A stretch of DNA of 54,150 nucleotides from Fonticella tunisiensis (lineage in GTDB: Bacteria > Bacillota > Clostridia > Clostridiales > Caloramatoraceae). Positions 1 to 54,150 of this stretch are shown here, in pieces. The notes under the pieces were generated by a model that was not told where the DNA came from, searched no databases, and worked only from the letters and a program-made list of their open reading frames with translations. The DNA lies in NCBI RefSeq assembly GCF_004364155.1, contig NZ_SOAZ01000021.1:1-54150 (forward strand). Reading direction: 5' to 3'. Both the position numbers and the translations under genes were made by a program. Position 1 is the first letter of the stretch. The number at the start of each line of letters is the position of its first letter.

Positions 1-116
1 ATGTTTGGATTAGACACCTATATCATACATGATTTTCACTATGGTTGTTATTTTTTTATTCTATCTGTTGCATTTAATTTTACAATGAACCAAATTATTT
101 TTGTAATTGGCAATTA

Positions 117-146
117 TTGAATAATGACAAAATAATATGGTATAAT
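117..146 (+). promoter_or_regulatory. Sigma-A-type promoter upstream of the 178-795 gene
   Basis: A TTGAAT box at 117-122 and a consensus TATAAT at 141-146 are separated by 18 bp. They lie about 30 bp upstream of an ATG that has an AAGGGTGGGG ribosome binding site. Inferred from sequence match and position only. Confidence 0.6.
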
Positions 147-177
147 ATGCATGTAAATTTTTAAGGGTGGGGTTAAA

Positions 178-795
178 ATGAATTTTTCTGATTACCAAAG
201 CATTATTAATAAGATTTCAGGAGTAATAAATTCTAAAGTAGTTATTGATAAAAACAATATAGTTGAAATACATATACTTGCAAACAATGCCAGGTCTCCA
301 AAGCAAATAGTTAGAGATATTGAATCTTCACTTTTGGCTGCCTTTAATTATAGGATTGATAGAAAGAAGGTTAGTATTGCCCAGATTCAGGCTGACGATC
401 ATGATTCGCTAAGAAGAATAAAATTTATAGGTGTAACACTTAAAACTTATGACAATACCGTAGAGTGCAGCGTAAAACTTCTATATCAGGATGAGGAGTA
501 TTCAGTAACACAGATTGGAATAAATACAGCTGCAAACAGGAGAAAAATAGTTGCCGATACCACAGTTAAAGCAGTAGAAAAAATTCTTGGACAAGCCTTT
601 GTATTTGATATCCAGGATGTGATATTATCATCAAGCAATGATGTAACATTTGTATCGGTGCTTGTAAATATGATCTTCGAAGGAAGTGAAGAAACCATGG
701 TAGGGTCAGCAGTTGTTAAAAACGATATAAATGAAACGATTGCAAAATCGACGCTTGATGCCATTAATAGAAGGGTTCAAAAAATTAATATTTAA
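178..795 (+). CDS. Conserved-looking protein of unknown function, 205 aa
   Basis: I do not recognise a named family. The protein is soluble, with no signal peptide or membrane segment. The N-terminal part (about residues 20-70) is amphipathic and contains ARSPKQIVRDIESSLLAAF followed by an RIDRKKVSIAQI strand. The rest (about 80-205) reads as an alternating beta-strand domain ending in a helix with TLDAINRRVQ, which resembles a small regulatory alpha/beta domain rather than an enzyme. The ATG has a strong GGGTGGGG site and its own promoter. It is followed at once by an inverted repeat, a micro-ORF and an HD-GYP membrane protein on the same strand, so it may belong to that signalling locus. 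That link is inference from position. Confidence 0.75.
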   Translation: MNFSDYQSIINKISGVINSKVVIDKNNIVEIHILANNARSPKQIVRDIESSLLAAFNYRIDRKKVSIAQIQADDHDSLRRIKFIGVTLKTYDNTVECSVKLLYQDEEYSVTQIGINTAANRRKIVADTTVKAVEKILGQAFVFDIQDVILSSSNDVTFVSVLVNMIFEGSEETMVGSAVVKNDINETIAKSTLDAINRRVQKINI

Positions 796-801
796 TTCGT
801 C

Positions 802-1023
802 AATAAAGGCCGATTATAAATTTTATCTTTTGTTTATCCTTTACCCCATAAGCGGAGTAAGTTACTTTAGGTTTTTAGCGAAGCCCTAAAGAATTTACAT
901 AAAGGGGGAATTTTCATGAAGAAGTATTTACCTGTTTTACTTGCTGTTTTAGCTCTTGCTATAGCTGGCGGATCAACAATTACTTGGATATAAAAATACA
1001 TTGACCTATAATCGGCCTTTATT
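802..1023 (+). repeat. 17-bp perfect inverted repeat enclosing a micro-ORF
   Basis: The 17-mer at 802-818 (AATAAAGGCCGATTATA) is the exact reverse complement of 1007-1023. The enclosed 188 bp holds a local hairpin (CTTTAGG at about 869-875 against CCCTAAAG at about 885-892) and the micro-ORF at 916-993. The right arm ends only a few bases before the AGGGAGG site of the HD-GYP gene at 1042. The pair could be a long-range RNA helix in a leader transcript, or the terminal repeats of a very small mobile element. No target-site duplication is obvious. Confidence 0.8.
916..993 (+). CDS. Hydrophobic 25-residue micro-ORF (putative peptide)
   Basis: ATG at 916 is preceded by a strong AAAGGGGGAA site at 901-910 with good spacing, and the frame ends at TAA 991-993. 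The peptide begins MKKYLPVLLAVLALAIAGG and ends in STITWI: a lysine start, a 15-residue hydrophobic core and a double glycine six residues before the end. This layout recalls short hydrophobic peptide pheromones and also type I toxin peptides, but I see no specific family match. It sits inside a 17-bp inverted repeat, directly upstream of a membrane HD-GYP gene on the same strand. Translation is likely from the ribosome binding site; function is unknown. Confidence 0.5.
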   Translation: MKKYLPVLLAVLALAIAGGSTITWI

Positions 1024-1041
1024 ACATATAGGGAGGCACGT

Positions 1042-2310
1042 ATGAGGAATTTACCTATGAAATTAAAAGCTTTCTTAGTAACAATATACATATTAGCCTT
1101 CGGCTCCTTATGTATTTTTTTATATCTAAATTATATACCTCTTGAATTATCAAATTATATGAACATATTATTTTTTATATTATTGACCGCTTTAACAGAA
1201 TCAATAACTGTGCCTTTTTATGGTTTTTCATTTAGTACAAGTTTCGCTATACAGTTAGCTTCTTATATTTTATTTGGTCCACTATCTACCATTATAATAG
1301 CTATTGTTGGTTTTTCATTGAGAATTTTAAAAACAAACAATAAACATATTCATATACTAAATACACCATTATATAAAACTGTATTTAATTATAGTATCTT
1401 TCTGTTATCAACGCTTTACGGAAATTATGTTTTTCTAATTTTTGGTGGTCGATTGCCGATTAAGAATATAAATGAGAACATTGTTCCAATTATAGCTTTT
1501 TGTATAGTATTTTTTTTATTGAATACTTTAATAATATCTAGATTATTTGCAATATTGAATAATAGAAACGTTTTATATTTTTTTGTTAGCAATGCAAAAT
1601 TAGGTTTGCTTAATATACTGGCAATGGCCCCTTTTGGTGTTATATTAGCATTTATATTTAATTCTTATAAATACATAGGCGTACTATTATTCATCTTTCC
1701 AATCGCTCTTGCTAGGTATACTTTTTCTATATATATTGAATCAAAGTCAAAATATATACAAACAGTTAATGCACTAATGAGAGCTATTGAAGCAAGGGAT
1801 AAGTATACCGAAGGTCATTCCCAGAGAGTTTCAGAAATCACTAGAATAATTGCTAAAGAGTTGAAATATGGTGAATGGGAAATCGAACAGCTAACTATTG
1901 CAGCTTTATTGCATGATGTGGGTAAAATTGGAATTGATGATCACATACTTAATAAGCCTGGTAAACTAACTGCTGAAGAGTACGATATAATTAAAACACA
2001 TCCTGAGATAGGATATAATATTTTAAAAGATATTAAAGATCTTGAGAAAATTAATAACATAGTTAGATTTCATCATGAAAGATTTGATGGAAAAGGATAT
2101 CCACTTGGAAAAAAGGCAAACGAGTTAAGTCTTGATGTTTTCATCGTTCAGTTAGCAGATTCAATAGACGCTATGGCAACGGATAGACCTTATAGAAAAG
2201 CATTAAGTCAGGAAGAAATTATTGAACAATTGGAAAAAAATAAAGGTACTCAGTTTCATCCTGATGTTGTAGACGCCTATCTTAAAGCTTTGAAAAAGCT
2301 ACAAAAGTAA
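1042..2310 (+). CDS. Membrane-anchored HD-GYP domain protein (putative c-di-GMP phosphodiesterase), 422 aa
   Basis: The N-terminal half (about residues 1-230) is a membrane domain of six or seven hydrophobic helices. It runs into an ARYTFSIYIESKSKY linker and an HD-GYP domain (about 240-420). Catalytic signatures are visible: GHSQRV with H259, the HD pair H291-D292 followed by VGKIGI, H344-H345, and the GYP triplet at 352-354 in FDGKGYP. HD-GYP proteins hydrolyse c-di-GMP to pGpG or GMP, so the role is probably to couple a membrane signal to c-di-GMP turnover. ATG 1042 has an AGGGAGGCACGT site. It is followed 15 bp later by a DUF5317 gene and then by a copy of its own membrane domain without the effector. 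The signal sensed is unknown. Confidence 0.88.
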   Translation: MRNLPMKLKAFLVTIYILAFGSLCIFLYLNYIPLELSNYMNILFFILLTALTESITVPFYGFSFSTSFAIQLASYILFGPLSTIIIAIVGFSLRILKTNNKHIHILNTPLYKTVFNYSIFLLSTLYGNYVFLIFGGRLPIKNINENIVPIIAFCIVFFLLNTLIISRLFAILNNRNVLYFFVSNAKLGLLNILAMAPFGVILAFIFNSYKYIGVLLFIFPIALARYTFSIYIESKSKYIQTVNALMRAIEARDKYTEGHSQRVSEITRIIAKELKYGEWEIEQLTIAALLHDVGKIGIDDHILNKPGKLTAEEYDIIKTHPEIGYNILKDIKDLEKINNIVRFHHERFDGKGYPLGKKANELSLDVFIVQLADSIDAMATDRPYRKALSQEEIIEQLEKNKGTQFHPDVVDAYLKALKKLQK

Positions 2311-2325
2311 TGAGGGGTAGTAACA

Positions 2326-2877
2326 ATGTTTATTGAGGTATTTATTTTTTCGATTATATTAGGATTTATTTTAAAAGGTAACATAAAAAATTTTGATGTA
2401 TCCAAAATAAAAAGCATATATCTGGTCTTCATTGCTTTTTCTATAGAATTCATCATAGTTATGTTAATTAGAAATCATGTCGTAGCTAGGGGTACTTTAA
2501 CTTATATATTTGATTTATTAATGTATTTAATTTTATTTTTGTTTATCTATCTCAATAGGCAAAATAAATACATTGTTCTAATGGGAATTGGATTTTTATT
2601 AAATGCATTGCCTATTTTTTTAAACGGAGGAGCAATGCCAGTAGATGCAAAAGCTACAGTAATTGCTGGGCTTTTTCCTTCTATTGAAGAGGCAAAAATT
2701 TCTTCTGAAGGACTTTATACAATTATAAATTCTAACACAAAACTTTGGTTTTTAGGAGATATTTTCCCAAAAACGATATTAAGAAATTATGTTTTTAGTA
2801 TTGGGGATGTAGTTTTATGCATAGGTTTGATGCTTTTTATAGTTAGTGAAATGACTAGAAATCATGCAGAAAGATGA
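2326..2877 (+). CDS. DUF5317 family membrane protein, 183 aa
   Basis: A small integral membrane protein with about five hydrophobic segments. The opening IFSIILGFILKGNIKNF, the central LNALPIFLNGGAMPVD and the late GDIFPKTILRNYVFSIGDV match what I know of DUF5317, a family often found beside HD-GYP genes in Clostridia. No biochemical role is established. The GAGGGGTAG site precedes ATG 2326, 15 bp after the HD-GYP stop, so the two are probably co-transcribed. The family call rests on memory of the pattern. Confidence 0.75.
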   Translation: MFIEVFIFSIILGFILKGNIKNFDVSKIKSIYLVFIAFSIEFIIVMLIRNHVVARGTLTYIFDLLMYLILFLFIYLNRQNKYIVLMGIGFLLNALPIFLNGGAMPVDAKATVIAGLFPSIEEAKISSEGLYTIINSNTKLWFLGDIFPKTILRNYVFSIGDVVLCIGLMLFIVSEMTRNHAER

Positions 2878-2887
2878 TTTTTTTATA

Positions 2888-2915
2888 TTGTTAAAATTAA
2901 TTAATTTAATATAAT
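2888..2915 (+). promoter_or_regulatory. Possible promoter for the 2956-3666 gene
   Basis: TTGTTA at 2888-2893 and TATAAT at 2910-2915 are 16 bp apart, 40 bp upstream of the next ATG. The DNA is very AT-rich, so chance matches are likely. Confidence 0.35.
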
Positions 2916-2955
2916 CACGTAATTCTTAATGACATTCTAATTTTCGGAGGAAAAA

Positions 2956-3666
2956 ATGAAAAACAAAAAATTAGCAATATATCTTGCAATACTTTATGTT
3001 CTCTCAGCTTTTTGCTATGTTAGTAGCTATTTATTATATACAAAAAAATACCATGCTCAACTTGCAAATATAAGTTTTTCAGATATTATAATATTTATTT
3101 TTTTATCCGCTATTGCTGAGTCATTTGTAGTTAAATATAAAAACGTTGGCATCAGTCCTGGATTTGGAATTACAACTGCAGCTACATTACATTTTGGTGT
3201 ATTTTGGGGAATGGTTATAGTAAGTATTGGCACTACTTTAAGATGCGTAAGATTTCAAGGTAAAACTAACCATTTATTTAATACTCCTGTATATAAAACC
3301 TTATATAACATATCAAACTATTCTATCTCAACTTATCTTGGTGGTATTGTATTTCATTTTATATTAAACCGAAATTATACTACTTATCCTATATATATAT
3401 TTGTACAATATATTTCTTTTGTTATTTTATTTTTAATGGTAAATACACTTATTATTTCAATATTAGTAGTAATTTTATCCCAAACTAATTTTTTCGATAT
3501 TTTTAGTTATCATTTAAGAATTGGATTTTTAAATATAGTATATGCTTCACCATTTGGTATATTACTTCTTTTCCTATACAACTCGAACAATATTTTAGGT
3601 ATATTGGTAACTTTATTAGTTATCATAACTTCCCGTTATATTTTTAAACTTTATTTATTGGATTAG
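2956..3666 (+). CDS. Sensor-only membrane paralogue of the HD-GYP protein, 236 aa
   Basis: The whole protein aligns by eye with residues 1 to about 235 of the protein at 1042-2310. Shared landmarks are an acidic AES or TES turn, GFGITTAA against GFSFSTSFAI, NTPVYKTLYN against NTPLYKTVFN, VNTLIIS against LNTLIIS, LRIGFLNIVYASPFGILL against AKLGLLNILAMAPFGVIL, and the final SRYIFKLYL against ARYTFSIYI. It then stops where the paralogue enters its HD-GYP domain. The following sequence shows no HD-GYP remnant, so this looks like a complete sensor module rather than a recent truncation. A GGAGG site precedes ATG 2956. Possible roles are a regulatory or decoy subunit or an independent receptor; this is inference. 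Confidence 0.75.
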   Translation: MKNKKLAIYLAILYVLSAFCYVSSYLLYTKKYHAQLANISFSDIIIFIFLSAIAESFVVKYKNVGISPGFGITTAATLHFGVFWGMVIVSIGTTLRCVRFQGKTNHLFNTPVYKTLYNISNYSISTYLGGIVFHFILNRNYTTYPIYIFVQYISFVILFLMVNTLIISILVVILSQTNFFDIFSYHLRIGFLNIVYASPFGILLLFLYNSNNILGILVTLLVIITSRYIFKLYLLD

Positions 3667-3759
3667 ATCATTGGGAAATAAGGCAATTATATCCATATTT
3701 TTTCATTAATTAGAATACTTTTTTCCATCGTTAACTTAGATGATTAATTTTAATAAAAC

Positions 3760-3798
3760 AAATTAAAAGAGGCACAATAAAAGTGCCTCTTTTAATTT
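3760..3798. terminator. Bidirectional rho-independent terminator
   Basis: The arms AATTAAAAGAGGCAC (3761-3775) and GTGCCTCTTTTAATT (3783-3797) form a perfect stem with a 7-base loop and have A- and T-rich flanks on both sides. It separates the + strand locus from nifJ on the - strand. Confidence 0.85.
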
Positions 3799-3799
3799 A

Positions 3800-7714
<3,915 letters not shown>

Positions 7715-7751
7715 TTTAAAATAAAATTAAAGCACCCACTTAAGTGAGTGC
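7715..7751 (-). terminator. Terminator downstream of tRNA-Leu
   Basis: On the - strand GCACTCACTT (7751-7742) pairs with AAGTGGGTGC (7741-7732) and is followed by TTTAATTTTATTTT. It lies just after the CCA end of the tRNA, giving a mature-length transcription unit. Confidence 0.8.
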
Positions 7752-7754
7752 GAC

Positions 7755-7838
7755 TGGTGCGGAGAGCGGGACTTGAACCCGCACGGGATACCCACACGCC
7801 CCTCAAACGTGCGCGTCTGCCGATTCCGCCATCTCCGC
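7755..7838 (-). tRNA. tRNA-Leu (anticodon GAG)
   Basis: The - strand folds as a class II tRNA. The acceptor GCGGAGA pairs with TCTCCGC, the D arm contains GGCGGAATCGGCAGACGC, the anticodon stem CACGT/GCGTG holds loop TTGAGGG (anticodon GAG, reading CUU and CUC), the variable arm is GGGTATCCC-like, and the T arm is GCGGGTTCAAGTCCCGC. The terminal CCA is encoded. The 84-base length suits a leucine tRNA. It lies 15 bp downstream of the RNase P RNA gene on the same strand and may share its primary transcript. Confidence 0.95.
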
Positions 7839-7853
7839 ATAATAAATACATAT

Positions 7854-8252
7854 GAGTAAGTCTATAAGCCGAGTTCTGTCGTGGATGATCATCTATCTAG
7901 GCTAACTGTTGCCAGTTAGCTCAAGCGACACTACCCAAGAGCGTACCGGGCCAGTACATAAATGCTCTTCTATTTGGTCTTGCTCCAGATGGGGTTTACA
8001 GAGCCAGTTAGTCGCCTAACTGCTGGTGAGCTCTTACCTCACCTTTCCACCCTTGCCACGCAGTTTAAATGGAAACTGCATTCATCCAACTCCAGCATTT
8101 TTCAATGATGAAAGCCGGAGAAAGATTATGGCGGTATATCTCTGTTGCACTTTCCTTGGAGTCGCCTCCACCGGGTATTACCCGGCATCCTGCCCTACGG
8201 AGCTCGGACTTTCCTCTCCCTCTTTCGAGGCAGCGATCATCTAACTTACTCA
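7854..8252 (-). ncRNA. rnpB: RNase P RNA (catalytic subunit)
   Basis: The - strand contains the universally conserved 5' core GAGGAAAGTCCGAGCTCC followed by GTAGGGCAGGATGCC, and the 3' core GACAGAACTCGGCTTATAG. The ends pair to form P1: GAGTAAGT at the 5' end (about 8251-8244) with ACTTACTC at the 3' end (about 7862-7855). The roughly 399-base length is typical. RNase P removes 5' leaders from pre-tRNAs, including presumably the adjacent tRNA-Leu. The exact ends are set from P1 pairing and may be off by a few bases. Confidence 0.96.
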
Positions 8253-8545
8253 TTATGTAGTTTTAAAATAAGCTTATTCCTTAATTAGGTTTCATGCTTT
8301 AAATCCTTCAGCAGAATAATATTAGCATATTAATTTCATTCTGTAAAGTGCAATTTTTTCTATTAATCCTCGTACATAATTGAAGAAATTGTTAACTTAG
8401 CTCTAGAAAACTTATCTGTTGATCCGTGGAAACATTGTATTACATGATGCCTTTAATTGTCAACACTTATTCATTTCCTGTTCTGCATATAACTGCATAA
8501 ACTTTATTGGCCCTATCGAATTAGTTCAGATATAGAGCTACTTCA
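8253..8545. other. Intergenic region between rnpB and the Nif3-like gene
   Basis: About 290 bp without a gene. It holds a good - strand promoter at 8434-8463 whose transcript would run about 175 bases before reaching rnpB. The leader has only trivial ORFs and no structure I recognise. Confidence 0.6.
8434..8463 (-). promoter_or_regulatory. Sigma-A-type promoter directed at rnpB
   Basis: On the - strand a perfect TTGACA (8463-8458) and TACAAT (8439-8434) have an 18-bp spacer. No gene other than rnpB and tRNA-Leu lies downstream, which implies a long 5' leader to be trimmed or another start nearer rnpB. Confidence 0.6.
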
Positions 8546-9646
8546 TTATATTATTGAAAAGGGGTTTGTATATACTTTTGATATTATACATTCAACACCA
8601 TTTATTTCTTCAATATATTTTGCTATGTATGGAAGAGCAACGACTTCCGTTGAATGATGTCCTGCATCAATGATACATAGCCCCGAATTTATCGCATCCA
8701 GCGCCTCATGATGCTTGACATCCCCAGTAATAAACACGTCGCAATTGCTCTTTATCGCATCTTTTATAAAGCCAGCACCAGAACCTCCAACAATGCCGAC
8801 CTTCTTCACAGCTTTGTTTAAATCTCCTCCAGCTTTTATGTGCGTAATACCCAACTTATGCTTGAGATACTGACAAAAATCCTTAAAAGCCATCGCTTCC
8901 TTTAAGTAACCTGTTCTTCCTGCACCATTTACAATAGTATTCTTAAGTGGATAAATATCATATGCCACCTCTTCATATGGGTGAGCTTTAAGCATTCTTT
9001 CTATGACCTTTTTATAATTGTATTCATCAGCAACAGTTTCAATCCTTACCTCATCCACCTTTTCAACCTCACCTATGCTTCCTATAAAGGGGGATGTTCC
9101 TGGAAGAGGTTTGAATGTTCCTTTACCTTCTATGTTAAAGGAACAGTGGCTGTAATTTCCAATATGCCCTGCACCTGCTTCAAGCATTGCTTCAAGTACA
9201 GCTCCATGATGAGAAACTGGTACAAATACAACGAGTTTATATAGTTTTATGTTATGATCATGTGTTAGTGGAGATACATTATCTAATTCCAGCATTTCAG
9301 CAAGTATATCGTTCATACCAGCTCCGGCATTATCAAAATTTGTATGTAATGCATATACATTGATGTCAGATTTTATAAGCTTAATTGCCATCGATGAAAT
9401 TGGATCCTTGGCAAGTATTCGTTTTATTGGCCTGAATATAATTGGATGGTGTGATACTATCATGTCAATCTTAAGGTTTATTGCTTCTTCAATAACCCCA
9501 TCGTTTATATCCAGTGAAAGTAAAATCCTATTTATATGCTTATCTTCATCACCTAAAATTAGCCCGACGTTATCATAGTCCTCTGCAAAATTAGGCGGAA
9601 AGTTAGACTCCAGGTGCCTTATAATATCACTACATCTTACAGACAC
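8546..9646 (-). CDS. yqfO: Nif3-like dinuclear metal centre protein, 366 aa
   Basis: Nif3/YqfO family. Metal-binding signatures are visible: SHHPIIF near residue 65, an HTNFDNAGAGMND segment near 100, and the C-terminal GDVKHHEALDA and DAGHHSTE. Between the two Nif3 halves (about residues 128-235) is the PII-like insert typical of the Bacillus YqfO subgroup, with LKAHPYEEVAYDIYPL. The biochemical role is unsettled; links to GTP cyclohydrolase-type reactions and metal-dependent hydrolysis have been proposed for the family. The start is GTG 9646 with an AAGGATGTGAT site. It overlaps the end of trmK by 10 bp, matching the trmK-yqfO pair of Bacilli. Confidence 0.92.
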   Translation of the reverse strand: MSVRCSDIIRHLESNFPPNFAEDYDNVGLILGDEDKHINRILLSLDINDGVIEEAINLKIDMIVSHHPIIFRPIKRILAKDPISSMAIKLIKSDINVYALHTNFDNAGAGMNDILAEMLELDNVSPLTHDHNIKLYKLVVFVPVSHHGAVLEAMLEAGAGHIGNYSHCSFNIEGKGTFKPLPGTSPFIGSIGEVEKVDEVRIETVADEYNYKKVIERMLKAHPYEEVAYDIYPLKNTIVNGAGRTGYLKEAMAFKDFCQYLKHKLGITHIKAGGDLNKAVKKVGIVGGSGAGFIKDAIKSNCDVFITGDVKHHEALDAINSGLCIIDAGHHSTEVVALPYIAKYIEEINGVECIISKVYTNPFSII

Positions 9647-10320
9647 AATATCACATCCTTAAACTCATTAATCAATTGAGATAATTCCCTGTATTTTTCA
9701 ACCTGTTGTTTTTCAGAAAGCTGTTCAAGTATATTTTTTAAGATATCCATTTTATACTCTATATATTCCTTAAGGAGGGGGTTTCCCTTATCTATTAGTA
9801 TCTTTCCAATATAATAATATACTTCTTTATCATATGGCTTTGATATTCCATTGGCAGCTTTTATTACCTGGTAATATTTATTATCCTCCTTCACAATATC
9901 TTCATCAATTATAATATAACCGTTATTCACAAGATATTTTCTCAAAACCTCGGGGTACTGAACGGGCTGAAGTATCAAATACTCAGCCTGTCTGGCTACA
10001 GGACTGCCTTCAGCCAGTATTTCAGTAATAAGGGTTCCTCCCATGCCTGCTATAACTATTACATCTGCCTCACCTTCAGTTATAGTTGACAGTCCCGAAC
10101 CTACTCTGGTTTGTATTTTATCGTTTAAATTAAATTTTTTTATGTTCTGTATCGCCGCGTTAATTGGACCTTGATTTATATCGCTTGCAATGGCATATTT
10201 AGATATGTTATTCATTACAGTGTATATTGGTATGTATCCATGGTCAGTCCCAATGTCTGCAAGACATCTACATGATGGAATCATTTTCACTATGTGCTTC
10301 AGCCGTTTAGATAAGTTCAT
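9637..10320 (-). CDS. trmK: tRNA (adenine(22)-N(1))-methyltransferase, 227 aa
   Basis: A class I SAM-dependent methyltransferase that makes m1A22 in the D-loop region of certain tRNAs. SAM-binding motifs are LADIGTDHGYIPIY, ASDINQGPINAA and VIVIAGMGGTLITEIL, followed by LILQPVQYPEVLR, which is diagnostic of TrmK. The C-terminal 60 residues form a charged helical tail typical of the family. I chose ATG 10320 (MNLSKRLKHIV), which has an AAAGGGTGATTTTT site, rather than the longer in-frame opening at 10377 that has none. It precedes yqfO with an overlap. The gene lies beyond the rpoD terminator and so probably has its own promoter or depends on readthrough. Confidence 0.93.
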   Translation of the reverse strand: MNLSKRLKHIVKMIPSCRCLADIGTDHGYIPIYTVMNNISKYAIASDINQGPINAAIQNIKKFNLNDKIQTRVGSGLSTITEGEADVIVIAGMGGTLITEILAEGSPVARQAEYLILQPVQYPEVLRKYLVNNGYIIIDEDIVKEDNKYYQVIKAANGISKPYDKEVYYYIGKILIDKGNPLLKEYIEYKMDILKNILEQLSEKQQVEKYRELSQLINEFKDVILCL

Positions 10321-10404
10321 AAAAATCACCCTTTTAAAATAATATTTGGAGCCATTTGATATTGAGATATTGTTCAATAGGTATTTTATCTTAAATGAGC
10401 TTCT

Positions 10405-10545
10405 TGTGCCAGCTCCTCATAAATAAGATCTATAAAAAACATATTTTATTCATTAGTAGTTTAGCAAAGAAGTATAAGGCTTTGAACTTGAAAAATGTGA
10501 ATTTCATATAATTTTTATCTCTGCTATTTACAAAAAACTGGCACA
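10405..10545 (-). other. Possible long-range RNA helix in the rpoD-trmK interval
   Basis: On the - strand TGTGCCAG (10545-10538) is complementary to CTGGCACA (10412-10405). Pairing continues inward for about eight more pairs, several of them G-U (TTTTTTGT against ATGAGGAG). The enclosed segment of about 110 bases shows no gene. This could be a structured leader for trmK. I cannot match it to a known riboswitch. Confidence 0.3.
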
Positions 10546-10558
10546 GCGGGTTAAATTA

Positions 10559-10594
10559 TAAAAAAATAAAGGTCTGGATCTTTTCCAGGCCCTT
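10559..10594 (-). terminator. Terminator of the dnaG-rpoD operon
   Basis: On the - strand GGGCCTGGA (10592-10584) pairs with TCCAGACCT (10578-10570, one G-U-type position) and is followed by TTTATTTTTT. It lies 10 bp after the rpoD stop. Confidence 0.85.
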
Positions 10595-10604
10595 CAAATA
10601 TTCA

Positions 10605-11687
10605 TTAGTCAAGATAATCTTTTAATTTCTTACTTCTGCTTGGATGTCTTAATTTTCTAAGAGCTTTCGCCTCTATCTGTCTTATTCTTTCTCTTGTTAC
10701 CTTAAACTCTTTTCCAACCTCTTCCAAAGTTCTGGCTCTGCCATCATCCAGTCCAAACCTGAGCCTTAAAACCTTTTCTTCCCTTGGGGTTAAAGTATCA
10801 AGAACATCCATCAATTGTTCCTTAAGCATTGTATAGGCAGCAGCCTCAGCTGGTGCAGGGGCATCATCATCAGGAATGAAATCCCCAAGATGGCTGTCCT
10901 CTTCCTCACCGATTGGTGTTTCCAAAGACACAGGCTCCTGAGCTATCTTCATTATTTCCCTAACTTTATCAACTTCCATATTCATTTCCTTAGCAACTTC
11001 CTCAGGTAATGGTTCTCTCCCAAGCTCCTGAAGGAGCTGTCTTGAAACTCTTATAAGTTTATTTATAGTTTCAACCATATGAACTGGTATTCTAATTGTT
11101 CTGGCCTGATCAGCAATGGCTCTGGTTATTGCCTGTCTAATCCACCATGTTGCGTATGTTGAAAATTTGTATCCTTTTCTATAGTCAAACTTTTCAACCG
11201 CTTTTAGAAGTCCTAAATTGCCTTCCTGAATAAGATCCAGAAAAAGCATACCTCTTCCAACATACCTCTTCGCAATGCTTACTACAAGCCTTAAATTAGC
11301 TTCAGCAAGCTTTTTCTTAGCTTCCTGATCACCCTTTTCTATTCTTTTTGCCAGTTCAATTTCCTCATCTGCTGAAAGCAGAGGTACCTTGCCGATTTCT
11401 TTTAAATACATCCTTACAGGGTCATCAATGCTTATTCCTTCAGGAATTGAAAGTTCAATATCTTCTTCAAGGAGCTGTTCTGGATTAAAGTCATCAACAT
11501 CGCCAATAACCTCAATTCCCATAGACTCCAGAATCTCATAAATTTTTTCTATTTGCTCCGGGGATAGATCAACATCTTCCAAAGTATCCATTATTTCCTT
11601 GTATGTTAAAACACCGGATTTTTTCCCTTTATCAATCAACTGCTTTACTATTCCCATTTTAGCGTTATTTGAAGCTTCTTTTTTCAA
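10605..11687 (-). CDS. rpoD: Primary sigma factor SigA/RpoD, 360 aa
   Basis: The vegetative sigma-70 factor that directs RNA polymerase to TTGACA/TATAAT promoters. Region 1.1 is present at the N terminus, 1.2 with [17 protein letters not shown], region 2 with [20 protein letters not shown] and [18 protein letters not shown], region 3 with [12 protein letters not shown], and region 4.2 with [20 protein letters not shown]. Length and domains are standard. The start is TTG 11687, supported by a GGGAGG site eight bases upstream; the first in-frame ATG would cut into region 1.1. It follows dnaG by 22 bp, as in the classical macromolecular synthesis operon. Confidence 0.97.
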
Positions 11688-11709
11688 TTATACAACCTCC
11701 CTTCAATCC

Positions 11710-13491
11710 TTAGAGCATGGTAAGCTTATTGCGAAGTAATATCAATTCCTGCGATAATGCTGCTGATTTTATTATATCCTTTTCCTCTTCGTATTTTTTT
11801 ATGGACAAAGTTATTTCATTTATTCTATTTTCTATGTTTATCTTTTTGATTGTTTTAATATAATCATCAATAACTTTAAATTCATCTTCCTTTTCACCAT
11901 CATCAACAAAAATGCTTGAAACATCATCGATTTCGGTTTTGTCGTGAAAGTCCTTTAAAATATCGTTAGGAGTAAATTTCTCACCCTTTTCCTGTTTGTG
12001 GAATATAAGTTTTGCTGCTTTTTTAAAATGAAAAGTGATGAACTCGTCTGGATTTATTTTATTGCGTATATAGTCAAAATAATCCTTATTTAAAACCGAA
12101 AATTTTAAAAGCTGTCTTTCTGCTTTTTTGTATGCTGGTTCAATGACAACCGTATTTATCCTTATTACGTTGTCATTCAAATTTCTTTTATTATTTTTTC
12201 CCACTTTATATTGTTTAATTTTTCGAACCTGATCCAATATACTGTTTACATCAATTCCAGTTTCATCAGAGGTTTTAGAGGCATAGGCCTGAATTTCTAT
12301 TTCATTATCCAGCTTACTGATTATTGCGGCAACACTGTTGACAAATTCAGTTTTTTGTGTAGCGTCTTTAAGATTTTTTCCTTCTTTAGCCTTTAATATT
12401 CTATAGTCTATAACAGGAATAGCATTTTTAATAATTTTTTTAAATTCCTCAACTCCATAGGTCCTAATAAATTCATCGGGATCCTTTCCCCTTGGTATCA
12501 TAATTACCATTACATTGCATCCAACGGAAGATAATATATCAAGACCTCTAAGCGTTGCTGCTTGACCTGCAGCATCAGCATCATAGCATATATAAATATC
12601 CTTGCTGTAGCGCTTTAAAAGTTTTGCCTGTTCAAGGGTCATTGCTGTTCCAAGGGATGCAACAGCGTTTGTGATACCATGCTGATGAAGGGATATCAAA
12701 TCCATATAACCTTCTACTATTATTATGCTTTCTGGAATCCTGGGTTTTATAGCCATATTTAATCCATAAAGATTTGTTCCCTTAACAAAAACAGGTGTCT
12801 CAGGAGAATTCAAATACTTTGGTTTTGAGTCATCCATGACTCTTCCCCCAAAACCTATAACCCTTCCTTTTACATCAAAAACAGGAAACATTATTCTGTT
12901 TCTAAACTTGTCATAATAGCTGCTTTCCTTTTTAGAAAGCAGCCCGGCCATATAAACCAATTTTTCGCTATATCCCTTTAACTTAAGATATTTAAGTAGT
13001 GAGTCCCAACTATTCAGGCTATAGCCAAGGCCAAATTTTTTTATAGTTTTCCCATCAAGGTTCCTGTTTAACAAATAATTTAGGGGTTTTTCGTTTTCAA
13101 ATAAGTTTCTGAAATAGAACCTCGCTGCTTCGATATTTATTTCATACAGCTTATCCTTAAGCATTTGCTCCCTGACGGCTTCAGGGTTATCCGGTGTTCT
13201 TTCAAGCTTTATACCAACCCTGTCTCCAAGGTATCTAACCGCCTCGATAAAATCCAGGTTTCTTATACGCATTATGAACCCTATAACATTTCCTGATGCA
13301 CCACATCCAAAACAATGGAATAACTGTTTTTCAGAGGATACGCTCATGGAAGGTCCTTTGTCATTGTGAAAAGGGCAAACTCCCATGTAGCCTCTTCCAG
13401 ATCTTTTCAGTGGAACAAATTCCGATATCACATCTACAATATCATTGCTATCAATTATTTTCTCTATGACTTCTTCAGGAACTCGCCCCAT
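11710..13491 (-). CDS. dnaG: DNA primase, 593 aa
   Basis: Synthesises RNA primers at the replication fork with the DnaB helicase. It has the CHC2 zinc-binding domain (C39-x2-H42, C60-x2-C63 in CPFHNDKGPS...HCFGCGASGN), the RNA polymerase core, and a Toprim domain with IIVEGYMDLISLHQHG and YICYDADAAGQAA. The helical C-terminal helicase-interaction domain is poorly conserved, as usual. I chose ATG 13491 because AGGTGAT sits directly upstream; a TTG five codons earlier lacks a site. A TATAAT at 13530-13525 on the - strand may be its -10 box. It is the first gene of the dnaG-rpoD operon. Confidence 0.96.
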   Translation of the reverse strand: MGRVPEEVIEKIIDSNDIVDVISEFVPLKRSGRGYMGVCPFHNDKGPSMSVSSEKQLFHCFGCGASGNVIGFIMRIRNLDFIEAVRYLGDRVGIKLERTPDNPEAVREQMLKDKLYEINIEAARFYFRNLFENEKPLNYLLNRNLDGKTIKKFGLGYSLNSWDSLLKYLKLKGYSEKLVYMAGLLSKKESSYYDKFRNRIMFPVFDVKGRVIGFGGRVMDDSKPKYLNSPETPVFVKGTNLYGLNMAIKPRIPESIIIVEGYMDLISLHQHGITNAVASLGTAMTLEQAKLLKRYSKDIYICYDADAAGQAATLRGLDILSSVGCNVMVIMIPRGKDPDEFIRTYGVEEFKKIIKNAIPVIDYRILKAKEGKNLKDATQKTEFVNSVAAIISKLDNEIEIQAYASKTSDETGIDVNSILDQVRKIKQYKVGKNNKRNLNDNVIRINTVVIEPAYKKAERQLLKFSVLNKDYFDYIRNKINPDEFITFHFKKAAKLIFHKQEKGEKFTPNDILKDFHDKTEIDDVSSIFVDDGEKEDEFKVIDDYIKTIKKINIENRINEITLSIKKYEEEKDIIKSAALSQELILLRNKLTML

Positions 13492-13684
13492 GATATCACC
13501 TGACAATCTAATTAATATTTCTACATTATATTAAAATTTCCTTCTGAATACTTTTAAAAAGATAAAACATGGTTCATAAAGTGTTACATAAATCCATTTT
13601 TTAAACAAAAGAATCAAACTATGTTTTGACACAAGTACATTATATTCGACATAAACTATCTTAATCCTTCTTGTTTAAAAAAAT

Positions 13685-14689
13685 TTAATAATTTTTCTTC
13701 CAAGGATGAGGCACAAATATGTTCATATATTCAGTTATTGCGAACCTGTCAGTCATCCCTGCAATATAGTCACATACAACCCTTTCCAAACCCCACTCTT
13801 CAATCTTTTTAATGTATTCCTCAGGCATTCTATCCGGATGCTGCTTATAATAATTGAAAAGTTCTTCAACACAGTGCATGGCTTTTTCTTCTTCCTTTTT
13901 AGCATTTGAACCTATATACACATTTTTGAACATAAACCTTCTAAGCTCCCAGGTTGCTTCCCCAATTGGACCATCAAACTTAATCTCTCCAAATTTTAAA
14001 GCATGATTTACAATAGCTGTTATCATGGTATTCAATCTCTCTGAATGGCTTCTTCCGAGAGTATCTATGCATTCCTTTGGTATATCTTCAAGGGAAATTA
14101 TACCCGCCCTTATGGCATCATCTATGTCATGGTTAATATAAGCTATTTTATCTGAGAGTTTAACTATCTTTCCCTCGTTGGTCTTCGGTATAAGGTCACC
14201 TGAGTGGCACAATATACCATCCCTTACCTCTCCTGTTAAATTAAGCCCTTTGCTCTTCTCAAGATAATCTACAACTCTAAGGCTTTGCTCATTATGCCTG
14301 AAGCCTTCTTTTGCTATCTCGTTTAAAACTCTTTCGCCTGTATGGCCAAAGGGAGTGTGCCCAAGGTCGTGGCCCAGTGCAATTGCTTCAGTTAAGTCTT
14401 CATTCAAACCAATAGCCCTTGCCATAGTCCTTGCAATTTGGGAAACTTCGAGGGTATGTGTAAGTCTGGTTCTATAATGATCACCTTCAGGTGCTATAAA
14501 AACCTGAGTTTTATGCTTAAGCCTTCTGAAAGACTTGGAATGAATTATTCTATCCCTATCTCTTTGAAATTCAGTCCGTATTTCACATTTATCCTCACTT
14601 CGTAACCTTCCAACAGTATTTTTGCTTAATGTAGCAAGAGGAGAAAGTATTTTTTCTTCCAGCTTTTCATATTTTTCTCTAATATTCAT
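13685..14689 (-). CDS. dgt: dGTP triphosphohydrolase-like HD protein, 334 aa
   Basis: HD-superfamily deoxynucleoside triphosphate triphosphohydrolase, which splits dNTP into deoxynucleoside and tripolyphosphate and so shapes dNTP pools. The family opening is present: RSEDKCEIRTEFQRDRDRII, then HSKSFRRLKHKTQVF, TRLTHTLEVSQIAR, and the HD motif in ALGHDLGHTPFGHTGE. The shorter 334-residue form matches the clostridial type II group often placed next to dnaG. ATG 14689 with a GGTGATGG site is preferred over the GTG three codons upstream. The 178-bp gap to dnaG is AT-rich and may hold a dnaG promoter. Confidence 0.9.
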   Translation of the reverse strand: MNIREKYEKLEEKILSPLATLSKNTVGRLRSEDKCEIRTEFQRDRDRIIHSKSFRRLKHKTQVFIAPEGDHYRTRLTHTLEVSQIARTMARAIGLNEDLTEAIALGHDLGHTPFGHTGERVLNEIAKEGFRHNEQSLRVVDYLEKSKGLNLTGEVRDGILCHSGDLIPKTNEGKIVKLSDKIAYINHDIDDAIRAGIISLEDIPKECIDTLGRSHSERLNTMITAIVNHALKFGEIKFDGPIGEATWELRRFMFKNVYIGSNAKKEEEKAMHCVEELFNYYKQHPDRMPEEYIKKIEEWGLERVVCDYIAGMTDRFAITEYMNIFVPHPWKKNY

Positions 14690-14878
14690 AACCATCACCG
14701 CTTTTAAAAATAAATTCTATATATAATATACAACATCAATGTCAATATCCCTTCTTTATCGTTTACAAAAATTATTTATGCTTTATCTTGTATCATCTTA
14801 AGGATACTTTATAATACTCAGTATTTATCATTTTTTCATAAAATAACAAATTTTATACAATTAGATATTAAAGGGCTC

Positions 14879-14907
14879 GTATAAATGCTGTTTTATTTTC
14901 ATATACT
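14879..14907 (+). promoter_or_regulatory. Sigma-E-like sporulation promoter for the cotS-like gene
   Basis: GTATAAA at 14879-14885 and CATATACT at 14900-14907 are 14 bp apart and resemble the SigE consensus (about GMATATT, 14 bp, CATACAnT). They lie 28 bp upstream of the coat-protein start. This is a motif match only. Confidence 0.45.
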
Positions 14908-14935
14908 TCAATAGCAAGTTCTATGAGGTGAGTAA

Positions 14936-16012
14936 ATGGATTATTTTCCATTAGAATCAAGCAAAGATATATTATCCATAGATGAAATAAAGGAAAAAGT
15001 TTTAATCAATTACAATTTAAATGTCCTCAACATAGAAAATATTAAGTATAAAGACACTTCAAAACCTAGAGCTGTGTTTAAGGTTAGCACCGACAGGGGA
15101 GTAAAATGCCTTAAAAAAGTATACTATGATGAACCTACCTTGCTTTTTATTTACTCTGTCATTGAATGGCTTAATTTTAAAGGTGTAATATCCCCTAGAT
15201 TTATTTCAACGAAAAAAGGACTTAAATATGTAAGATATAAAAATAGCCTATACTTGTTAACGGACTGGATAGAAGGAAGGAAATGTGATTACGATAATAT
15301 CGAAGATCTTAAACTGGCTTCTGAAAATCTTGCCAGAATTCATTTGTACTCATATATGTTCAGCCCCATAGAAGGCAGCAGAATTCCAAAATCAGAAAGT
15401 GATTTTGTTCAAAGCCTCAATAAGCATTTTCTTCAGCTTCTTGAACTTTCAAATAAAGCTTTTATCCTTAAGGACAAGTTCTCACGTTTATTTCTGGATA
15501 ATTTTGATTACAATATTGAAAAAGCTCAAGAAAGCGTTTATTTGATTTCGCTAATAGACTTTTCTAGAGACTTTGGTGACAGAGTAAGTAAAAAAGCCAT
15601 ATGCCATCTTGATTATGTTAATAAAAATATAATCATCACACCTGAAAATAAACTTGTAGTAATAGACTTTGACAGGACTGCAATAGACATGCCTCTTCAT
15701 GATTTAATATATTATTTTAGAAGGATATTGAAAAGAGAAAACACTTCCTGGAACTTTGAAATATTTAAGACTGCAATTGAAAGTTATGAAAGGGTTCGTA
15801 AAATGAGTTATAGTGAACATGTTGCTCTTCTGGCAGCTTTAATGTTCCCTCATAAGTTCTGGAAGGTTTCAAGGGATTACTATAGAAATAGAAAAGAGTG
15901 CAATAGGGATGCATTTATTACTATATTGAAAAAAATCTCAGCTCAGCAGGAAAAACATGATCTGTTCTGCAATCAGTTTAAAATTTACATTGAAGAAAAA
16001 TTTAAGGAGTAG
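14936..16012 (+). CDS. CotS family spore coat protein (APH-fold kinase-like), 358 aa
   Basis: Belongs to the CotS/YutH/CotI group of spore proteins with an aminoglycoside-phosphotransferase fold. The N-lobe has FKVSTDRGVKCLKKVYYDEP with a candidate ATP-contact lysine pair, the hinge region has YLLTDWIEGRKCDYDN, the catalytic-loop equivalent is AICHLDYVNKNIIIT, and the metal-binding equivalent is LVVIDFDRTAIDMPLHDL. A late PHKFWKVSRDYY segment is typical of CotS proteins. Whether it phosphorylates anything is unknown. ATG 14936 has a GAGGTGAG site. It is a lone + strand gene between dgt and ppdK and shares its terminator with ppdK. Confidence 0.85.
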   Translation: MDYFPLESSKDILSIDEIKEKVLINYNLNVLNIENIKYKDTSKPRAVFKVSTDRGVKCLKKVYYDEPTLLFIYSVIEWLNFKGVISPRFISTKKGLKYVRYKNSLYLLTDWIEGRKCDYDNIEDLKLASENLARIHLYSYMFSPIEGSRIPKSESDFVQSLNKHFLQLLELSNKAFILKDKFSRLFLDNFDYNIEKAQESVYLISLIDFSRDFGDRVSKKAICHLDYVNKNIIITPENKLVVIDFDRTAIDMPLHDLIYYFRRILKRENTSWNFEIFKTAIESYERVRKMSYSEHVALLAALMFPHKFWKVSRDYYRNRKECNRDAFITILKKISAQQEKHDLFCNQFKIYIEEKFKE

Positions 16013-16032
16013 CATACGCTACTCCTTAAATT
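15999..16032. terminator. Bidirectional terminator between the cotS-like gene and ppdK
   Basis: The perfect 15-bp arms AATTTAAGGAGTAGC and GCTACTCCTTAAATT have a 4-base loop. The structure overlaps the stop codons of both convergent genes. The A/T flanks are short, so efficiency is uncertain. Confidence 0.75.
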
Positions 16033-18667
16033 ATCTAGGATTCTTAACCTGAGCCTGAGCTGCAGCAAGCCTTGCTATAGGAACTCTAAATGGTGAACAT
16101 GATACATAGTCAAGTCCCGTATTATGGCAAAACTCTACGGATGATGGATCTCCACCATGTTCCCCACAGATACCGAGCTTCAACTCCGGCCTTGTAACTC
16201 TGCCAAGTTCGGATGCCATTTTAACAAGTTTACCAACGCCGGTTTGATCTAACTTCTGGAATGGGTCAAATTCAAATATTTTCTTATCATAGTAATCCTT
16301 TAAGAATTTTCCGGCATCGTCCCTTGAAAATCCAAATGTCATTTGTGTTAGGTCATTAGTACCGAATGAGAAGAATTCAGCTTCCTTGGCTATTTCATCT
16401 GCAGTTAAAGCCGCCCTGGGTATCTCAATCATCGTTCCAACCTGGTACTTGAGTTCTACTCCAGCCTTCTCAATTATTTCATTGGCTGTTCTAACTATTA
16501 TATCTTTCACATATTTTAATTCCTTAATTTCCCCAACCAGAGGAATCATTATTTCAGGTACAATATTATATCCAAGCCTCTTTTTAACATCTATGGCAGC
16601 TTCGATTATTGCCCTTGTCTGCATTTCAGCTATTTCGGGATAAGTTACTGCAAGCCTGCATCCCCTGTGACCCAGCATTGGGTTAAATTCATGAAGTCCC
16701 TCAACGGTAGCCTTTAATTCATCAAATGTAATGCCCATTGTCTCAGCTAATTCCCTGATATCATCGTCCTCCTGTGGAAGGAATTCATGCAGCGGTGGGT
16801 CAAGAAGCCTTATTGTTACAGGCCTTCCTTCCATTGCTTCGTAGATTTTTATAAAATCACTCTTTTGCATCGGAAGAAGCTTTTCAAGTGCTGCTTTTCT
16901 CTGCTCCTCTGTCTTAGCAACTATCATTTCTCTAACTGCTGGTATTCTATCCTCTTCAAAGAACATGTGCTCAGTTCTACAGAGTCCTATACCTTCTGCA
17001 CCAAACTTAACAGCCTGAGCAGCATCCTTTGGAGTATCGGCATTTGTCCTAACCTTTAATTTTCTTATTTTATCTGCCCATGACATAAATGTTCCGAAGT
17101 ATCCTGAAATTTCCGGTTCAACAGTCTTGATCTTCTGTCCGTATACCTTTCCTGTGCTTCCATCTATTGATATGTAGTCACCTTCATTTATTCTAAGGTC
17201 TCCAACGGTCATATATTTTTCTTCTTCTCTTATCTTAAGTTCACCGCATCCTGCAACACAGCACTTGCCCATGCCTCTCGCAACTACAGCTGCATGTGAA
17301 GTCATTCCTCCTCTTGCAGTAAGTATCCCTTCTGCTGCAACCATACCTTCTATGTCTTCAGGTGAAGTTTCAGTTCTAACAAGTATAACCCTTTCTCCTG
17401 CTGCTTTATGTTCCTTTGCATCTTCTGCTGTAAAGTATACCCTTCCGTATGCAGCTCCTGGAGATGCTGGAAGTCCCTTTGCTATTTCCTTGGCATTTTT
17501 AAGTTCTTCCTGATCAAAGGTTGGGTGGAGAAGCTGATCAAGTTGCTTGGGTTCAACCTTCAGAATAGCTTCTTCTTCTGTGATTAATCCTTCCTCAACT
17601 AAATCCACCGCTATCTTAAGGGCTGCCTGTGCTGTTCTCTTTCCATTTCTTGTCTGAAGAAAGTACAGTTTTCCCTGTTCTATTGTAAATTCCATATCCT
17701 GCATGTCTTTGTAATGTTTTTCAAGTAATTTGGCTATTCTCACGAATTCGTTATAACAATTTGGCATAACTTCTTTTAACGTATTTATATCCTGTGGAGT
17801 TCTAATACCAGCAACAACGTCCTCACCCTGTGCATTTATCAAGTATTCACCGAATATTTTATTTTCTCCTGTAGCAGGGTTTCTTGTAAATGCAACCCCT
17901 GTACCCGAAGTTTCGCCCATGTTGCCAAATACCATCTGCTGAACATTAACAGCTGTTCCCCAGTCTCCTGGAATATCATTTAACCTTCTATATACTATTG
18001 CTCTTGGATTATTCCATGAACGGAAAACAGCCTTTACAGCTTCTAAAAGCTGCTCTCTTGGATCCGATGGAAAGTCGGTTCCTTTTTCTGACCTGTAAAG
18101 TTCCTTATATCTTCTTACAACCTCTTTTAAATTTTCAGCTGATAAATCAGTATCATACTTCGCACCATTTTCCTCTTTAACCGCATCAAGTATGCTTTCA
18201 AACTTGTTTTTATCGATTTCCATAACCACGTCACTGAACATCTGTATAAATCTTCTATAGCTGTCATATGCAAACCTTTCATTATTAGAAAGTTTAGCAA
18301 TTCCAACCACTGTTTCATCATTCAATCCGAGATTCAGTATAGTGTCCATCATTCCCGGCATTGATGCCCTTGCTCCTGAGCGAACTGATACAAGCAATGG
18401 GTTTGAAGGATCACCAAACTTTTTTCCAGTAATCCCCTCAAGCTTAACAAGATGCTCAAATATCTGCTCTTTAATCTCATCAGAAATTACTTGACCATCT
18501 TCATAATATTTATTACAGGCTTCAGTAGTTACAGTGAAGCCCTGTGGAATTGGAAGTCCTATATTTGTCATTTCTGCAAGGTTTGCACCCTTACCTCCAA
18601 GTAGATTTCTCATACTTGCGTTACCTTCACTAAAGAGATAAACATATTTTTTTACCTGATTGTGCAT
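16031..18667 (-). CDS. ppdK: Pyruvate, phosphate dikinase, 878 aa
   Basis: Interconverts pyruvate + ATP + Pi with PEP + AMP + PPi. In clostridia it serves PEP synthesis or PPi-linked glycolysis. It has the N-terminal ATP-grasp domain (LLGGKGANLAEMTNIGLPIP; QMVFGNMGETSGTGVAFTRN), the central swivelling phospho-His domain with GGMTSHAAVVARGMGKCC (His near residue 455), and a TIM barrel with GAEGIGLCRTEHMFFE, MLGHRGCRL and SFGTNDLTQMTFGFSRDD. Length is standard. ATG 18667 has an AGGGGGTTTTTTTA site. A CcpN-type regulator lies directly upstream on the same strand, which suggests carbon-source control of gluconeogenic flux (inference). Confidence 0.97.
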   Translation of the reverse strand: MHNQVKKYVYLFSEGNASMRNLLGGKGANLAEMTNIGLPIPQGFTVTTEACNKYYEDGQVISDEIKEQIFEHLVKLEGITGKKFGDPSNPLLVSVRSGARASMPGMMDTILNLGLNDETVVGIAKLSNNERFAYDSYRRFIQMFSDVVMEIDKNKFESILDAVKEENGAKYDTDLSAENLKEVVRRYKELYRSEKGTDFPSDPREQLLEAVKAVFRSWNNPRAIVYRRLNDIPGDWGTAVNVQQMVFGNMGETSGTGVAFTRNPATGENKIFGEYLINAQGEDVVAGIRTPQDINTLKEVMPNCYNEFVRIAKLLEKHYKDMQDMEFTIEQGKLYFLQTRNGKRTAQAALKIAVDLVEEGLITEEEAILKVEPKQLDQLLHPTFDQEELKNAKEIAKGLPASPGAAYGRVYFTAEDAKEHKAAGERVILVRTETSPEDIEGMVAAEGILTARGGMTSHAAVVARGMGKCCVAGCGELKIREEEKYMTVGDLRINEGDYISIDGSTGKVYGQKIKTVEPEISGYFGTFMSWADKIRKLKVRTNADTPKDAAQAVKFGAEGIGLCRTEHMFFEEDRIPAVREMIVAKTEEQRKAALEKLLPMQKSDFIKIYEAMEGRPVTIRLLDPPLHEFLPQEDDDIRELAETMGITFDELKATVEGLHEFNPMLGHRGCRLAVTYPEIAEMQTRAIIEAAIDVKKRLGYNIVPEIMIPLVGEIKELKYVKDIIVRTANEIIEKAGVELKYQVGTMIEIPRAALTADEIAKEAEFFSFGTNDLTQMTFGFSRDDAGKFLKDYYDKKIFEFDPFQKLDQTGVGKLVKMASELGRVTRPELKLGICGEHGGDPSSVEFCHNTGLDYVSCSPFRVPIARLAAAQAQVKNPR

Positions 18668-18683
18668 TAAAAAAACCCCCTAT

Positions 18684-18711
18684 CTTATATGTATATTATT
18701 AGATTAGCCAA
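18684..18711 (-). promoter_or_regulatory. Candidate ppdK promoter
   Basis: On the - strand TTGGCT (18711-18706) and TATAAG (18689-18684) are 16 bp apart and would give a leader of roughly 10-15 bases. Just upstream, GGGACA (18738-18733) and TGTTCCC (18727-18721) form an imperfect inverted repeat that could be an operator. Confidence 0.4.
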
Positions 18712-18781
18712 CCAACCCTGGGGAACATTTTTTGTCCCAATTACTTGCAAATGCTTCTATTTTTTCATCGATATACCAATA

Positions 18782-19426
18782 TCAATTACCTGAACCAAGC
18801 TTAACAAAAAGTTTAGTAATATTTGTTTTAGAAACTTTACCTGTTATCTTTAAAATGTCTTTCCCATCTTCTGTCACAGTTTTCTCTATCACGGGCAAAC
18901 TGTCCACTTCATGTTCTATTATCTTCTTGGCAGCTTCATATGCTGTATCATTATCAGTTACTGTGACGATATTTGGCATTCTTGTCATAATTATACCAAC
19001 TGGAACTTTATGTATATCAGTGTTTCCTAAAGCGATCTTTAGAAAATCCTTCCTGGATACTGCACCTGTTAAATGGCCATTATTAGTTACAAATATAGTA
19101 CCAGCATCCTCCAAAAAAAGCTGCACAATTGCATCATACACAGTTGTATCCTCAGTCACTACTGCTGGTTTTGTTTTAATTTCGGCTACTTTGACCTCTT
19201 TAATATAGTCATATATTATACTATTACCACCTCGCTTTGAGTATAAATAACCAACCTTTGGCCTCGCTTCTAAAATTCCTGTCATAGTTAATATAGCAAG
19301 ATCAGGCCTTAGCGCAGCCCTGGTAACACTTAACTTCTCAGCAAGTTTTTCGCTTGTTATAGGCTGATTTTTTTTAACAAGTTCAATTATTTCTTCTTGA
19401 CGTTTTGTAAGTTTTATAATAACCAC
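18782..19426 (-). CDS. ccpN: CcpN-type transcriptional regulator (HTH plus two CBS domains), 214 aa
   Basis: The N-terminal winged-helix segment (LTKRQEEIIELVKKNQPITS...LSVTRAALRPDLAILTMTGI) and the linker EARPKVGYLYS match CcpN closely. Two CBS domains follow (about 75-130 and 140-200), with VTEDTTVYDAIVQLFLEDAGTIFVTN-type and TVTDNDTAYEAAKKIIEHEVDSLPV-type sequences cut here for length. CcpN represses gluconeogenic genes and senses ATP/ADP through its CBS pair. The start is ambiguous: GTG 19426 follows GAGAG closely, and no better in-frame ATG exists. It lies 114 bp upstream of ppdK, where Bacilli have the PPDK-regulatory protein yqfL instead. Confidence 0.87.
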   Translation of the reverse strand: MVIIKLTKRQEEIIELVKKNQPITSEKLAEKLSVTRAALRPDLAILTMTGILEARPKVGYLYSKRGGNSIIYDYIKEVKVAEIKTKPAVVTEDTTVYDAIVQLFLEDAGTIFVTNNGHLTGAVSRKDFLKIALGNTDIHKVPVGIIMTRMPNIVTVTDNDTAYEAAKKIIEHEVDSLPVIEKTVTEDGKDILKITGKVSKTNITKLFVKLGSGN

Positions 19427-19427
19427 C

Positions 19428-19503
19428 TCTCTGCATATGGTATCAATAACAAAATATTACATATATTATATATTATTATATTGATGCAGAGATTTAATTA
19501 CAA
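19428..19503 (-). promoter_or_regulatory. ccpN promoter with paired 9-bp inverted elements
   Basis: On the - strand TTGTAA (19503-19498), a 17-bp spacer and TATAAT (19480-19475) form a good sigma-A promoter. TCTCTGCAT lies inside the spacer (19492-19484). Its exact reverse complement ATGCAGAGA lies over the ribosome binding site (19436-19428), 56 bp away centre to centre. Positioned like this, the pair could be an autoregulatory operator. Confidence 0.6.
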
Positions 19504-19655
19504 TAAATTTTTTTTAATATAACATTTTGTCATATTTTTTATGTATATTTGCTACATTAATACTATACAAAACGTCAATCAGTCAAAAACAACAGATAAA
19601 TTTCTATAAAAATATTTTATATAATTTTTGGAAATTTTTCAATATTCATTATAGA

Positions 19656-19704
19656 AAAAAATAAAGAATAAGTCAGATTTTACTGACTTATTCTTTATTT
19701 TTTT
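19656..19704 (-). terminator. Terminator after the DUF4342 gene
   Basis: A long stem pairs AATAAAGAATAAGTCAG (19660-19676) with CTGACTTATTCTTTATT (19683-19699) and has runs of A or T on both sides. The gene's stop codon lies inside the stem. Confidence 0.85.
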
Positions 19705-20224
19705 CCTCTTTATTTGCTGTATTTTTGAAATCTTCGGTAATATCATTTACTATATTCATTGCCTTTTCCCTGGTGCCATTGACTTTTTCCTTTATATCTT
19801 CATAAGTGTCCTTTGCTATTTTATTTATGACCTCGATCCTTCCATCGGGCCTCTCTATTTCTATGGTTATTTTTGTGGCAAGGGCTGTAACAGCTCCTAT
19901 TACAAGAAGCGATGGGTAAAAAAGACTTATTGCTCCTGCTGCTATTCCTGCTGAAACAGGTATATCAACAAGTAGTCTGTTATCCTTTTTTACTTTGATT
20001 CTGCTTACATTGCCCTTCTTGATTATATCTTTGATGGTATCTATAAGTTCATTACTAACTTCTGTAATGTTTTGAGTAAAAGTTTTCTGGTTTTTTTCCA
20101 GGTATATAAGCGTATCTACCACATTTCCGTTGTTATTCAACAGTGCTTCCTTAGCCTCGGCATAACTTACACCTGTGCGTTGCCTAATAATATCGATTTT
20201 TTCAAGGGTTATCTCCTCCATCAT
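19688..20224 (-). CDS. DUF4342 / UBA-like domain protein, 178 aa
   Basis: The N-terminal 45 residues (IRQRTGVSYAEAKEALLNNNGNVVDTL-type, cut here) match the UBA-like helical fold also seen at the start of elongation factor Ts. A DUF4342 region follows with charged RIKVKKDNRLLVDIPVSAG and a hydrophobic glycine-rich stretch (about 95-125) that may insert in the membrane. The C-terminal tail is lysine- and glutamate-rich. Function is unknown. The start overlaps the recO stop by the ATGA arrangement, with AAGGAG directly upstream, so it is translationally coupled to recO. Confidence 0.8.
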   Translation of the reverse strand: MMEEITLEKIDIIRQRTGVSYAEAKEALLNNNGNVVDTLIYLEKNQKTFTQNITEVSNELIDTIKDIIKKGNVSRIKVKKDNRLLVDIPVSAGIAAGAISLFYPSLLVIGAVTALATKITIEIERPDGRIEVINKIAKDTYEDIKEKVNGTREKAMNIVNDITEDFKNTANKEEKNKE

Positions 20225-20976
20225 ACCACTCCTTTTTCTTTTATAGTGTTAATTAGACTTATGCTTTTAAAATCCTTCTCAGTATAATACATGATATATT
20301 TTGTTAATATATTTTGAAGGTATTCTACCATTTTCCTTTCATATTTAATATATCTCAAATCCTCTAATTTTATGTTTTTTAAAGTATGTAAAAAATGCAA
20401 TGTTTGTCTGTTTAATTCGTATACATATTCACCATCTATGCTGCATTTGCTGCAAAGGATACCACCTTCTTTTATGCTAAAAACTCCGTAGTCCATTTTG
20501 CTTCCGCACTTGACACATCCCTTTAGACGCGGCATATATCCTGCCAGAGATATAGCCTTAAAACTTACAGTTAACCTTAGCAGTTCCAGATCAACGTCCC
20601 CATGCACAAGTATATAAAGCGTTTTCAAAAGCATCGCAAGAATAGATACATATTTCATTTCTTTTTCAGTTATATTATCCACAAGCTCTAAAAAATAACT
20701 TCCATAGGCCAATTTATCGAGGTTCATTAGTATTGATTGAAAGGACTCAATAATACTGCTTTGATTTATTGTGTACAGATTTTTACCCTTATATACCACA
20801 TAATCACAATAACAGAATGGTTGAGTAGATGAAAGAAATTTGCTTCTGCTTCTTCTGGCGCCGTGTACCACTGCATCTATCTTTCCAAGTTTATCCGAAA
20901 AAAGGGTGACAATTTTGTCACTCTCAGATATATTGATAGATTTAATTATGACTCCCTGAACTTTGATAAGTGACAA
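20221..20976 (-). CDS. recO: DNA repair protein RecO, 251 aa
   Basis: RecO loads RecA with RecR and anneals ssDNA coated with SSB. The N-terminal OB fold begins VQGVIIKSINISESDKIVTL and continues GKIDAVVHGARRSRSKF. The central helical region carries a zinc finger with CVKCGSKMDYG and CSKC, about 16 residues apart. TTG 20976 is chosen as start because GGGGGTGAT sits at the right distance and the resulting N terminus fits the family; the GTG three codons upstream is itself part of the site. It lies directly downstream of era. Confidence 0.92.
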   Translation of the reverse strand: MSLIKVQGVIIKSINISESDKIVTLFSDKLGKIDAVVHGARRSRSKFLSSTQPFCYCDYVVYKGKNLYTINQSSIIESFQSILMNLDKLAYGSYFLELVDNITEKEMKYVSILAMLLKTLYILVHGDVDLELLRLTVSFKAISLAGYMPRLKGCVKCGSKMDYGVFSIKEGGILCSKCSIDGEYVYELNRQTLHFLHTLKNIKLEDLRYIKYERKMVEYLQNILTKYIMYYTEKDFKSISLINTIKEKGVV

Positions 20977-20997
20977 AATAATCACCCCCCGTAAATA

Positions 20998-21888
20998 TTA
21001 TTTATATCCAAGGGATTTAAGAGTTGACGGATTATCCCTCCAGTCCTTCTTCACCTTAACCCAAAGTTCCAAAAAAACCTTACTGCCCAGAATCTTTTCA
21101 ATGTCTATTCTTGCACTTTGGCCTATTTCCTTTAACATTTGACCATTTTTGCCAATTATTATAGCCTTATGTGATGGTTTTTCACAATATATAGTTGCAC
21201 TTATATTTATAATATTCTTTTCTTTATCTTCCTTCATCGCTACAACCTCAACGGCTGTACCATGAGGCACCTCATGTTCAAGATTGTGAAGCATTTTTTC
21301 TCTTATCGTTTCACTCACTATAAACTTTTCTGGCTGGTCCGTTATCATATCCTCCGGGAAATACTTTGGCCCCTCTGGAAGCTTTGATACCATTACTTTT
21401 AGGAGGTTATCAACATTTTCACCCGTCAATGCTGAAATTGGCACAATATCAGAAAATTCATATTCATGTCTATAGTTATCAATGGTCTTAGCCGTAACAT
21501 CCCTTTTCACTGTATCTATTTTATTTATAACCAGTATTACAGGTGTTTTCACATTTTTAAGCTGCTCTATAATATGTTTATCCCCCACCCCAAGAGTTTC
21601 TTCAGGCGTTGTTAAAAATAAAACAAGATCTACATCGTTCAAGGAATTTACGGCAATTCTAACCATATATTCGCCAAGCTTATGCTTTGGCTTATGAATT
21701 CCAGGAGTATCTATAAATACCATCTGAAATTCGTCCCTCGTTAATATCGCCTGTATTGTGTTCCTCGTGGTCTGTGGTTTATTTGATATAATAGAAAGCT
21801 TTTCACCAATTAAATAGTTAATCAAAGTTGATTTACCAACATTTGGTCTACCAATTATTGTTATAAAACCCGACCTAAAACTGTTCAT
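20998..21888 (-). CDS. era: GTPase Era, 296 aa
   Basis: Ras-like GTPase that checks 16S rRNA 3'-end maturation and 30S assembly. G1 is GRPNVGKST (residues 13-21), G3 is [11 protein letters not shown]4 is NKID, and G5 is in [10 protein letters not shown]. The C-terminal KH domain has [20 protein letters not shown]-type sequence and [14 protein letters not shown] 21888 has an AAGGGAGATAAATAT site. The longer open frame upstream overlaps cdd and has no matching site. It follows cdd by four bases and precedes recO. Confidence 0.96.
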
Positions 21889-21892
21889 ATAT

Positions 21893-22291
21893 TTATCTCC
21901 CTTCCATATCATCATTAGTAAAGGCATAGGGGAGAAGTTCAGATAGCTTATGCGTTTTATATTCTCCTCTATTATTTGCAACAATCACTTCCAATTCAGG
22001 GCAAAATTCCGAAAGTACCTGCCTGCATATACCGCATGGGTATGTGTAGTTGCTGCTTTCGCTTATTATTGCAATCTTTTTAAAACTTTTGTACCCTTCC
22101 GATATGGCTTTAAAAAGAGCCGTTCTTTCTGCACAATTAGTCCCTCCAAAGGAGGCATTTTCTATATTACAACCTGTTATCACCCTATCGTCATTCGTAA
22201 GAAGTGCAGCGCCTACTCTGAACTTTGAGTAGGGAACATAAGCCTTTTCCATGGCATTTCTGGCTATTTCTATAAGATTTTTGTCATCCAT
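21893..22291 (-). CDS. cdd: Cytidine deaminase, 132 aa
   Basis: Zinc enzyme of pyrimidine salvage that converts cytidine and deoxycytidine to uridine and deoxyuridine. The active-site set is complete: C53-A-E55 with the catalytic glutamate, and P85-C86-G-I-C89, giving three zinc cysteines as in homotetrameric Gram-positive enzymes. The length is typical. ATG 22291 has an AAAGGAGGAATATTT site. The promoter at 22395-22422 and a perfect palindrome in the leader lie upstream, so it heads the cdd-era-recO unit. Confidence 0.95.
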
Positions 22292-22336
22292 AAATATTCC
22301 TCCTTTATTAGATTGGAAGGATTAAGTAGTTCACCA

Positions 22337-22355
22337 ATGAACAAATTTTGTTCAT
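22337..22355. promoter_or_regulatory. Perfect 19-bp palindrome in the cdd leader
   Basis: ATGAACAAA (22337-22345) and TTTGTTCAT (22347-22355) are perfect inverted arms around one base. The element lies between the cdd promoter and the cdd start. It could be a repressor operator or a leader hairpin. The GAAC/GTTC spacing does not fit the LexA consensus. Confidence 0.45.
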
Positions 22356-22394
22356 AAAATTTATTTGTTAAAAAAAAATATCCTTGGAATTTAT

Positions 22395-22422
22395 ATTATA
22401 ATTCTTTCATAATTTTTTTCAA
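22395..22422 (-). promoter_or_regulatory. Sigma-A promoter of the cdd-era-recO operon
   Basis: On the - strand TTGAAA (22422-22417), 16 bp, then TATAAT (22400-22395). It lies about 100 bp upstream of cdd and downstream of the dgkA terminator. Confidence 0.65.
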
Positions 22423-22509
22423 CAGTATTTTTCATTTACGGAAATTTTTATAGCTATATAATATATAATTTCAAGAATTAATTTTTTTATAAGTAGATAA
22501 ACTAGATTT

Positions 22510-22540
22510 AATTGAAATAAATAGAGGGATTACCCTCTAT
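22510..22540 (-). terminator. Terminator after the dgkA-PAP2 gene
   Basis: ATAGAGGG and CCCTCTAT (22521-22528 and 22533-22540) form a perfect 8-bp stem with loop TAAT, followed on the - strand by TTATTTCAATT. The stem includes the stop codon of the gene. Confidence 0.75.
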
Positions 22541-23232
22541 AAAAGCTTAAAAATTATTATTGTAATCAAAATGCCTAGCAGAGCCCCTACAGTTGTTTCA
22601 AATAGGGAATGTATTTTTGCTTCAACCCTGCTCTGCGCAACAAGAAAAGCTAGAAAATAACAAAGAGTTATAATTAATATATCCTCTGTAAAAAGGGATA
22701 TAGCAGTAGCAGAACTAAATGCTATTGCACTATGTCCACTGGGCATTCCACCTTTTAATGGCGTTCCTTCTCCATAAATAGCCTTAACAATAATTGTAAC
22801 CAGAACTACCAATATAAGGCATATAAAAAATACTGTACTATCAGACTGCTTTATTTTTATCAGCACGTTTTTTGTTATAGGCCTTAGTTTATCAAGAAAA
22901 AGCAAGTAGCCAACCACCAATGCATTAATTGCAGCTATTAAAACCGCACCTGCTGCTACATTCTTTGCAATTTTCGCCAGTGGATGATAGTAGTTGGCCA
23001 AAACATCAATCGTTGCTTCAATGGCTGTATTTATCATCTCCAGGACTATAACCAGAGTTATAGTGATAAAAAGTATCAACATTTCCACCTTGGTCAAGTC
23101 AAAAAACAGGCTTAACAATAAAACAATTATGGCTACTGCCATATGAATTTTCATATTCCTCTGAGTTTTAATTGTATATATAATGCCTTCTATAGCATGA
23201 TTGAAGCTGTCAGTAAACTTTTTAATCTTCAT
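22537..23232 (-). CDS. Undecaprenol/diacylglycerol kinase fused to a PAP2 phosphatase domain, 231 aa
   Basis: The N-terminal half (about 1-110) is a DgkA-type three-helix membrane kinase with EMINTAIEATID. The usual KD pair before AAGAVL is K-N here, so the family's conserved aspartate is replaced. The C-terminal half is PAP2-like with GGMPSGHSAIAF (C2 motif) and SRVEAKIHSLFE, where the last C3 residue is E instead of D. In Gram-positives DgkA homologues phosphorylate undecaprenol and PAP2 proteins dephosphorylate undecaprenyl-PP, so the fusion suggests lipid-carrier recycling (inference). ATG 23232 with GGGTGAT is the start; the site overlaps the ybeY stop. Confidence 0.85.
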   Translation of the reverse strand: MKIKKFTDSFNHAIEGIIYTIKTQRNMKIHMAVAIIVLLLSLFFDLTKVEMLILFITITLVIVLEMINTAIEATIDVLANYYHPLAKIAKNVAAGAVLIAAINALVVGYLLFLDKLRPITKNVLIKIKQSDSTVFFICLILVVLVTIIVKAIYGEGTPLKGGMPSGHSAIAFSSATAISLFTEDILIITLCYFLAFLVAQSRVEAKIHSLFETTVGALLGILITIIIFKLL

Positions 23233-23243
23233 ATCATCACCCA

Positions 23244-23735
23244 CTATCTGCTAATACCAAGCCTGCCCAATATCTCTTCCTCCTTACTCCTCATTATTAG
23301 CCTATCCTCTTCCCTTTCATGATCATATCCAAGGAGATGGAGTATGCTGTGCACTGTTAAATAGGCAACTTCCCTTTCAAAGGTATGTCCATATTCCTCA
23401 GATTGAGATTTAGCCCTTTCAAGCGATATTACCATATCTCCAAGTACAACAGCACCACTATCAGGATTTAAATCCTCTATATCCATATCTTCTTCATCAT
23501 AATATCCTTCTTCAAAGTCAAGCATAGGAAAGGAAAGTACATCAGTTGCTTTATCTATATTCCTAAATTCCCTGTTTATTTCTTTTATACCTGCATCATC
23601 GGTTAGAACAACGCTTAACTCATATTCCTTATTAAAGTTTTCAAGCGCCAGGACAGCCTCAACGGATTTTTCAATTAAACTTTCCAGCTCCTTTGAAAAA
23701 TCGATCCTGGTTTGCCTGTTATCAAACTCTATCAT
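23244..23735 (-). CDS. ybeY: Endoribonuclease YbeY (16S rRNA maturation), 163 aa
   Basis: A UPF0054 metalloprotein involved in 16S rRNA 3'-end processing and ribosome quality control. The zinc motif H129-x3-H133-x5-H139 is intact in VHSILHLLGYDHEREED, and the family strand ATDVLSFPM is present. The length is normal, with a slightly longer acidic insert (EEGYYDEEDMDIED). It begins one base after the yqfF stop and ends next to the dgkA-PAP2 start, so translation is probably coupled along the operon. Confidence 0.95.
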   Translation of the reverse strand: MIEFDNRQTRIDFSKELESLIEKSVEAVLALENFNKEYELSVVLTDDAGIKEINREFRNIDKATDVLSFPMLDFEEGYYDEEDMDIEDLNPDSGAVVLGDMVISLERAKSQSEEYGHTFEREVAYLTVHSILHLLGYDHEREEDRLIMRSKEEEILGRLGISR

Positions 23736-23736
23736 C

Positions 23737-25803
23737 TTAATTTTCCTCCTTATCCTTCGTTTCTTTCTCTATCTCGGGATATTCTATTCTATTGTGAAAA
23801 ATACCTATAAGTACCTTTATAAAAGCCTTTTTAATCTTACCAATATCCTTTAGAGCTAAATCGGCATTATCGAGCTGACCATCCTCAACCTTTTCATTTA
23901 CTATCTTATCAACCATTTTTTCAATGTCCTGAATGGTTGGGCTAGTCAGTGATCTAACTGCAGCTTCGACGCTGTCGGCCAGCATAACAATTGCTGATTC
24001 CTTGCTCTCAGGCTTTGGGCCTTCATACCTGAATGAAGCCTCTTCTACTACCTCTTTCCCGTCCTTTATAGCCATAACATAAAAATATCGAACGAGAGTT
24101 GTACCATGATGTTGAGCTATTATATCGATTATAGCTGAAGGAAGCCTGTGTTTTTTCGCCATCTCTATTCCATCCTTAACATGGGATGTGATAATGAGGG
24201 TGCTCAGCTTTGGAGTTATTTTATCATGTGGATTGTCATTTGTAATTTGATTTTCTTTAAAAAAGTATGGTCGTTTCATTTTACCTATGTCGTGATAATA
24301 GGATCCAACCCTTGCCAAAAGAGAATTAGCCCCAATTTCATCGGCTGCAGCCTCCGATAAATTGCCCACTAAAATACTATGATGGTACGTACCTGGAGCC
24401 TCAAACAACATTTTTTTAAGCAAAGGTTGATTAGGGTTTGAAAGCTCAAGAAGCTTTATTGGGGTTATGATATCGAAAAGTCCCTCAAAAATAGGAAGTA
24501 TGCCAATGGCGAGGACTCCTGACAAAATTCCTCCTGCAATACCCTTGGAGCCGTTTATTAAATTTTGTGTTATATTGATATTATTAATAATTCCAATCGA
24601 TATTATTACAATGCCATTCAGCACTCCAATTGAAAAACCACTTAAAAGCACGTTGTTTCTCTGTTGTGCCCTGTTTGTAAACAAAATTCCCGCGATTGAG
24701 CTAATTATATATAGGAGTATAAATTCATAATTGAAATTGGTTATACATGCAACAATCACTGCTATAGGCAATGTAATTACAAATGACAATAAAGGATCGA
24801 ATATCAGTGCCATGAGTATTGCAGTAAACGCAGCAGGTATCAAATACGGAGAAATTACATTTATACCTGCAATAAATAATGAATTTATGCATAAAACTAT
24901 TGATATGATGAGCAACTTGCTGTTTTCTTCAAAGACATTTCTTTTAAACTTATATATATACCATACTATAATAGATAAAACAATTAATACGAGTACGGCA
25001 ATTCCTGAATATATCTTAATATCACCCAAGTGGTCCTGTTCAAGTATTCCAGCATCCCTCATTAAACTTATATGCCTTGATGTTACCGGTTCTCCCTTTG
25101 AAATGATAATTTGTCCTTTTTTTATTATAACATCTGAAACAGCCTTTATTGCCTTATCCTTCTCTTCATTGGTCTTCTCCTCATCATATAATGAATTTAT
25201 CTTTATGAGATTATAACTAATATCTGACGCAAGGTCCCTCATTGCCTTTGAAGTAAGTTCCTGTCTTATAACATTATCAAGCCTTTCCTGGGCAGCCTTC
25301 AAATCTTCATTATCTTTGATATCCTCTGAAAGTGTTTTAGATACCTCATTTATTAAAAAATTAGCTATGTGCTGGATTTCTTCGACACTGAGCTTTAGCG
25401 TCGTTATGTAATCCTCATCGGCAAGATTCATCTCGCCCTTCAATTTTTCAATTTTCGCATTTTGATCAAGATTAGAGTTTTTTAATTCAACTGCTTGATT
25501 AAAATAGGCCCTTATCTTATCTACTGCTCTTCTCTGAACCGTATAGTCCCTCGTATATTGTTTAGGAACATTTTTAATCGCTTCCTGCCTCCTTGCTTCT
25601 GTTAATCCTTTATCAACAAAGTCCCTTGGTGCCTTAATATCTGCAGGTGCTATGTCTCCCTCATTAAGCTCGTATTTTTGTGGAATAATGCTTTTGGAAC
25701 AGATAAAAAATAAAATAAGAAAAGTAAGTAAACCTATTGCAATTTTCTGCAGCTTTTCATTGCGTATAAGTGTACCTGGTGAAATTCTTTTGTGAATATT
25801 CAT
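23737..25803 (-). CDS. yqfF: 7TM-HD domain protein YqfF (PgpH-type c-di-AMP phosphodiesterase), 688 aa
   Basis: Order of domains: N-terminal membrane helix (about 20-40), extracellular 7TMR-HDED domain (about 50-265), seven membrane helices (about 270-460), and a cytoplasmic HD domain with FEAPGTYHHSILVGNLSEAA, YYHDIGKMKRP, TSHVKDGIEMA and IAQHHGTTLV. PgpH of Listeria has this architecture and degrades c-di-AMP to pApA. ATG 25803 follows an AGGTGAT site. It lies between phoH and ybeY in the standard Firmicute order. Confidence 0.93.
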   Translation of the reverse strand: MNIHKRISPGTLIRNEKLQKIAIGLLTFLILFFICSKSIIPQKYELNEGDIAPADIKAPRDFVDKGLTEARRQEAIKNVPKQYTRDYTVQRRAVDKIRAYFNQAVELKNSNLDQNAKIEKLKGEMNLADEDYITTLKLSVEEIQHIANFLINEVSKTLSEDIKDNEDLKAAQERLDNVIRQELTSKAMRDLASDISYNLIKINSLYDEEKTNEEKDKAIKAVSDVIIKKGQIIISKGEPVTSRHISLMRDAGILEQDHLGDIKIYSGIAVLVLIVLSIIVWYIYKFKRNVFEENSKLLIISIVLCINSLFIAGINVISPYLIPAAFTAILMALIFDPLLSFVITLPIAVIVACITNFNYEFILLYIISSIAGILFTNRAQQRNNVLLSGFSIGVLNGIVIISIGIINNINITQNLINGSKGIAGGILSGVLAIGILPIFEGLFDIITPIKLLELSNPNQPLLKKMLFEAPGTYHHSILVGNLSEAAADEIGANSLLARVGSYYHDIGKMKRPYFFKENQITNDNPHDKITPKLSTLIITSHVKDGIEMAKKHRLPSAIIDIIAQHHGTTLVRYFYVMAIKDGKEVVEEASFRYEGPKPESKESAIVMLADSVEAAVRSLTSPTIQDIEKMVDKIVNEKVEDGQLDNADLALKDIGKIKKAFIKVLIGIFHNRIEYPEIEKETKDKEEN

Positions 25804-25808
25804 ATTCA

Positions 25809-26774
25809 TCACCTATTTTCATTTTCCATTTCATACTTATCATAGGCTTTTATAATTTCCATAACAAGCTTGTGCCTTACAACATCCTTATGGGAGAAAG
25901 TGACAAATTCTATACCATCAATTCCCTTTAATATTTTTGTTACCTGTTGAAGCCCTGATACTTTTGCCGATGGCAGGTCGATCTGTGTCAGATCACCTGT
26001 AACAACAATCCTTGATCCGTACCCAAACCTGGTTAAGAACATTTTCATTTGTTCAGGAGTTGTATTTTGAGCCTCATCAAGTATTATGAAGCAATCATCA
26101 ATTGTTCTTCCCCTCATATATGCCAGTGGTGCAACCTCTATTATTCCTGATTCCATATATTTTTGGAAGGTCTCTGCTCCCAGTATGTCATAAAGCGCAT
26201 CATAGAGAGGCCTTAAATATGGGTTGATTTTCTCCTGCAAGTCTCCTGGTAAAAAACCAAGCCTCTCTCCCGCTTCTACCGCTGGCCTTGTTAAAACAAT
26301 TTTACCAACCTTTTTTTCCTTTAGAAACTTAATTGCCATTGCTATAGCAAGGTAAGTTTTACCAGTTCCTGCAGGTCCAATACCAAACACAACTTCATTC
26401 TTTTTCATGGCATCTACATATGCCCTTTGTCCAAAGGTTTTACATTTTACATATTTCCCCCTTGCGGTTACAATAATAACATCATCGAGCAATTTTTCAA
26501 ATTCCTGGGGATTATCTTCTATTACAAGTCCTATTATATAATTTACAGTATGAAGATTTATTATTTCGCCCCGTTTTGCAATTTCAAGAAGCTTAATAAT
26601 TGTTTTAGCTGCCAGATCGACTTTTCCCTGTCCCGTTATTTTTATTTCGCTATCACGGTTTATTATAACAACATCAAAGGTTTGCTCAATAACTTTTATA
26701 TTTTCATCAAACCTTCCAAACAAGTTTACAACATCCTCATATCTTTCAATTTCAATTCTGCTCTCCCTTTCCAA
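25809..26774 (-). CDS. phoH: PhoH-like ATPase, 321 aa
   Basis: A P-loop ATPase of the PhoH family, with an N-terminal KH-like region and then GIGPAGTGKTYLAIAMA (Walker A), LTRPAVEAGERLGFLPGDL, and CFIILDEAQNTTPEQMKMFL (Walker B). It is associated with RNA metabolism and linked by gene order to ybeY. TTG 26774 is the best start: GGAGG lies seven bases upstream and the nearby ATG is in another frame. It ends five bases before the yqfF start. Confidence 0.93.
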   Translation of the reverse strand: MERESRIEIERYEDVVNLFGRFDENIKVIEQTFDVVIINRDSEIKITGQGKVDLAAKTIIKLLEIAKRGEIINLHTVNYIIGLVIEDNPQEFEKLLDDVIIVTARGKYVKCKTFGQRAYVDAMKKNEVVFGIGPAGTGKTYLAIAMAIKFLKEKKVGKIVLTRPAVEAGERLGFLPGDLQEKINPYLRPLYDALYDILGAETFQKYMESGIIEVAPLAYMRGRTIDDCFIILDEAQNTTPEQMKMFLTRFGYGSRIVVTGDLTQIDLPSAKVSGLQQVTKILKGIDGIEFVTFSHKDVVRHKLVMEIIKAYDKYEMENENR

Positions 26775-26789
26775 GTCATATCCTCCAAT

Positions 26790-27971
26790 CTATTTCATTT
26801 CTTGTTCTTCACCTATATCCTCTTCCGAAATATATAAAACTCTAACCTTAACTTTTCCTTCTTCCTTTGATTTTTCAACCTTCTTATCAATTATTTTTAT
26901 ACCTTGGGGCATATCTTTTTTAAGCTTTTCCTCAGCTTTCTCAATAGCCATTTGATAGGCTTCCTCATAGCTCAATTTTACGCTGTTTTCAACTTTTTCA
27001 AAATAGTATTCAGTCACCTTTTCAATGGGTGTATCAAATCCTGCCAGGGAAACAGCTGATTTTTCTTCTATTTTATCATATTTTCCGAAATTAATCCTAT
27101 CATTTTTTAAGTATACCCTTTTTCCGCCAATTATTAAATAAATTTTTTGTTTTGTTTGTCCTGTTCTAATTTCATATTTATAATCGAGATTTATTTCTTC
27201 TGTACAATCATACCATGTTTCAGCTTTTATCTCTCCCATCGCATAGGTAATATTAAGAGGAACATTATTTTTGTCAGTAACTATTCCTGATATAAGAATC
27301 TCACCTTTCTTAACTATATCTCCTTCCTTGACTTTAGGCTGACCCTGAAGCGCAATTATCCTTGTAATCTTTCCATCTTTAGATGCGATTATGTTCGATT
27401 TTTTATCCCTTTGTATTAAGGAAGGCGGCATAGTCCTTTCTACCACCTCTACCTTTGCATAGGTACCAATAAATCTTATATTCATCATGGATATCTCATT
27501 TATTTGTTTAGTTGCAGCATTTTCTACTTCCCTCAGCTTTATGCTGTGTTTAAACTTTCCTTCAGACAAACCAGCTTTTTTTAAGGCTTCATATATTCTC
27601 CTTGTTTCAATGTTTTTATTTCCTGTTATCTCTATCTTCCATACGATACTTGACAAATAAAATATTGCAGCTGCAAAAATTATAAGCCCAATTATAAAAA
27701 ATTTCCTTCTTCTCAACTTGTTAAAGATAAAATGAGCTCCATGTTTATTGACTATTTTAATTTTAGCTCCTGTTTTTCTCGCTATGGTCTTTATTTTCCT
27801 ATATTGATCATATCTCATTTTAAGTTTGAGCGTAGTAAAGTTTACCCGTTCTATATCCCACATAACCATTCCATAACGCGATACCATATTAATAAACTTT
27901 TCCGGGTTTAATACTTCAACTTTAACTGTTACAAATCCAGCTATAAATTCCCGAACCTTTTTTCCCCCCAT
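26790..27971 (-). CDS. yqfD: Sporulation protein YqfD, 393 aa
   Basis: A SigE-dependent sporulation protein family that is related in layout to SpoIVB-adjacent and stage IV proteins. It has a cytoplasmic N-terminal region, one membrane segment at about residues 85-107 (FFIIGLIIFAAAIFYLSSIV), and a large outer domain with KIEITGNKNIETRRIYEAL and RIIALQGQPKVKEGDIVKKGE. Its molecular role is not established. ATG 27971 has an AGGTGTAAAGCA site; the ATG five codons upstream overlaps the yqfC stop and has none. It is probably expressed with yqfC. Confidence 0.92.
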   Translation of the reverse strand: MGGKKVREFIAGFVTVKVEVLNPEKFINMVSRYGMVMWDIERVNFTTLKLKMRYDQYRKIKTIARKTGAKIKIVNKHGAHFIFNKLRRRKFFIIGLIIFAAAIFYLSSIVWKIEITGNKNIETRRIYEALKKAGLSEGKFKHSIKLREVENAATKQINEISMMNIRFIGTYAKVEVVERTMPPSLIQRDKKSNIIASKDGKITRIIALQGQPKVKEGDIVKKGEILISGIVTDKNNVPLNITYAMGEIKAETWYDCTEEINLDYKYEIRTGQTKQKIYLIIGGKRVYLKNDRINFGKYDKIEEKSAVSLAGFDTPIEKVTEYYFEKVENSVKLSYEEAYQMAIEKAEEKLKKDMPQGIKIIDKKVEKSKEEGKVKVRVLYISEEDIGEEQEMK

Positions 27972-27982
27972 TGCTTTACACC

Positions 27983-28252
27983 TCATTTGATATATTCTAT
28001 GCTTGAAATTTCACCGGATATAATGATATTCTCCTGATTGATTTCTTTAATGTTTAGAAAACTTCCACTAACTTTAATTATTCCTAAGGTAGAGTTTATC
28101 CTCAAAATTTCCTTTGAATATTCTACTATCCCTCTATGGTTCTCTACGCTCATTTCATTGTTTCCTGTTATTCTAACCATAGGAGTATCAAGCACTACCT
28201 CCTTGGGTAGTTCTAATGAATCTGCAAATCTACTCTTTATATTATTTTTCAT
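27983..28252 (-). CDS. yqfC: Sporulation protein YqfC, 89 aa
   Basis: A small YabP/YqfC family protein. Diagnostic stretches are LPKEVVLDTPMVRITGNNEM and NHRGIVEYSKEILRINS. It is found with YqfD in spore formers. ATG 28252 has an AGGGTGATATTAAT site. The stop overlaps a possible upstream yqfD start. The role in the mother cell is not known in detail. Confidence 0.92.
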   Translation of the reverse strand: MKNNIKSRFADSLELPKEVVLDTPMVRITGNNEMSVENHRGIVEYSKEILRINSTLGIIKVSGSFLNIKEINQENIIISGEISSIEYIK

Positions 28253-28342
28253 ATTAATATCACCCTGACAATTTCTATATTATTATTCATATGCTTTGTA
28301 TTTAGTTAAAATAACTTCCCTAATTTTCAATGCTTCAATTAG

Positions 28343-28376
28343 CATAATAAAAAGGAGCGTCGTATAGACACTCCTT
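28343..28376 (-). terminator. Second terminator downstream of yqeY
   Basis: AAGGAGCGTC (28352-28361) and GACACTCCTT (28367-28376) pair with one mismatch. On the - strand the stem is followed by TTTTTATTATGC. It is the second of two consecutive terminators between yqeY and yqfC. Confidence 0.75.
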
Positions 28377-28411
28377 AAAGACTCTTCATTTTATTTATTA
28401 GGTTTTTTTAT

Positions 28412-28441
28412 CAAAATTAAAAAGACCCGACTAGCGGGTCC
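28412..28441 (-). terminator. First terminator downstream of yqeY
   Basis: GACCCG and CGGGTC (28424-28429 and 28435-28440) form a GC-rich stem with loop CTAGT, followed on the - strand by TTTTTAATTTTG. It isolates the rpsU-yqeY transcript from the sporulation operon. Confidence 0.85.
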
Positions 28442-28447
28442 ACTATC

Positions 28448-28891
28448 TCATTTCAGAGCCTCTTTTACAATCTGGCTTACAAGCTTTCCATCTGCTCTTC
28501 CTTTAACCTTTGGCATAACTGCTGTCATAACCTTACCCATATCCTTGATATCTGAAGCACCAACTTCAATCACAGCATTTCTAACGATTTCAGCTATTTC
28601 TTCTTCAGTTAGCTGCTGAGGAAGGTATTCAAGCAAAATCTCAATCTCTTTATTAGTCTGATCAATAAGATCCTGCCTATTACCCTTTTCAAACTCCACA
28701 ATAGCTTCTCTTCTTTGTTTTATCTCCTTTGATAATATATCTATGACAGCCTCATCATCAAGCTTAGAACCGTCTACTTTTTCCGCCTTTAAAATGGCCG
28801 CTTTAGCCATGTTCAAAACGGTAGCTCTAAAACTATCCCTGCTTTTCATAGCAGATTTCCAGTCTTCCTGTAATCTTTCCTTGAGTGACAT
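28448..28891 (-). CDS. yqeY: GatB/YqeY domain protein, 147 aa
   Basis: A YqeY family protein, the standalone version of the helical tail domain of GatB in the Asp/Glu-tRNA amidotransferase. It shows LKERLQEDWKSAMKSRDSFR, KEIKQRREAIVEFEKGNRQDL, LLEYLPQQLTEEEI and DMGKVMTAVMPKVKGRADGK. It probably binds tRNA-related ligands; the exact role is unknown. ATG 28891 follows AAGGGTGAGT. It lies 16 bp downstream of rpsU, the usual partner. Confidence 0.94.
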   Translation of the reverse strand: MSLKERLQEDWKSAMKSRDSFRATVLNMAKAAILKAEKVDGSKLDDEAVIDILSKEIKQRREAIVEFEKGNRQDLIDQTNKEIEILLEYLPQQLTEEEIAEIVRNAVIEVGASDIKDMGKVMTAVMPKVKGRADGKLVSQIVKEALK

Positions 28892-28907
28892 ACTCACCCT
28901 TCTTTCA

Positions 28908-29084
28908 TTATTTAAACTTTCTCTTACGAGCAGCTTCTGACTTCTTCTTACGCTTTACGCTTGGCTTTTCATAATGTTCTCTCTTTCTTATTTCAGCAAG
29001 AACGCCTGCTCTAGCGCATTTCTTCTTAAATCTACGAAGAGCATTGTCCAACGATTCGTTTTCACCTACTCTGATTTCTGACAC
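28908..29084 (-). CDS. rpsU: 30S ribosomal protein S21, 58 aa
   Basis: Small basic ribosomal protein. The sequence begins with [20 protein letters not shown] after the initiator, continues with [20 protein letters not shown] and ends in a [15 protein letters not shown] tail. GTG 29084 with GGGAGGG at a spacing of seven bases sets the start and gives the canonical length; earlier in-frame codons would add a hydrophobic, non-ribosomal extension. It heads the rpsU-yqeY unit. Confidence 0.97.
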
Positions 29085-29169
29085 CTGTTTTCCCTCCCTC
29101 CGCAATAGCATAACGCTACCAAGTAAAGTACATGCCGTGAAGAAAGTGGCTATAAACAACACATATAAT

Positions 29170-29199
29170 ATTATATTACATATGTGCAAATATTGTCAA
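29170..29199 (-). promoter_or_regulatory. Sigma-A promoter of rpsU-yqeY
   Basis: On the - strand a perfect TTGACA (29199-29194), an 18-bp spacer and a perfect TATAAT (29175-29170). The rpsU leader is about 80 bases long. Confidence 0.8.
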
Positions 29200-29220
29200 T
29201 GAAATATATAAATTATGTCA

Positions 29221-29562
29221 TCAACCTGGAGGCCATGTCATATCTCTTCCACCAATTAGATGAAAGTGGAGATGGTTTACTGTTTGTCCTCCTTCGCTAC
29301 CACAGTTGTTTACTATTCTAAAACCTCTTTCGGAGATTTTAAATTCTGAAGCAAGTTTTTTTGCTATAAGGAAAATATGGGCAACTACACTAGCCCTTTC
29401 AATGTCAAGTTCCATAGTAGAAGGAATATGCTCTCTCGGAACTATTAGAATATGTACTGGAGCAGCAGGATTAATATCTTTAAAAGCAACAACTTTATTA
29501 TCTTCATATACCTTCTCTGCAGGTATTTCTCCACTTATTATTTTACAAAAAATACAGTCCAT
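29221..29562 (-). CDS. HIT family protein (HinT-like), 113 aa
   Basis: A purine nucleotide phosphoramidase-type HIT protein. CIFCKIISGEIPAEKVYED at the N terminus includes the CxxC zinc pair, and the histidine triad is H97-L-H99-F-H101 in VNHLHFHLIGG. The end WPPG is typical of HinT. ATG 29562 has an AAAAGGAGGTGTAATT site. It lies between mtaB and rpsU. The physiological substrate is not established. Confidence 0.94.
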   Translation of the reverse strand: MDCIFCKIISGEIPAEKVYEDNKVVAFKDINPAAPVHILIVPREHIPSTMELDIERASVVAHIFLIAKKLASEFKISERGFRIVNNCGSEGGQTVNHLHFHLIGGRDMTWPPG

Positions 29563-29659
29563 AATTACACCTCCTTTTCAAATGCATGTTATGTATGGGC
29601 ATAATGTGCGCCCATTAGTAAACTTTATATCATAATTGAAGCACACATTATATTATCAA

Positions 29660-30955
29660 TTAGCTTAAAAGTATTCCCGATGCTGAATCCCCCTTATTTT
29701 CTACAAGCTTTACTTCATATATTTCTCCAGTTTTTATTCTTTCATCCAAACATTCTACTTTAATATAATTGGTAGTATAGCCTTTAAATAAGCCGTTTTC
29801 ACCTTCCTCGAAAAGCACCTTCATATTTCGTCCAACGAATCTTTCTATAAATCTTCTTTCAAGCTCATTATCAAGCTCTATTAATATTTTACTTCTTCTT
29901 TCTTTATCTTCAGGGCTGACCTGATTCTCAAGCTTTTCTGCTCTTGTACCTTTTCTGGGGCTATACTTAAATATATGCATTTTAGAAAGCTTAATGTCCT
30001 TCAAAAATTCGTAGGTTTTTTTAAATTCTTCATCGGTTTCTCCGGGAAAGCCCACAATAATATCGGTGGTTATGGATACATCCTCAAAGGTATCTCTAAT
30101 CTTATTAACTATTCTTCTATAATCATCCGTTGTATAATGCCTGTTCATTCTCTTTAAAGTTTCATCGCATCCACTTTGAAGTGAAAGATGGAAATGCGGA
30201 CAAAACTTATGCAGTTTTTCGAGCCTTTCAATTACCTCATCGCTAAAGAATGTTGGATCTATCGATCCAATTCTAATCCTCTCTATACCTTCAAAACCAT
30301 TTATCAGCTCTATAACATCAACCAGATTTATATTTCCGATATCTTTACCATAAGACGCTACATGTATCCCTGACAGTATTATTTCCTTAAAGCCCCTCTC
30401 TGAAAGCTTTTTAACTTCCTTTTCAATATTTTCAATGCCCCTGCTTCTTACAGGGCCCCTTGCAAATGGAATAAGGCAATACGAACAGAACCTGTCACAT
30501 CCATCCTGTATCTTTAAAAATGCCCTTGTTTTATCATGGTATTCATCTATTTCAAGTTCCTCAAATTCTCTGATGTTCATTATATTTTGAATATGGCGGA
30601 CCTGCTTTTTATTTTTCTTATACTCGTCAATAAGTTTAAGTATTTTTCCCTTATCTGATGTTCCGACTATTATATCAACACCGTCTATTGAGGCTACTTC
30701 ATCAGGAGCTACCTGAACATAGCATCCAACCGCCGCCACAACCGACTTTGGATTTAACTTCTTCGCTTTTCTTATCATCTGCCTCGATTTTTTATCGCTT
30801 ATTTTGGTTACTGTACAAGTGTTAATTATATATACATCTGCATACTGGTCAAAATCCACTATCTCATAGCCATTTTTTATAAACATCTCCATGATTGCTT
30901 CTGTCTCATAGGTATTAACCCTGCATCCTAAAGTATAAAATGCTGCTTTATTCAT
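29660..30955 (-). CDS. mtaB: tRNA (N6-threonylcarbamoyladenosine(37)-C2)-methylthiotransferase, 431 aa
   Basis: Radical SAM methylthiotransferase that turns t6A37 into ms2t6A37 in ANN-decoding tRNAs. The N-terminal UPF0004 domain has FYTLGCRVNTYETEAI, NTCTVT and AVGCYVQ (three cluster cysteines); the radical SAM core has DGCDRFCSYCLIPFARGP; the C-terminal TRAM domain covers about the last 60 residues. The CRVNTYET opening marks the MtaB/YqeV branch rather than MiaB. Its ATG overlaps the rsmE stop (ATGA), so the two are coupled. Confidence 0.95.
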   Translation of the reverse strand: MNKAAFYTLGCRVNTYETEAIMEMFIKNGYEIVDFDQYADVYIINTCTVTKISDKKSRQMIRKAKKLNPKSVVAAVGCYVQVAPDEVASIDGVDIIVGTSDKGKILKLIDEYKKNKKQVRHIQNIMNIREFEELEIDEYHDKTRAFLKIQDGCDRFCSYCLIPFARGPVRSRGIENIEKEVKKLSERGFKEIILSGIHVASYGKDIGNINLVDVIELINGFEGIERIRIGSIDPTFFSDEVIERLEKLHKFCPHFHLSLQSGCDETLKRMNRHYTTDDYRRIVNKIRDTFEDVSITTDIIVGFPGETDEEFKKTYEFLKDIKLSKMHIFKYSPRKGTRAEKLENQVSPEDKERRSKILIELDNELERRFIERFVGRNMKVLFEEGENGLFKGYTTNYIKVECLDERIKTGEIYEVKLVENKGDSASGILLS

Positions 30956-31701
30956 CCCTTTCCTCCCATATCTCCAATTTCATATAGTATCATAGTAGAT
31001 GCTACAAATCCTGCCGTTTCCGTTCTTAAAATCCTTGGGCCCAATGTTACAGGCTTTATGCCTGCCTTAAGGCAGCGTTCTATTTCATACTCCTCAAATC
31101 CACCCTCAGGACCAATAAATATGCCAATATCTTTATATGTCATACCATTTTTCAGTACGTTCTTAATCCCTAGAGACTCTTCTCTTTCATATGGAACAAT
31201 AGTTAAATCCATATTCCCAAGCATTTCAATCGACTTCTCAAAGGATATGGGCTTGAAAATCTTAGGGATAGTTCCACGATTGCTTTGTTTTGCAGCTTCC
31301 TCAGCAATACGCTGCCATCTTTCCAGCTTACCAGTGATGTCTTTCCCCTCTGTTTTAACCACTACTCTGCTTGTTATAACAGGTTGAATTTTTGAAACTC
31401 CTATTTCCACACACTTTTGCACTATTAAATCCATCTTTTGAGCTTTTGGAAGTCCCTGAAAAAGGGTTATACTAACAGGAGGTTCAGTTTTGTTTTCCAT
31501 TTCATATATTATATCACATATTACTTCCTTTGTGCTTAAATTGGATAATGAACAAATATATTCTTTGCCTCTTCCGTTGCTCACTAATATCTTATCTCCA
31601 TTTTTCATTCTCAGAACCTTAACTATATGGTTTACATTTTCTCCAACTATACATATACTGTCTTTATGAATATTGCTTTCATCGACAAAAAACTTGTGCA
31701 C
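30952..31701 (-). CDS. rsmE: 16S rRNA (uracil(1498)-N(3))-methyltransferase, 249 aa
   Basis: A SPOUT-class methyltransferase for U1498 of 16S rRNA. It has an N-terminal PUA-like part (HIVKVLRMKNGDKILVSNGR), then FQGLPKAQKMDLIVQKCVEI, IAEEAAKQSNRGTIPKI, and the SAM knot with IGPEGGFEEYEI and LGPRILRTETAGF. The start is GTG 31701 with AGAGGTGATATA. It is placed between prmA and mtaB in the same order as many Firmicutes. Confidence 0.95.
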   Translation of the reverse strand: MHKFFVDESNIHKDSICIVGENVNHIVKVLRMKNGDKILVSNGRGKEYICSLSNLSTKEVICDIIYEMENKTEPPVSITLFQGLPKAQKMDLIVQKCVEIGVSKIQPVITSRVVVKTEGKDITGKLERWQRIAEEAAKQSNRGTIPKIFKPISFEKSIEMLGNMDLTIVPYEREESLGIKNVLKNGMTYKDIGIFIGPEGGFEEYEIERCLKAGIKPVTLGPRILRTETAGFVASTMILYEIGDMGGKG

Positions 31702-31711
31702 TATATCACCT

Positions 31712-32653
31712 CTAGTGAAGTTTTGAAGCTATGGCAACCCATTCTCCCATTTCCCTTACCTCATGTATAACAAATTTCTCTTTTAAAAGCGCTTCAACAA
31801 CATCCTCTTTTCTATCTATGATTATTCCCGAGGCAATGAATAAACCGTCATCCTTTAGGTAGTTTTTTATATTTCCTGCAAGTACCTTTATAACGTCAGC
31901 AATTATATTTGCAACTACTATGTCCCCTTTTCCTTCGATAACTTCTGTAAGGTTTCCATGTTTTATTACAACGTTGGTAAGATTGTTATATGCTACATTC
32001 TCCTGTGCAGCCCTGACAGCAATTTCGTCAAGGTCAACTGCCTCTACCCTTTCAGCACCAAGTTTTGAAGCGGTAATAGCAAGAATGCCAGAACCTGTGC
32101 CTATATCAAAAACAACATCGCCTTTTTTTACGTATTTTTCAAGAAATTCAACGCACATCATGGTTGTTTCATGTGTTCCAGTTCCAAAGGCCATTCCCGG
32201 ATCCAGTTCAACTACCACATCATCTTCTTCAGACTCATAAATTTCCCATACGGGCTTAATAACTACGCGCTTTCCGAGTCTGGTAGTTTTGTAATATTTT
32301 TTCCACGATGCAGCCCAGTTTTCTTCGTATACTGCTGTGGTTATAACCTTACTGTCACCTACGTCTATACCCATTTCCTTCAATTCCTTGAGTTTACCCT
32401 CTATATATTTTACTATTTTTTCTATGTCATCCTCCTGGCTGAAATATGCCTTGACTACCGCTGCCCTGTCTCCATACTCAAATATATTAACATCGGCAAA
32501 ATCCCAGCTCAGGGCATTTTGCTGCCTTGAGTATATATCATTCGGATCCTCTATTGCAACTCCTTTAACATCAAGTCCATAAAATATTCCCGACACAGGT
32601 TCTATCGCGCTGCTGCTCGTTATTACCTTAACTTCTATCCACTTTTCACTCAT
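31712..32653 (-). CDS. prmA: Ribosomal protein L11 methyltransferase, 313 aa
   Basis: SAM-dependent trimethylation of ribosomal protein L11. The N-terminal substrate domain is followed by the Rossmann domain with ELDPGMAFGTGTHETTMMC, VFDIGTGSGILAITASKLGA, AVDLDEIAVRAAQENV and ANIIADVI (NPPF-like position). The length is standard. ATG 32653 has an AAGGGAAAGGATTTGAT site. A dnaJ terminator separates it from the chaperone operon, so the prmA-rsmE-mtaB group may have its own promoter. Confidence 0.95.
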   Translation of the reverse strand: MSEKWIEVKVITSSSAIEPVSGIFYGLDVKGVAIEDPNDIYSRQQNALSWDFADVNIFEYGDRAAVVKAYFSQEDDIEKIVKYIEGKLKELKEMGIDVGDSKVITTAVYEENWAASWKKYYKTTRLGKRVVIKPVWEIYESEEDDVVVELDPGMAFGTGTHETTMMCVEFLEKYVKKGDVVFDIGTGSGILAITASKLGAERVEAVDLDEIAVRAAQENVAYNNLTNVVIKHGNLTEVIEGKGDIVVANIIADVIKVLAGNIKNYLKDDGLFIASGIIIDRKEDVVEALLKEKFVIHEVREMGEWVAIASKLH

Positions 32654-32831
32654 AGTATCAAATCCTTTCCCTTAATGCTTACAACAAAATATAAACGTTG
32701 CAAACCACCATTATATACTAAATATCCATTTTTTCCATATCCGACAATTAAATTAAACTACAAATGTCAAGCTAACGCAGCCAGAGACACTCCTACAAAA
32801 TCATACAATATTTATTTCACATAATCCTGCT

Positions 32832-32862
32832 ATTATACAATAAAAATTTTATCACATTTCAA
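32832..32862 (-). promoter_or_regulatory. Possible promoter for prmA-rsmE-mtaB
   Basis: On the - strand TTGAAA (32862-32857) and TATAAT (32837-32832) have a 19-bp spacer, which is slightly long. The site lies after the dnaJ terminator and about 180 bp before prmA. Confidence 0.35.
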
Positions 32863-32900
32863 GAAAATGTGTAACCATAACGGCATCAAATTATAAGCGA

Positions 32901-32937
32901 TAAAAAATGAGCCGGCAAAACCAAGTTAATCCGGCCC
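32901..32937 (-). terminator. Terminator of the hrcA-grpE-dnaK-dnaJ operon
   Basis: GAGCCGG (32909-32915 region) pairs with CCGGCCC (32931-32937) around a 15-base loop, followed on the - strand by ATTTTTTATC. It lies just after the dnaJ stop. Confidence 0.7.
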
Positions 32938-32950
32938 AATATATAACAGG

Positions 32951-34087
32951 TTATCCGCCGAAGGCATCCTTAAATTTATCCATAAAGGACTTCTTCCCCT
33001 CGACTTTACTTTCACCCATCTCTGCTGCAAGCTGATTCAAAAGCTGTCTTTGTTTGTCATTAAGCTTTCTCGGTATCTCAACCTTAATTTCAGCATACAG
33101 ATCACCCCTGTCGCCGCCACGCAACCTTGGTATACCTTTACCCTTCAGTTTAATTATCGTTCCCGGTTGAGTACCCTCTGAAATAGTATAGTTTGTATCG
33201 CCTTCAAGGGTAGGAACTTTAATTTCACCACCCAATGCTGCCCGAACGAAGGAGATTGAAACTTCACATGTTATATCGAATCCCTGTCTTCTGAATATCT
33301 TATGGGGCCTTACCCTGAGATGTATATAAAGGTCGCCAGAAGGTCCTCCTTTAGAACCCGGTTCTCCTTCTCCTCTAAGTGGGATTGTATTACCCGTATC
33401 AACTCCAGCCGGGATATTAATTGTTACAACCTTTTTCTTTCTTACCTTGCCCCTTCCTCCACAGGAAGGACATGGGGATTCTATTATTGTCCCTTCTCCA
33501 TGACATTTATCACATGTTGTAACACTCACAAAACTCCCAAAGGGAGTATTCCTTCTTGTCTGTACCTGTCCTGTACCATGGCATTTGTCACATGTCTTAG
33601 GTGAAGTTCCAGGCCTTGCTCCTGTGCCGTGACAAGTTTCACAGGTTTCGTGCCTGTAGATATCTATTTCTTTTTTCACCCCGAAGGCAGCTTCTTCAAA
33701 TGAAAGGTCCAGAGTATACTCAATATCGGCACCTCTTTGGGGGCCACTTTTTTGCTTTCTTCCTCCGCTGAACATGCTTCCAAATATATCGCCAAATATA
33801 TCTGAAAATCCTCCGAAACCTTCAAAACCTCCAAAGCCTTCAAAGCCTCCAAAACCACTCTGTCCATTAAAATCGGCTGTTCCAAACTGGTCGTATTGAG
33901 CTCTCTTTTGTGGATCTGAAAGGACTTGGTATGCTTCATTTATTTCCTTAAATTTTTCCTCAGCTGCCTTGTCACCCTGATTCTTATCTGGATGATACTT
34001 TATTGCAAGTTTTCTAAATGCCCTTTTAATATCTTCATCAGACGCGTTTCTATCGACTCCGAGAATCTCATAGTAATCCTTAGCCAC
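32951..34087 (-). CDS. dnaJ: Chaperone protein DnaJ, 378 aa
   Basis: Hsp40 co-chaperone that stimulates DnaK ATPase. J domain with YHPDKNQGD (the HPD triplet near residue 30), a Gly/Phe-rich region ([10 protein letters not shown] repeats, about 75-105), four CxxCxGxG zinc repeats ([32 protein letters not shown]) and C-terminal substrate domains. GTG 34087 is chosen, giving [11 protein letters not shown], with GGTGGTGAT upstream; the earlier GTGs form part of that site. It is the last gene of the heat-shock operon. Confidence 0.96.
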
Positions 34088-34164
34088 CTGTATCACCACC
34101 TTTCACTTACTTTAACACCTAATAGCACAAGCAGTAAAAAATGTATCCATATAGTTCACATACA

Positions 34165-34192
34165 TTAAGGAGGGAGTTTAGTCCCTCCTTAA
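34165..34192. other. Strong intercistronic hairpin between dnaK and dnaJ
   Basis: TTAAGGAGGGA (34165-34175) and TCCCTCCTTAA (34182-34192) form a perfect 11-bp stem with a 6-base loop. On the - strand no T run follows, so it is more likely an mRNA-processing or stabilising element, or a weak attenuator, than a full terminator. The arms mimic a Shine-Dalgarno sequence. Confidence 0.7.
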
Positions 34193-34193
34193 A

Positions 34194-36032
<1,839 letters not shown>

Positions 36033-36047
36033 TTATTTAATTTCAGG

Positions 36048-36650
36048 TTAATTTGCTACCTTAACCATACTATATCTAATAACTTTATTTTTATATTTAT
36101 ATCCTTTCTGGAATACTTCAACAATCACATTTTCCTCATAATTTTCATCTTCTATATGCATAACCGCATTATGGAAATCAGGGTCAAACTTTTTGCCTTC
36201 GGCCTCGATCTCTTCCACTCCCATCTTTACAAGGGTATCCTTAAACATTTTAAGTACCATCTCTACCCCTTCGGACAGGCTACTGCTTTCAGCCTGACTG
36301 AAGTTTACAGCCCTTTCAAGGTTATCAAGGATAGGAAGAAGGCTCTTTACTGCATCGGAAAATCCGTCATCATACAAACTTTCCCTTTCCTTTGCACTCC
36401 TTTTCCTATAATTATCAAATTCAGCTCTGGTTCTTCTTGCTAAATCCAGATATTCTTCGCACTGCTTTTCAAGCTCTTCAATTCTTTTTATAAATTTCAA
36501 ATTATTATTTTCGCCTTCCTCTTCTTCTGTACAATTTTTTTCAGTAACCTCTTCATTATTCAAAGTGTTTTGTTCATCCAACACTTCCTTTTCGCTGAAT
36601 GCCGCTTCGACATTCATTTCATTCTTTTCAATATTATCATTACCCGCCAC
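36048..36650 (-). CDS. grpE: Nucleotide exchange factor GrpE, 200 aa
   Basis: ADP/ATP exchange factor for DnaK. An acidic, low-complexity N terminus (about 1-50) leads to a long coiled coil (about 50-110, with LARRTRAEFDNYRKRSAKER) and the beta domain with GVEMVLKMFKDTLVKMGVEE and HNAVMHIED. The start is GTG 36650 with AGGTGATA upstream. It follows hrcA by 38 bp in the standard hrcA-grpE-dnaK-dnaJ order. Confidence 0.96.
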   Translation of the reverse strand: MAGNDNIEKNEMNVEAAFSEKEVLDEQNTLNNEEVTEKNCTEEEEGENNNLKFIKRIEELEKQCEEYLDLARRTRAEFDNYRKRSAKERESLYDDGFSDAVKSLLPILDNLERAVNFSQAESSSLSEGVEMVLKMFKDTLVKMGVEEIEAEGKKFDPDFHNAVMHIEDENYEENVIVEVFQKGYKYKNKVIRYSMVKVAN

Positions 36651-36688
36651 ACTATCACCTTCTATATTATTATATCATCCATATTATT

Positions 36689-37711
36689 TTATGGAGATTT
36701 TAGAATATCATTTAAAATATCTGTAAGGCATTTTATTATACCTATAACCCTTGCATAATTCATTCTAGTAGGGCCTATAACCCCTATAGTGCCTGCAGTT
36801 TTTCCACCTACCTTATAAGACGCTTTTATTATACTGCAATCTTTAATTTCCTCGATTTCATTTTCTTTTCCAATGGTAATTGTTATATTGTCATCTCCAC
36901 TTGATAAAGCTTCAATAAGTACATCCTTATTTTCAATCATTGATAGAAAATTATATGCTTTGTCCCTATCGTCATACTCAGGATAATTGAAAATATTCGT
37001 AGCGCCCTCAAGATAAACATCACAGTCATTAGCTTTTAAACTATCATAAATCACAGGCAATATGGCATTAAATATCTCACTGTATCCCCTCATCTCATTT
37101 TGTATTGAAGAGATTACAGCAAGATCTATTTCTTCAATAGTCAGTCCATAAAGTTTTGAATTAAGCATATTGCTTATTCTCATAATACTTTCAGTACTAA
37201 CTTCTTTTGGCAGCTTTATTACAACGTTTTTTATAATGCCCGTATCTGTAACAACCACTGCTATAACATCCCTGGCTGAAACCCTTATGAGCTGTATAGA
37301 TTTAACTGTACTCCTGTTTACAGATGGCGTTAAAACAGCCGAGGTATACATAGTTATCTGAGAAAGCAGTTTTATTGTGCGCTTAATAATTTTATCCACT
37401 TCATATACTGTCGCAAACTTCATATAGTTTTTTATAAGTTCTATTTCTTCGTTTGTAGGATAATTTACCTGCATGAGGTAGTTTACATAGGTTCTATATC
37501 CTTTATCTGAGGGAATCCTTCCTGAAGACGTATGGGGCTGTTCCAGATATCCAAGATCCTCAAGATCAGACATCTCGTTCCTTATGGTAGCAGAGCTTAT
37601 TCCCATTTCATATTTTTTTGCAATGGTCCTTGACCCTACTGGCTCTGCAGTTTCTATATAATCAGTTATAATAGCCTTTAAAATACTCTTTTTTCTATCC
37701 CCAAGCTCCAT
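36689..37711 (-). CDS. hrcA: Heat-inducible transcription repressor HrcA, 340 aa
   Basis: Represses class I heat-shock genes by binding CIRCE. It has an N-terminal winged helix with LKAIITDYIETAEPVGSRTI and ISSATIRNEMSDLEDLGYLE, a HrcA-specific TSSGRIPSDKGYRTYV segment, and C-terminal GAF-like domains ending with IGVIGPTRMNYARVIGI. ATG 37711 has a GAGGTGAAACT site. It is the first gene of the operon, directly behind a CIRCE element, so it autoregulates. Confidence 0.97.
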   Translation of the reverse strand: MELGDRKKSILKAIITDYIETAEPVGSRTIAKKYEMGISSATIRNEMSDLEDLGYLEQPHTSSGRIPSDKGYRTYVNYLMQVNYPTNEEIELIKNYMKFATVYEVDKIIKRTIKLLSQITMYTSAVLTPSVNRSTVKSIQLIRVSARDVIAVVVTDTGIIKNVVIKLPKEVSTESIMRISNMLNSKLYGLTIEEIDLAVISSIQNEMRGYSEIFNAILPVIYDSLKANDCDVYLEGATNIFNYPEYDDRDKAYNFLSMIENKDVLIEALSSGDDNITITIGKENEIEEIKDCSIIKASYKVGGKTAGTIGVIGPTRMNYARVIGIIKCLTDILNDILKSP

Positions 37712-37728
37712 AGTTTCACCTCACTTTA

Positions 37729-37755
37729 TTAGCACTCTCATTTAATGAGTGCTAA
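37729..37755. promoter_or_regulatory. CIRCE operator of the hrcA operon
   Basis: A perfect TTAGCACTC (37729-37737), 9 bp, then GAGTGCTAA (37747-37755), the canonical HrcA-binding element. It lies about 18 bp upstream of the hrcA start, within the transcribed leader or over the start site. Confidence 0.97.
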
Positions 37756-37762
37756 TTTTACG

Positions 37763-37796
37763 ATTATAAAATATCACTATTGAGTAATTTTGTCAA
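37763..37796 (-). promoter_or_regulatory. Promoter region of the hrcA operon
   Basis: On the - strand a perfect TTGACA (37796-37791) is followed by TATTTT (37773-37768) after 17 bp, and a perfect TATAAT (37768-37763) after 22 bp. Which -10 is used cannot be decided by eye. Both place transcription start at the CIRCE. Confidence 0.6.
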
Positions 37797-37848
37797 TATC
37801 TCAGGTGTTCTTTTACAAAAATAAGTTTCTTATCTATATATTAAATAT

Positions 37849-37880
37849 AAAAACTACCTGTTTTATAAACAGGCAGTTTA
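37849..37880 (-). terminator. Terminator of lepA-hemW
   Basis: AAACTACCTGTTT and AAACAGGCAGTTT (about 37850-37879) pair with one mismatch. On the - strand the stem is followed by TTTTATATTT. It overlaps the hemW stop codon region. Confidence 0.7.
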
Positions 37881-38987
37881 TCCTCTTAAAAATTTCACAA
37901 ACACCTGATTGGAGAGGTCGATACCTTTTTTAGTAAGCTTAATGAACCCATCTTTTTCTGATATAAGTCCCAGTTCTTTAAGTTCCTCAATTTCTCTTGA
38001 ATATACCTTGTAAATATCAACTCCAAACCTTTGATTAAACCTTTCTTTGCTTATACCATTAATCATCCGAAGCCCTAGAAACATAAATTCAGACATTTCA
38101 TCATCAGTTGAAATAAAGGTTATGTTCTCCTTTGCATTCCCCGTTTTAATTCCTTCAATATAGGATTTAACACCCTTTTTGTTGCTGTATCTTACACCTG
38201 AAACATAGGAATGAGCTCCTGCCCCAACTCCTATATATTCCTCATTAAGCCAATAGGTAATATTATGCCTGCACTCATATCCAGGTATAGAAAAGTTGGA
38301 TATTTCATATTGCATTAGCCCGAAAGCTTCCAAGCTCTCTACAACAAACCAGTACATGTTTCTTTCATTTTCTTCGTCGACGAGATTCAGGAGCCCCTTT
38401 TCATTCATATCATAAAAAGGCGTCTCCTCCTCTATTATAAGGCTATAAGCTGATATATGTTCAGGCTTTAACCCCTTAACCTTTTCCACGGTTTCAATCC
38501 AGTCCTCAAAACTTTGATCTGGTATGTCAAACATTATGTCTATATTTATGTTATTAAAACCATGTCTTCTCGCCATGTTGTAGCTATTTAAAAACCCATC
38601 CAGAGTATGAATTCTGCCGAGCTTTTTAAGCAATCTGTCCTGCCATGCCTGAAGGCCTATTGATAATCTATTCACGCCGTAGGAGTTCATAAGTTTTAGC
38701 TTATCATCATCCAGGGTACCAGGATTTGCCTCTAACGTGAATTCCATGGGGCTGAACTTTGAAAGCTCTTTTAAAAGCTTTTCCATGCTTTCTAAAGATA
38801 GTATAGTGGGGGTCCCCCCACCTACAAATATAGTTTGAAATCTATCTATACCCAGGGAATTGATTTCCTTAATAAGATATTCAACATACTCGTCCTGAAT
38901 ACCCGAAGACATTGAGTATGAGTTAAAATCACAGTAGAGGCATTTTTTTACACAAAAAGGTATGTGGACATAAAGGGATCTTATCAT
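37878..38987 (-). CDS. hemW: Radical SAM protein HemW (heme chaperone; HemN-like), 369 aa
   Basis: Formerly annotated as oxygen-independent coproporphyrinogen III oxidase. The radical SAM cluster cysteines are C12-x3-C16-x2-C19 in [15 protein letters not shown], followed by [10 protein letters not shown]. The N terminus lacks the longer extension of true HemN, and the sequence [11 protein letters not shown] with a C-terminal HemN-C-like domain fits HemW, which inserts heme into target proteins. The ATG overlaps the lepA stop (ATGA). Confidence 0.92.
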
Positions 38988-40792
38988 GATTCCACCTTCA
39001 AAACTGCCATAAAGGCTTCCTGAGGTACCTCAACGGTTCCTATCTGTTTCATTCTCTTTTTACCTTCCTTTTGCTTTTCAAGAAGCTTCTTCTTTCTTGT
39101 TATATCCCCGCCATAACACTTTGCAAGGACGTCCTTTCTAAGCGCCTTGACAGTTTCCCTTGCTATTATCTTTGAGCCTATGGCTGCCTGTATTGGAATT
39201 TCAAAAAGCTGTCTTGGAATTATTTCCTTAAGTTTTTCAGCTATAGCCCTGCCCCTTGCATAGGCCCTTTCCTCGGGAACTATTTGAGAGAGGGCATCAA
39301 CGGGATCACCATTAAGAAGTATATCAAGTTTTACAAGCTTTGATTCTTTATATCCCGCTAGCTCATAATCTAAAGAAGCGTAGCCCTTTGTTCTGGATTT
39401 GAGAGCATCAAAAAAGTCATATATTATCTCGTTCAGGGGCATTTCGTAATGAATCATAACCCTTGTGGTTTCAATGTATTCCATGTTCTTAAATACGCCT
39501 CTTTTATTCTGGCAGAGCTCCATAACAGCGCCAACATAGTCTGAAGGACATATTATTGAAGCATTAACTATGGGCTCTTCCATATAATCTATTTCCGAAG
39601 GAGAAGGCATGTTTGTTGGATTTGTAAGTTCTATAATCTCTCCGTTTGTCTTAATCACCTTATAAATAACACTTGGTGCAGTTGTAACAAGATCTAAATT
39701 GTATTCCCTCTCAAGCCTCTCCTGAACTATTTCCATGTGAAGAAGTCCAAGGAAGCCACATCTAAAGCCAAATCCTAGTGCAAGGGAGGTTTCAGGTTCA
39801 AAGGTTAGTGCAGCATCGTTTAACTGAAGTTTTTCAAGGGCCTCCTTTAATTCTTCATATTTTGCACTGTCCGCTGGATATATACCGCTAAAGACCATAG
39901 GTATGGCTGGCCTGTATCCCGGGAGAGGCTCCTTTGCAGGCCTTTCAGACTCCGTTATAGTATCTCCAACTCTTGCATCCTTAACGTTTTTAATGCTGGC
40001 AGTTATATATCCTACGTCCCCTGCCTTAAGCTCTGAAGTTTCGAGGTATTTGGGAGTGAATATGCCTACTTCATTTACTTCATAGTCCTTTCCTGACGCC
40101 ATAAGCCTTATTTTAGTACCCTTCCTCACAGTCCCCTCCATAACCCTTACATAGCATATGACTCCTTTATATGGGTCGTAATAGCTGTCGAATATAAGGG
40201 CCCTTAAAGGAGCGTTCTCATCCCCTGCAGGGTGTGGAATCTTTTCTACAACTGCCTTTAATACATCCTCAATACCTATCCCCACCTTTGCAGAAATAAG
40301 GGGTGCATCTGAGGCGTCAAGGCCTATTACATCTTCGATTTCCTGTTTTATTTCCTCGGGCCTTGCACTTGGCAAATCTATCTTGTTGATTACAGGAACT
40401 ATCTCAAGATCATGATCAAGGGCAAGATAGCAGTTTGCAAGTGTCTGCGCCTGTATCCCCTGTGTAGCGTCAACTACAAGAATAGCACCTTCACAGGCTG
40501 CAAGGCTCCTTGATACCTCATAATTGAAATCTACGTGCCCGGGAGTATCTATAAGGTTAAGTATGAACTCTTCGCCGTTCTCATCGGTATACACAAGCCT
40601 CACAGCCTGTGCCTTAATAGTTATTCCCCTCTCCTTTTCAAGTTCCATAGTATCAAGAACCTGATCTTCCATTTCTCTCTGGGTTAGAGTTCCTGTCATT
40701 TCTATCAATCTATCTGCCAGTGTCGATTTTCCATGGTCAATATGGGCTATTATACAAAAGTTTCGAATCCTTCTTTGCCTTTCAGTTGACAT
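38984..40792 (-). CDS. lepA: Elongation factor 4 (LepA), 602 aa
   Basis: Translational GTPase that acts on stalled or back-translocation-prone ribosomes. G1 is [15 protein letters not shown]2 has RGITIKAQ, G3 is DTPGHVDF, G4 is NKIDLP, and the LepA-specific C-terminal domain has [20 protein letters not shown] and [23 protein letters not shown] 40792 has a GGAGGATATTT site. It heads the lepA-hemW pair, the standard neighbour of hrcA. Confidence 0.97.
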
Positions 40793-40879
40793 AAATATCC
40801 TCCTTGCAGTATAACGAGCTAATGAATCCTTTCTTTAGTTTCTCACATCCAAGTAATTTCTAACATAAAATCAAATTAA

Positions 40880-40910
40880 ATTATATCATATAATTTTTGG
40901 AATATGTCAA
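40880..40910 (-). promoter_or_regulatory. Candidate lepA promoter
   Basis: On the - strand a perfect TTGACA (40910-40905) and TATAAT (40885-40880) have a 19-bp spacer; TGA directly before the -10 box may extend it. It follows the spoIIP terminator. Confidence 0.5.
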
Positions 40911-40911
40911 T

Positions 40912-40936
40912 AAAAAAAGTAGCCCGAAGCTACTTT
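40912..40936 (-). terminator. Terminator of gpr-spoIIP
   Basis: AAAGTAGC (40916-40923) and GCTACTTT (40929-40936) form a perfect stem with a 5-base loop and, on the - strand, a TTTTTTT tail. It overlaps the spoIIP stop codon. Confidence 0.85.
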
Positions 40937-41973
40937 ACATTTTCATATAAAACCCTTGAAATTATCTTTGCTGAATTAAGTGCTTCCTGAAGTGTATTTT
41001 CATCGGAACCCACTTCAATTAGAACACAGTTTGCTGATAGATCCTGGTTATATACAGCATTTTTATAAACGATTCCCCTCGAAAATCCTTTATAAAGTCT
41101 TTCAAAGGTATCATTTAACTTTTGGGAAAGATTTGTATTTAATTCCTTGTTTCTATTGTTTGCACCAACAACAAACATAGTTCTAGCATATTGCTCGTTA
41201 TTAATTATAGCGGTTCTACTTTTGCTGCTTACACCACCATCTCTATGAAGGTCTATTATAATTTTAAGGCTTGGATATTTTTTAATGTATTCTTCAACCG
41301 TTGGTCTTGACCTTCCGTAGGAACCAGTTCTTGTCGGCAAATCATGTACCCTTGTGTCGTGAATCGTAGCAATTCCATATTTAGATTCCAGTTCCTTTTT
41401 TATCTCTTCTCCAACCTTTACAATTCCAAGATTGAAATCAGTAGAAAAGTCACTTCCATAAGTATTGCCGGGATTATAAATTTCCCTGGTATGGGTATGA
41501 TAAATCAATATAAGTGGTTTATCCGGATTAAGCTTTAAAGGCGTAAAATCATTATTCTCTTCCGGTTTCTGCCCTTCAGCATTATTATTTGGAGCCCCTT
41601 CATTTTGAGATGGAGTTATCACAGCAGGTTCATCCCCATTGTTTACTATGGAAGTTACGTCTATTAAACTCAATATGGGTATCTGAGCAGCTATATAGGT
41701 TTTAGGGTTTGAAATGTCTATATCTGTTAAATATTTGAAAACAAGGGGAAAAAGTTCTTCTCTGTCCTCATCCTCGTCCCTCTGCATGGTTACATCCACA
41801 AAGGCATTGGACTTGTTTAGGACCTGCTGAAAAAGATTGGTATTTAAATAGTTAATATTCGCAGCTGTGCTTATAGGATTTAGTATGGGGAAAATAATTG
41901 CCTTAATCAATAATAGTAAACCAAGGAGGTAAATTATAATTTGAGCAAATGAATCCAGCTTTAATTTAGACAT
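40930..41973 (-). CDS. spoIIP: Stage II sporulation protein P, 347 aa
   Basis: Cell-wall amidase and endopeptidase of the SpoIIDMP engulfment machine. It has an N-terminal membrane anchor (IIIYLLGLLLLIKAIIFPIL), a variable linker with a short proline/asparagine-rich stretch (about 120-150), and an Amidase_3-like catalytic domain with LILIYHTHTREIYNPG, IIDLHRDGG and LIEVGSDENTLQEA; the zinc ligands include the His in YHTH and the Glu in IEVG. ATG 41973 has AAGGAG nine bases upstream. It lies downstream of gpr as in Bacillus. Confidence 0.94.
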   Translation of the reverse strand: MSKLKLDSFAQIIIYLLGLLLLIKAIIFPILNPISTAANINYLNTNLFQQVLNKSNAFVDVTMQRDEDEDREELFPLVFKYLTDIDISNPKTYIAAQIPILSLIDVTSIVNNGDEPAVITPSQNEGAPNNNAEGQKPEENNDFTPLKLNPDKPLILIYHTHTREIYNPGNTYGSDFSTDFNLGIVKVGEEIKKELESKYGIATIHDTRVHDLPTRTGSYGRSRPTVEEYIKKYPSLKIIIDLHRDGGVSSKSRTAIINNEQYARTMFVVGANNRNKELNTNLSQKLNDTFERLYKGFSRGIVYKNAVYNQDLSANCVLIEVGSDENTLQEALNSAKIISRVLYENVK

Positions 41974-42046
41974 GCCCCTCATCTCCTTCGTATAAATCTC
42001 AGAATATTATATGAGGGGCAGTATCTTAAATATTCCAGAAATTTTG

Positions 42047-43021
42047 TCAGTTGATGTATTTATTAATATCCTTGAGTTCTATTGATGGATGAAGTGCTAT
42101 GTTTATTCCGTTAGCTATAATTTTAGACATAGTATCGACCAGTGAGTCTATTTCTTTTGGAGTTACCATCATGTTTCCATTTTCTAAACTTAGAATCTCC
42201 CTTATCATCATATATTTTTCATTTTTATCCACGTTTTTTAACATTTTATAAAATTCCTTGTTGTTTTTAGTTTGTTCAATAAGTCTATCAAGCATCATAT
42301 CCATAGTATCATTTGCAAGAGTAGCGGCATCCACAACGGTGGGCACCCCTATGGCTATAACAGGTATGCCCATGGTTTTTGTGTTAAATTCCATCCTCCT
42401 GTTACCTACCCCTGAACCAGGGCTTATGCCTGTATCTCCTATCTGAATAGTCGTTGCAACCCTTTCAGTTTTTCGCGAGGCAAGAGCATCTATGACGATT
42501 AAAACGTCAGGCTTTATTTTCTCAACAACCCCCTGAACTACTTCAGCAGTTTCTATACCGGTTAACCCCAATACTCCCGGGGCAAGGGCGCATACAGGGT
42601 TTATGCCTTCATCTATGGTGTCAGGAACATACTTTTTTAAATGTCTGGTTATCATAAGTCTTGAAACAACCTTTGGCCCCAGGGCATCAGGGGTAACGTT
42701 CCAATTGCCAAGTCCTACTACAAAAGCAGTCTGGCCATCCTTAATACTTATGACCTTGCTAAGCTGTTTTGCAACGCCTCTGCTTAAGTCATCCTGCATA
42801 TTTGCATCGTAGTGGTTTATCTTCGGTATTTCCATTGTAATATAGGTTCCTTTGGGTTTTCCCATTATTTTAGAGCCCATCTCATCCTCTATCTTCACTG
42901 TTGTAACTCTAATACCATCATCTTCATTTACATCAACAACTACTCCAGGGACTTCTTTTCCATTTTCTTTCTGATATATTTCTCTTGCTTCAACAGCAAG
43001 GTCTGTTCTTATACTAAACAT
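42047..43021 (-). CDS. gpr: Germination protease GPR, 324 aa
   Basis: Aspartic-type endopeptidase that starts breakdown of SASP proteins in the germinating spore. Family landmarks: IRTDLAVEAREIY at the N terminus, VVGLGNWNVTPDALGPKV, ALAPGVLGLTGIETAEVV, VLIVIDALASRKTERVATTI and GDTGISPGSGVGNRR. The start is ATG 43021, with a GGGAGGGATAAG site. This gives MFSIRTDLA, so there is almost no propeptide in front of the IRTDLA processing site known from Bacillus. An upstream in-frame extension exists but has no ribosome binding site. Probably made under SigG. Confidence 0.94.
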   Translation of the reverse strand: MFSIRTDLAVEAREIYQKENGKEVPGVVVDVNEDDGIRVTTVKIEDEMGSKIMGKPKGTYITMEIPKINHYDANMQDDLSRGVAKQLSKVISIKDGQTAFVVGLGNWNVTPDALGPKVVSRLMITRHLKKYVPDTIDEGINPVCALAPGVLGLTGIETAEVVQGVVEKIKPDVLIVIDALASRKTERVATTIQIGDTGISPGSGVGNRRMEFNTKTMGIPVIAIGVPTVVDAATLANDTMDMMLDRLIEQTKNNKEFYKMLKNVDKNEKYMMIREILSLENGNMMVTPKEIDSLVDTMSKIIANGINIALHPSIELKDINKYIN

Positions 43022-43045
43022 CTTATCCCTCCCAACATTATTTCT

Positions 43046-43076
43046 TAAAATGTAGGTTTTCCAATTCGCCAAATAC
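43046..43076 (-). promoter_or_regulatory. Possible SigG-type promoter of gpr
   Basis: On the - strand CATTTTA (43052-43046) fits the SigG -10 pattern CATnnTA. A GTATT (43076-43072) 19 bp upstream is a loose match to the -35 GnATR. It is located 25 bp before the gpr start. Confidence 0.3.
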
Positions 43077-43132
43077 TATTCCCTGTTGCATTCCAAATAC
43101 ATTAATAGTTAAGCAAAAAAAACATATAATAC

Positions 43133-43161
43133 TTGAATAACACATTCTTTAATGCTATAAT
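43133..43161 (+). promoter_or_regulatory. Sigma-A promoter of rpsT
   Basis: TTGAAT (43133-43138), a 17-bp spacer and a perfect TATAAT (43156-43161) give an 85-base leader before the rpsT start. Confidence 0.75.
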
Positions 43162-43251
43162 ATCATTTGTTAATGTATGGAACCGGTCATCAGATTCCCC
43201 AGTCTGCAAATATCACTAACAATTTGTATTCAAAGAAGGAGGTACTTAAGC

Positions 43252-43521
43252 TTGGCAAATATTAAGTCAGCTATAAAGAGAATAAGAAAGACTGAAAAGA
43301 GAACGCTTAGAAACAAAATGGTTAAATCATCAGTTAAAACTATTATTAAGAAGTTTGAAGCAGCTGTTAATAACAACAACCTTGATGAGGCAAAAGCTCT
43401 TCTTTCAGAAGCATCACATGCTATTGACAAGGCTGCTGCAAAGGGAGTACTTCACAAGAATAATGCAGCGAGAAAGAAGTCAAGGCTTGCTCTTAAGTTA
43501 AATAAACTAGTTGCAAAATAA
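43252..43521 (+). CDS. rpsT: 30S ribosomal protein S20, 89 aa
   Basis: Basic ribosomal protein of helical structure. The mature sequence starts [20 protein letters not shown] and includes [15 protein letters not shown] and [23 protein letters not shown] 43252 is the start: AAGGAGG lies nine bases upstream and the length is exact for S20. It is the only + strand gene in the backbone, divergent from gpr and convergent with holA, as in other Firmicutes. Confidence 0.97.
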
Positions 43522-43524
43522 TTT

Positions 43525-43548
43525 AAACACCCCGTTGGGGGTGTTTTT
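43525..43548. terminator. Terminator of rpsT
   Basis: AAACACCCC (43525-43533) and GGGGTGTTT (43538-43546) form a GC-rich stem with a TTTTT tail on the + strand. The A run on the other side may serve holA too; the holA stop lies just beyond. Confidence 0.9.
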
Positions 43549-44566
43549 ATTTACACAGTTCAACAATCAAAGTCTCAAGAGCAAGCCCATAAAAGTCGCT
43601 TGAATAAGTGCCATTTTTTAAATTATAATCAGTTTCCAAGCATAGGGATAAAAGCTTTTTAAGCCCTTCCACTGTATAAGCTTTAGATTGTTTAATTAAA
43701 TTGTTTAAAACAAATTCATTAAGCTTTAAATCCCTGTTGATCTCAGATGGAGATCTTTTTTCATCTAAATAAGCTCTTATTAAGTACATAAGCCTTATCT
43801 GCCTGATTATCATACCGAGTATCTTCAAGTGTTCTTCCTTTTGAAAAAGAAGAGCGTTTAAAATTGATATCGCCTTATCAGCATCTTTTCTGGATATGCT
43901 GTCAACCATTTTAAATATATTGCTTTCTATGCTCTTATGAACTACTTCATCTATATGCTGCTTTGTTATAACCTCTTCAGATGCATAGGCGCATACCTTT
44001 TCTACCTCCCTCTCAAGCTGTTCAAGGGAGCTCCCTGCCTCCATAATGAAATAATTTAGTTCATACTTATTTATAACCTTTCCGTTTTTATTAAATGACT
44101 CAAGAACCCATCTTTGAAGTTCTTCTCCCCTCATAGGTTTATACTCAATTACATACCCTGTGCTCTTTATAACCTTAAAAACGGCATTAGTACTGTCAAC
44201 GCTGCCCTGAAGGGTTAGAAGAAGTATAATTCCATCAGGAAGGTTTTTTATATAGTTTGAGAAATTTTTTACAAAATCTTCAGTCATCCCCGGGGCTTTA
44301 TTTAAAAAAGCTGCTTTCCTTATATGCACGATCTTTTTATCCTCCATAAAGGGTAATGTTTCACATGCGTTTATTATGTCATCAAGCGTTATATTTTCAC
44401 CATCCAATTTTACAATATTCATTTCCTGAAAGGATTTTATGATATTGTATATAATTTTAATGCTTTCATCTATTAAATGGTTTTCATCTCCATATATAAT
44501 AATCGGACCTTCCAATCTTTTTTCTTTTATAATTTTTTTAAATTCTGTATAAGTCTTTAGTTCCAT
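43547..44566 (-). CDS. holA: DNA polymerase III subunit delta, 339 aa
   Basis: Clamp-loader subunit that opens the beta clamp. Family features: PIIIYGDENHLIDESIKII near the N terminus, DGENITLDDIINACETLPFM, KKIVHIRKAAFL, and the C-terminal helical domain with IFKMVDSISRKDADKAISIL and LKILGMIIRQIRLMYLIRAY. ATG 44566 with GAGGGG six bases upstream is preferred over a GTG nine codons earlier. It lies downstream of comEC and convergent with rpsT. Confidence 0.94.
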   Translation of the reverse strand: MELKTYTEFKKIIKEKRLEGPIIIYGDENHLIDESIKIIYNIIKSFQEMNIVKLDGENITLDDIINACETLPFMEDKKIVHIRKAAFLNKAPGMTEDFVKNFSNYIKNLPDGIILLLTLQGSVDSTNAVFKVIKSTGYVIEYKPMRGEELQRWVLESFNKNGKVINKYELNYFIMEAGSSLEQLEREVEKVCAYASEEVITKQHIDEVVHKSIESNIFKMVDSISRKDADKAISILNALLFQKEEHLKILGMIIRQIRLMYLIRAYLDEKRSPSEINRDLKLNEFVLNNLIKQSKAYTVEGLKKLLSLCLETDYNLKNGTYSSDFYGLALETLIVELCK

Positions 44567-44615
44567 AAACATCCCCTCTAATGTGTACTTCACTCCTATT
44601 ATAATAGATCAAGCA

Positions 44616-46760
44616 TTATTCAAAAAGGACTTTATATCCTTTTCCCTCAGTAACTATGGATATATCTCCAGACTGATCTGTCCTAAATACCTCTATATTA
44701 TTTTTCTTAAGCTCGTCAACTACATCCTTTGAAGGATGCCCAAAGCTGTTCTTACCCACTGAAATTACGGCAGTATCCATCTTAAGGTTATCAATCAGCT
44801 TCTTACTAAATGCATCGGCTGATCCATGATGTGAAACTTTGAAAACATCATAATCTCCCGTGATACCCTCTAAAATCTTAACCTCAGCATCAGCAGTTAG
44901 AAGCATAGAAAAATCTTTATATAACAATTCCATAACCAGACATGTTTCATTCTTATCATCTTCAAAAGTCATGTTCTTCGGAGGATATAATACGTTTATT
45001 AAAACACTTCCTACTTTAATTGAATTACCCTTCGAAAGCTCTATAAATTCCCTTATAGATTTCTCAGGTTTTTTATACGCTGCCAGACTGTCAACCCTGT
45101 AGTTTTTAAGCAAATAATCCAACCCTCCTGCATGATCCCTATGAAAATGTGTTATTAAAAGCAAATCTATCTTACTATATCCTTTTCTTTTAACATAGGG
45201 CAAAACATGTTCCTTCAATGCAGAATAATCTTTAAACTCAGGACCAGTATCGATCAGAATACACTTTCTTTCCGGTGTCTCAATAAATATACTGTCGCCC
45301 TGACCGACGTTTAAAATATGTATTTTTAAAAGCTTTCCATGGTAGAATAACAGTATAATACATAAAACTGCTAAAAAAGCCTTTAAGTAATAGTTAACCC
45401 TGCGGTGTCTTTTTATATTAAAATAACCAAAAACCATAAGTATTAAAGCATAATATACAACAATAAAAACTGGCTTGGGTTGTTCTATAAACCATTGAAA
45501 ATTCAAATGCATCATATATTTTATCAGCCTCAAAAACAATACACCTGAAAAAACAACAGGGTATAGCACCAAATTGATACCTGTTAATATATAGATAAAT
45601 GAAGCTACAAATCCCAAAACTGTAATAAATGCAACCAATGGGTTTAAAAGTATATTAACTCCAATTGATATTACCGAAACAAATCCTCTATACCATATAA
45701 CCATTGGAAAAGTTGATATAAAGGCAGATAAGGCTACTGACAATTCATCCCCTATGAACTGAATTTTTTCAGGAATACTATCCCTTATATCATCCTTAAG
45801 AAGTATGATGCCAGAGGTAGCAAGGAATGATAAAATAAATCCCGGATTGTATATAAAATATGAATTAAAAATCAGCATTACAAAGGCCGAGAGCGTAATT
45901 CCATGAAGTATGTCATAGGGCCTATTTAATATCTTTCCTGCGTTGGCAATGCATATCATAACAAACGCTCTAAAAATTGACGGCTGAAAGCCTCCAATTA
46001 ACGTATAAATAAAACAAAGCAATATTACAAGTACATGCCTTAACCTTGCTGAAAAGTCTTTGAGAAGCTTGGTTGAAAAATAATATACAATGCCAAGGTT
46101 AAATCCTGATATCGCAAGTATATGGGATATTCCGAGGTTATCGAAGTTATCTTTGTCATTGTCCTCCAAATCCTCTGTATACCCTGTAATTAATCCTGAT
46201 ATAAATCCACCTCCTGATTTATCTATACCTATTAGAGCAGAGTTTATTTTTTCCCTTATTTTTATAGGAATCATTCTCACATCATATTTATTTATTTTTT
46301 CAATGTCGTAATTCTTTATTGTTACATATGCATCTATGCCTGATGAGTTCATCCTGTTTTTCTTATATAAAGGTTTTTCTCCTACCTCTCCTTTAAAAAC
46401 AACATAATCTCCGGGTTTTACATTTAAAGCTTTATAACTAGAAGCAATAATTTTATAATTTGCATTGTAATTTTTTAAAGTAAAGCTATTTTTCCTGCTT
46501 TCTATAACATATCCCTGAAATAAGCTTGATTTTCTTAGAAAACTATATCTGTGTTCAAAGCCACTGTAATGAACATATGCAGCTAAAAAGCCTAATAACA
46601 GGAATAAGACTGAAAATACTGTCATAAAACTTTGTTTTTTTATGAAAAATATTAAAAATAGTGCAGGTAATGCTGCACTAAGTAAATATAAGTGTGAACT
46701 GTGGAAGGATATTAAACCTAAAATGAAAAAAATAAAAAGTATAAGAAATTTCTTTCTCAT
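44616..46760 (-). CDS. comEC: ComEC/Rec2 family competence protein, 714 aa
   Basis: A membrane channel for DNA uptake. The order is N-terminal helices with a DUF4131 OB-like region (about 50-160), a competence domain of many helices with GFISGLITGYTEDLED and ILAISGFNLGIVYYF, and a C-terminal metallo-beta-lactamase domain with LNVGQGDSIFIETPE, LLITHFHRDHAGGLDYLL and FKVSHHGSADAFS. Zinc-ligand residues are intact. ATG 46760 has a GAAGGAACAAA site and overlaps the preceding small gene. Whether the cell is competent is unknown; comEA is not in the window. Confidence 0.94.
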   Translation of the reverse strand: MRKKFLILFIFFILGLISFHSSHLYLLSAALPALFLIFFIKKQSFMTVFSVLFLLLGFLAAYVHYSGFEHRYSFLRKSSLFQGYVIESRKNSFTLKNYNANYKIIASSYKALNVKPGDYVVFKGEVGEKPLYKKNRMNSSGIDAYVTIKNYDIEKINKYDVRMIPIKIREKINSALIGIDKSGGGFISGLITGYTEDLEDNDKDNFDNLGISHILAISGFNLGIVYYFSTKLLKDFSARLRHVLVILLCFIYTLIGGFQPSIFRAFVMICIANAGKILNRPYDILHGITLSAFVMLIFNSYFIYNPGFILSFLATSGIILLKDDIRDSIPEKIQFIGDELSVALSAFISTFPMVIWYRGFVSVISIGVNILLNPLVAFITVLGFVASFIYILTGINLVLYPVVFSGVLFLRLIKYMMHLNFQWFIEQPKPVFIVVYYALILMVFGYFNIKRHRRVNYYLKAFLAVLCIILLFYHGKLLKIHILNVGQGDSIFIETPERKCILIDTGPEFKDYSALKEHVLPYVKRKGYSKIDLLLITHFHRDHAGGLDYLLKNYRVDSLAAYKKPEKSIREFIELSKGNSIKVGSVLINVLYPPKNMTFEDDKNETCLVMELLYKDFSMLLTADAEVKILEGITGDYDVFKVSHHGSADAFSKKLIDNLKMDTAVISVGKNSFGHPSKDVVDELKKNNIEVFRTDQSGDISIVTEGKGYKVLFE

Positions 46761-47068
46761 TTTGTTCCTTCATCTCTCCTCGAGGCAGTTAATCTGTTTG
46801 GGGTATGCCTGGGCTCAGTATGTTCATTTCCTATATAATGGAGGTTTGCTGTTATATTAACTACATGGCCATTTTTATTATAATTTATATCCACTTCATC
46901 GGGCCTTCCATCATCTTGATGGTAGTCTAAAAATTGCTGTAGTATATCCTGGGCTGATTCTATGGTTACTGTATCATAAACACTAAAATATTCATCTTCA
47001 GGAATTTGAAGAGTCAGTTCGTACAAACCGTCTCTCTGTATTCTTTTATCACGAATACTATTTAGCAT
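46757..47068 (-). CDS. Hypothetical protein, 103 aa
   Basis: I do not recognise a family. The sequence is soluble and acidic to the middle (IPEDEYFSVYDTVTIESAQDI, shown in part) with an alternating strand pattern at about 75-90 (VDINYNKNGHVVNITANLHY) and a basic tail with RHTPNRLTASRR. ATG 47068 has a GGGAGGTGTATTT site and the stop overlaps the comEC ATG (ATGA), so it is translationally coupled to comEC. An earlier start is possible but lacks a site. Confidence 0.7.
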   Translation of the reverse strand: MLNSIRDKRIQRDGLYELTLQIPEDEYFSVYDTVTIESAQDILQQFLDYHQDDGRPDEVDINYNKNGHVVNITANLHYIGNEHTEPRHTPNRLTASRRDEGTK

Positions 47069-47130
47069 AAATACACCTCCCTTATAATTATTTTTACCAT
47101 TATACATTTATTTAAACCTCATAGTCTTTT

Positions 47131-47160
47131 AAATAAAAAAAGAAGCCGCAATAGACTTCT
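47131..47160 (-). terminator. Second terminator downstream of the P-type ATPase
   Basis: AGAAG and CTTCT (47141-47145 and 47156-47160) with an added C-G pair form a short hairpin followed on the - strand by TTTTTTTATTT. It backs up the stronger terminator at 47199-47225. Confidence 0.55.
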
Positions 47161-47198
47161 ACTTCTCAAAATTAAGCTGTATTTTTGAATATTTCCAT

Positions 47199-47225
47199 AA
47201 AAAAAACCCCAAAATGGGGGTTTTT
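47199..47225 (-). terminator. Terminator of the P-type ATPase gene
   Basis: AAACCCC (47204-47210) and GGGGTTT (47216-47223) around AAAATG form a GC-rich stem with TTTTTT on the - strand, two bases after the stop codon. Confidence 0.9.
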
Positions 47226-47227
47226 AG

Positions 47228-49819
47228 TTATTTTTTTATTGCCTTTGCTATTTCAACTACAATCAGAGGAGCTATTGAACATAATACAACAACGCCTATC
47301 TGTGTCCAGTCTAGTAGAACAACCTTAAAGATCGACCTTGTGAAAGGTGCTGCTAAAACTATCATCTGTATTAAAGCTGAAATCAGAAAAGCCCTGTTCA
47401 TATACCTGTTTGAGAACATGCGGTTAAATATAACTGAATCCTTTTCGTACCTTATGTTAAAGGCATGCACAAGCTGTGAAAAGCTCAGCGTAAAGAAGGC
47501 CATAGATCTTGCAACTATTTCTTCACCAACAACGTAGTGTCCATATAAATATGCAGCAAGAGTAACAGTACCTATGATTATTCCCTGAAGTGCAATCTTA
47601 AGCCCTAGCCCGCCTGCAAATAATCCTTCATTTGCATCTCTTGGGGGCCTCTTCATTACATCCTTTTCAGGTGGTTCCATACCCAGCGCTAAGGCTGGAA
47701 GGCTGTCTGTTACAAGGTTAACCCATAGAATATGAATTGGAAGCAGAGGCTCTGGCAGATTAAATATGGTTGCTATAAAAAGCGTTAATATCTCGCCGAT
47801 ATTGCAGGAAATCAGGAAGTTGATTGACTTTTTAATATTTGAATAAATAGTTCTTCCTTCCTCAACTGCTGATACAATGGTTGCAAAATTGTCATCTGTA
47901 AGCACCATATCTGCTGCGCTCTTTGCTACGTCTGTACCGGTTATACCCATTGCCGCACCAATGTTTGCCATTTTAAGGGCTGGAGCATCGTTTACACCGT
48001 CACCTGTCATGGCAACAACTTTGCCCTTCGACTTCCATGCTTCTACTATCCTAACTTTATGCTCCGGTGAAACCCTCGCATAAACAGATATATCCTCAAC
48101 TCTATCCTCCAGTTCCTTCTGAGACATATTTTCAAGCTCGGCACCTGAAATAGCTCCTGACTCATCCTCCAGTATTCCGAGTTCCTTAGCTATTGCCATA
48201 GCGGTTATTTTATGGTCACCTGTAATCATAACTGGTTTTATACCTGCCGTTTTACACAGTTTGACGGCTTCCTTTGCTTCTTCCCTCGGTGGGTCAATCA
48301 TACCGATAAGTCCTGCAAAAACTATATCCCTTTCTGCATTCTCCTTATCAACTTTATCCATGTTTTTAAAACCAAGGGCAAGGACCCTGAGGGCTGTTTT
48401 TCCCATCTCTTCATTGGCAGTCTTAATCGCGTCCACGTCTTTTGCTGTGATTTCTCTAATTTCATCACCATCTAATATATATTTGCACCTTGAAAGTAAA
48501 ATATCAGGGGCACCTTTAATATTAGCAATAATGCCTTCGCTAGACCTATTAAAGGTTGTCATGAGCTTTCTATCTGAATCAAAGGGTATTTCATCTATCC
48601 TTACATATTCCTTTTCCAGCTCTCTTTTATCTATTCCAGAGGACAGTGCAATATCTACAAGGGCAGTTTCAGTTGGATCTCCTATTGTTCTGAAATTTCC
48701 GTCCTCCTCTATTACCTGAGTATCGTTGCACAGGTTTGCTATTGTTAGCACTCTTTTTGCATCTGCTATATCATCGCTATATCCATTTATAGTAAATATT
48801 TTCTTCACAGTCATTTTGTTCTGAGTTAATGTTCCTGTCTTATCTGAACATATAACGCTGGCTGAACCTAAAGTTTCAACAGCTGGAAGCTTTCTAATTA
48901 TTGCATTTCTCTTTATCATTTTCTGTACTCCAACTGCAAGCACTATAGTAACTACGGCAGGCAATCCTTCAGGTATGGCTGCTACAGCAAGGGATACAGA
49001 TGTCATAAACATATGGAAGGCTTCCCTTCCCTGAAGCAGACCCACGATAAAAATTATTGCGCATATTATAAGGGCTGCAAAGCCAAGTGTTTTTCCAACA
49101 TCTGCAAGCTTCTTCTGAAGAGGGGTTTTTTCTTCCTCCACGTTAGAAATCATATCAGCAATCTTTCCAATTTCAGTGTTCATACCTGTACCAACTACGA
49201 TTCCTTTACCTCTTCCATATGTAACCATTGAAGACATAAAGGCCATATTTTTTCTATCACCAATGGGTATATTAACATCTTCAATTATTTCATCGCTTTT
49301 ATCTACCGGTACCGATTCACCGGTTAAAGATGATTCCTCAATTTTTAGGTTAGATGCCTCAATTAGCCTTAAATCAGCAGGAACATACTTTCCTGCCTCA
49401 AGGACAACTATATCTCCAGGCACAACCTCCCTTGCAGGTATTTCAGCTGATTTTCCATCCCTTATAACATGTGCAAGGGGAGCCGCCATCTTTTTAAGTG
49501 CATTCAGGGATTGTTCAGCTTTATTCTCTTGCACAACCCCAAGGATTGCATTTAAAACAACAATTAGGAGAATTATGACTGAATCAATCCTTTCTCCAAG
49601 TGCAAAGGAAATGGCAGCTGCAATAAGTAATATGATTATAAGAATATCCTTAAACTGATCAATGAATCTCTCAAGCATGGATTTTCCCTTTTTCTCCTTA
49701 AATTCGTTATATCCATACTTTTCAAGACGTTTTTGAGCATCTTCTCTTGAAATTCCATTTTCCTGTGATTTAAACTTCTCAAAGATCTCCTGTTTTGAAA
49801 GAGCATGAAAATTATCCAT
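47228..49819 (-). CDS. P2-type cation-transporting ATPase (Ca2+/Mn2+), 863 aa
   Basis: A membrane pump that exports a divalent cation with ATP. Motifs: LTGESVPV in the actuator domain, [14 protein letters not shown] in helix M4 (a calcium-pump-like binding segment), the phosphorylated D326 in [22 protein letters not shown]-type nucleotide-site sequence, [20 protein letters not shown], and C-terminal helices with [20 protein letters not shown]. The N terminus has the cation-ATPase-N domain. ATG 49819 has AGGAGG. A manganese (yybP-ykoY) riboswitch lies in its leader, which suggests Mn2+ is a physiological substrate although sequence alone would say Ca2+. Confidence 0.92.
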
Positions 49820-49846
49820 GTTCTCAACCTCCTAATCTTATTATTA

Positions 49847-49977
49847 CGAAAAAAAAGACCTTTATCCATTAATATCATGAATAAAGGTCTTACTCTCAAG
49901 GATGACCTTGATAACCGACCGGGCATTTGCCGTAATGACGATCGGTTAAGGCTTGTTCCGCCGAGTTACTCCCCTTT
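49847..49977 (-). promoter_or_regulatory. yybP-ykoY (Mn2+) riboswitch with terminator switch
   Basis: On the - strand the aptamer runs from AAAGGGGAGTA (49977-49967) to TAAGACCTTT (49892-49883), the two sides of P1, with internal CCGATCGTCATTACGG and GGTCATCCTTGAGAGTAA parts that fit the family. The 3' side AAGACCTTTAT (49891-49881) also pairs with ATAAAGGTCTT (49864-49854), followed by TTTTTTTTCG, giving a terminator. The two folds exclude each other, so ligand binding should turn the pump on. This family senses Mn2+ in Lactococcus, E. coli and Bacillus. Confidence 0.9.
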
Positions 49978-49988
49978 TTATATAGTAA

Positions 49989-50016
49989 ATTATACCACAT
50001 TCATTAACAAAGTCAA
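49989..50016 (-). promoter_or_regulatory. Promoter of the riboswitch-ATPase transcript
   Basis: On the - strand TTGACT (50016-50011), 16 bp, TATAAT (49994-49989), ending 11 bp before the riboswitch P1 helix. Confidence 0.75.
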
Positions 50017-50033
50017 CTATTTGCCAAAAACTT

Positions 50034-50186
50034 TTAATTCTCGCTGTTTATATCTTTAAGAAACTTTTTTTTGTTAAAAGTTATATCATCATAGGTTTTG
50101 CCGTCAATTTTACCATTTTTTAAAAGCTCATCAGCTATATTTAAAAACTTTTTTATAATTTCTATTATTTGCTCCTTTTCACTCAT
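50034..50186 (-). CDS. Small protein of unknown function, 50 aa
   Basis: A charged, lysine-rich, mostly helical protein that begins MSEKEQIIEIIKKFLNIADE and continues with LLKNGKIDGKTYDDITFNKK. No membrane segment. ATG 50186 has an AGGACAGGTGATTTAT site, 16 bases after the dacF stop, so it is probably the last gene of the dacF transcript. No family recognised. Confidence 0.65.
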   Translation of the reverse strand: MSEKEQIIEIIKKFLNIADELLKNGKIDGKTYDDITFNKKKFLKDINSEN

Positions 50187-50202
50187 ATAAATCACCTGTC
50201 CT

Positions 50203-51369
50203 TTAATCGAATAGATGCCTGATAAACATGAATATTCGCATAAATATTGACACCTGTTTAAAATCGCCTGAAGCATATATATTTGAAGCCTTTACTTCAC
50301 CAGTCCTTTGATTTTTAATCTCCACTGTACCTATAACATCACCTTTTCTAATTTTTCGGGGCAGCCTTTCGTTAAATTTAACATACTTTCCTATGCTTTC
50401 ATCCTTTGCACTTACAAAATACAGATCCTCTGAAGCCTCTCCTTCAACGTAGCCCCCCTTATACAATTCACTGTCTAATCGAAATTTATCCCCTTTCTTA
50501 ACCACCACTTTATTCTGAAAATTATTCTCACCATATTTTAAAAGCCTTATACTTTCATTAAGCCTGTCGCTATCACTTGGTGCACCAAGTATTACTGCAA
50601 CAAGCCTAAAAGGTTTACCCCCTCCATTCAAATCAGTTAAGTCCTCAGTGGAAACAAGACAGTAGCCTGCCTCTATCGTGTGTCCCGTTTTTAAACCATC
50701 CACCCTGGGGTTGTTCCAGAGAAGCCTATTCCAGTTTTCATAATCTCTTCCTCTGTATTTAAAAACCTTTGTTTTTGTAATTTCAATTATTTCGGGATAT
50801 TTTTTTAAAAGATCTGAAGCAAGAATTGCAGTATCATATGCAGAGGTTATATTGTAATATTTTTTATTGTTTATCCTATCTGTCAAGCCTGTTGAATTAA
50901 CATATCTGGTCTTAGTCATTCCTATTTCCCTTGCTCTTTCGTTCATGGCATTTATAAAGCTGCCACCGCTAAAATCCGGGCTGTTATAAAGCCTTTCAAG
51001 TACCAGTGCACTATCATTTGCTGATACAATAAGCAAGGATTTAATAAGATTGTCAAGGGTAATCTCATCTCCTGTTTTTATACCAAGCTGAGACCAGCTT
51101 GGGTCCATTTTTATTCCACTTAGATCTATTTTAACTGCCCTGTTCAAATCGATATTATTTTTATTTATTAAATCCTTCATAACATAATAAGTCATGAGCT
51201 TGGTTATAGACGCCTGGGGAAGCTGAACATCCTTGTTATATTCATACAATATCCTGCCTGAATTAGCTTCTATAAGAACAGCGGCTTTATAACTACCTGC
51301 TTCATATGCTAGAACCCTGTGCGAAAGTAATAAAAATACTAAAATAACGTAGAAAACCTTTTTTACCAT
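50203..51369 (-). CDS. dacF: D-alanyl-D-alanine carboxypeptidase (DacF-type PBP), 388 aa
   Basis: Low-molecular-weight penicillin-binding protein that trims peptidoglycan pentapeptides. It has an N-terminal signal peptide (about 1-21, KKVFYVILVFLLLSHRVLAY), S54-I-T-K57 with the acylated serine, SAN in LLIVSANDSALV, and KTG in VDGLKTGHTIEAGYCLV. A C-terminal PBP5-like beta domain precedes an amphipathic tail SIFMRIFMFIRHLF that would anchor it to the membrane. ATG 51369 has a GGAGTGATGAT site. DacF is a sporulation-linked family name; I assign it by similarity to clostridial enzymes, and DacA or DacB roles cannot be excluded. Confidence 0.88.
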   Translation of the reverse strand: MVKKVFYVILVFLLLSHRVLAYEAGSYKAAVLIEANSGRILYEYNKDVQLPQASITKLMTYYVMKDLINKNNIDLNRAVKIDLSGIKMDPSWSQLGIKTGDEITLDNLIKSLLIVSANDSALVLERLYNSPDFSGGSFINAMNERAREIGMTKTRYVNSTGLTDRINNKKYYNITSAYDTAILASDLLKKYPEIIEITKTKVFKYRGRDYENWNRLLWNNPRVDGLKTGHTIEAGYCLVSTEDLTDLNGGGKPFRLVAVILGAPSDSDRLNESIRLLKYGENNFQNKVVVKKGDKFRLDSELYKGGYVEGEASEDLYFVSAKDESIGKYVKFNERLPRKIRKGDVIGTVEIKNQRTGEVKASNIYASGDFKQVSIFMRIFMFIRHLFD

Positions 51370-51527
51370 ATCATCACTCCAAAATTTATTTTAGCAATAT
51401 TTTCCTATTTTATCAACATTTAATGTATAAGATATGAACAACTTTTTATATGTTAACTTCACATCCATTAATTTATTTATCAAACAGGTGTATGATTTAG
51501 GCTTATCTTGCTAATTGCTAAAATTAC

Positions 51528-51555
51528 TTTAAAATATAGTATTTAATCATATAAT
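51528..51555 (+). promoter_or_regulatory. Promoter of the SIR2-like gene
   Basis: TTTAAA (51528-51533), 16 bp, TATAAT (51550-51555), 38 bp upstream of the ATG at 51593. Confidence 0.5.
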
Positions 51556-51592
51556 AAATTTGACATAACCAATAAAAGCAAGGAGGAAATAT

Positions 51593-52732
51593 ATGAAAAC
51601 TGCAATATTTCTTGGTGCTGGTGCTTCAAGGGAAGAGGGCATTCCTGTTCAAAATGAGCTATTTAAAATATACTTTCAAACTATGTTAAATACTGCTTCA
51701 TCGAACTCAAAATTGAGTAGAAGTTTAGACTTATCCCTCGAAAACTTTTTTAAAAGAACCTTTAATATAGATGTAAACAACAAAAATCTGGAAGACGACG
51801 ACTATCCCACCTTTGAAGAGGTGATAGGTATTTTAGATATTGCTGAAAAAAGAAAGGAAAACCTTAAAATAATTGATCCCAAATCCCTAAAGGACTTTGT
51901 AGACCATTCCGGGTTAAGCGTCTATATGGAAAATTCATATATAAAGGATGCAGTATTAAACGGCGTTGAAAATAAACTGATTAAACTATATTTAATTATT
52001 TTGATTGCTAAAGTGTTGCAGGAAAGGCTTCCTTATTCAAAGGGTTTTCACAGTAGATTGATCTCTCACCTTCATAATGAAAATTTACTTCGAGAAACGA
52101 TATTTATTACCACAAACTATGATATTTTAATTGATAGCGCAATATGCAGTATACTTCCATCTATAAATATAAACTATGGAGTGGATTTCATCAACTATGG
52201 AATCGAAAGTGGATGGAGCAGACCCGATGATAATTCAATAAAGATATATAAGCTACACGGTTCATTAAACTGGCTTTACTGCCCAGACTGCAACAATCTC
52301 AAGCTTACTAAAAAGGAATGTGGCCTAATACACCTTGTAACCGATTTTTCAAAGGCTATATGTTCGGAATGCGGCTCTATAATGCTTCCTGTAATTGTTC
52401 CACCAACCTATTTTAAAGACATGACAAATGTTTTTATAAGCACAATCTGGAATAAAGCCGAGAATGTACTGCGGGATGTTAAGCATTTCATATTTTGCGG
52501 ATACTCCTTTTGTGATTCGGACATTCACATTAAATATCTTCTTAAACGTATTCAGTTAAACAGTAAAAATAAATTGTTATTTACAGTGCTCAATAACCAT
52601 CCCGGCAAAAAAGAGCAATCTGCATATGAAGAAGAAAAGAGATACAAACGTTTTTTAGGCAGTGATGTAAATTATACAAACTATTCCTTTAGCGATTTTG
52701 TAAGAGAGCCGATGAAGTTCTACTTAGGATAA
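51593..52732 (+). CDS. SIR2-like NAD-binding domain protein with zinc ribbon, 379 aa
   Basis: The Rossmann start is LGAGAS (7-12), followed by a helical insert (about 30-150). The sirtuin-type core has TTNYD (173-177), KLHGS with the candidate catalytic H222, a zinc ribbon C230-x2-C233 and C257-x2-C260, and FCGYSFCDSDIHIKYLL near the C terminus. The asparagine and histidine needed for NAD+ chemistry are present. Such SIR2 proteins are either deacylases or, in many anti-phage systems (Thoeris, DSR, SIR2-HerA), NAD+ hydrolases. No HerA, STALD or other partner is adjacent. ATG 51593 has an AAGGAGGAAATAT site. It lies on the edge of a segment that ends in an integrase scar at selC. Confidence 0.85.
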   Translation: MKTAIFLGAGASREEGIPVQNELFKIYFQTMLNTASSNSKLSRSLDLSLENFFKRTFNIDVNNKNLEDDDYPTFEEVIGILDIAEKRKENLKIIDPKSLKDFVDHSGLSVYMENSYIKDAVLNGVENKLIKLYLIILIAKVLQERLPYSKGFHSRLISHLHNENLLRETIFITTNYDILIDSAICSILPSININYGVDFINYGIESGWSRPDDNSIKIYKLHGSLNWLYCPDCNNLKLTKKECGLIHLVTDFSKAICSECGSIMLPVIVPPTYFKDMTNVFISTIWNKAENVLRDVKHFIFCGYSFCDSDIHIKYLLKRIQLNSKNKLLFTVLNNHPGKKEQSAYEEEKRYKRFLGSDVNYTNYSFSDFVREPMKFYLG

Positions 52733-53101
52733 AAAGAAAAGCTCCGGTTTTCACCATTGCTTTAATTATAAACTTCTGTTTTGTGTTTCTTTAGTGTTTA
52801 TCTCTTCTAGTCTCATAATGAGTGAATCCTGTTGCTTTGGAGCTAGCATTCTTCTTATTATATAAGCTATGAAGCTCCATCAACTCTCCCATTCTTCTTT
52901 AATTCTGGGTAGTTAGCTACAACTTTAATGCCATTTCAATTTACTCCTCCTTATTTTGCATAAAAATTAATTTTGAAAGATACATTTTTCAACATTCTTC
53001 AATTACTTTTGAGGATAATTTTCTTTTTTCGATAAACTAAACAAGAAAATTCACGCATATTACAAAAATGCATAATATGTTACTGAAAAGGAGGTGATAT
53101 T
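52733..53101. other. Intergenic region between the SIR2-like gene and the DUF1259 gene
   Basis: About 370 bp with no intact gene. It contains a degenerate - strand frame (52791-52934) and a dyad, TGGAGCT near 52837 against AGCTCCA near 52880. The DUF1259 ribosome binding site ends the interval. No clear terminator follows the SIR2-like gene. Confidence 0.55.
52791..52934 (-). pseudogene. Possible degenerate small ORF
   Basis: On the - strand a GGAGGAG site (52950-52944) stands before ATG 52934. The frame reads MALK, then a one-base shift gives VVANYPELKKNGRVDGAS, and a return to the first frame gives LYNKKNASSKATGFTHYETR and a stop at 52793-52791. The protein-like composition and the start site suggest a decayed gene. 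No family recognised; it could be chance. Confidence 0.25.
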
Positions 53102-53641
53102 ATGTATCCTATGAATATGAATGCGAATCTTAATCAGATTAATGTGTCCGAAACCGATTTGTGCAACAGGTTTGCCAGAATACTTGAAGGTAGAGTTTTG
53201 GAATCAAGGGATGGTCTTTGTGTTGTAGCTCGTAGAAGAAATCTAAGCGTTGAAATTGCTGGGCGACCCACACAAAGCCCACTTGTATTAGATGCTCTGT
53301 TTTCCTTTGAGTCAATGGACACGCTCGGCAGAACACTCAACCTTGGAGAAACTGTAATACTTCAAGAGGAAATTAATCGCTTTATACGTGCCCTACAGAG
53401 ACAAGGTATACTAGTTACAGCTCTTCACAACCATTGGTTGTTTGAAACTCCAAGGTTAATGTATATCCACTTCTTTTCAATAGATGAACCGTTGTCTTTT
53501 GCTAGAAAAGTTGCAAGAGCTTTCAGGCTTCTTGAAGACAATGCCTTTGATGATGACCTTCTAGGATCCCTTGATGATAATTTCAAAGATACTTTTCATC
53601 CTGAATCCCCTAAAGCTCCAAATGATAGCTTGAACAGGTAG
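53102..53641 (+). CDS. Single-domain DUF1259 protein, 179 aa
   Basis: The core ILQEEINRFIRALQRQGILV and ALHNHWLFETPRLMYIHFFS is the DUF1259 (LppY/LpqO) signature, with HNH and H as candidate metal ligands. Family members usually have two such repeats and a signal peptide; this one has one repeat, no signal peptide, and a hydrophilic Asp/Asn-rich tail. Function is unknown. ATG 53102 has a strong AAGGAGGTGATATT site. It lies in the probable island between the SIR2-like gene and the integrase remnant. Confidence 0.8.
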   Translation: MYPMNMNANLNQINVSETDLCNRFARILEGRVLESRDGLCVVARRRNLSVEIAGRPTQSPLVLDALFSFESMDTLGRTLNLGETVILQEEINRFIRALQRQGILVTALHNHWLFETPRLMYIHFFSIDEPLSFARKVARAFRLLEDNAFDDDLLGSLDDNFKDTFHPESPKAPNDSLNR

Positions 53642-53710
53642 CCCTATTTGCTCTACGGCCTGGGATATTCTATATCCTGGGCTCCCTAACATACTTCACT
53701 ACTTCCCATA

Positions 53711-53907
53711 ACTTTTGTCCGAAAAGATGATGATTTAGTATTTTCAACTGGGACCGGGAACCATATACCTATGCTACAAAACTATTTGAGAAGGGAGTTC
53801 CCCTAAAAACTGTTCAAATTCTTTTAGGACATAGTGATATATCAAAAAACAAGAAACCCACCAAACCTTTTAATGCGTTGATTTTACTGGCTTGGCGGGC
53901 GTTGTAA
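53711..53907 (+). pseudogene. Remnant of a tyrosine recombinase (phage-type integrase)
   Basis: Frame 1 from 53711 reads TFVRKDDDLVFSTGTGNHI, matching the segment that precedes the catalytic HxxR box. After a shift or deletion near 53760, the next frame reads YTYATKLFEKGVPLKTVQIL and LGHSDIS, matching the catalytic C-terminal region with LGH. The HxLR box and the final tyrosine are missing. It is therefore a non-functional fragment. It lies seven bases from the 3' end of tRNA-Sec, the usual place for an island integrase. Confidence 0.75.
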
Positions 53908-53913
53908 TCGGTA

Positions 53914-54010
53914 TGGCGGGAGTATGTGGGAATCGAACCCACCCGTCGGGTTACTAGCCCGACAACATGGTTTTGAAGACCAGTAGGCACACCAGCACCT
54001 ATCTACCCCC
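53914..54010 (-). tRNA. selC: tRNA-Sec (selenocysteine, anticodon TCA)
   Basis: The - strand gives a 97-base tRNA: acceptor GGGGGTA pairing with TACTCCC, discriminator G and encoded CCA, anticodon loop CTTCAAA with anticodon TCA between TGGT and ACCA, a long variable arm GTCGGG-CTAGTAA-CCCGAC, and a T arm GTGGGTTCGATTCCCAC. The overall length and the UCA anticodon with long variable arm identify tRNA-Sec, which inserts selenocysteine at UGA with SelB. No other selenium gene is in the window. Confidence 0.93.
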
Positions 54011-54022
54011 AAATACCTTTAC

Positions 54023-54051
54023 ATAATATCATATTATAATTTTTTTTGCAA
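54023..54051 (-). promoter_or_regulatory. Promoter of selC
   Basis: On the - strand TTGCAA (54051-54046), 17 bp, TATTAT (54028-54023), with the tRNA 5' end 12 bases further downstream. Confidence 0.6.
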
Positions 54052-54068
54052 CACCACAGAGATTTCGC

Positions 54069-54117
54069 ATCTAATTTCCAGTAAAGCTTTTTTCTTTATA
54101 GGAAATTAGATTTTTTC
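54069..54117 (+). terminator. Terminator-like inverted repeat at the window edge
   Basis: ATCTAATTTCC (54069-54079) and GGAAATTAGAT (54101-54111) form a perfect 11-bp stem with a 21-base loop, followed by TTTTTTC on the + strand. No + strand gene precedes it, so it may be a leader attenuator of a gene beyond the window or a leftover of the neighbouring island. Confidence 0.5.
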
Positions 54118-54150
54118 TATTTTATTGAAATTTTGGAAGGGAAAAAGGCC

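What the first reader, a model, noticed from the sequence alone, without database searches (positions are those of the whole stretch)
916..993. Translated-looking 25-residue hydrophobic peptide upstream of a membrane HD-GYP protein
The ORF has one of the best ribosome binding sites in the region, a lysine-rich start, a hydrophobic core and a C-terminal double glycine followed by six residues (STITWI). It is too short for most gene callers. Established knowledge: short hydrophobic pheromones and type I toxins look like this. Inference: it could be a secreted signal sensed by the adjacent membrane domain, or a membrane-active toxin.
Basis: partly seen in the sequence, partly recalled or inferred. 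Interest (0 to 1): 0.6.

Follow-up and report, generated by a model that had tools for sequence, protein, structure and literature searches.

The report
Conserved membrane peptide with structured RNA
[quoted passage not shown] the arrangement recurs in many Bacillota, which points to an unexplored way of controlling that signal.

Summary
The micro-ORF at 916-993 is real and the observation understates it. Homologous peptides (consensus MKKxLxxLxALLxLxLAGG[AS]x[FY]xW) lie in the same place across Bacillota: 73 of 80 named loci encode one after the same upstream gene. They evolve under purifying selection (dN/dS about 0.18). The ORF sits inside a ~220-nt folded cassette. Its 17-nt terminal inverted repeat (802-818/1007-1023) keeps its complementarity in relatives while its sequence changes; leader hairpins carry repeated UAGCGRAG motifs and covarying pairs. 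An RNA model built without the window finds the window's copy. In 398 genomes it hits 45; 42 of those hits lie beside the upstream gene. The cassette tracks a MASE9-HD-GYP phosphodiesterase gene, usually followed by DUF5317, rather than the upstream gene. No Rfam, Pfam or NCBIfam family covers it at the thresholds used. Best reading: a membrane-inserted microprotein that is the dedicated partner or ligand of the MASE9 sensor, its synthesis controlled by the RNA. A secreted pheromone remains possible; a type I toxin is unlikely. Function is inferred, not shown.

The parts
117..146 (+). sigma-70-like promoter candidate (10 of 12 matches, TG before the second hexamer) ahead of gene1; possible promoter of the operon
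   Evidence: a consensus match only (25 such sites found in the region, 29.5 expected in shuffles)
178..795 (+). gene1, 205 aa, no Pfam family; predicted N-terminal CDF/ZnT C-terminal-domain-like fold and C-terminal LeuA/CMS-regulatory-domain-like fold
802..818 (+). P1 helix, 5' arm (AATAAAGGCCGATTATA)
   Evidence: complementarity kept in 83 of 92 loci tested
848..918 (+). region matched by RNA model R1 (34.1 bits, E 2.3e-6), ending exactly at the start codon
   Evidence: R1 was built without the window
851..857 (+). motif 1, AGCGGAG
857..863 (+). outer hairpin strand GTAAGTT, paired with 892-898
   Evidence: minimum-free-energy fold
865..871 (+). P2b 5' strand CTTTAGG, paired with 885-891
   Evidence: the family helix covaries
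876..883 (+). motif 2, UAGCGAAG, in the hairpin loop
885..891 (+). P2b 3' strand CCTAAAG
892..898 (+). outer hairpin strand AATTTAC
901..908 (+). ribosome binding site AAAGGGGG of the peptide
916..993 (+). 25-aa peptide ORF MKKYLPVLLAVLALAIAGGSTITWI
1007..1023 (+). P1 helix, 3' arm (TATAATCGGCCTTTATT); its U-rich end is terminator-like
   Evidence: one search lists no short-loop terminator in 1-4000
1031..1036 (+). ribosome binding site GGGAGG of the HD-GYP gene
1042..2310 (+). MASE9-type membrane sensor domain plus HD-GYP phosphodiesterase, 422 aa; metal-binding and GYP residues present
   Evidence: MASE9 by 33 of 48 orthologues, not by the window's protein itself
2326..2877 (+). DUF5317 membrane protein, 183 aa
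2956..3666 (+). stand-alone relative of the membrane domain of the HD-GYP protein, 236 aa, without an output domain (36% identity over 191 aa); possible operon member

Best explanation
The ORF encodes a translated single-pass membrane microprotein, probably N-in/C-out, which is the dedicated partner or ligand of the MASE9 sensor domain of the adjacent HD-GYP c-di-GMP phosphodiesterase, with DUF5317 in the same membrane complex. A face of small residues (A/S at -7, A/T/S at -4, AGGA at 0 to +3, counted from the first A of AGG) packs against partner helices, and the short aromatic tail sits at the outer surface. Peptide synthesis is set by the RNA that carries it: hairpins holding UAGCGRAG motifs lie just before the ribosome binding site and in many families pair the stretch between it and the start codon, and the P1 helix closes the cassette just before the HD-GYP ribosome binding site. 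The RNA thus sets peptide level, and perhaps HD-GYP level, and the peptide tunes phosphodiesterase activity. Shown by comparative sequence evidence: conservation of the ORF and its reading frame, the RNA helices, the synteny, the link to MASE9-HD-GYP. Inferred: membrane insertion, binding to MASE9, effect on activity, what the RNA senses.
For: Peptide conserved in frame under purifying selection. Gene order gene1 - cassette - MASE9-HD-GYP - DUF5317: in 27 loci, gene1 in 26, HD-GYP in 26, DUF5317 in 25; in 80 named loci HD-GYP in 72, the 8 misses being 6 contig ends, 1 N-gap and 1 true absence. In 51 gene1 copies (window's own included), a motif-plus-RBS rule finds the peptide in 30 of 34 with HD-GYP next (4 more by eye, 2 of them diverged) and in 0 of 17 without it. 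In 120 anchored peptides the hydrophobic core is conserved position by position (L at -3 in 112, A in 114, G in 107, G in 116, A in 97), with A/S at -7 in 86 and A/T/S at -4 in 114, one helical face. Over 63 loci peptide core and tail distances follow MASE9 distance after controlling for HD-GYP, gene1 and DUF5317 (partial r 0.21 and 0.14, 0 of 200 permutations each) but not the HD-GYP domain of the same protein (-0.10, -0.04). RNA: leader pairs covary (9 of 12 pairs with double changes, 0 of 500 shuffles); P1 complementarity beats all 10 shuffles in 83 of 92 loci with 82 distinct 5' arms.
Against: No experiment: neither translation, nor membrane insertion, nor binding was observed. The hydrophobic stretch with basic residues at its start also fits a cleavable signal sequence, and AGG[AS] could be a cleavage site; the window peptide has a sub-threshold match to the lipoprotein attachment-site model LPAM_1 (E 0.03, 15.2 bits, cut-off 20). 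Weak sub-threshold matches to Phr and NprX pheromone models exist among 23 members (best E 0.0056). Partial Mantel tests are anti-conservative, MASE9 may only be the better clock, and core distance also follows DUF5317 (0.15, 1 of 200) and weakly gene1 (0.09, 8 of 200). DUF5317 was not found within the flank held in several loci that keep the peptide (e.g. L175, L187), so it may not be strictly needed.
Confidence: 0.5

Rival explanations
1. Secreted or processed pheromone: the hydrophobic part is an export signal, the peptide is cut near AGG[AS], and a 4-6 residue aromatic product (here about TITWI) is sensed from outside by MASE9-HD-GYP, an autocrine or quorum-type signal feeding c-di-GMP.
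For: Length, basic start, hydrophobic core and a short tail of 4-6 residues in 117 of 120 anchored peptides, aromatic in 114; tail divergence follows MASE9; weak Phr/NprX model matches. Short hydrophobic pheromone precursors of streptococci are similar in size and build (recalled; PMC13361665 and PMC7564271 seen in search listing with start of abstract only).
Against: The hydrophobic core is the most conserved part and position-specific, unlike an ordinary signal sequence, while the tail pattern (x-aromatic-polar-W) is fairly constant between species. The genes fixed in the neighbourhood are gene1, MASE9-HD-GYP and DUF5317; other neighbours were not classified, so a transporter or protease nearby is not excluded.
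Confidence: 0.27
2. Regulatory leader ORF: translation of the ORF, not its product, controls the downstream genes. The ribosome at the stop codon covers the P1 3' arm, which begins within 20 nt of it in most loci, and so decides whether the U-tailed P1 helix forms and stops transcription or translation.
For: P1 3' arm within 20 nt of the stop codon in 72 of 92 loci; the 10 nt after its G/C core average 54% T against 30% background, 68 of 92 with 5 or more T; structured leader ending at the peptide start. A described analogue is the odc1 uORF motif (PMC8632094, passages read).
Against: The amino-acid core is conserved across a phylum, the residues next to the stop are the variable ones and tail length varies, which does not fit a fixed arrest site; a ~190-nt terminator loop is unusual.
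Confidence: 0.15
3. Type I toxin: a small membrane toxin whose mRNA is kept silent by 5'-3' pairing and a hidden ribosome binding site, with an antisense RNA antitoxin.
For: Long-range pairing of both ends, an initiation region held in structure in part of the family and a short hydrophobic peptide are type I traits (recalled).
Against: One copy in the window's genome at E <= 0.001, fixed operon position phylum-wide, not found where HD-GYP does not follow gene1 (0 of 17); no minus-strand promoter-like site among those listed lies within 796-1041.
Confidence: 0.04
4. The RNA cassette is the functional unit (a riboswitch or protein-binding leader for the operon) and the peptide is a reader of its folding state or a minor by-product.
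For: Near-invariant unpaired AGCG-AG and CAGAG segments across Bacillota, the usual mark of a ligand- or protein-binding RNA. In G356 gene1 is not found and the AGCG motif is lost, while P1 and peptide stay.
Against: dN/dS about 0.18 in the ORF; peptide and P1 survive in G356 without the motif.
Confidence: 0.04

Closest known systems
Streptococcal short hydrophobic peptide pheromones (SHP/Rgg) and other RRNPP pheromone precursors
   Same: Small genes (here 24-26 aa in 74 of 92 loci), basic start, hydrophobic body, gene beside a candidate dedicated receptor
   Different: Receptor here would be a membrane MASE9-HD-GYP enzyme, not a cytoplasmic Rgg/RRNPP regulator; peptide carried in a conserved folded RNA; no family model reached its cut-off for the window peptide
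Small membrane protein regulators of sensors (e.g. MgrB, SafA; recalled)
   Same: Single hydrophobic helix of few residues acting beside a membrane sensor
   Different: Shorter (recalled lengths), encoded in a structured RNA cassette, partner is a predicted c-di-GMP phosphodiesterase
odc1 (uORF-25-1) and Downstream-peptide RNA motifs
   Same: Conserved RNA fold upstream of, or overlapping, the start of a conserved short ORF; in odc1 the ribosome binding site lies in a helix (PMC8632094 and PMC2864571, passages read)
   Different: Other sequence, structure, phylum and gene context; here a helix encloses the whole ORF and the peptide is a hydrophobic 25-mer
MASE1 and other MASE membrane sensor domains of c-di-GMP enzymes
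   Same: The downstream enzyme carries MASE9 (33 of 48 members)
   Different: A 2022 review lists MASE1 among putative sensor domains with no discernible physiological purpose (PMC8846402, passage read); no peptide partner was seen in the passages read

Membership tests
HD-GYP c-di-GMP phosphodiesterase (downstream gene) | HD, HDGK, HHE and GYP signature residues | tested here: met
   HD_5 E 3.1e-32; invariant H259, H291 D292, H320, H344 H345 E346, D373 and G352 Y353, with P354 nearly invariant, in 48 sequences
HD-GYP c-di-GMP phosphodiesterase (downstream gene) | hydrolyses c-di-GMP | not testable with these tools
   needs enzyme assay
MASE9 sensor domain | match to Pfam PF20972 in the N-terminal membrane part | tested here: met
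   33 of 48 orthologues match at E <= 0.01, best 3.8e-12; the window's own protein does not by itself
SHP/Rgg or other RRNPP pheromone system | neighbouring cytoplasmic RRNPP receptor gene | tested here: not met
   in the window the neighbours are gene1 (no Pfam family), HD-GYP, DUF5317 and a membrane protein; the same first three recur in relatives
SHP/Rgg or other RRNPP pheromone system | sequence match to a pheromone family model | tested here: inconclusive
   window peptide: no NCBIfam family at E <= 1; among 23 members best Phr_nterm E 0.0056, NprX 0.015
SHP/Rgg or other RRNPP pheromone system | export, cleavage and sensing of a mature peptide | not testable with these tools
   needs peptidomics
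Double-glycine (bacteriocin/ComC-type) precursors | leader of the LSxxEL...GG type before the double glycine (recalled) | tested here: not met
   segment before GG is a basic start plus hydrophobic helix; acidic residues in 6 of 120 anchored peptides
Type I toxin-antitoxin | antisense antitoxin RNA | tested here: inconclusive
   no minus-strand promoter-like site listed within 796-1041; no transcriptome
Type I toxin-antitoxin | toxicity on expression | not testable with these tools
   needs assay
Known Rfam RNA families | match at the cassette above the family's gathering score | tested here: not met
   window 1-5000, E <= 1: two matches, both far below gathering score (SNORD22 over 911-997, 25.5 of 50 bits; U6 inside gene1); 16 other loci, E <= 1: none of the 8 matches lies over the cassette
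uORF attenuator / leader peptide | conserved arrest or regulatory codons at the end of the ORF | tested here: not met
   tail residues and tail length vary more than the core, though W at +7 is common (78 of 120)
DUF5317 (PF17248), third gene | Pfam match above cut-off | tested here: met
   113.4 bits against cut-off 25

The most novel reading that the evidence does not exclude
A previously unrecognised, phylum-wide signalling module: a genetically encoded intramembrane peptide that is the ligand of the MASE9 domain and gates a c-di-GMP phosphodiesterase, made from its own riboswitch-like RNA cassette closed by a long-range helix, so that RNA state sets ligand dose and ligand dose sets c-di-GMP.
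Probability: 0.3. Interest if true: 0.9.

Novelty: new variant of a known kind. Interest (0 to 1): 0.77.

Why it matters
What MASE-type membrane sensors of c-di-GMP enzymes respond to is largely unknown. A fixed 25-aa peptide partner gives a concrete, testable candidate for MASE9. The module is widespread: gene1 in 149 of 398 sampled genomes of the phylum, the RNA model (which misses some variants, the window's genome among them in that run) in 45. It is absent from the Rfam, Pfam and NCBIfam libraries at the thresholds used and too short for most gene callers. It also pairs a conserved RNA leader of unknown ligand with a conserved microprotein, so two unknowns can be tested at one locus.

Tried and rejected
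Mobile element: the terminal inverted repeat first suggested a MITE-like cassette. One copy in the genome at E <= 0.001, a fixed position between the same genes and species-specific but complementary arms argue against it.

Known RNA: Rfam at E <= 1 gave SNORD22 (25.5 bits, cut-off 50) over the ORF and U6 inside gene1; both read as chance.

gene1 as a double-stranded-RNA-binding protein of the cassette: Foldseek's top match is a dsRBD pair (E 5.2e-4, TM 0.26), but VIA-align 2 gives the LeuA/CMS regulatory domain for residues 79-204 (Z 10.9, rmsd 3.0, 118 aligned) and CDF/ZnT C-terminal domains for residues 1-70 (CzcD Z 9.4, rmsd 1.8, 66 aligned). I do not claim RNA binding. gene1 also occurs without the cassette, in 6 of the 10 such loci that I printed before SecA; four of these six and L194 were confirmed by Pfam.

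DUF5317 as a known protease or receptor fold: model pLDDT 94, no solved-structure match with E <= 0.001 and no sequence match at E <= 1.

Outer leader helix: a strict count (at least 6 perfect pairs of the NNNNGC/GCNNNN form within 20 nt of the start) finds it in 33 of 92 loci; an ungapped helix finder scored the outer pairing at or above all 20 swapped partners in only 31 of 91. Desulfosporosinus-type leaders have a bulged version by eye; the window's clade pairs other letters and leaves the ribosome binding site outside. The pair count uses 23 hand-chosen sequences without an extra G before the helix.

Results against my reading: 9 of 92 loci fail the P1 shuffle test and own beats all 12 swapped arms in only 67 of 92; 3 of 45 RNA-model hits (G610, G693, G767; E >= 8e-4) are not beside gene1; 3 of the 30 RNA-model loci inspected hold a leader that was in the model's own training set, so 27 are new; the same run missed the window's own genome. 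In the peptide search I looked at 22 of the 28 further loci: 21 are peptide loci, one (L077, E 5.9e-4) is part of a longer unrelated ORF, six weaker ones (L080, L083, L086, L087, L089, L090) were not looked at. Peptides of L177, L190 and L193 lack AGG, and DUF5317 was not found in those loci.

Rows left out: the 120 anchored peptides leave out three without an anchor, five diverged ones (L221, L226, L228, L273, L277) and peptides cut by contig ends; the 92-locus RNA counts leave out five loci whose ORF was read by hand or cut (L131, L135, L136, L193, L150) and nine duplicates; the codon count uses only equal-length pairs, and only codons with a single difference for the synonymous/non-synonymous split.

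Literature: eight searches bearing on an earlier description and passages of five papers showed none.

Full report
Observation. The ORF at 916-993 on the + strand is present as described: ATG start, AAAGGGGG ribosome binding site, MKK start, hydrophobic body, GG followed by STITWI. The genes after it are a membrane HD-GYP protein (1042-2310), DUF5317 (2326-2877) and a 236-aa membrane protein (2956-3666) that is a relative of the HD-GYP protein's membrane domain alone (36% over 191 aa, E 4e-30). The gene before it (gene1, 178-795) has no Pfam family.

The ORF is conserved. A DNA search of 60 relatives gave significant matches just upstream of HD-GYP orthologues. Reading those loci showed the same peptide in G003, G005, G009, G010, G011, G012, G013, G016, G018, G020 and G035; in G020 the contig ends before the HD-GYP gene. 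A peptide profile over 391 genomes of the class gave 28 further loci; of the 22 I read, 21 are peptide loci, in eight other families, and one (L077) is an unrelated longer ORF. Of these 21, G356 lacks the AGCG motif and my finder sees no P1 in G251. A gene1 profile in a named genome collection gave 443 relatives, of which 80 were returned. A peptide follows gene1 in 73 of these 80, one of them cut by the contig end. The seven misses are three contig ends (L132, L138, L156), two N-runs that cut the peptide (L149, L185), a tandem gene1 copy (L148) and L194, where SecA is next. Organisms include Clostridium, Caloramator, Caldicoprobacter, Soehngenia, Alkaliphilus (diverged peptide), Acidaminobacter, Thermincola, Desulfosporosinus and Symbiobacterium. 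Two loci come from metagenome bins labelled Actinomycetota and Sumerlaeota, which may be binning errors.

Selection. Over 223 non-independent pairs at 65-97% DNA identity, differences by codon position are 1135, 667 and 2140, and a simple single-difference count gives dN/dS about 0.18. In 57 nearest-neighbour pairs 252 synonymous and 152 non-synonymous single changes were counted. The frame is coding.

Peptide anatomy. Of 123 distinct peptides collected, 120 could be anchored on AGG or its variants; five diverged ones were not in the set. The core is the most conserved part: L at -3 in 112 of 120, A at 0 in 114, G at +1 in 107, G at +2 in 116, A at +3 in 97 (S in 20). Small residues recur at -7 (A/S in 86) and -4 (A/T/S in 114), so with A0 and A+3 they form one helical face. 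The tail after AGGx is 4-6 residues in 117 of 120, aromatic in 114, with W at +7 in 78. Acidic residues occur in 6 peptides. The first eight residues hold one to three basic residues in 119. This fits a short transmembrane helix, N-in/C-out, with a packing face; it also fits a cleavable export sequence.

The RNA cassette. The ORF lies inside a structure bounded by a perfect 17-nt inverted repeat, 802-818 and 1007-1023, that closes the predicted fold (-60.8 kcal/mol, z -2.67). The same arrangement holds across the family with different sequences. In 92 loci the best complementarity between the stretch before and the stretch after the ORF averages 31.8, against 19.2 for arms swapped between loci and 18.0 for shuffled (single-base) arms. 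It beats all ten shuffles in 83 of 92 and all twelve swaps in 67 of 92, with 82 distinct 5' arms. The 3' arm begins within 20 nt of the stop codon in 72 of 92. The ten bases after its G/C core average 54% T against 30% background, so P1 looks like a terminator stem with the whole cassette as its loop. Before the ORF are two UAGCGRAG motifs, a hairpin (P2b) whose loop holds the second motif, and in many families an outer helix (P2a) that pairs the stretch between ribosome binding site and start codon; a strict count finds it in 33 of 92 loci. On 23 chosen sequences the two helices have 91.6% standard pairs and 9 of 12 pairs with changes on both sides, 0 of 500 shuffles reaching either value; slid registers drop to 26-49%. 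In the window's own clade the ribosome binding site lies outside the outer helix.

Test of the RNA by search. Model R1 was built from 36 leaders without the window. It finds the window element at 848-918 with 34.1 bits, E 2.3e-6, ending on the start codon. In 398 genomes of the phylum it gives one match in each of 45; the window's own genome gave none under the stricter filters used there. For the 30 best, all 30 have an in-frame hydrophobic peptide at the predicted start (two run into contig ends, three are diverged) and gene1 upstream; 28 have MASE9-HD-GYP next and for two the contig ends. Three of the 30 hold a training leader letter for letter, so 27 are new. gene1 is found in 149 of the same 398, including all 45; by coordinates 42 of the 45 hits lie beside gene1.

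What the cassette belongs to. In 27 loci gene1 is present in 26, HD-GYP in 26, DUF5317 in 25. In the 80 named loci HD-GYP follows in 72, and 6 of the 8 misses are contig ends. In 51 gene1 copies (L229-L278: the 30 best gene1 loci, the window among them, and 20 picked by me from genomes without an RNA-model hit; not independent of the loci above), a fixed motif-plus-RBS rule, written after seeing the family, finds the peptide in 30 of 34 copies with HD-GYP next; the other four have it by eye, two of them diverged. It finds none in 17 copies without HD-GYP. Of the 10 of these 17 that I printed, six have SecA next, four of the six confirmed by Pfam. So the cassette goes with MASE9-HD-GYP. The membrane part is the Pfam family MASE9 in 33 of 48 members and the HD-GYP signature residues are invariant or nearly so. 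Over 63 loci, peptide core and tail distances follow MASE9 distance beyond the other proteins (partial r 0.21 and 0.14, 0 of 200 permutations each). Core also follows DUF5317 (0.15, 1 of 200) and weakly gene1 (0.09, 8 of 200), and neither follows the HD-GYP domain of the same protein. This test is liberal and only supportive.

gene1 and DUF5317. The gene1 model (pLDDT 91) matches CDF/ZnT C-terminal domains over residues 1-70 and the LeuA/CMS regulatory domain over 79-204 (Z 10.9, rmsd 3.0, 118 aligned), which suggests a ligand-sensing role but shows no function. DUF5317 (pLDDT 94) has no solved relative found. In G356 gene1 was not found in the genome (80% complete), the AGCG motif is gone, and P1 and peptide remain; one case only.

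Mechanism. Best supported: a membrane microprotein that docks on MASE9, with dose set by the RNA leader, probability 0.5. A processed pheromone read by MASE9 has 0.27, a pure leader-ORF attenuator 0.15, other readings the rest. Steps shown by comparative sequence evidence: coding selection, RNA helices, synteny, association with HD-GYP. Steps inferred: membrane insertion, binding, effect on c-di-GMP, ligand or protein partner of the RNA.

Known and new. No Rfam model reaches its cut-off over the cassette in the window or in 16 other loci. No NCBIfam or Pfam model takes in the peptides: of 23 scanned the best matches are Phr_nterm E 0.0056 and RAMP4 E 0.016, each in few members, and LPAM_1 E 0.03 below cut-off for the window peptide. 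Paper searches named in Tried and rejected found no description in the held library. The nearest described arrangement is the odc1 uORF motif with a helix holding the ribosome binding site of a conserved 11-aa uORF (PMC8632094, passages). I rate it a new variant of a known kind: small membrane peptides and structured leaders are both known, but this module, its peptide family and its RNA were not found described.

Noticed in passing
window 2956-3666: A stand-alone relative of the HD-GYP protein's membrane domain, without an output domain, follows DUF5317; it could titrate the peptide or be an inactive receptor copy.
   Followed up: partly
L099 (G356): Natural loss: gene1 not found in the genome and the AGCG motif gone, but P1, peptide, MASE9-HD-GYP and DUF5317 kept.
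   Followed up: partly
L194, L251, L259, L263, L266, L275, L276: gene1 without the cassette is followed by SecA (Pfam for five of the seven; the other two by eye), a second gene context for this unnamed family.
   Followed up: partly
L140, L144, L147, L191: The AGCGGA/AGCGAAGCGG motif is expanded into three or more near-tandem copies before the peptide (Desulfosporosinus and a Bacillota bin), as if copy number matters.
   Followed up: no
L177, L190, L193: Alkaliphilus-type loci have peptides without AGG (e.g. ending LSAAASFSWF), and DUF5317 was not found within their flanks, hinting at a link between the AGGA face and DUF5317.
   Followed up: partly
L076 383-461: Sub-threshold Clostridiales-2 RNA match (42.8 bits, cut-off 58.6) about 1 kb upstream of the cassette.
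   Followed up: no
L133 4790-6111: In Caloramator australicus the MASE9-HD-GYP gene appears split into two ORFs (frameshift or assembly error) while the peptide stays intact.
   Followed up: no
   Followed up: no
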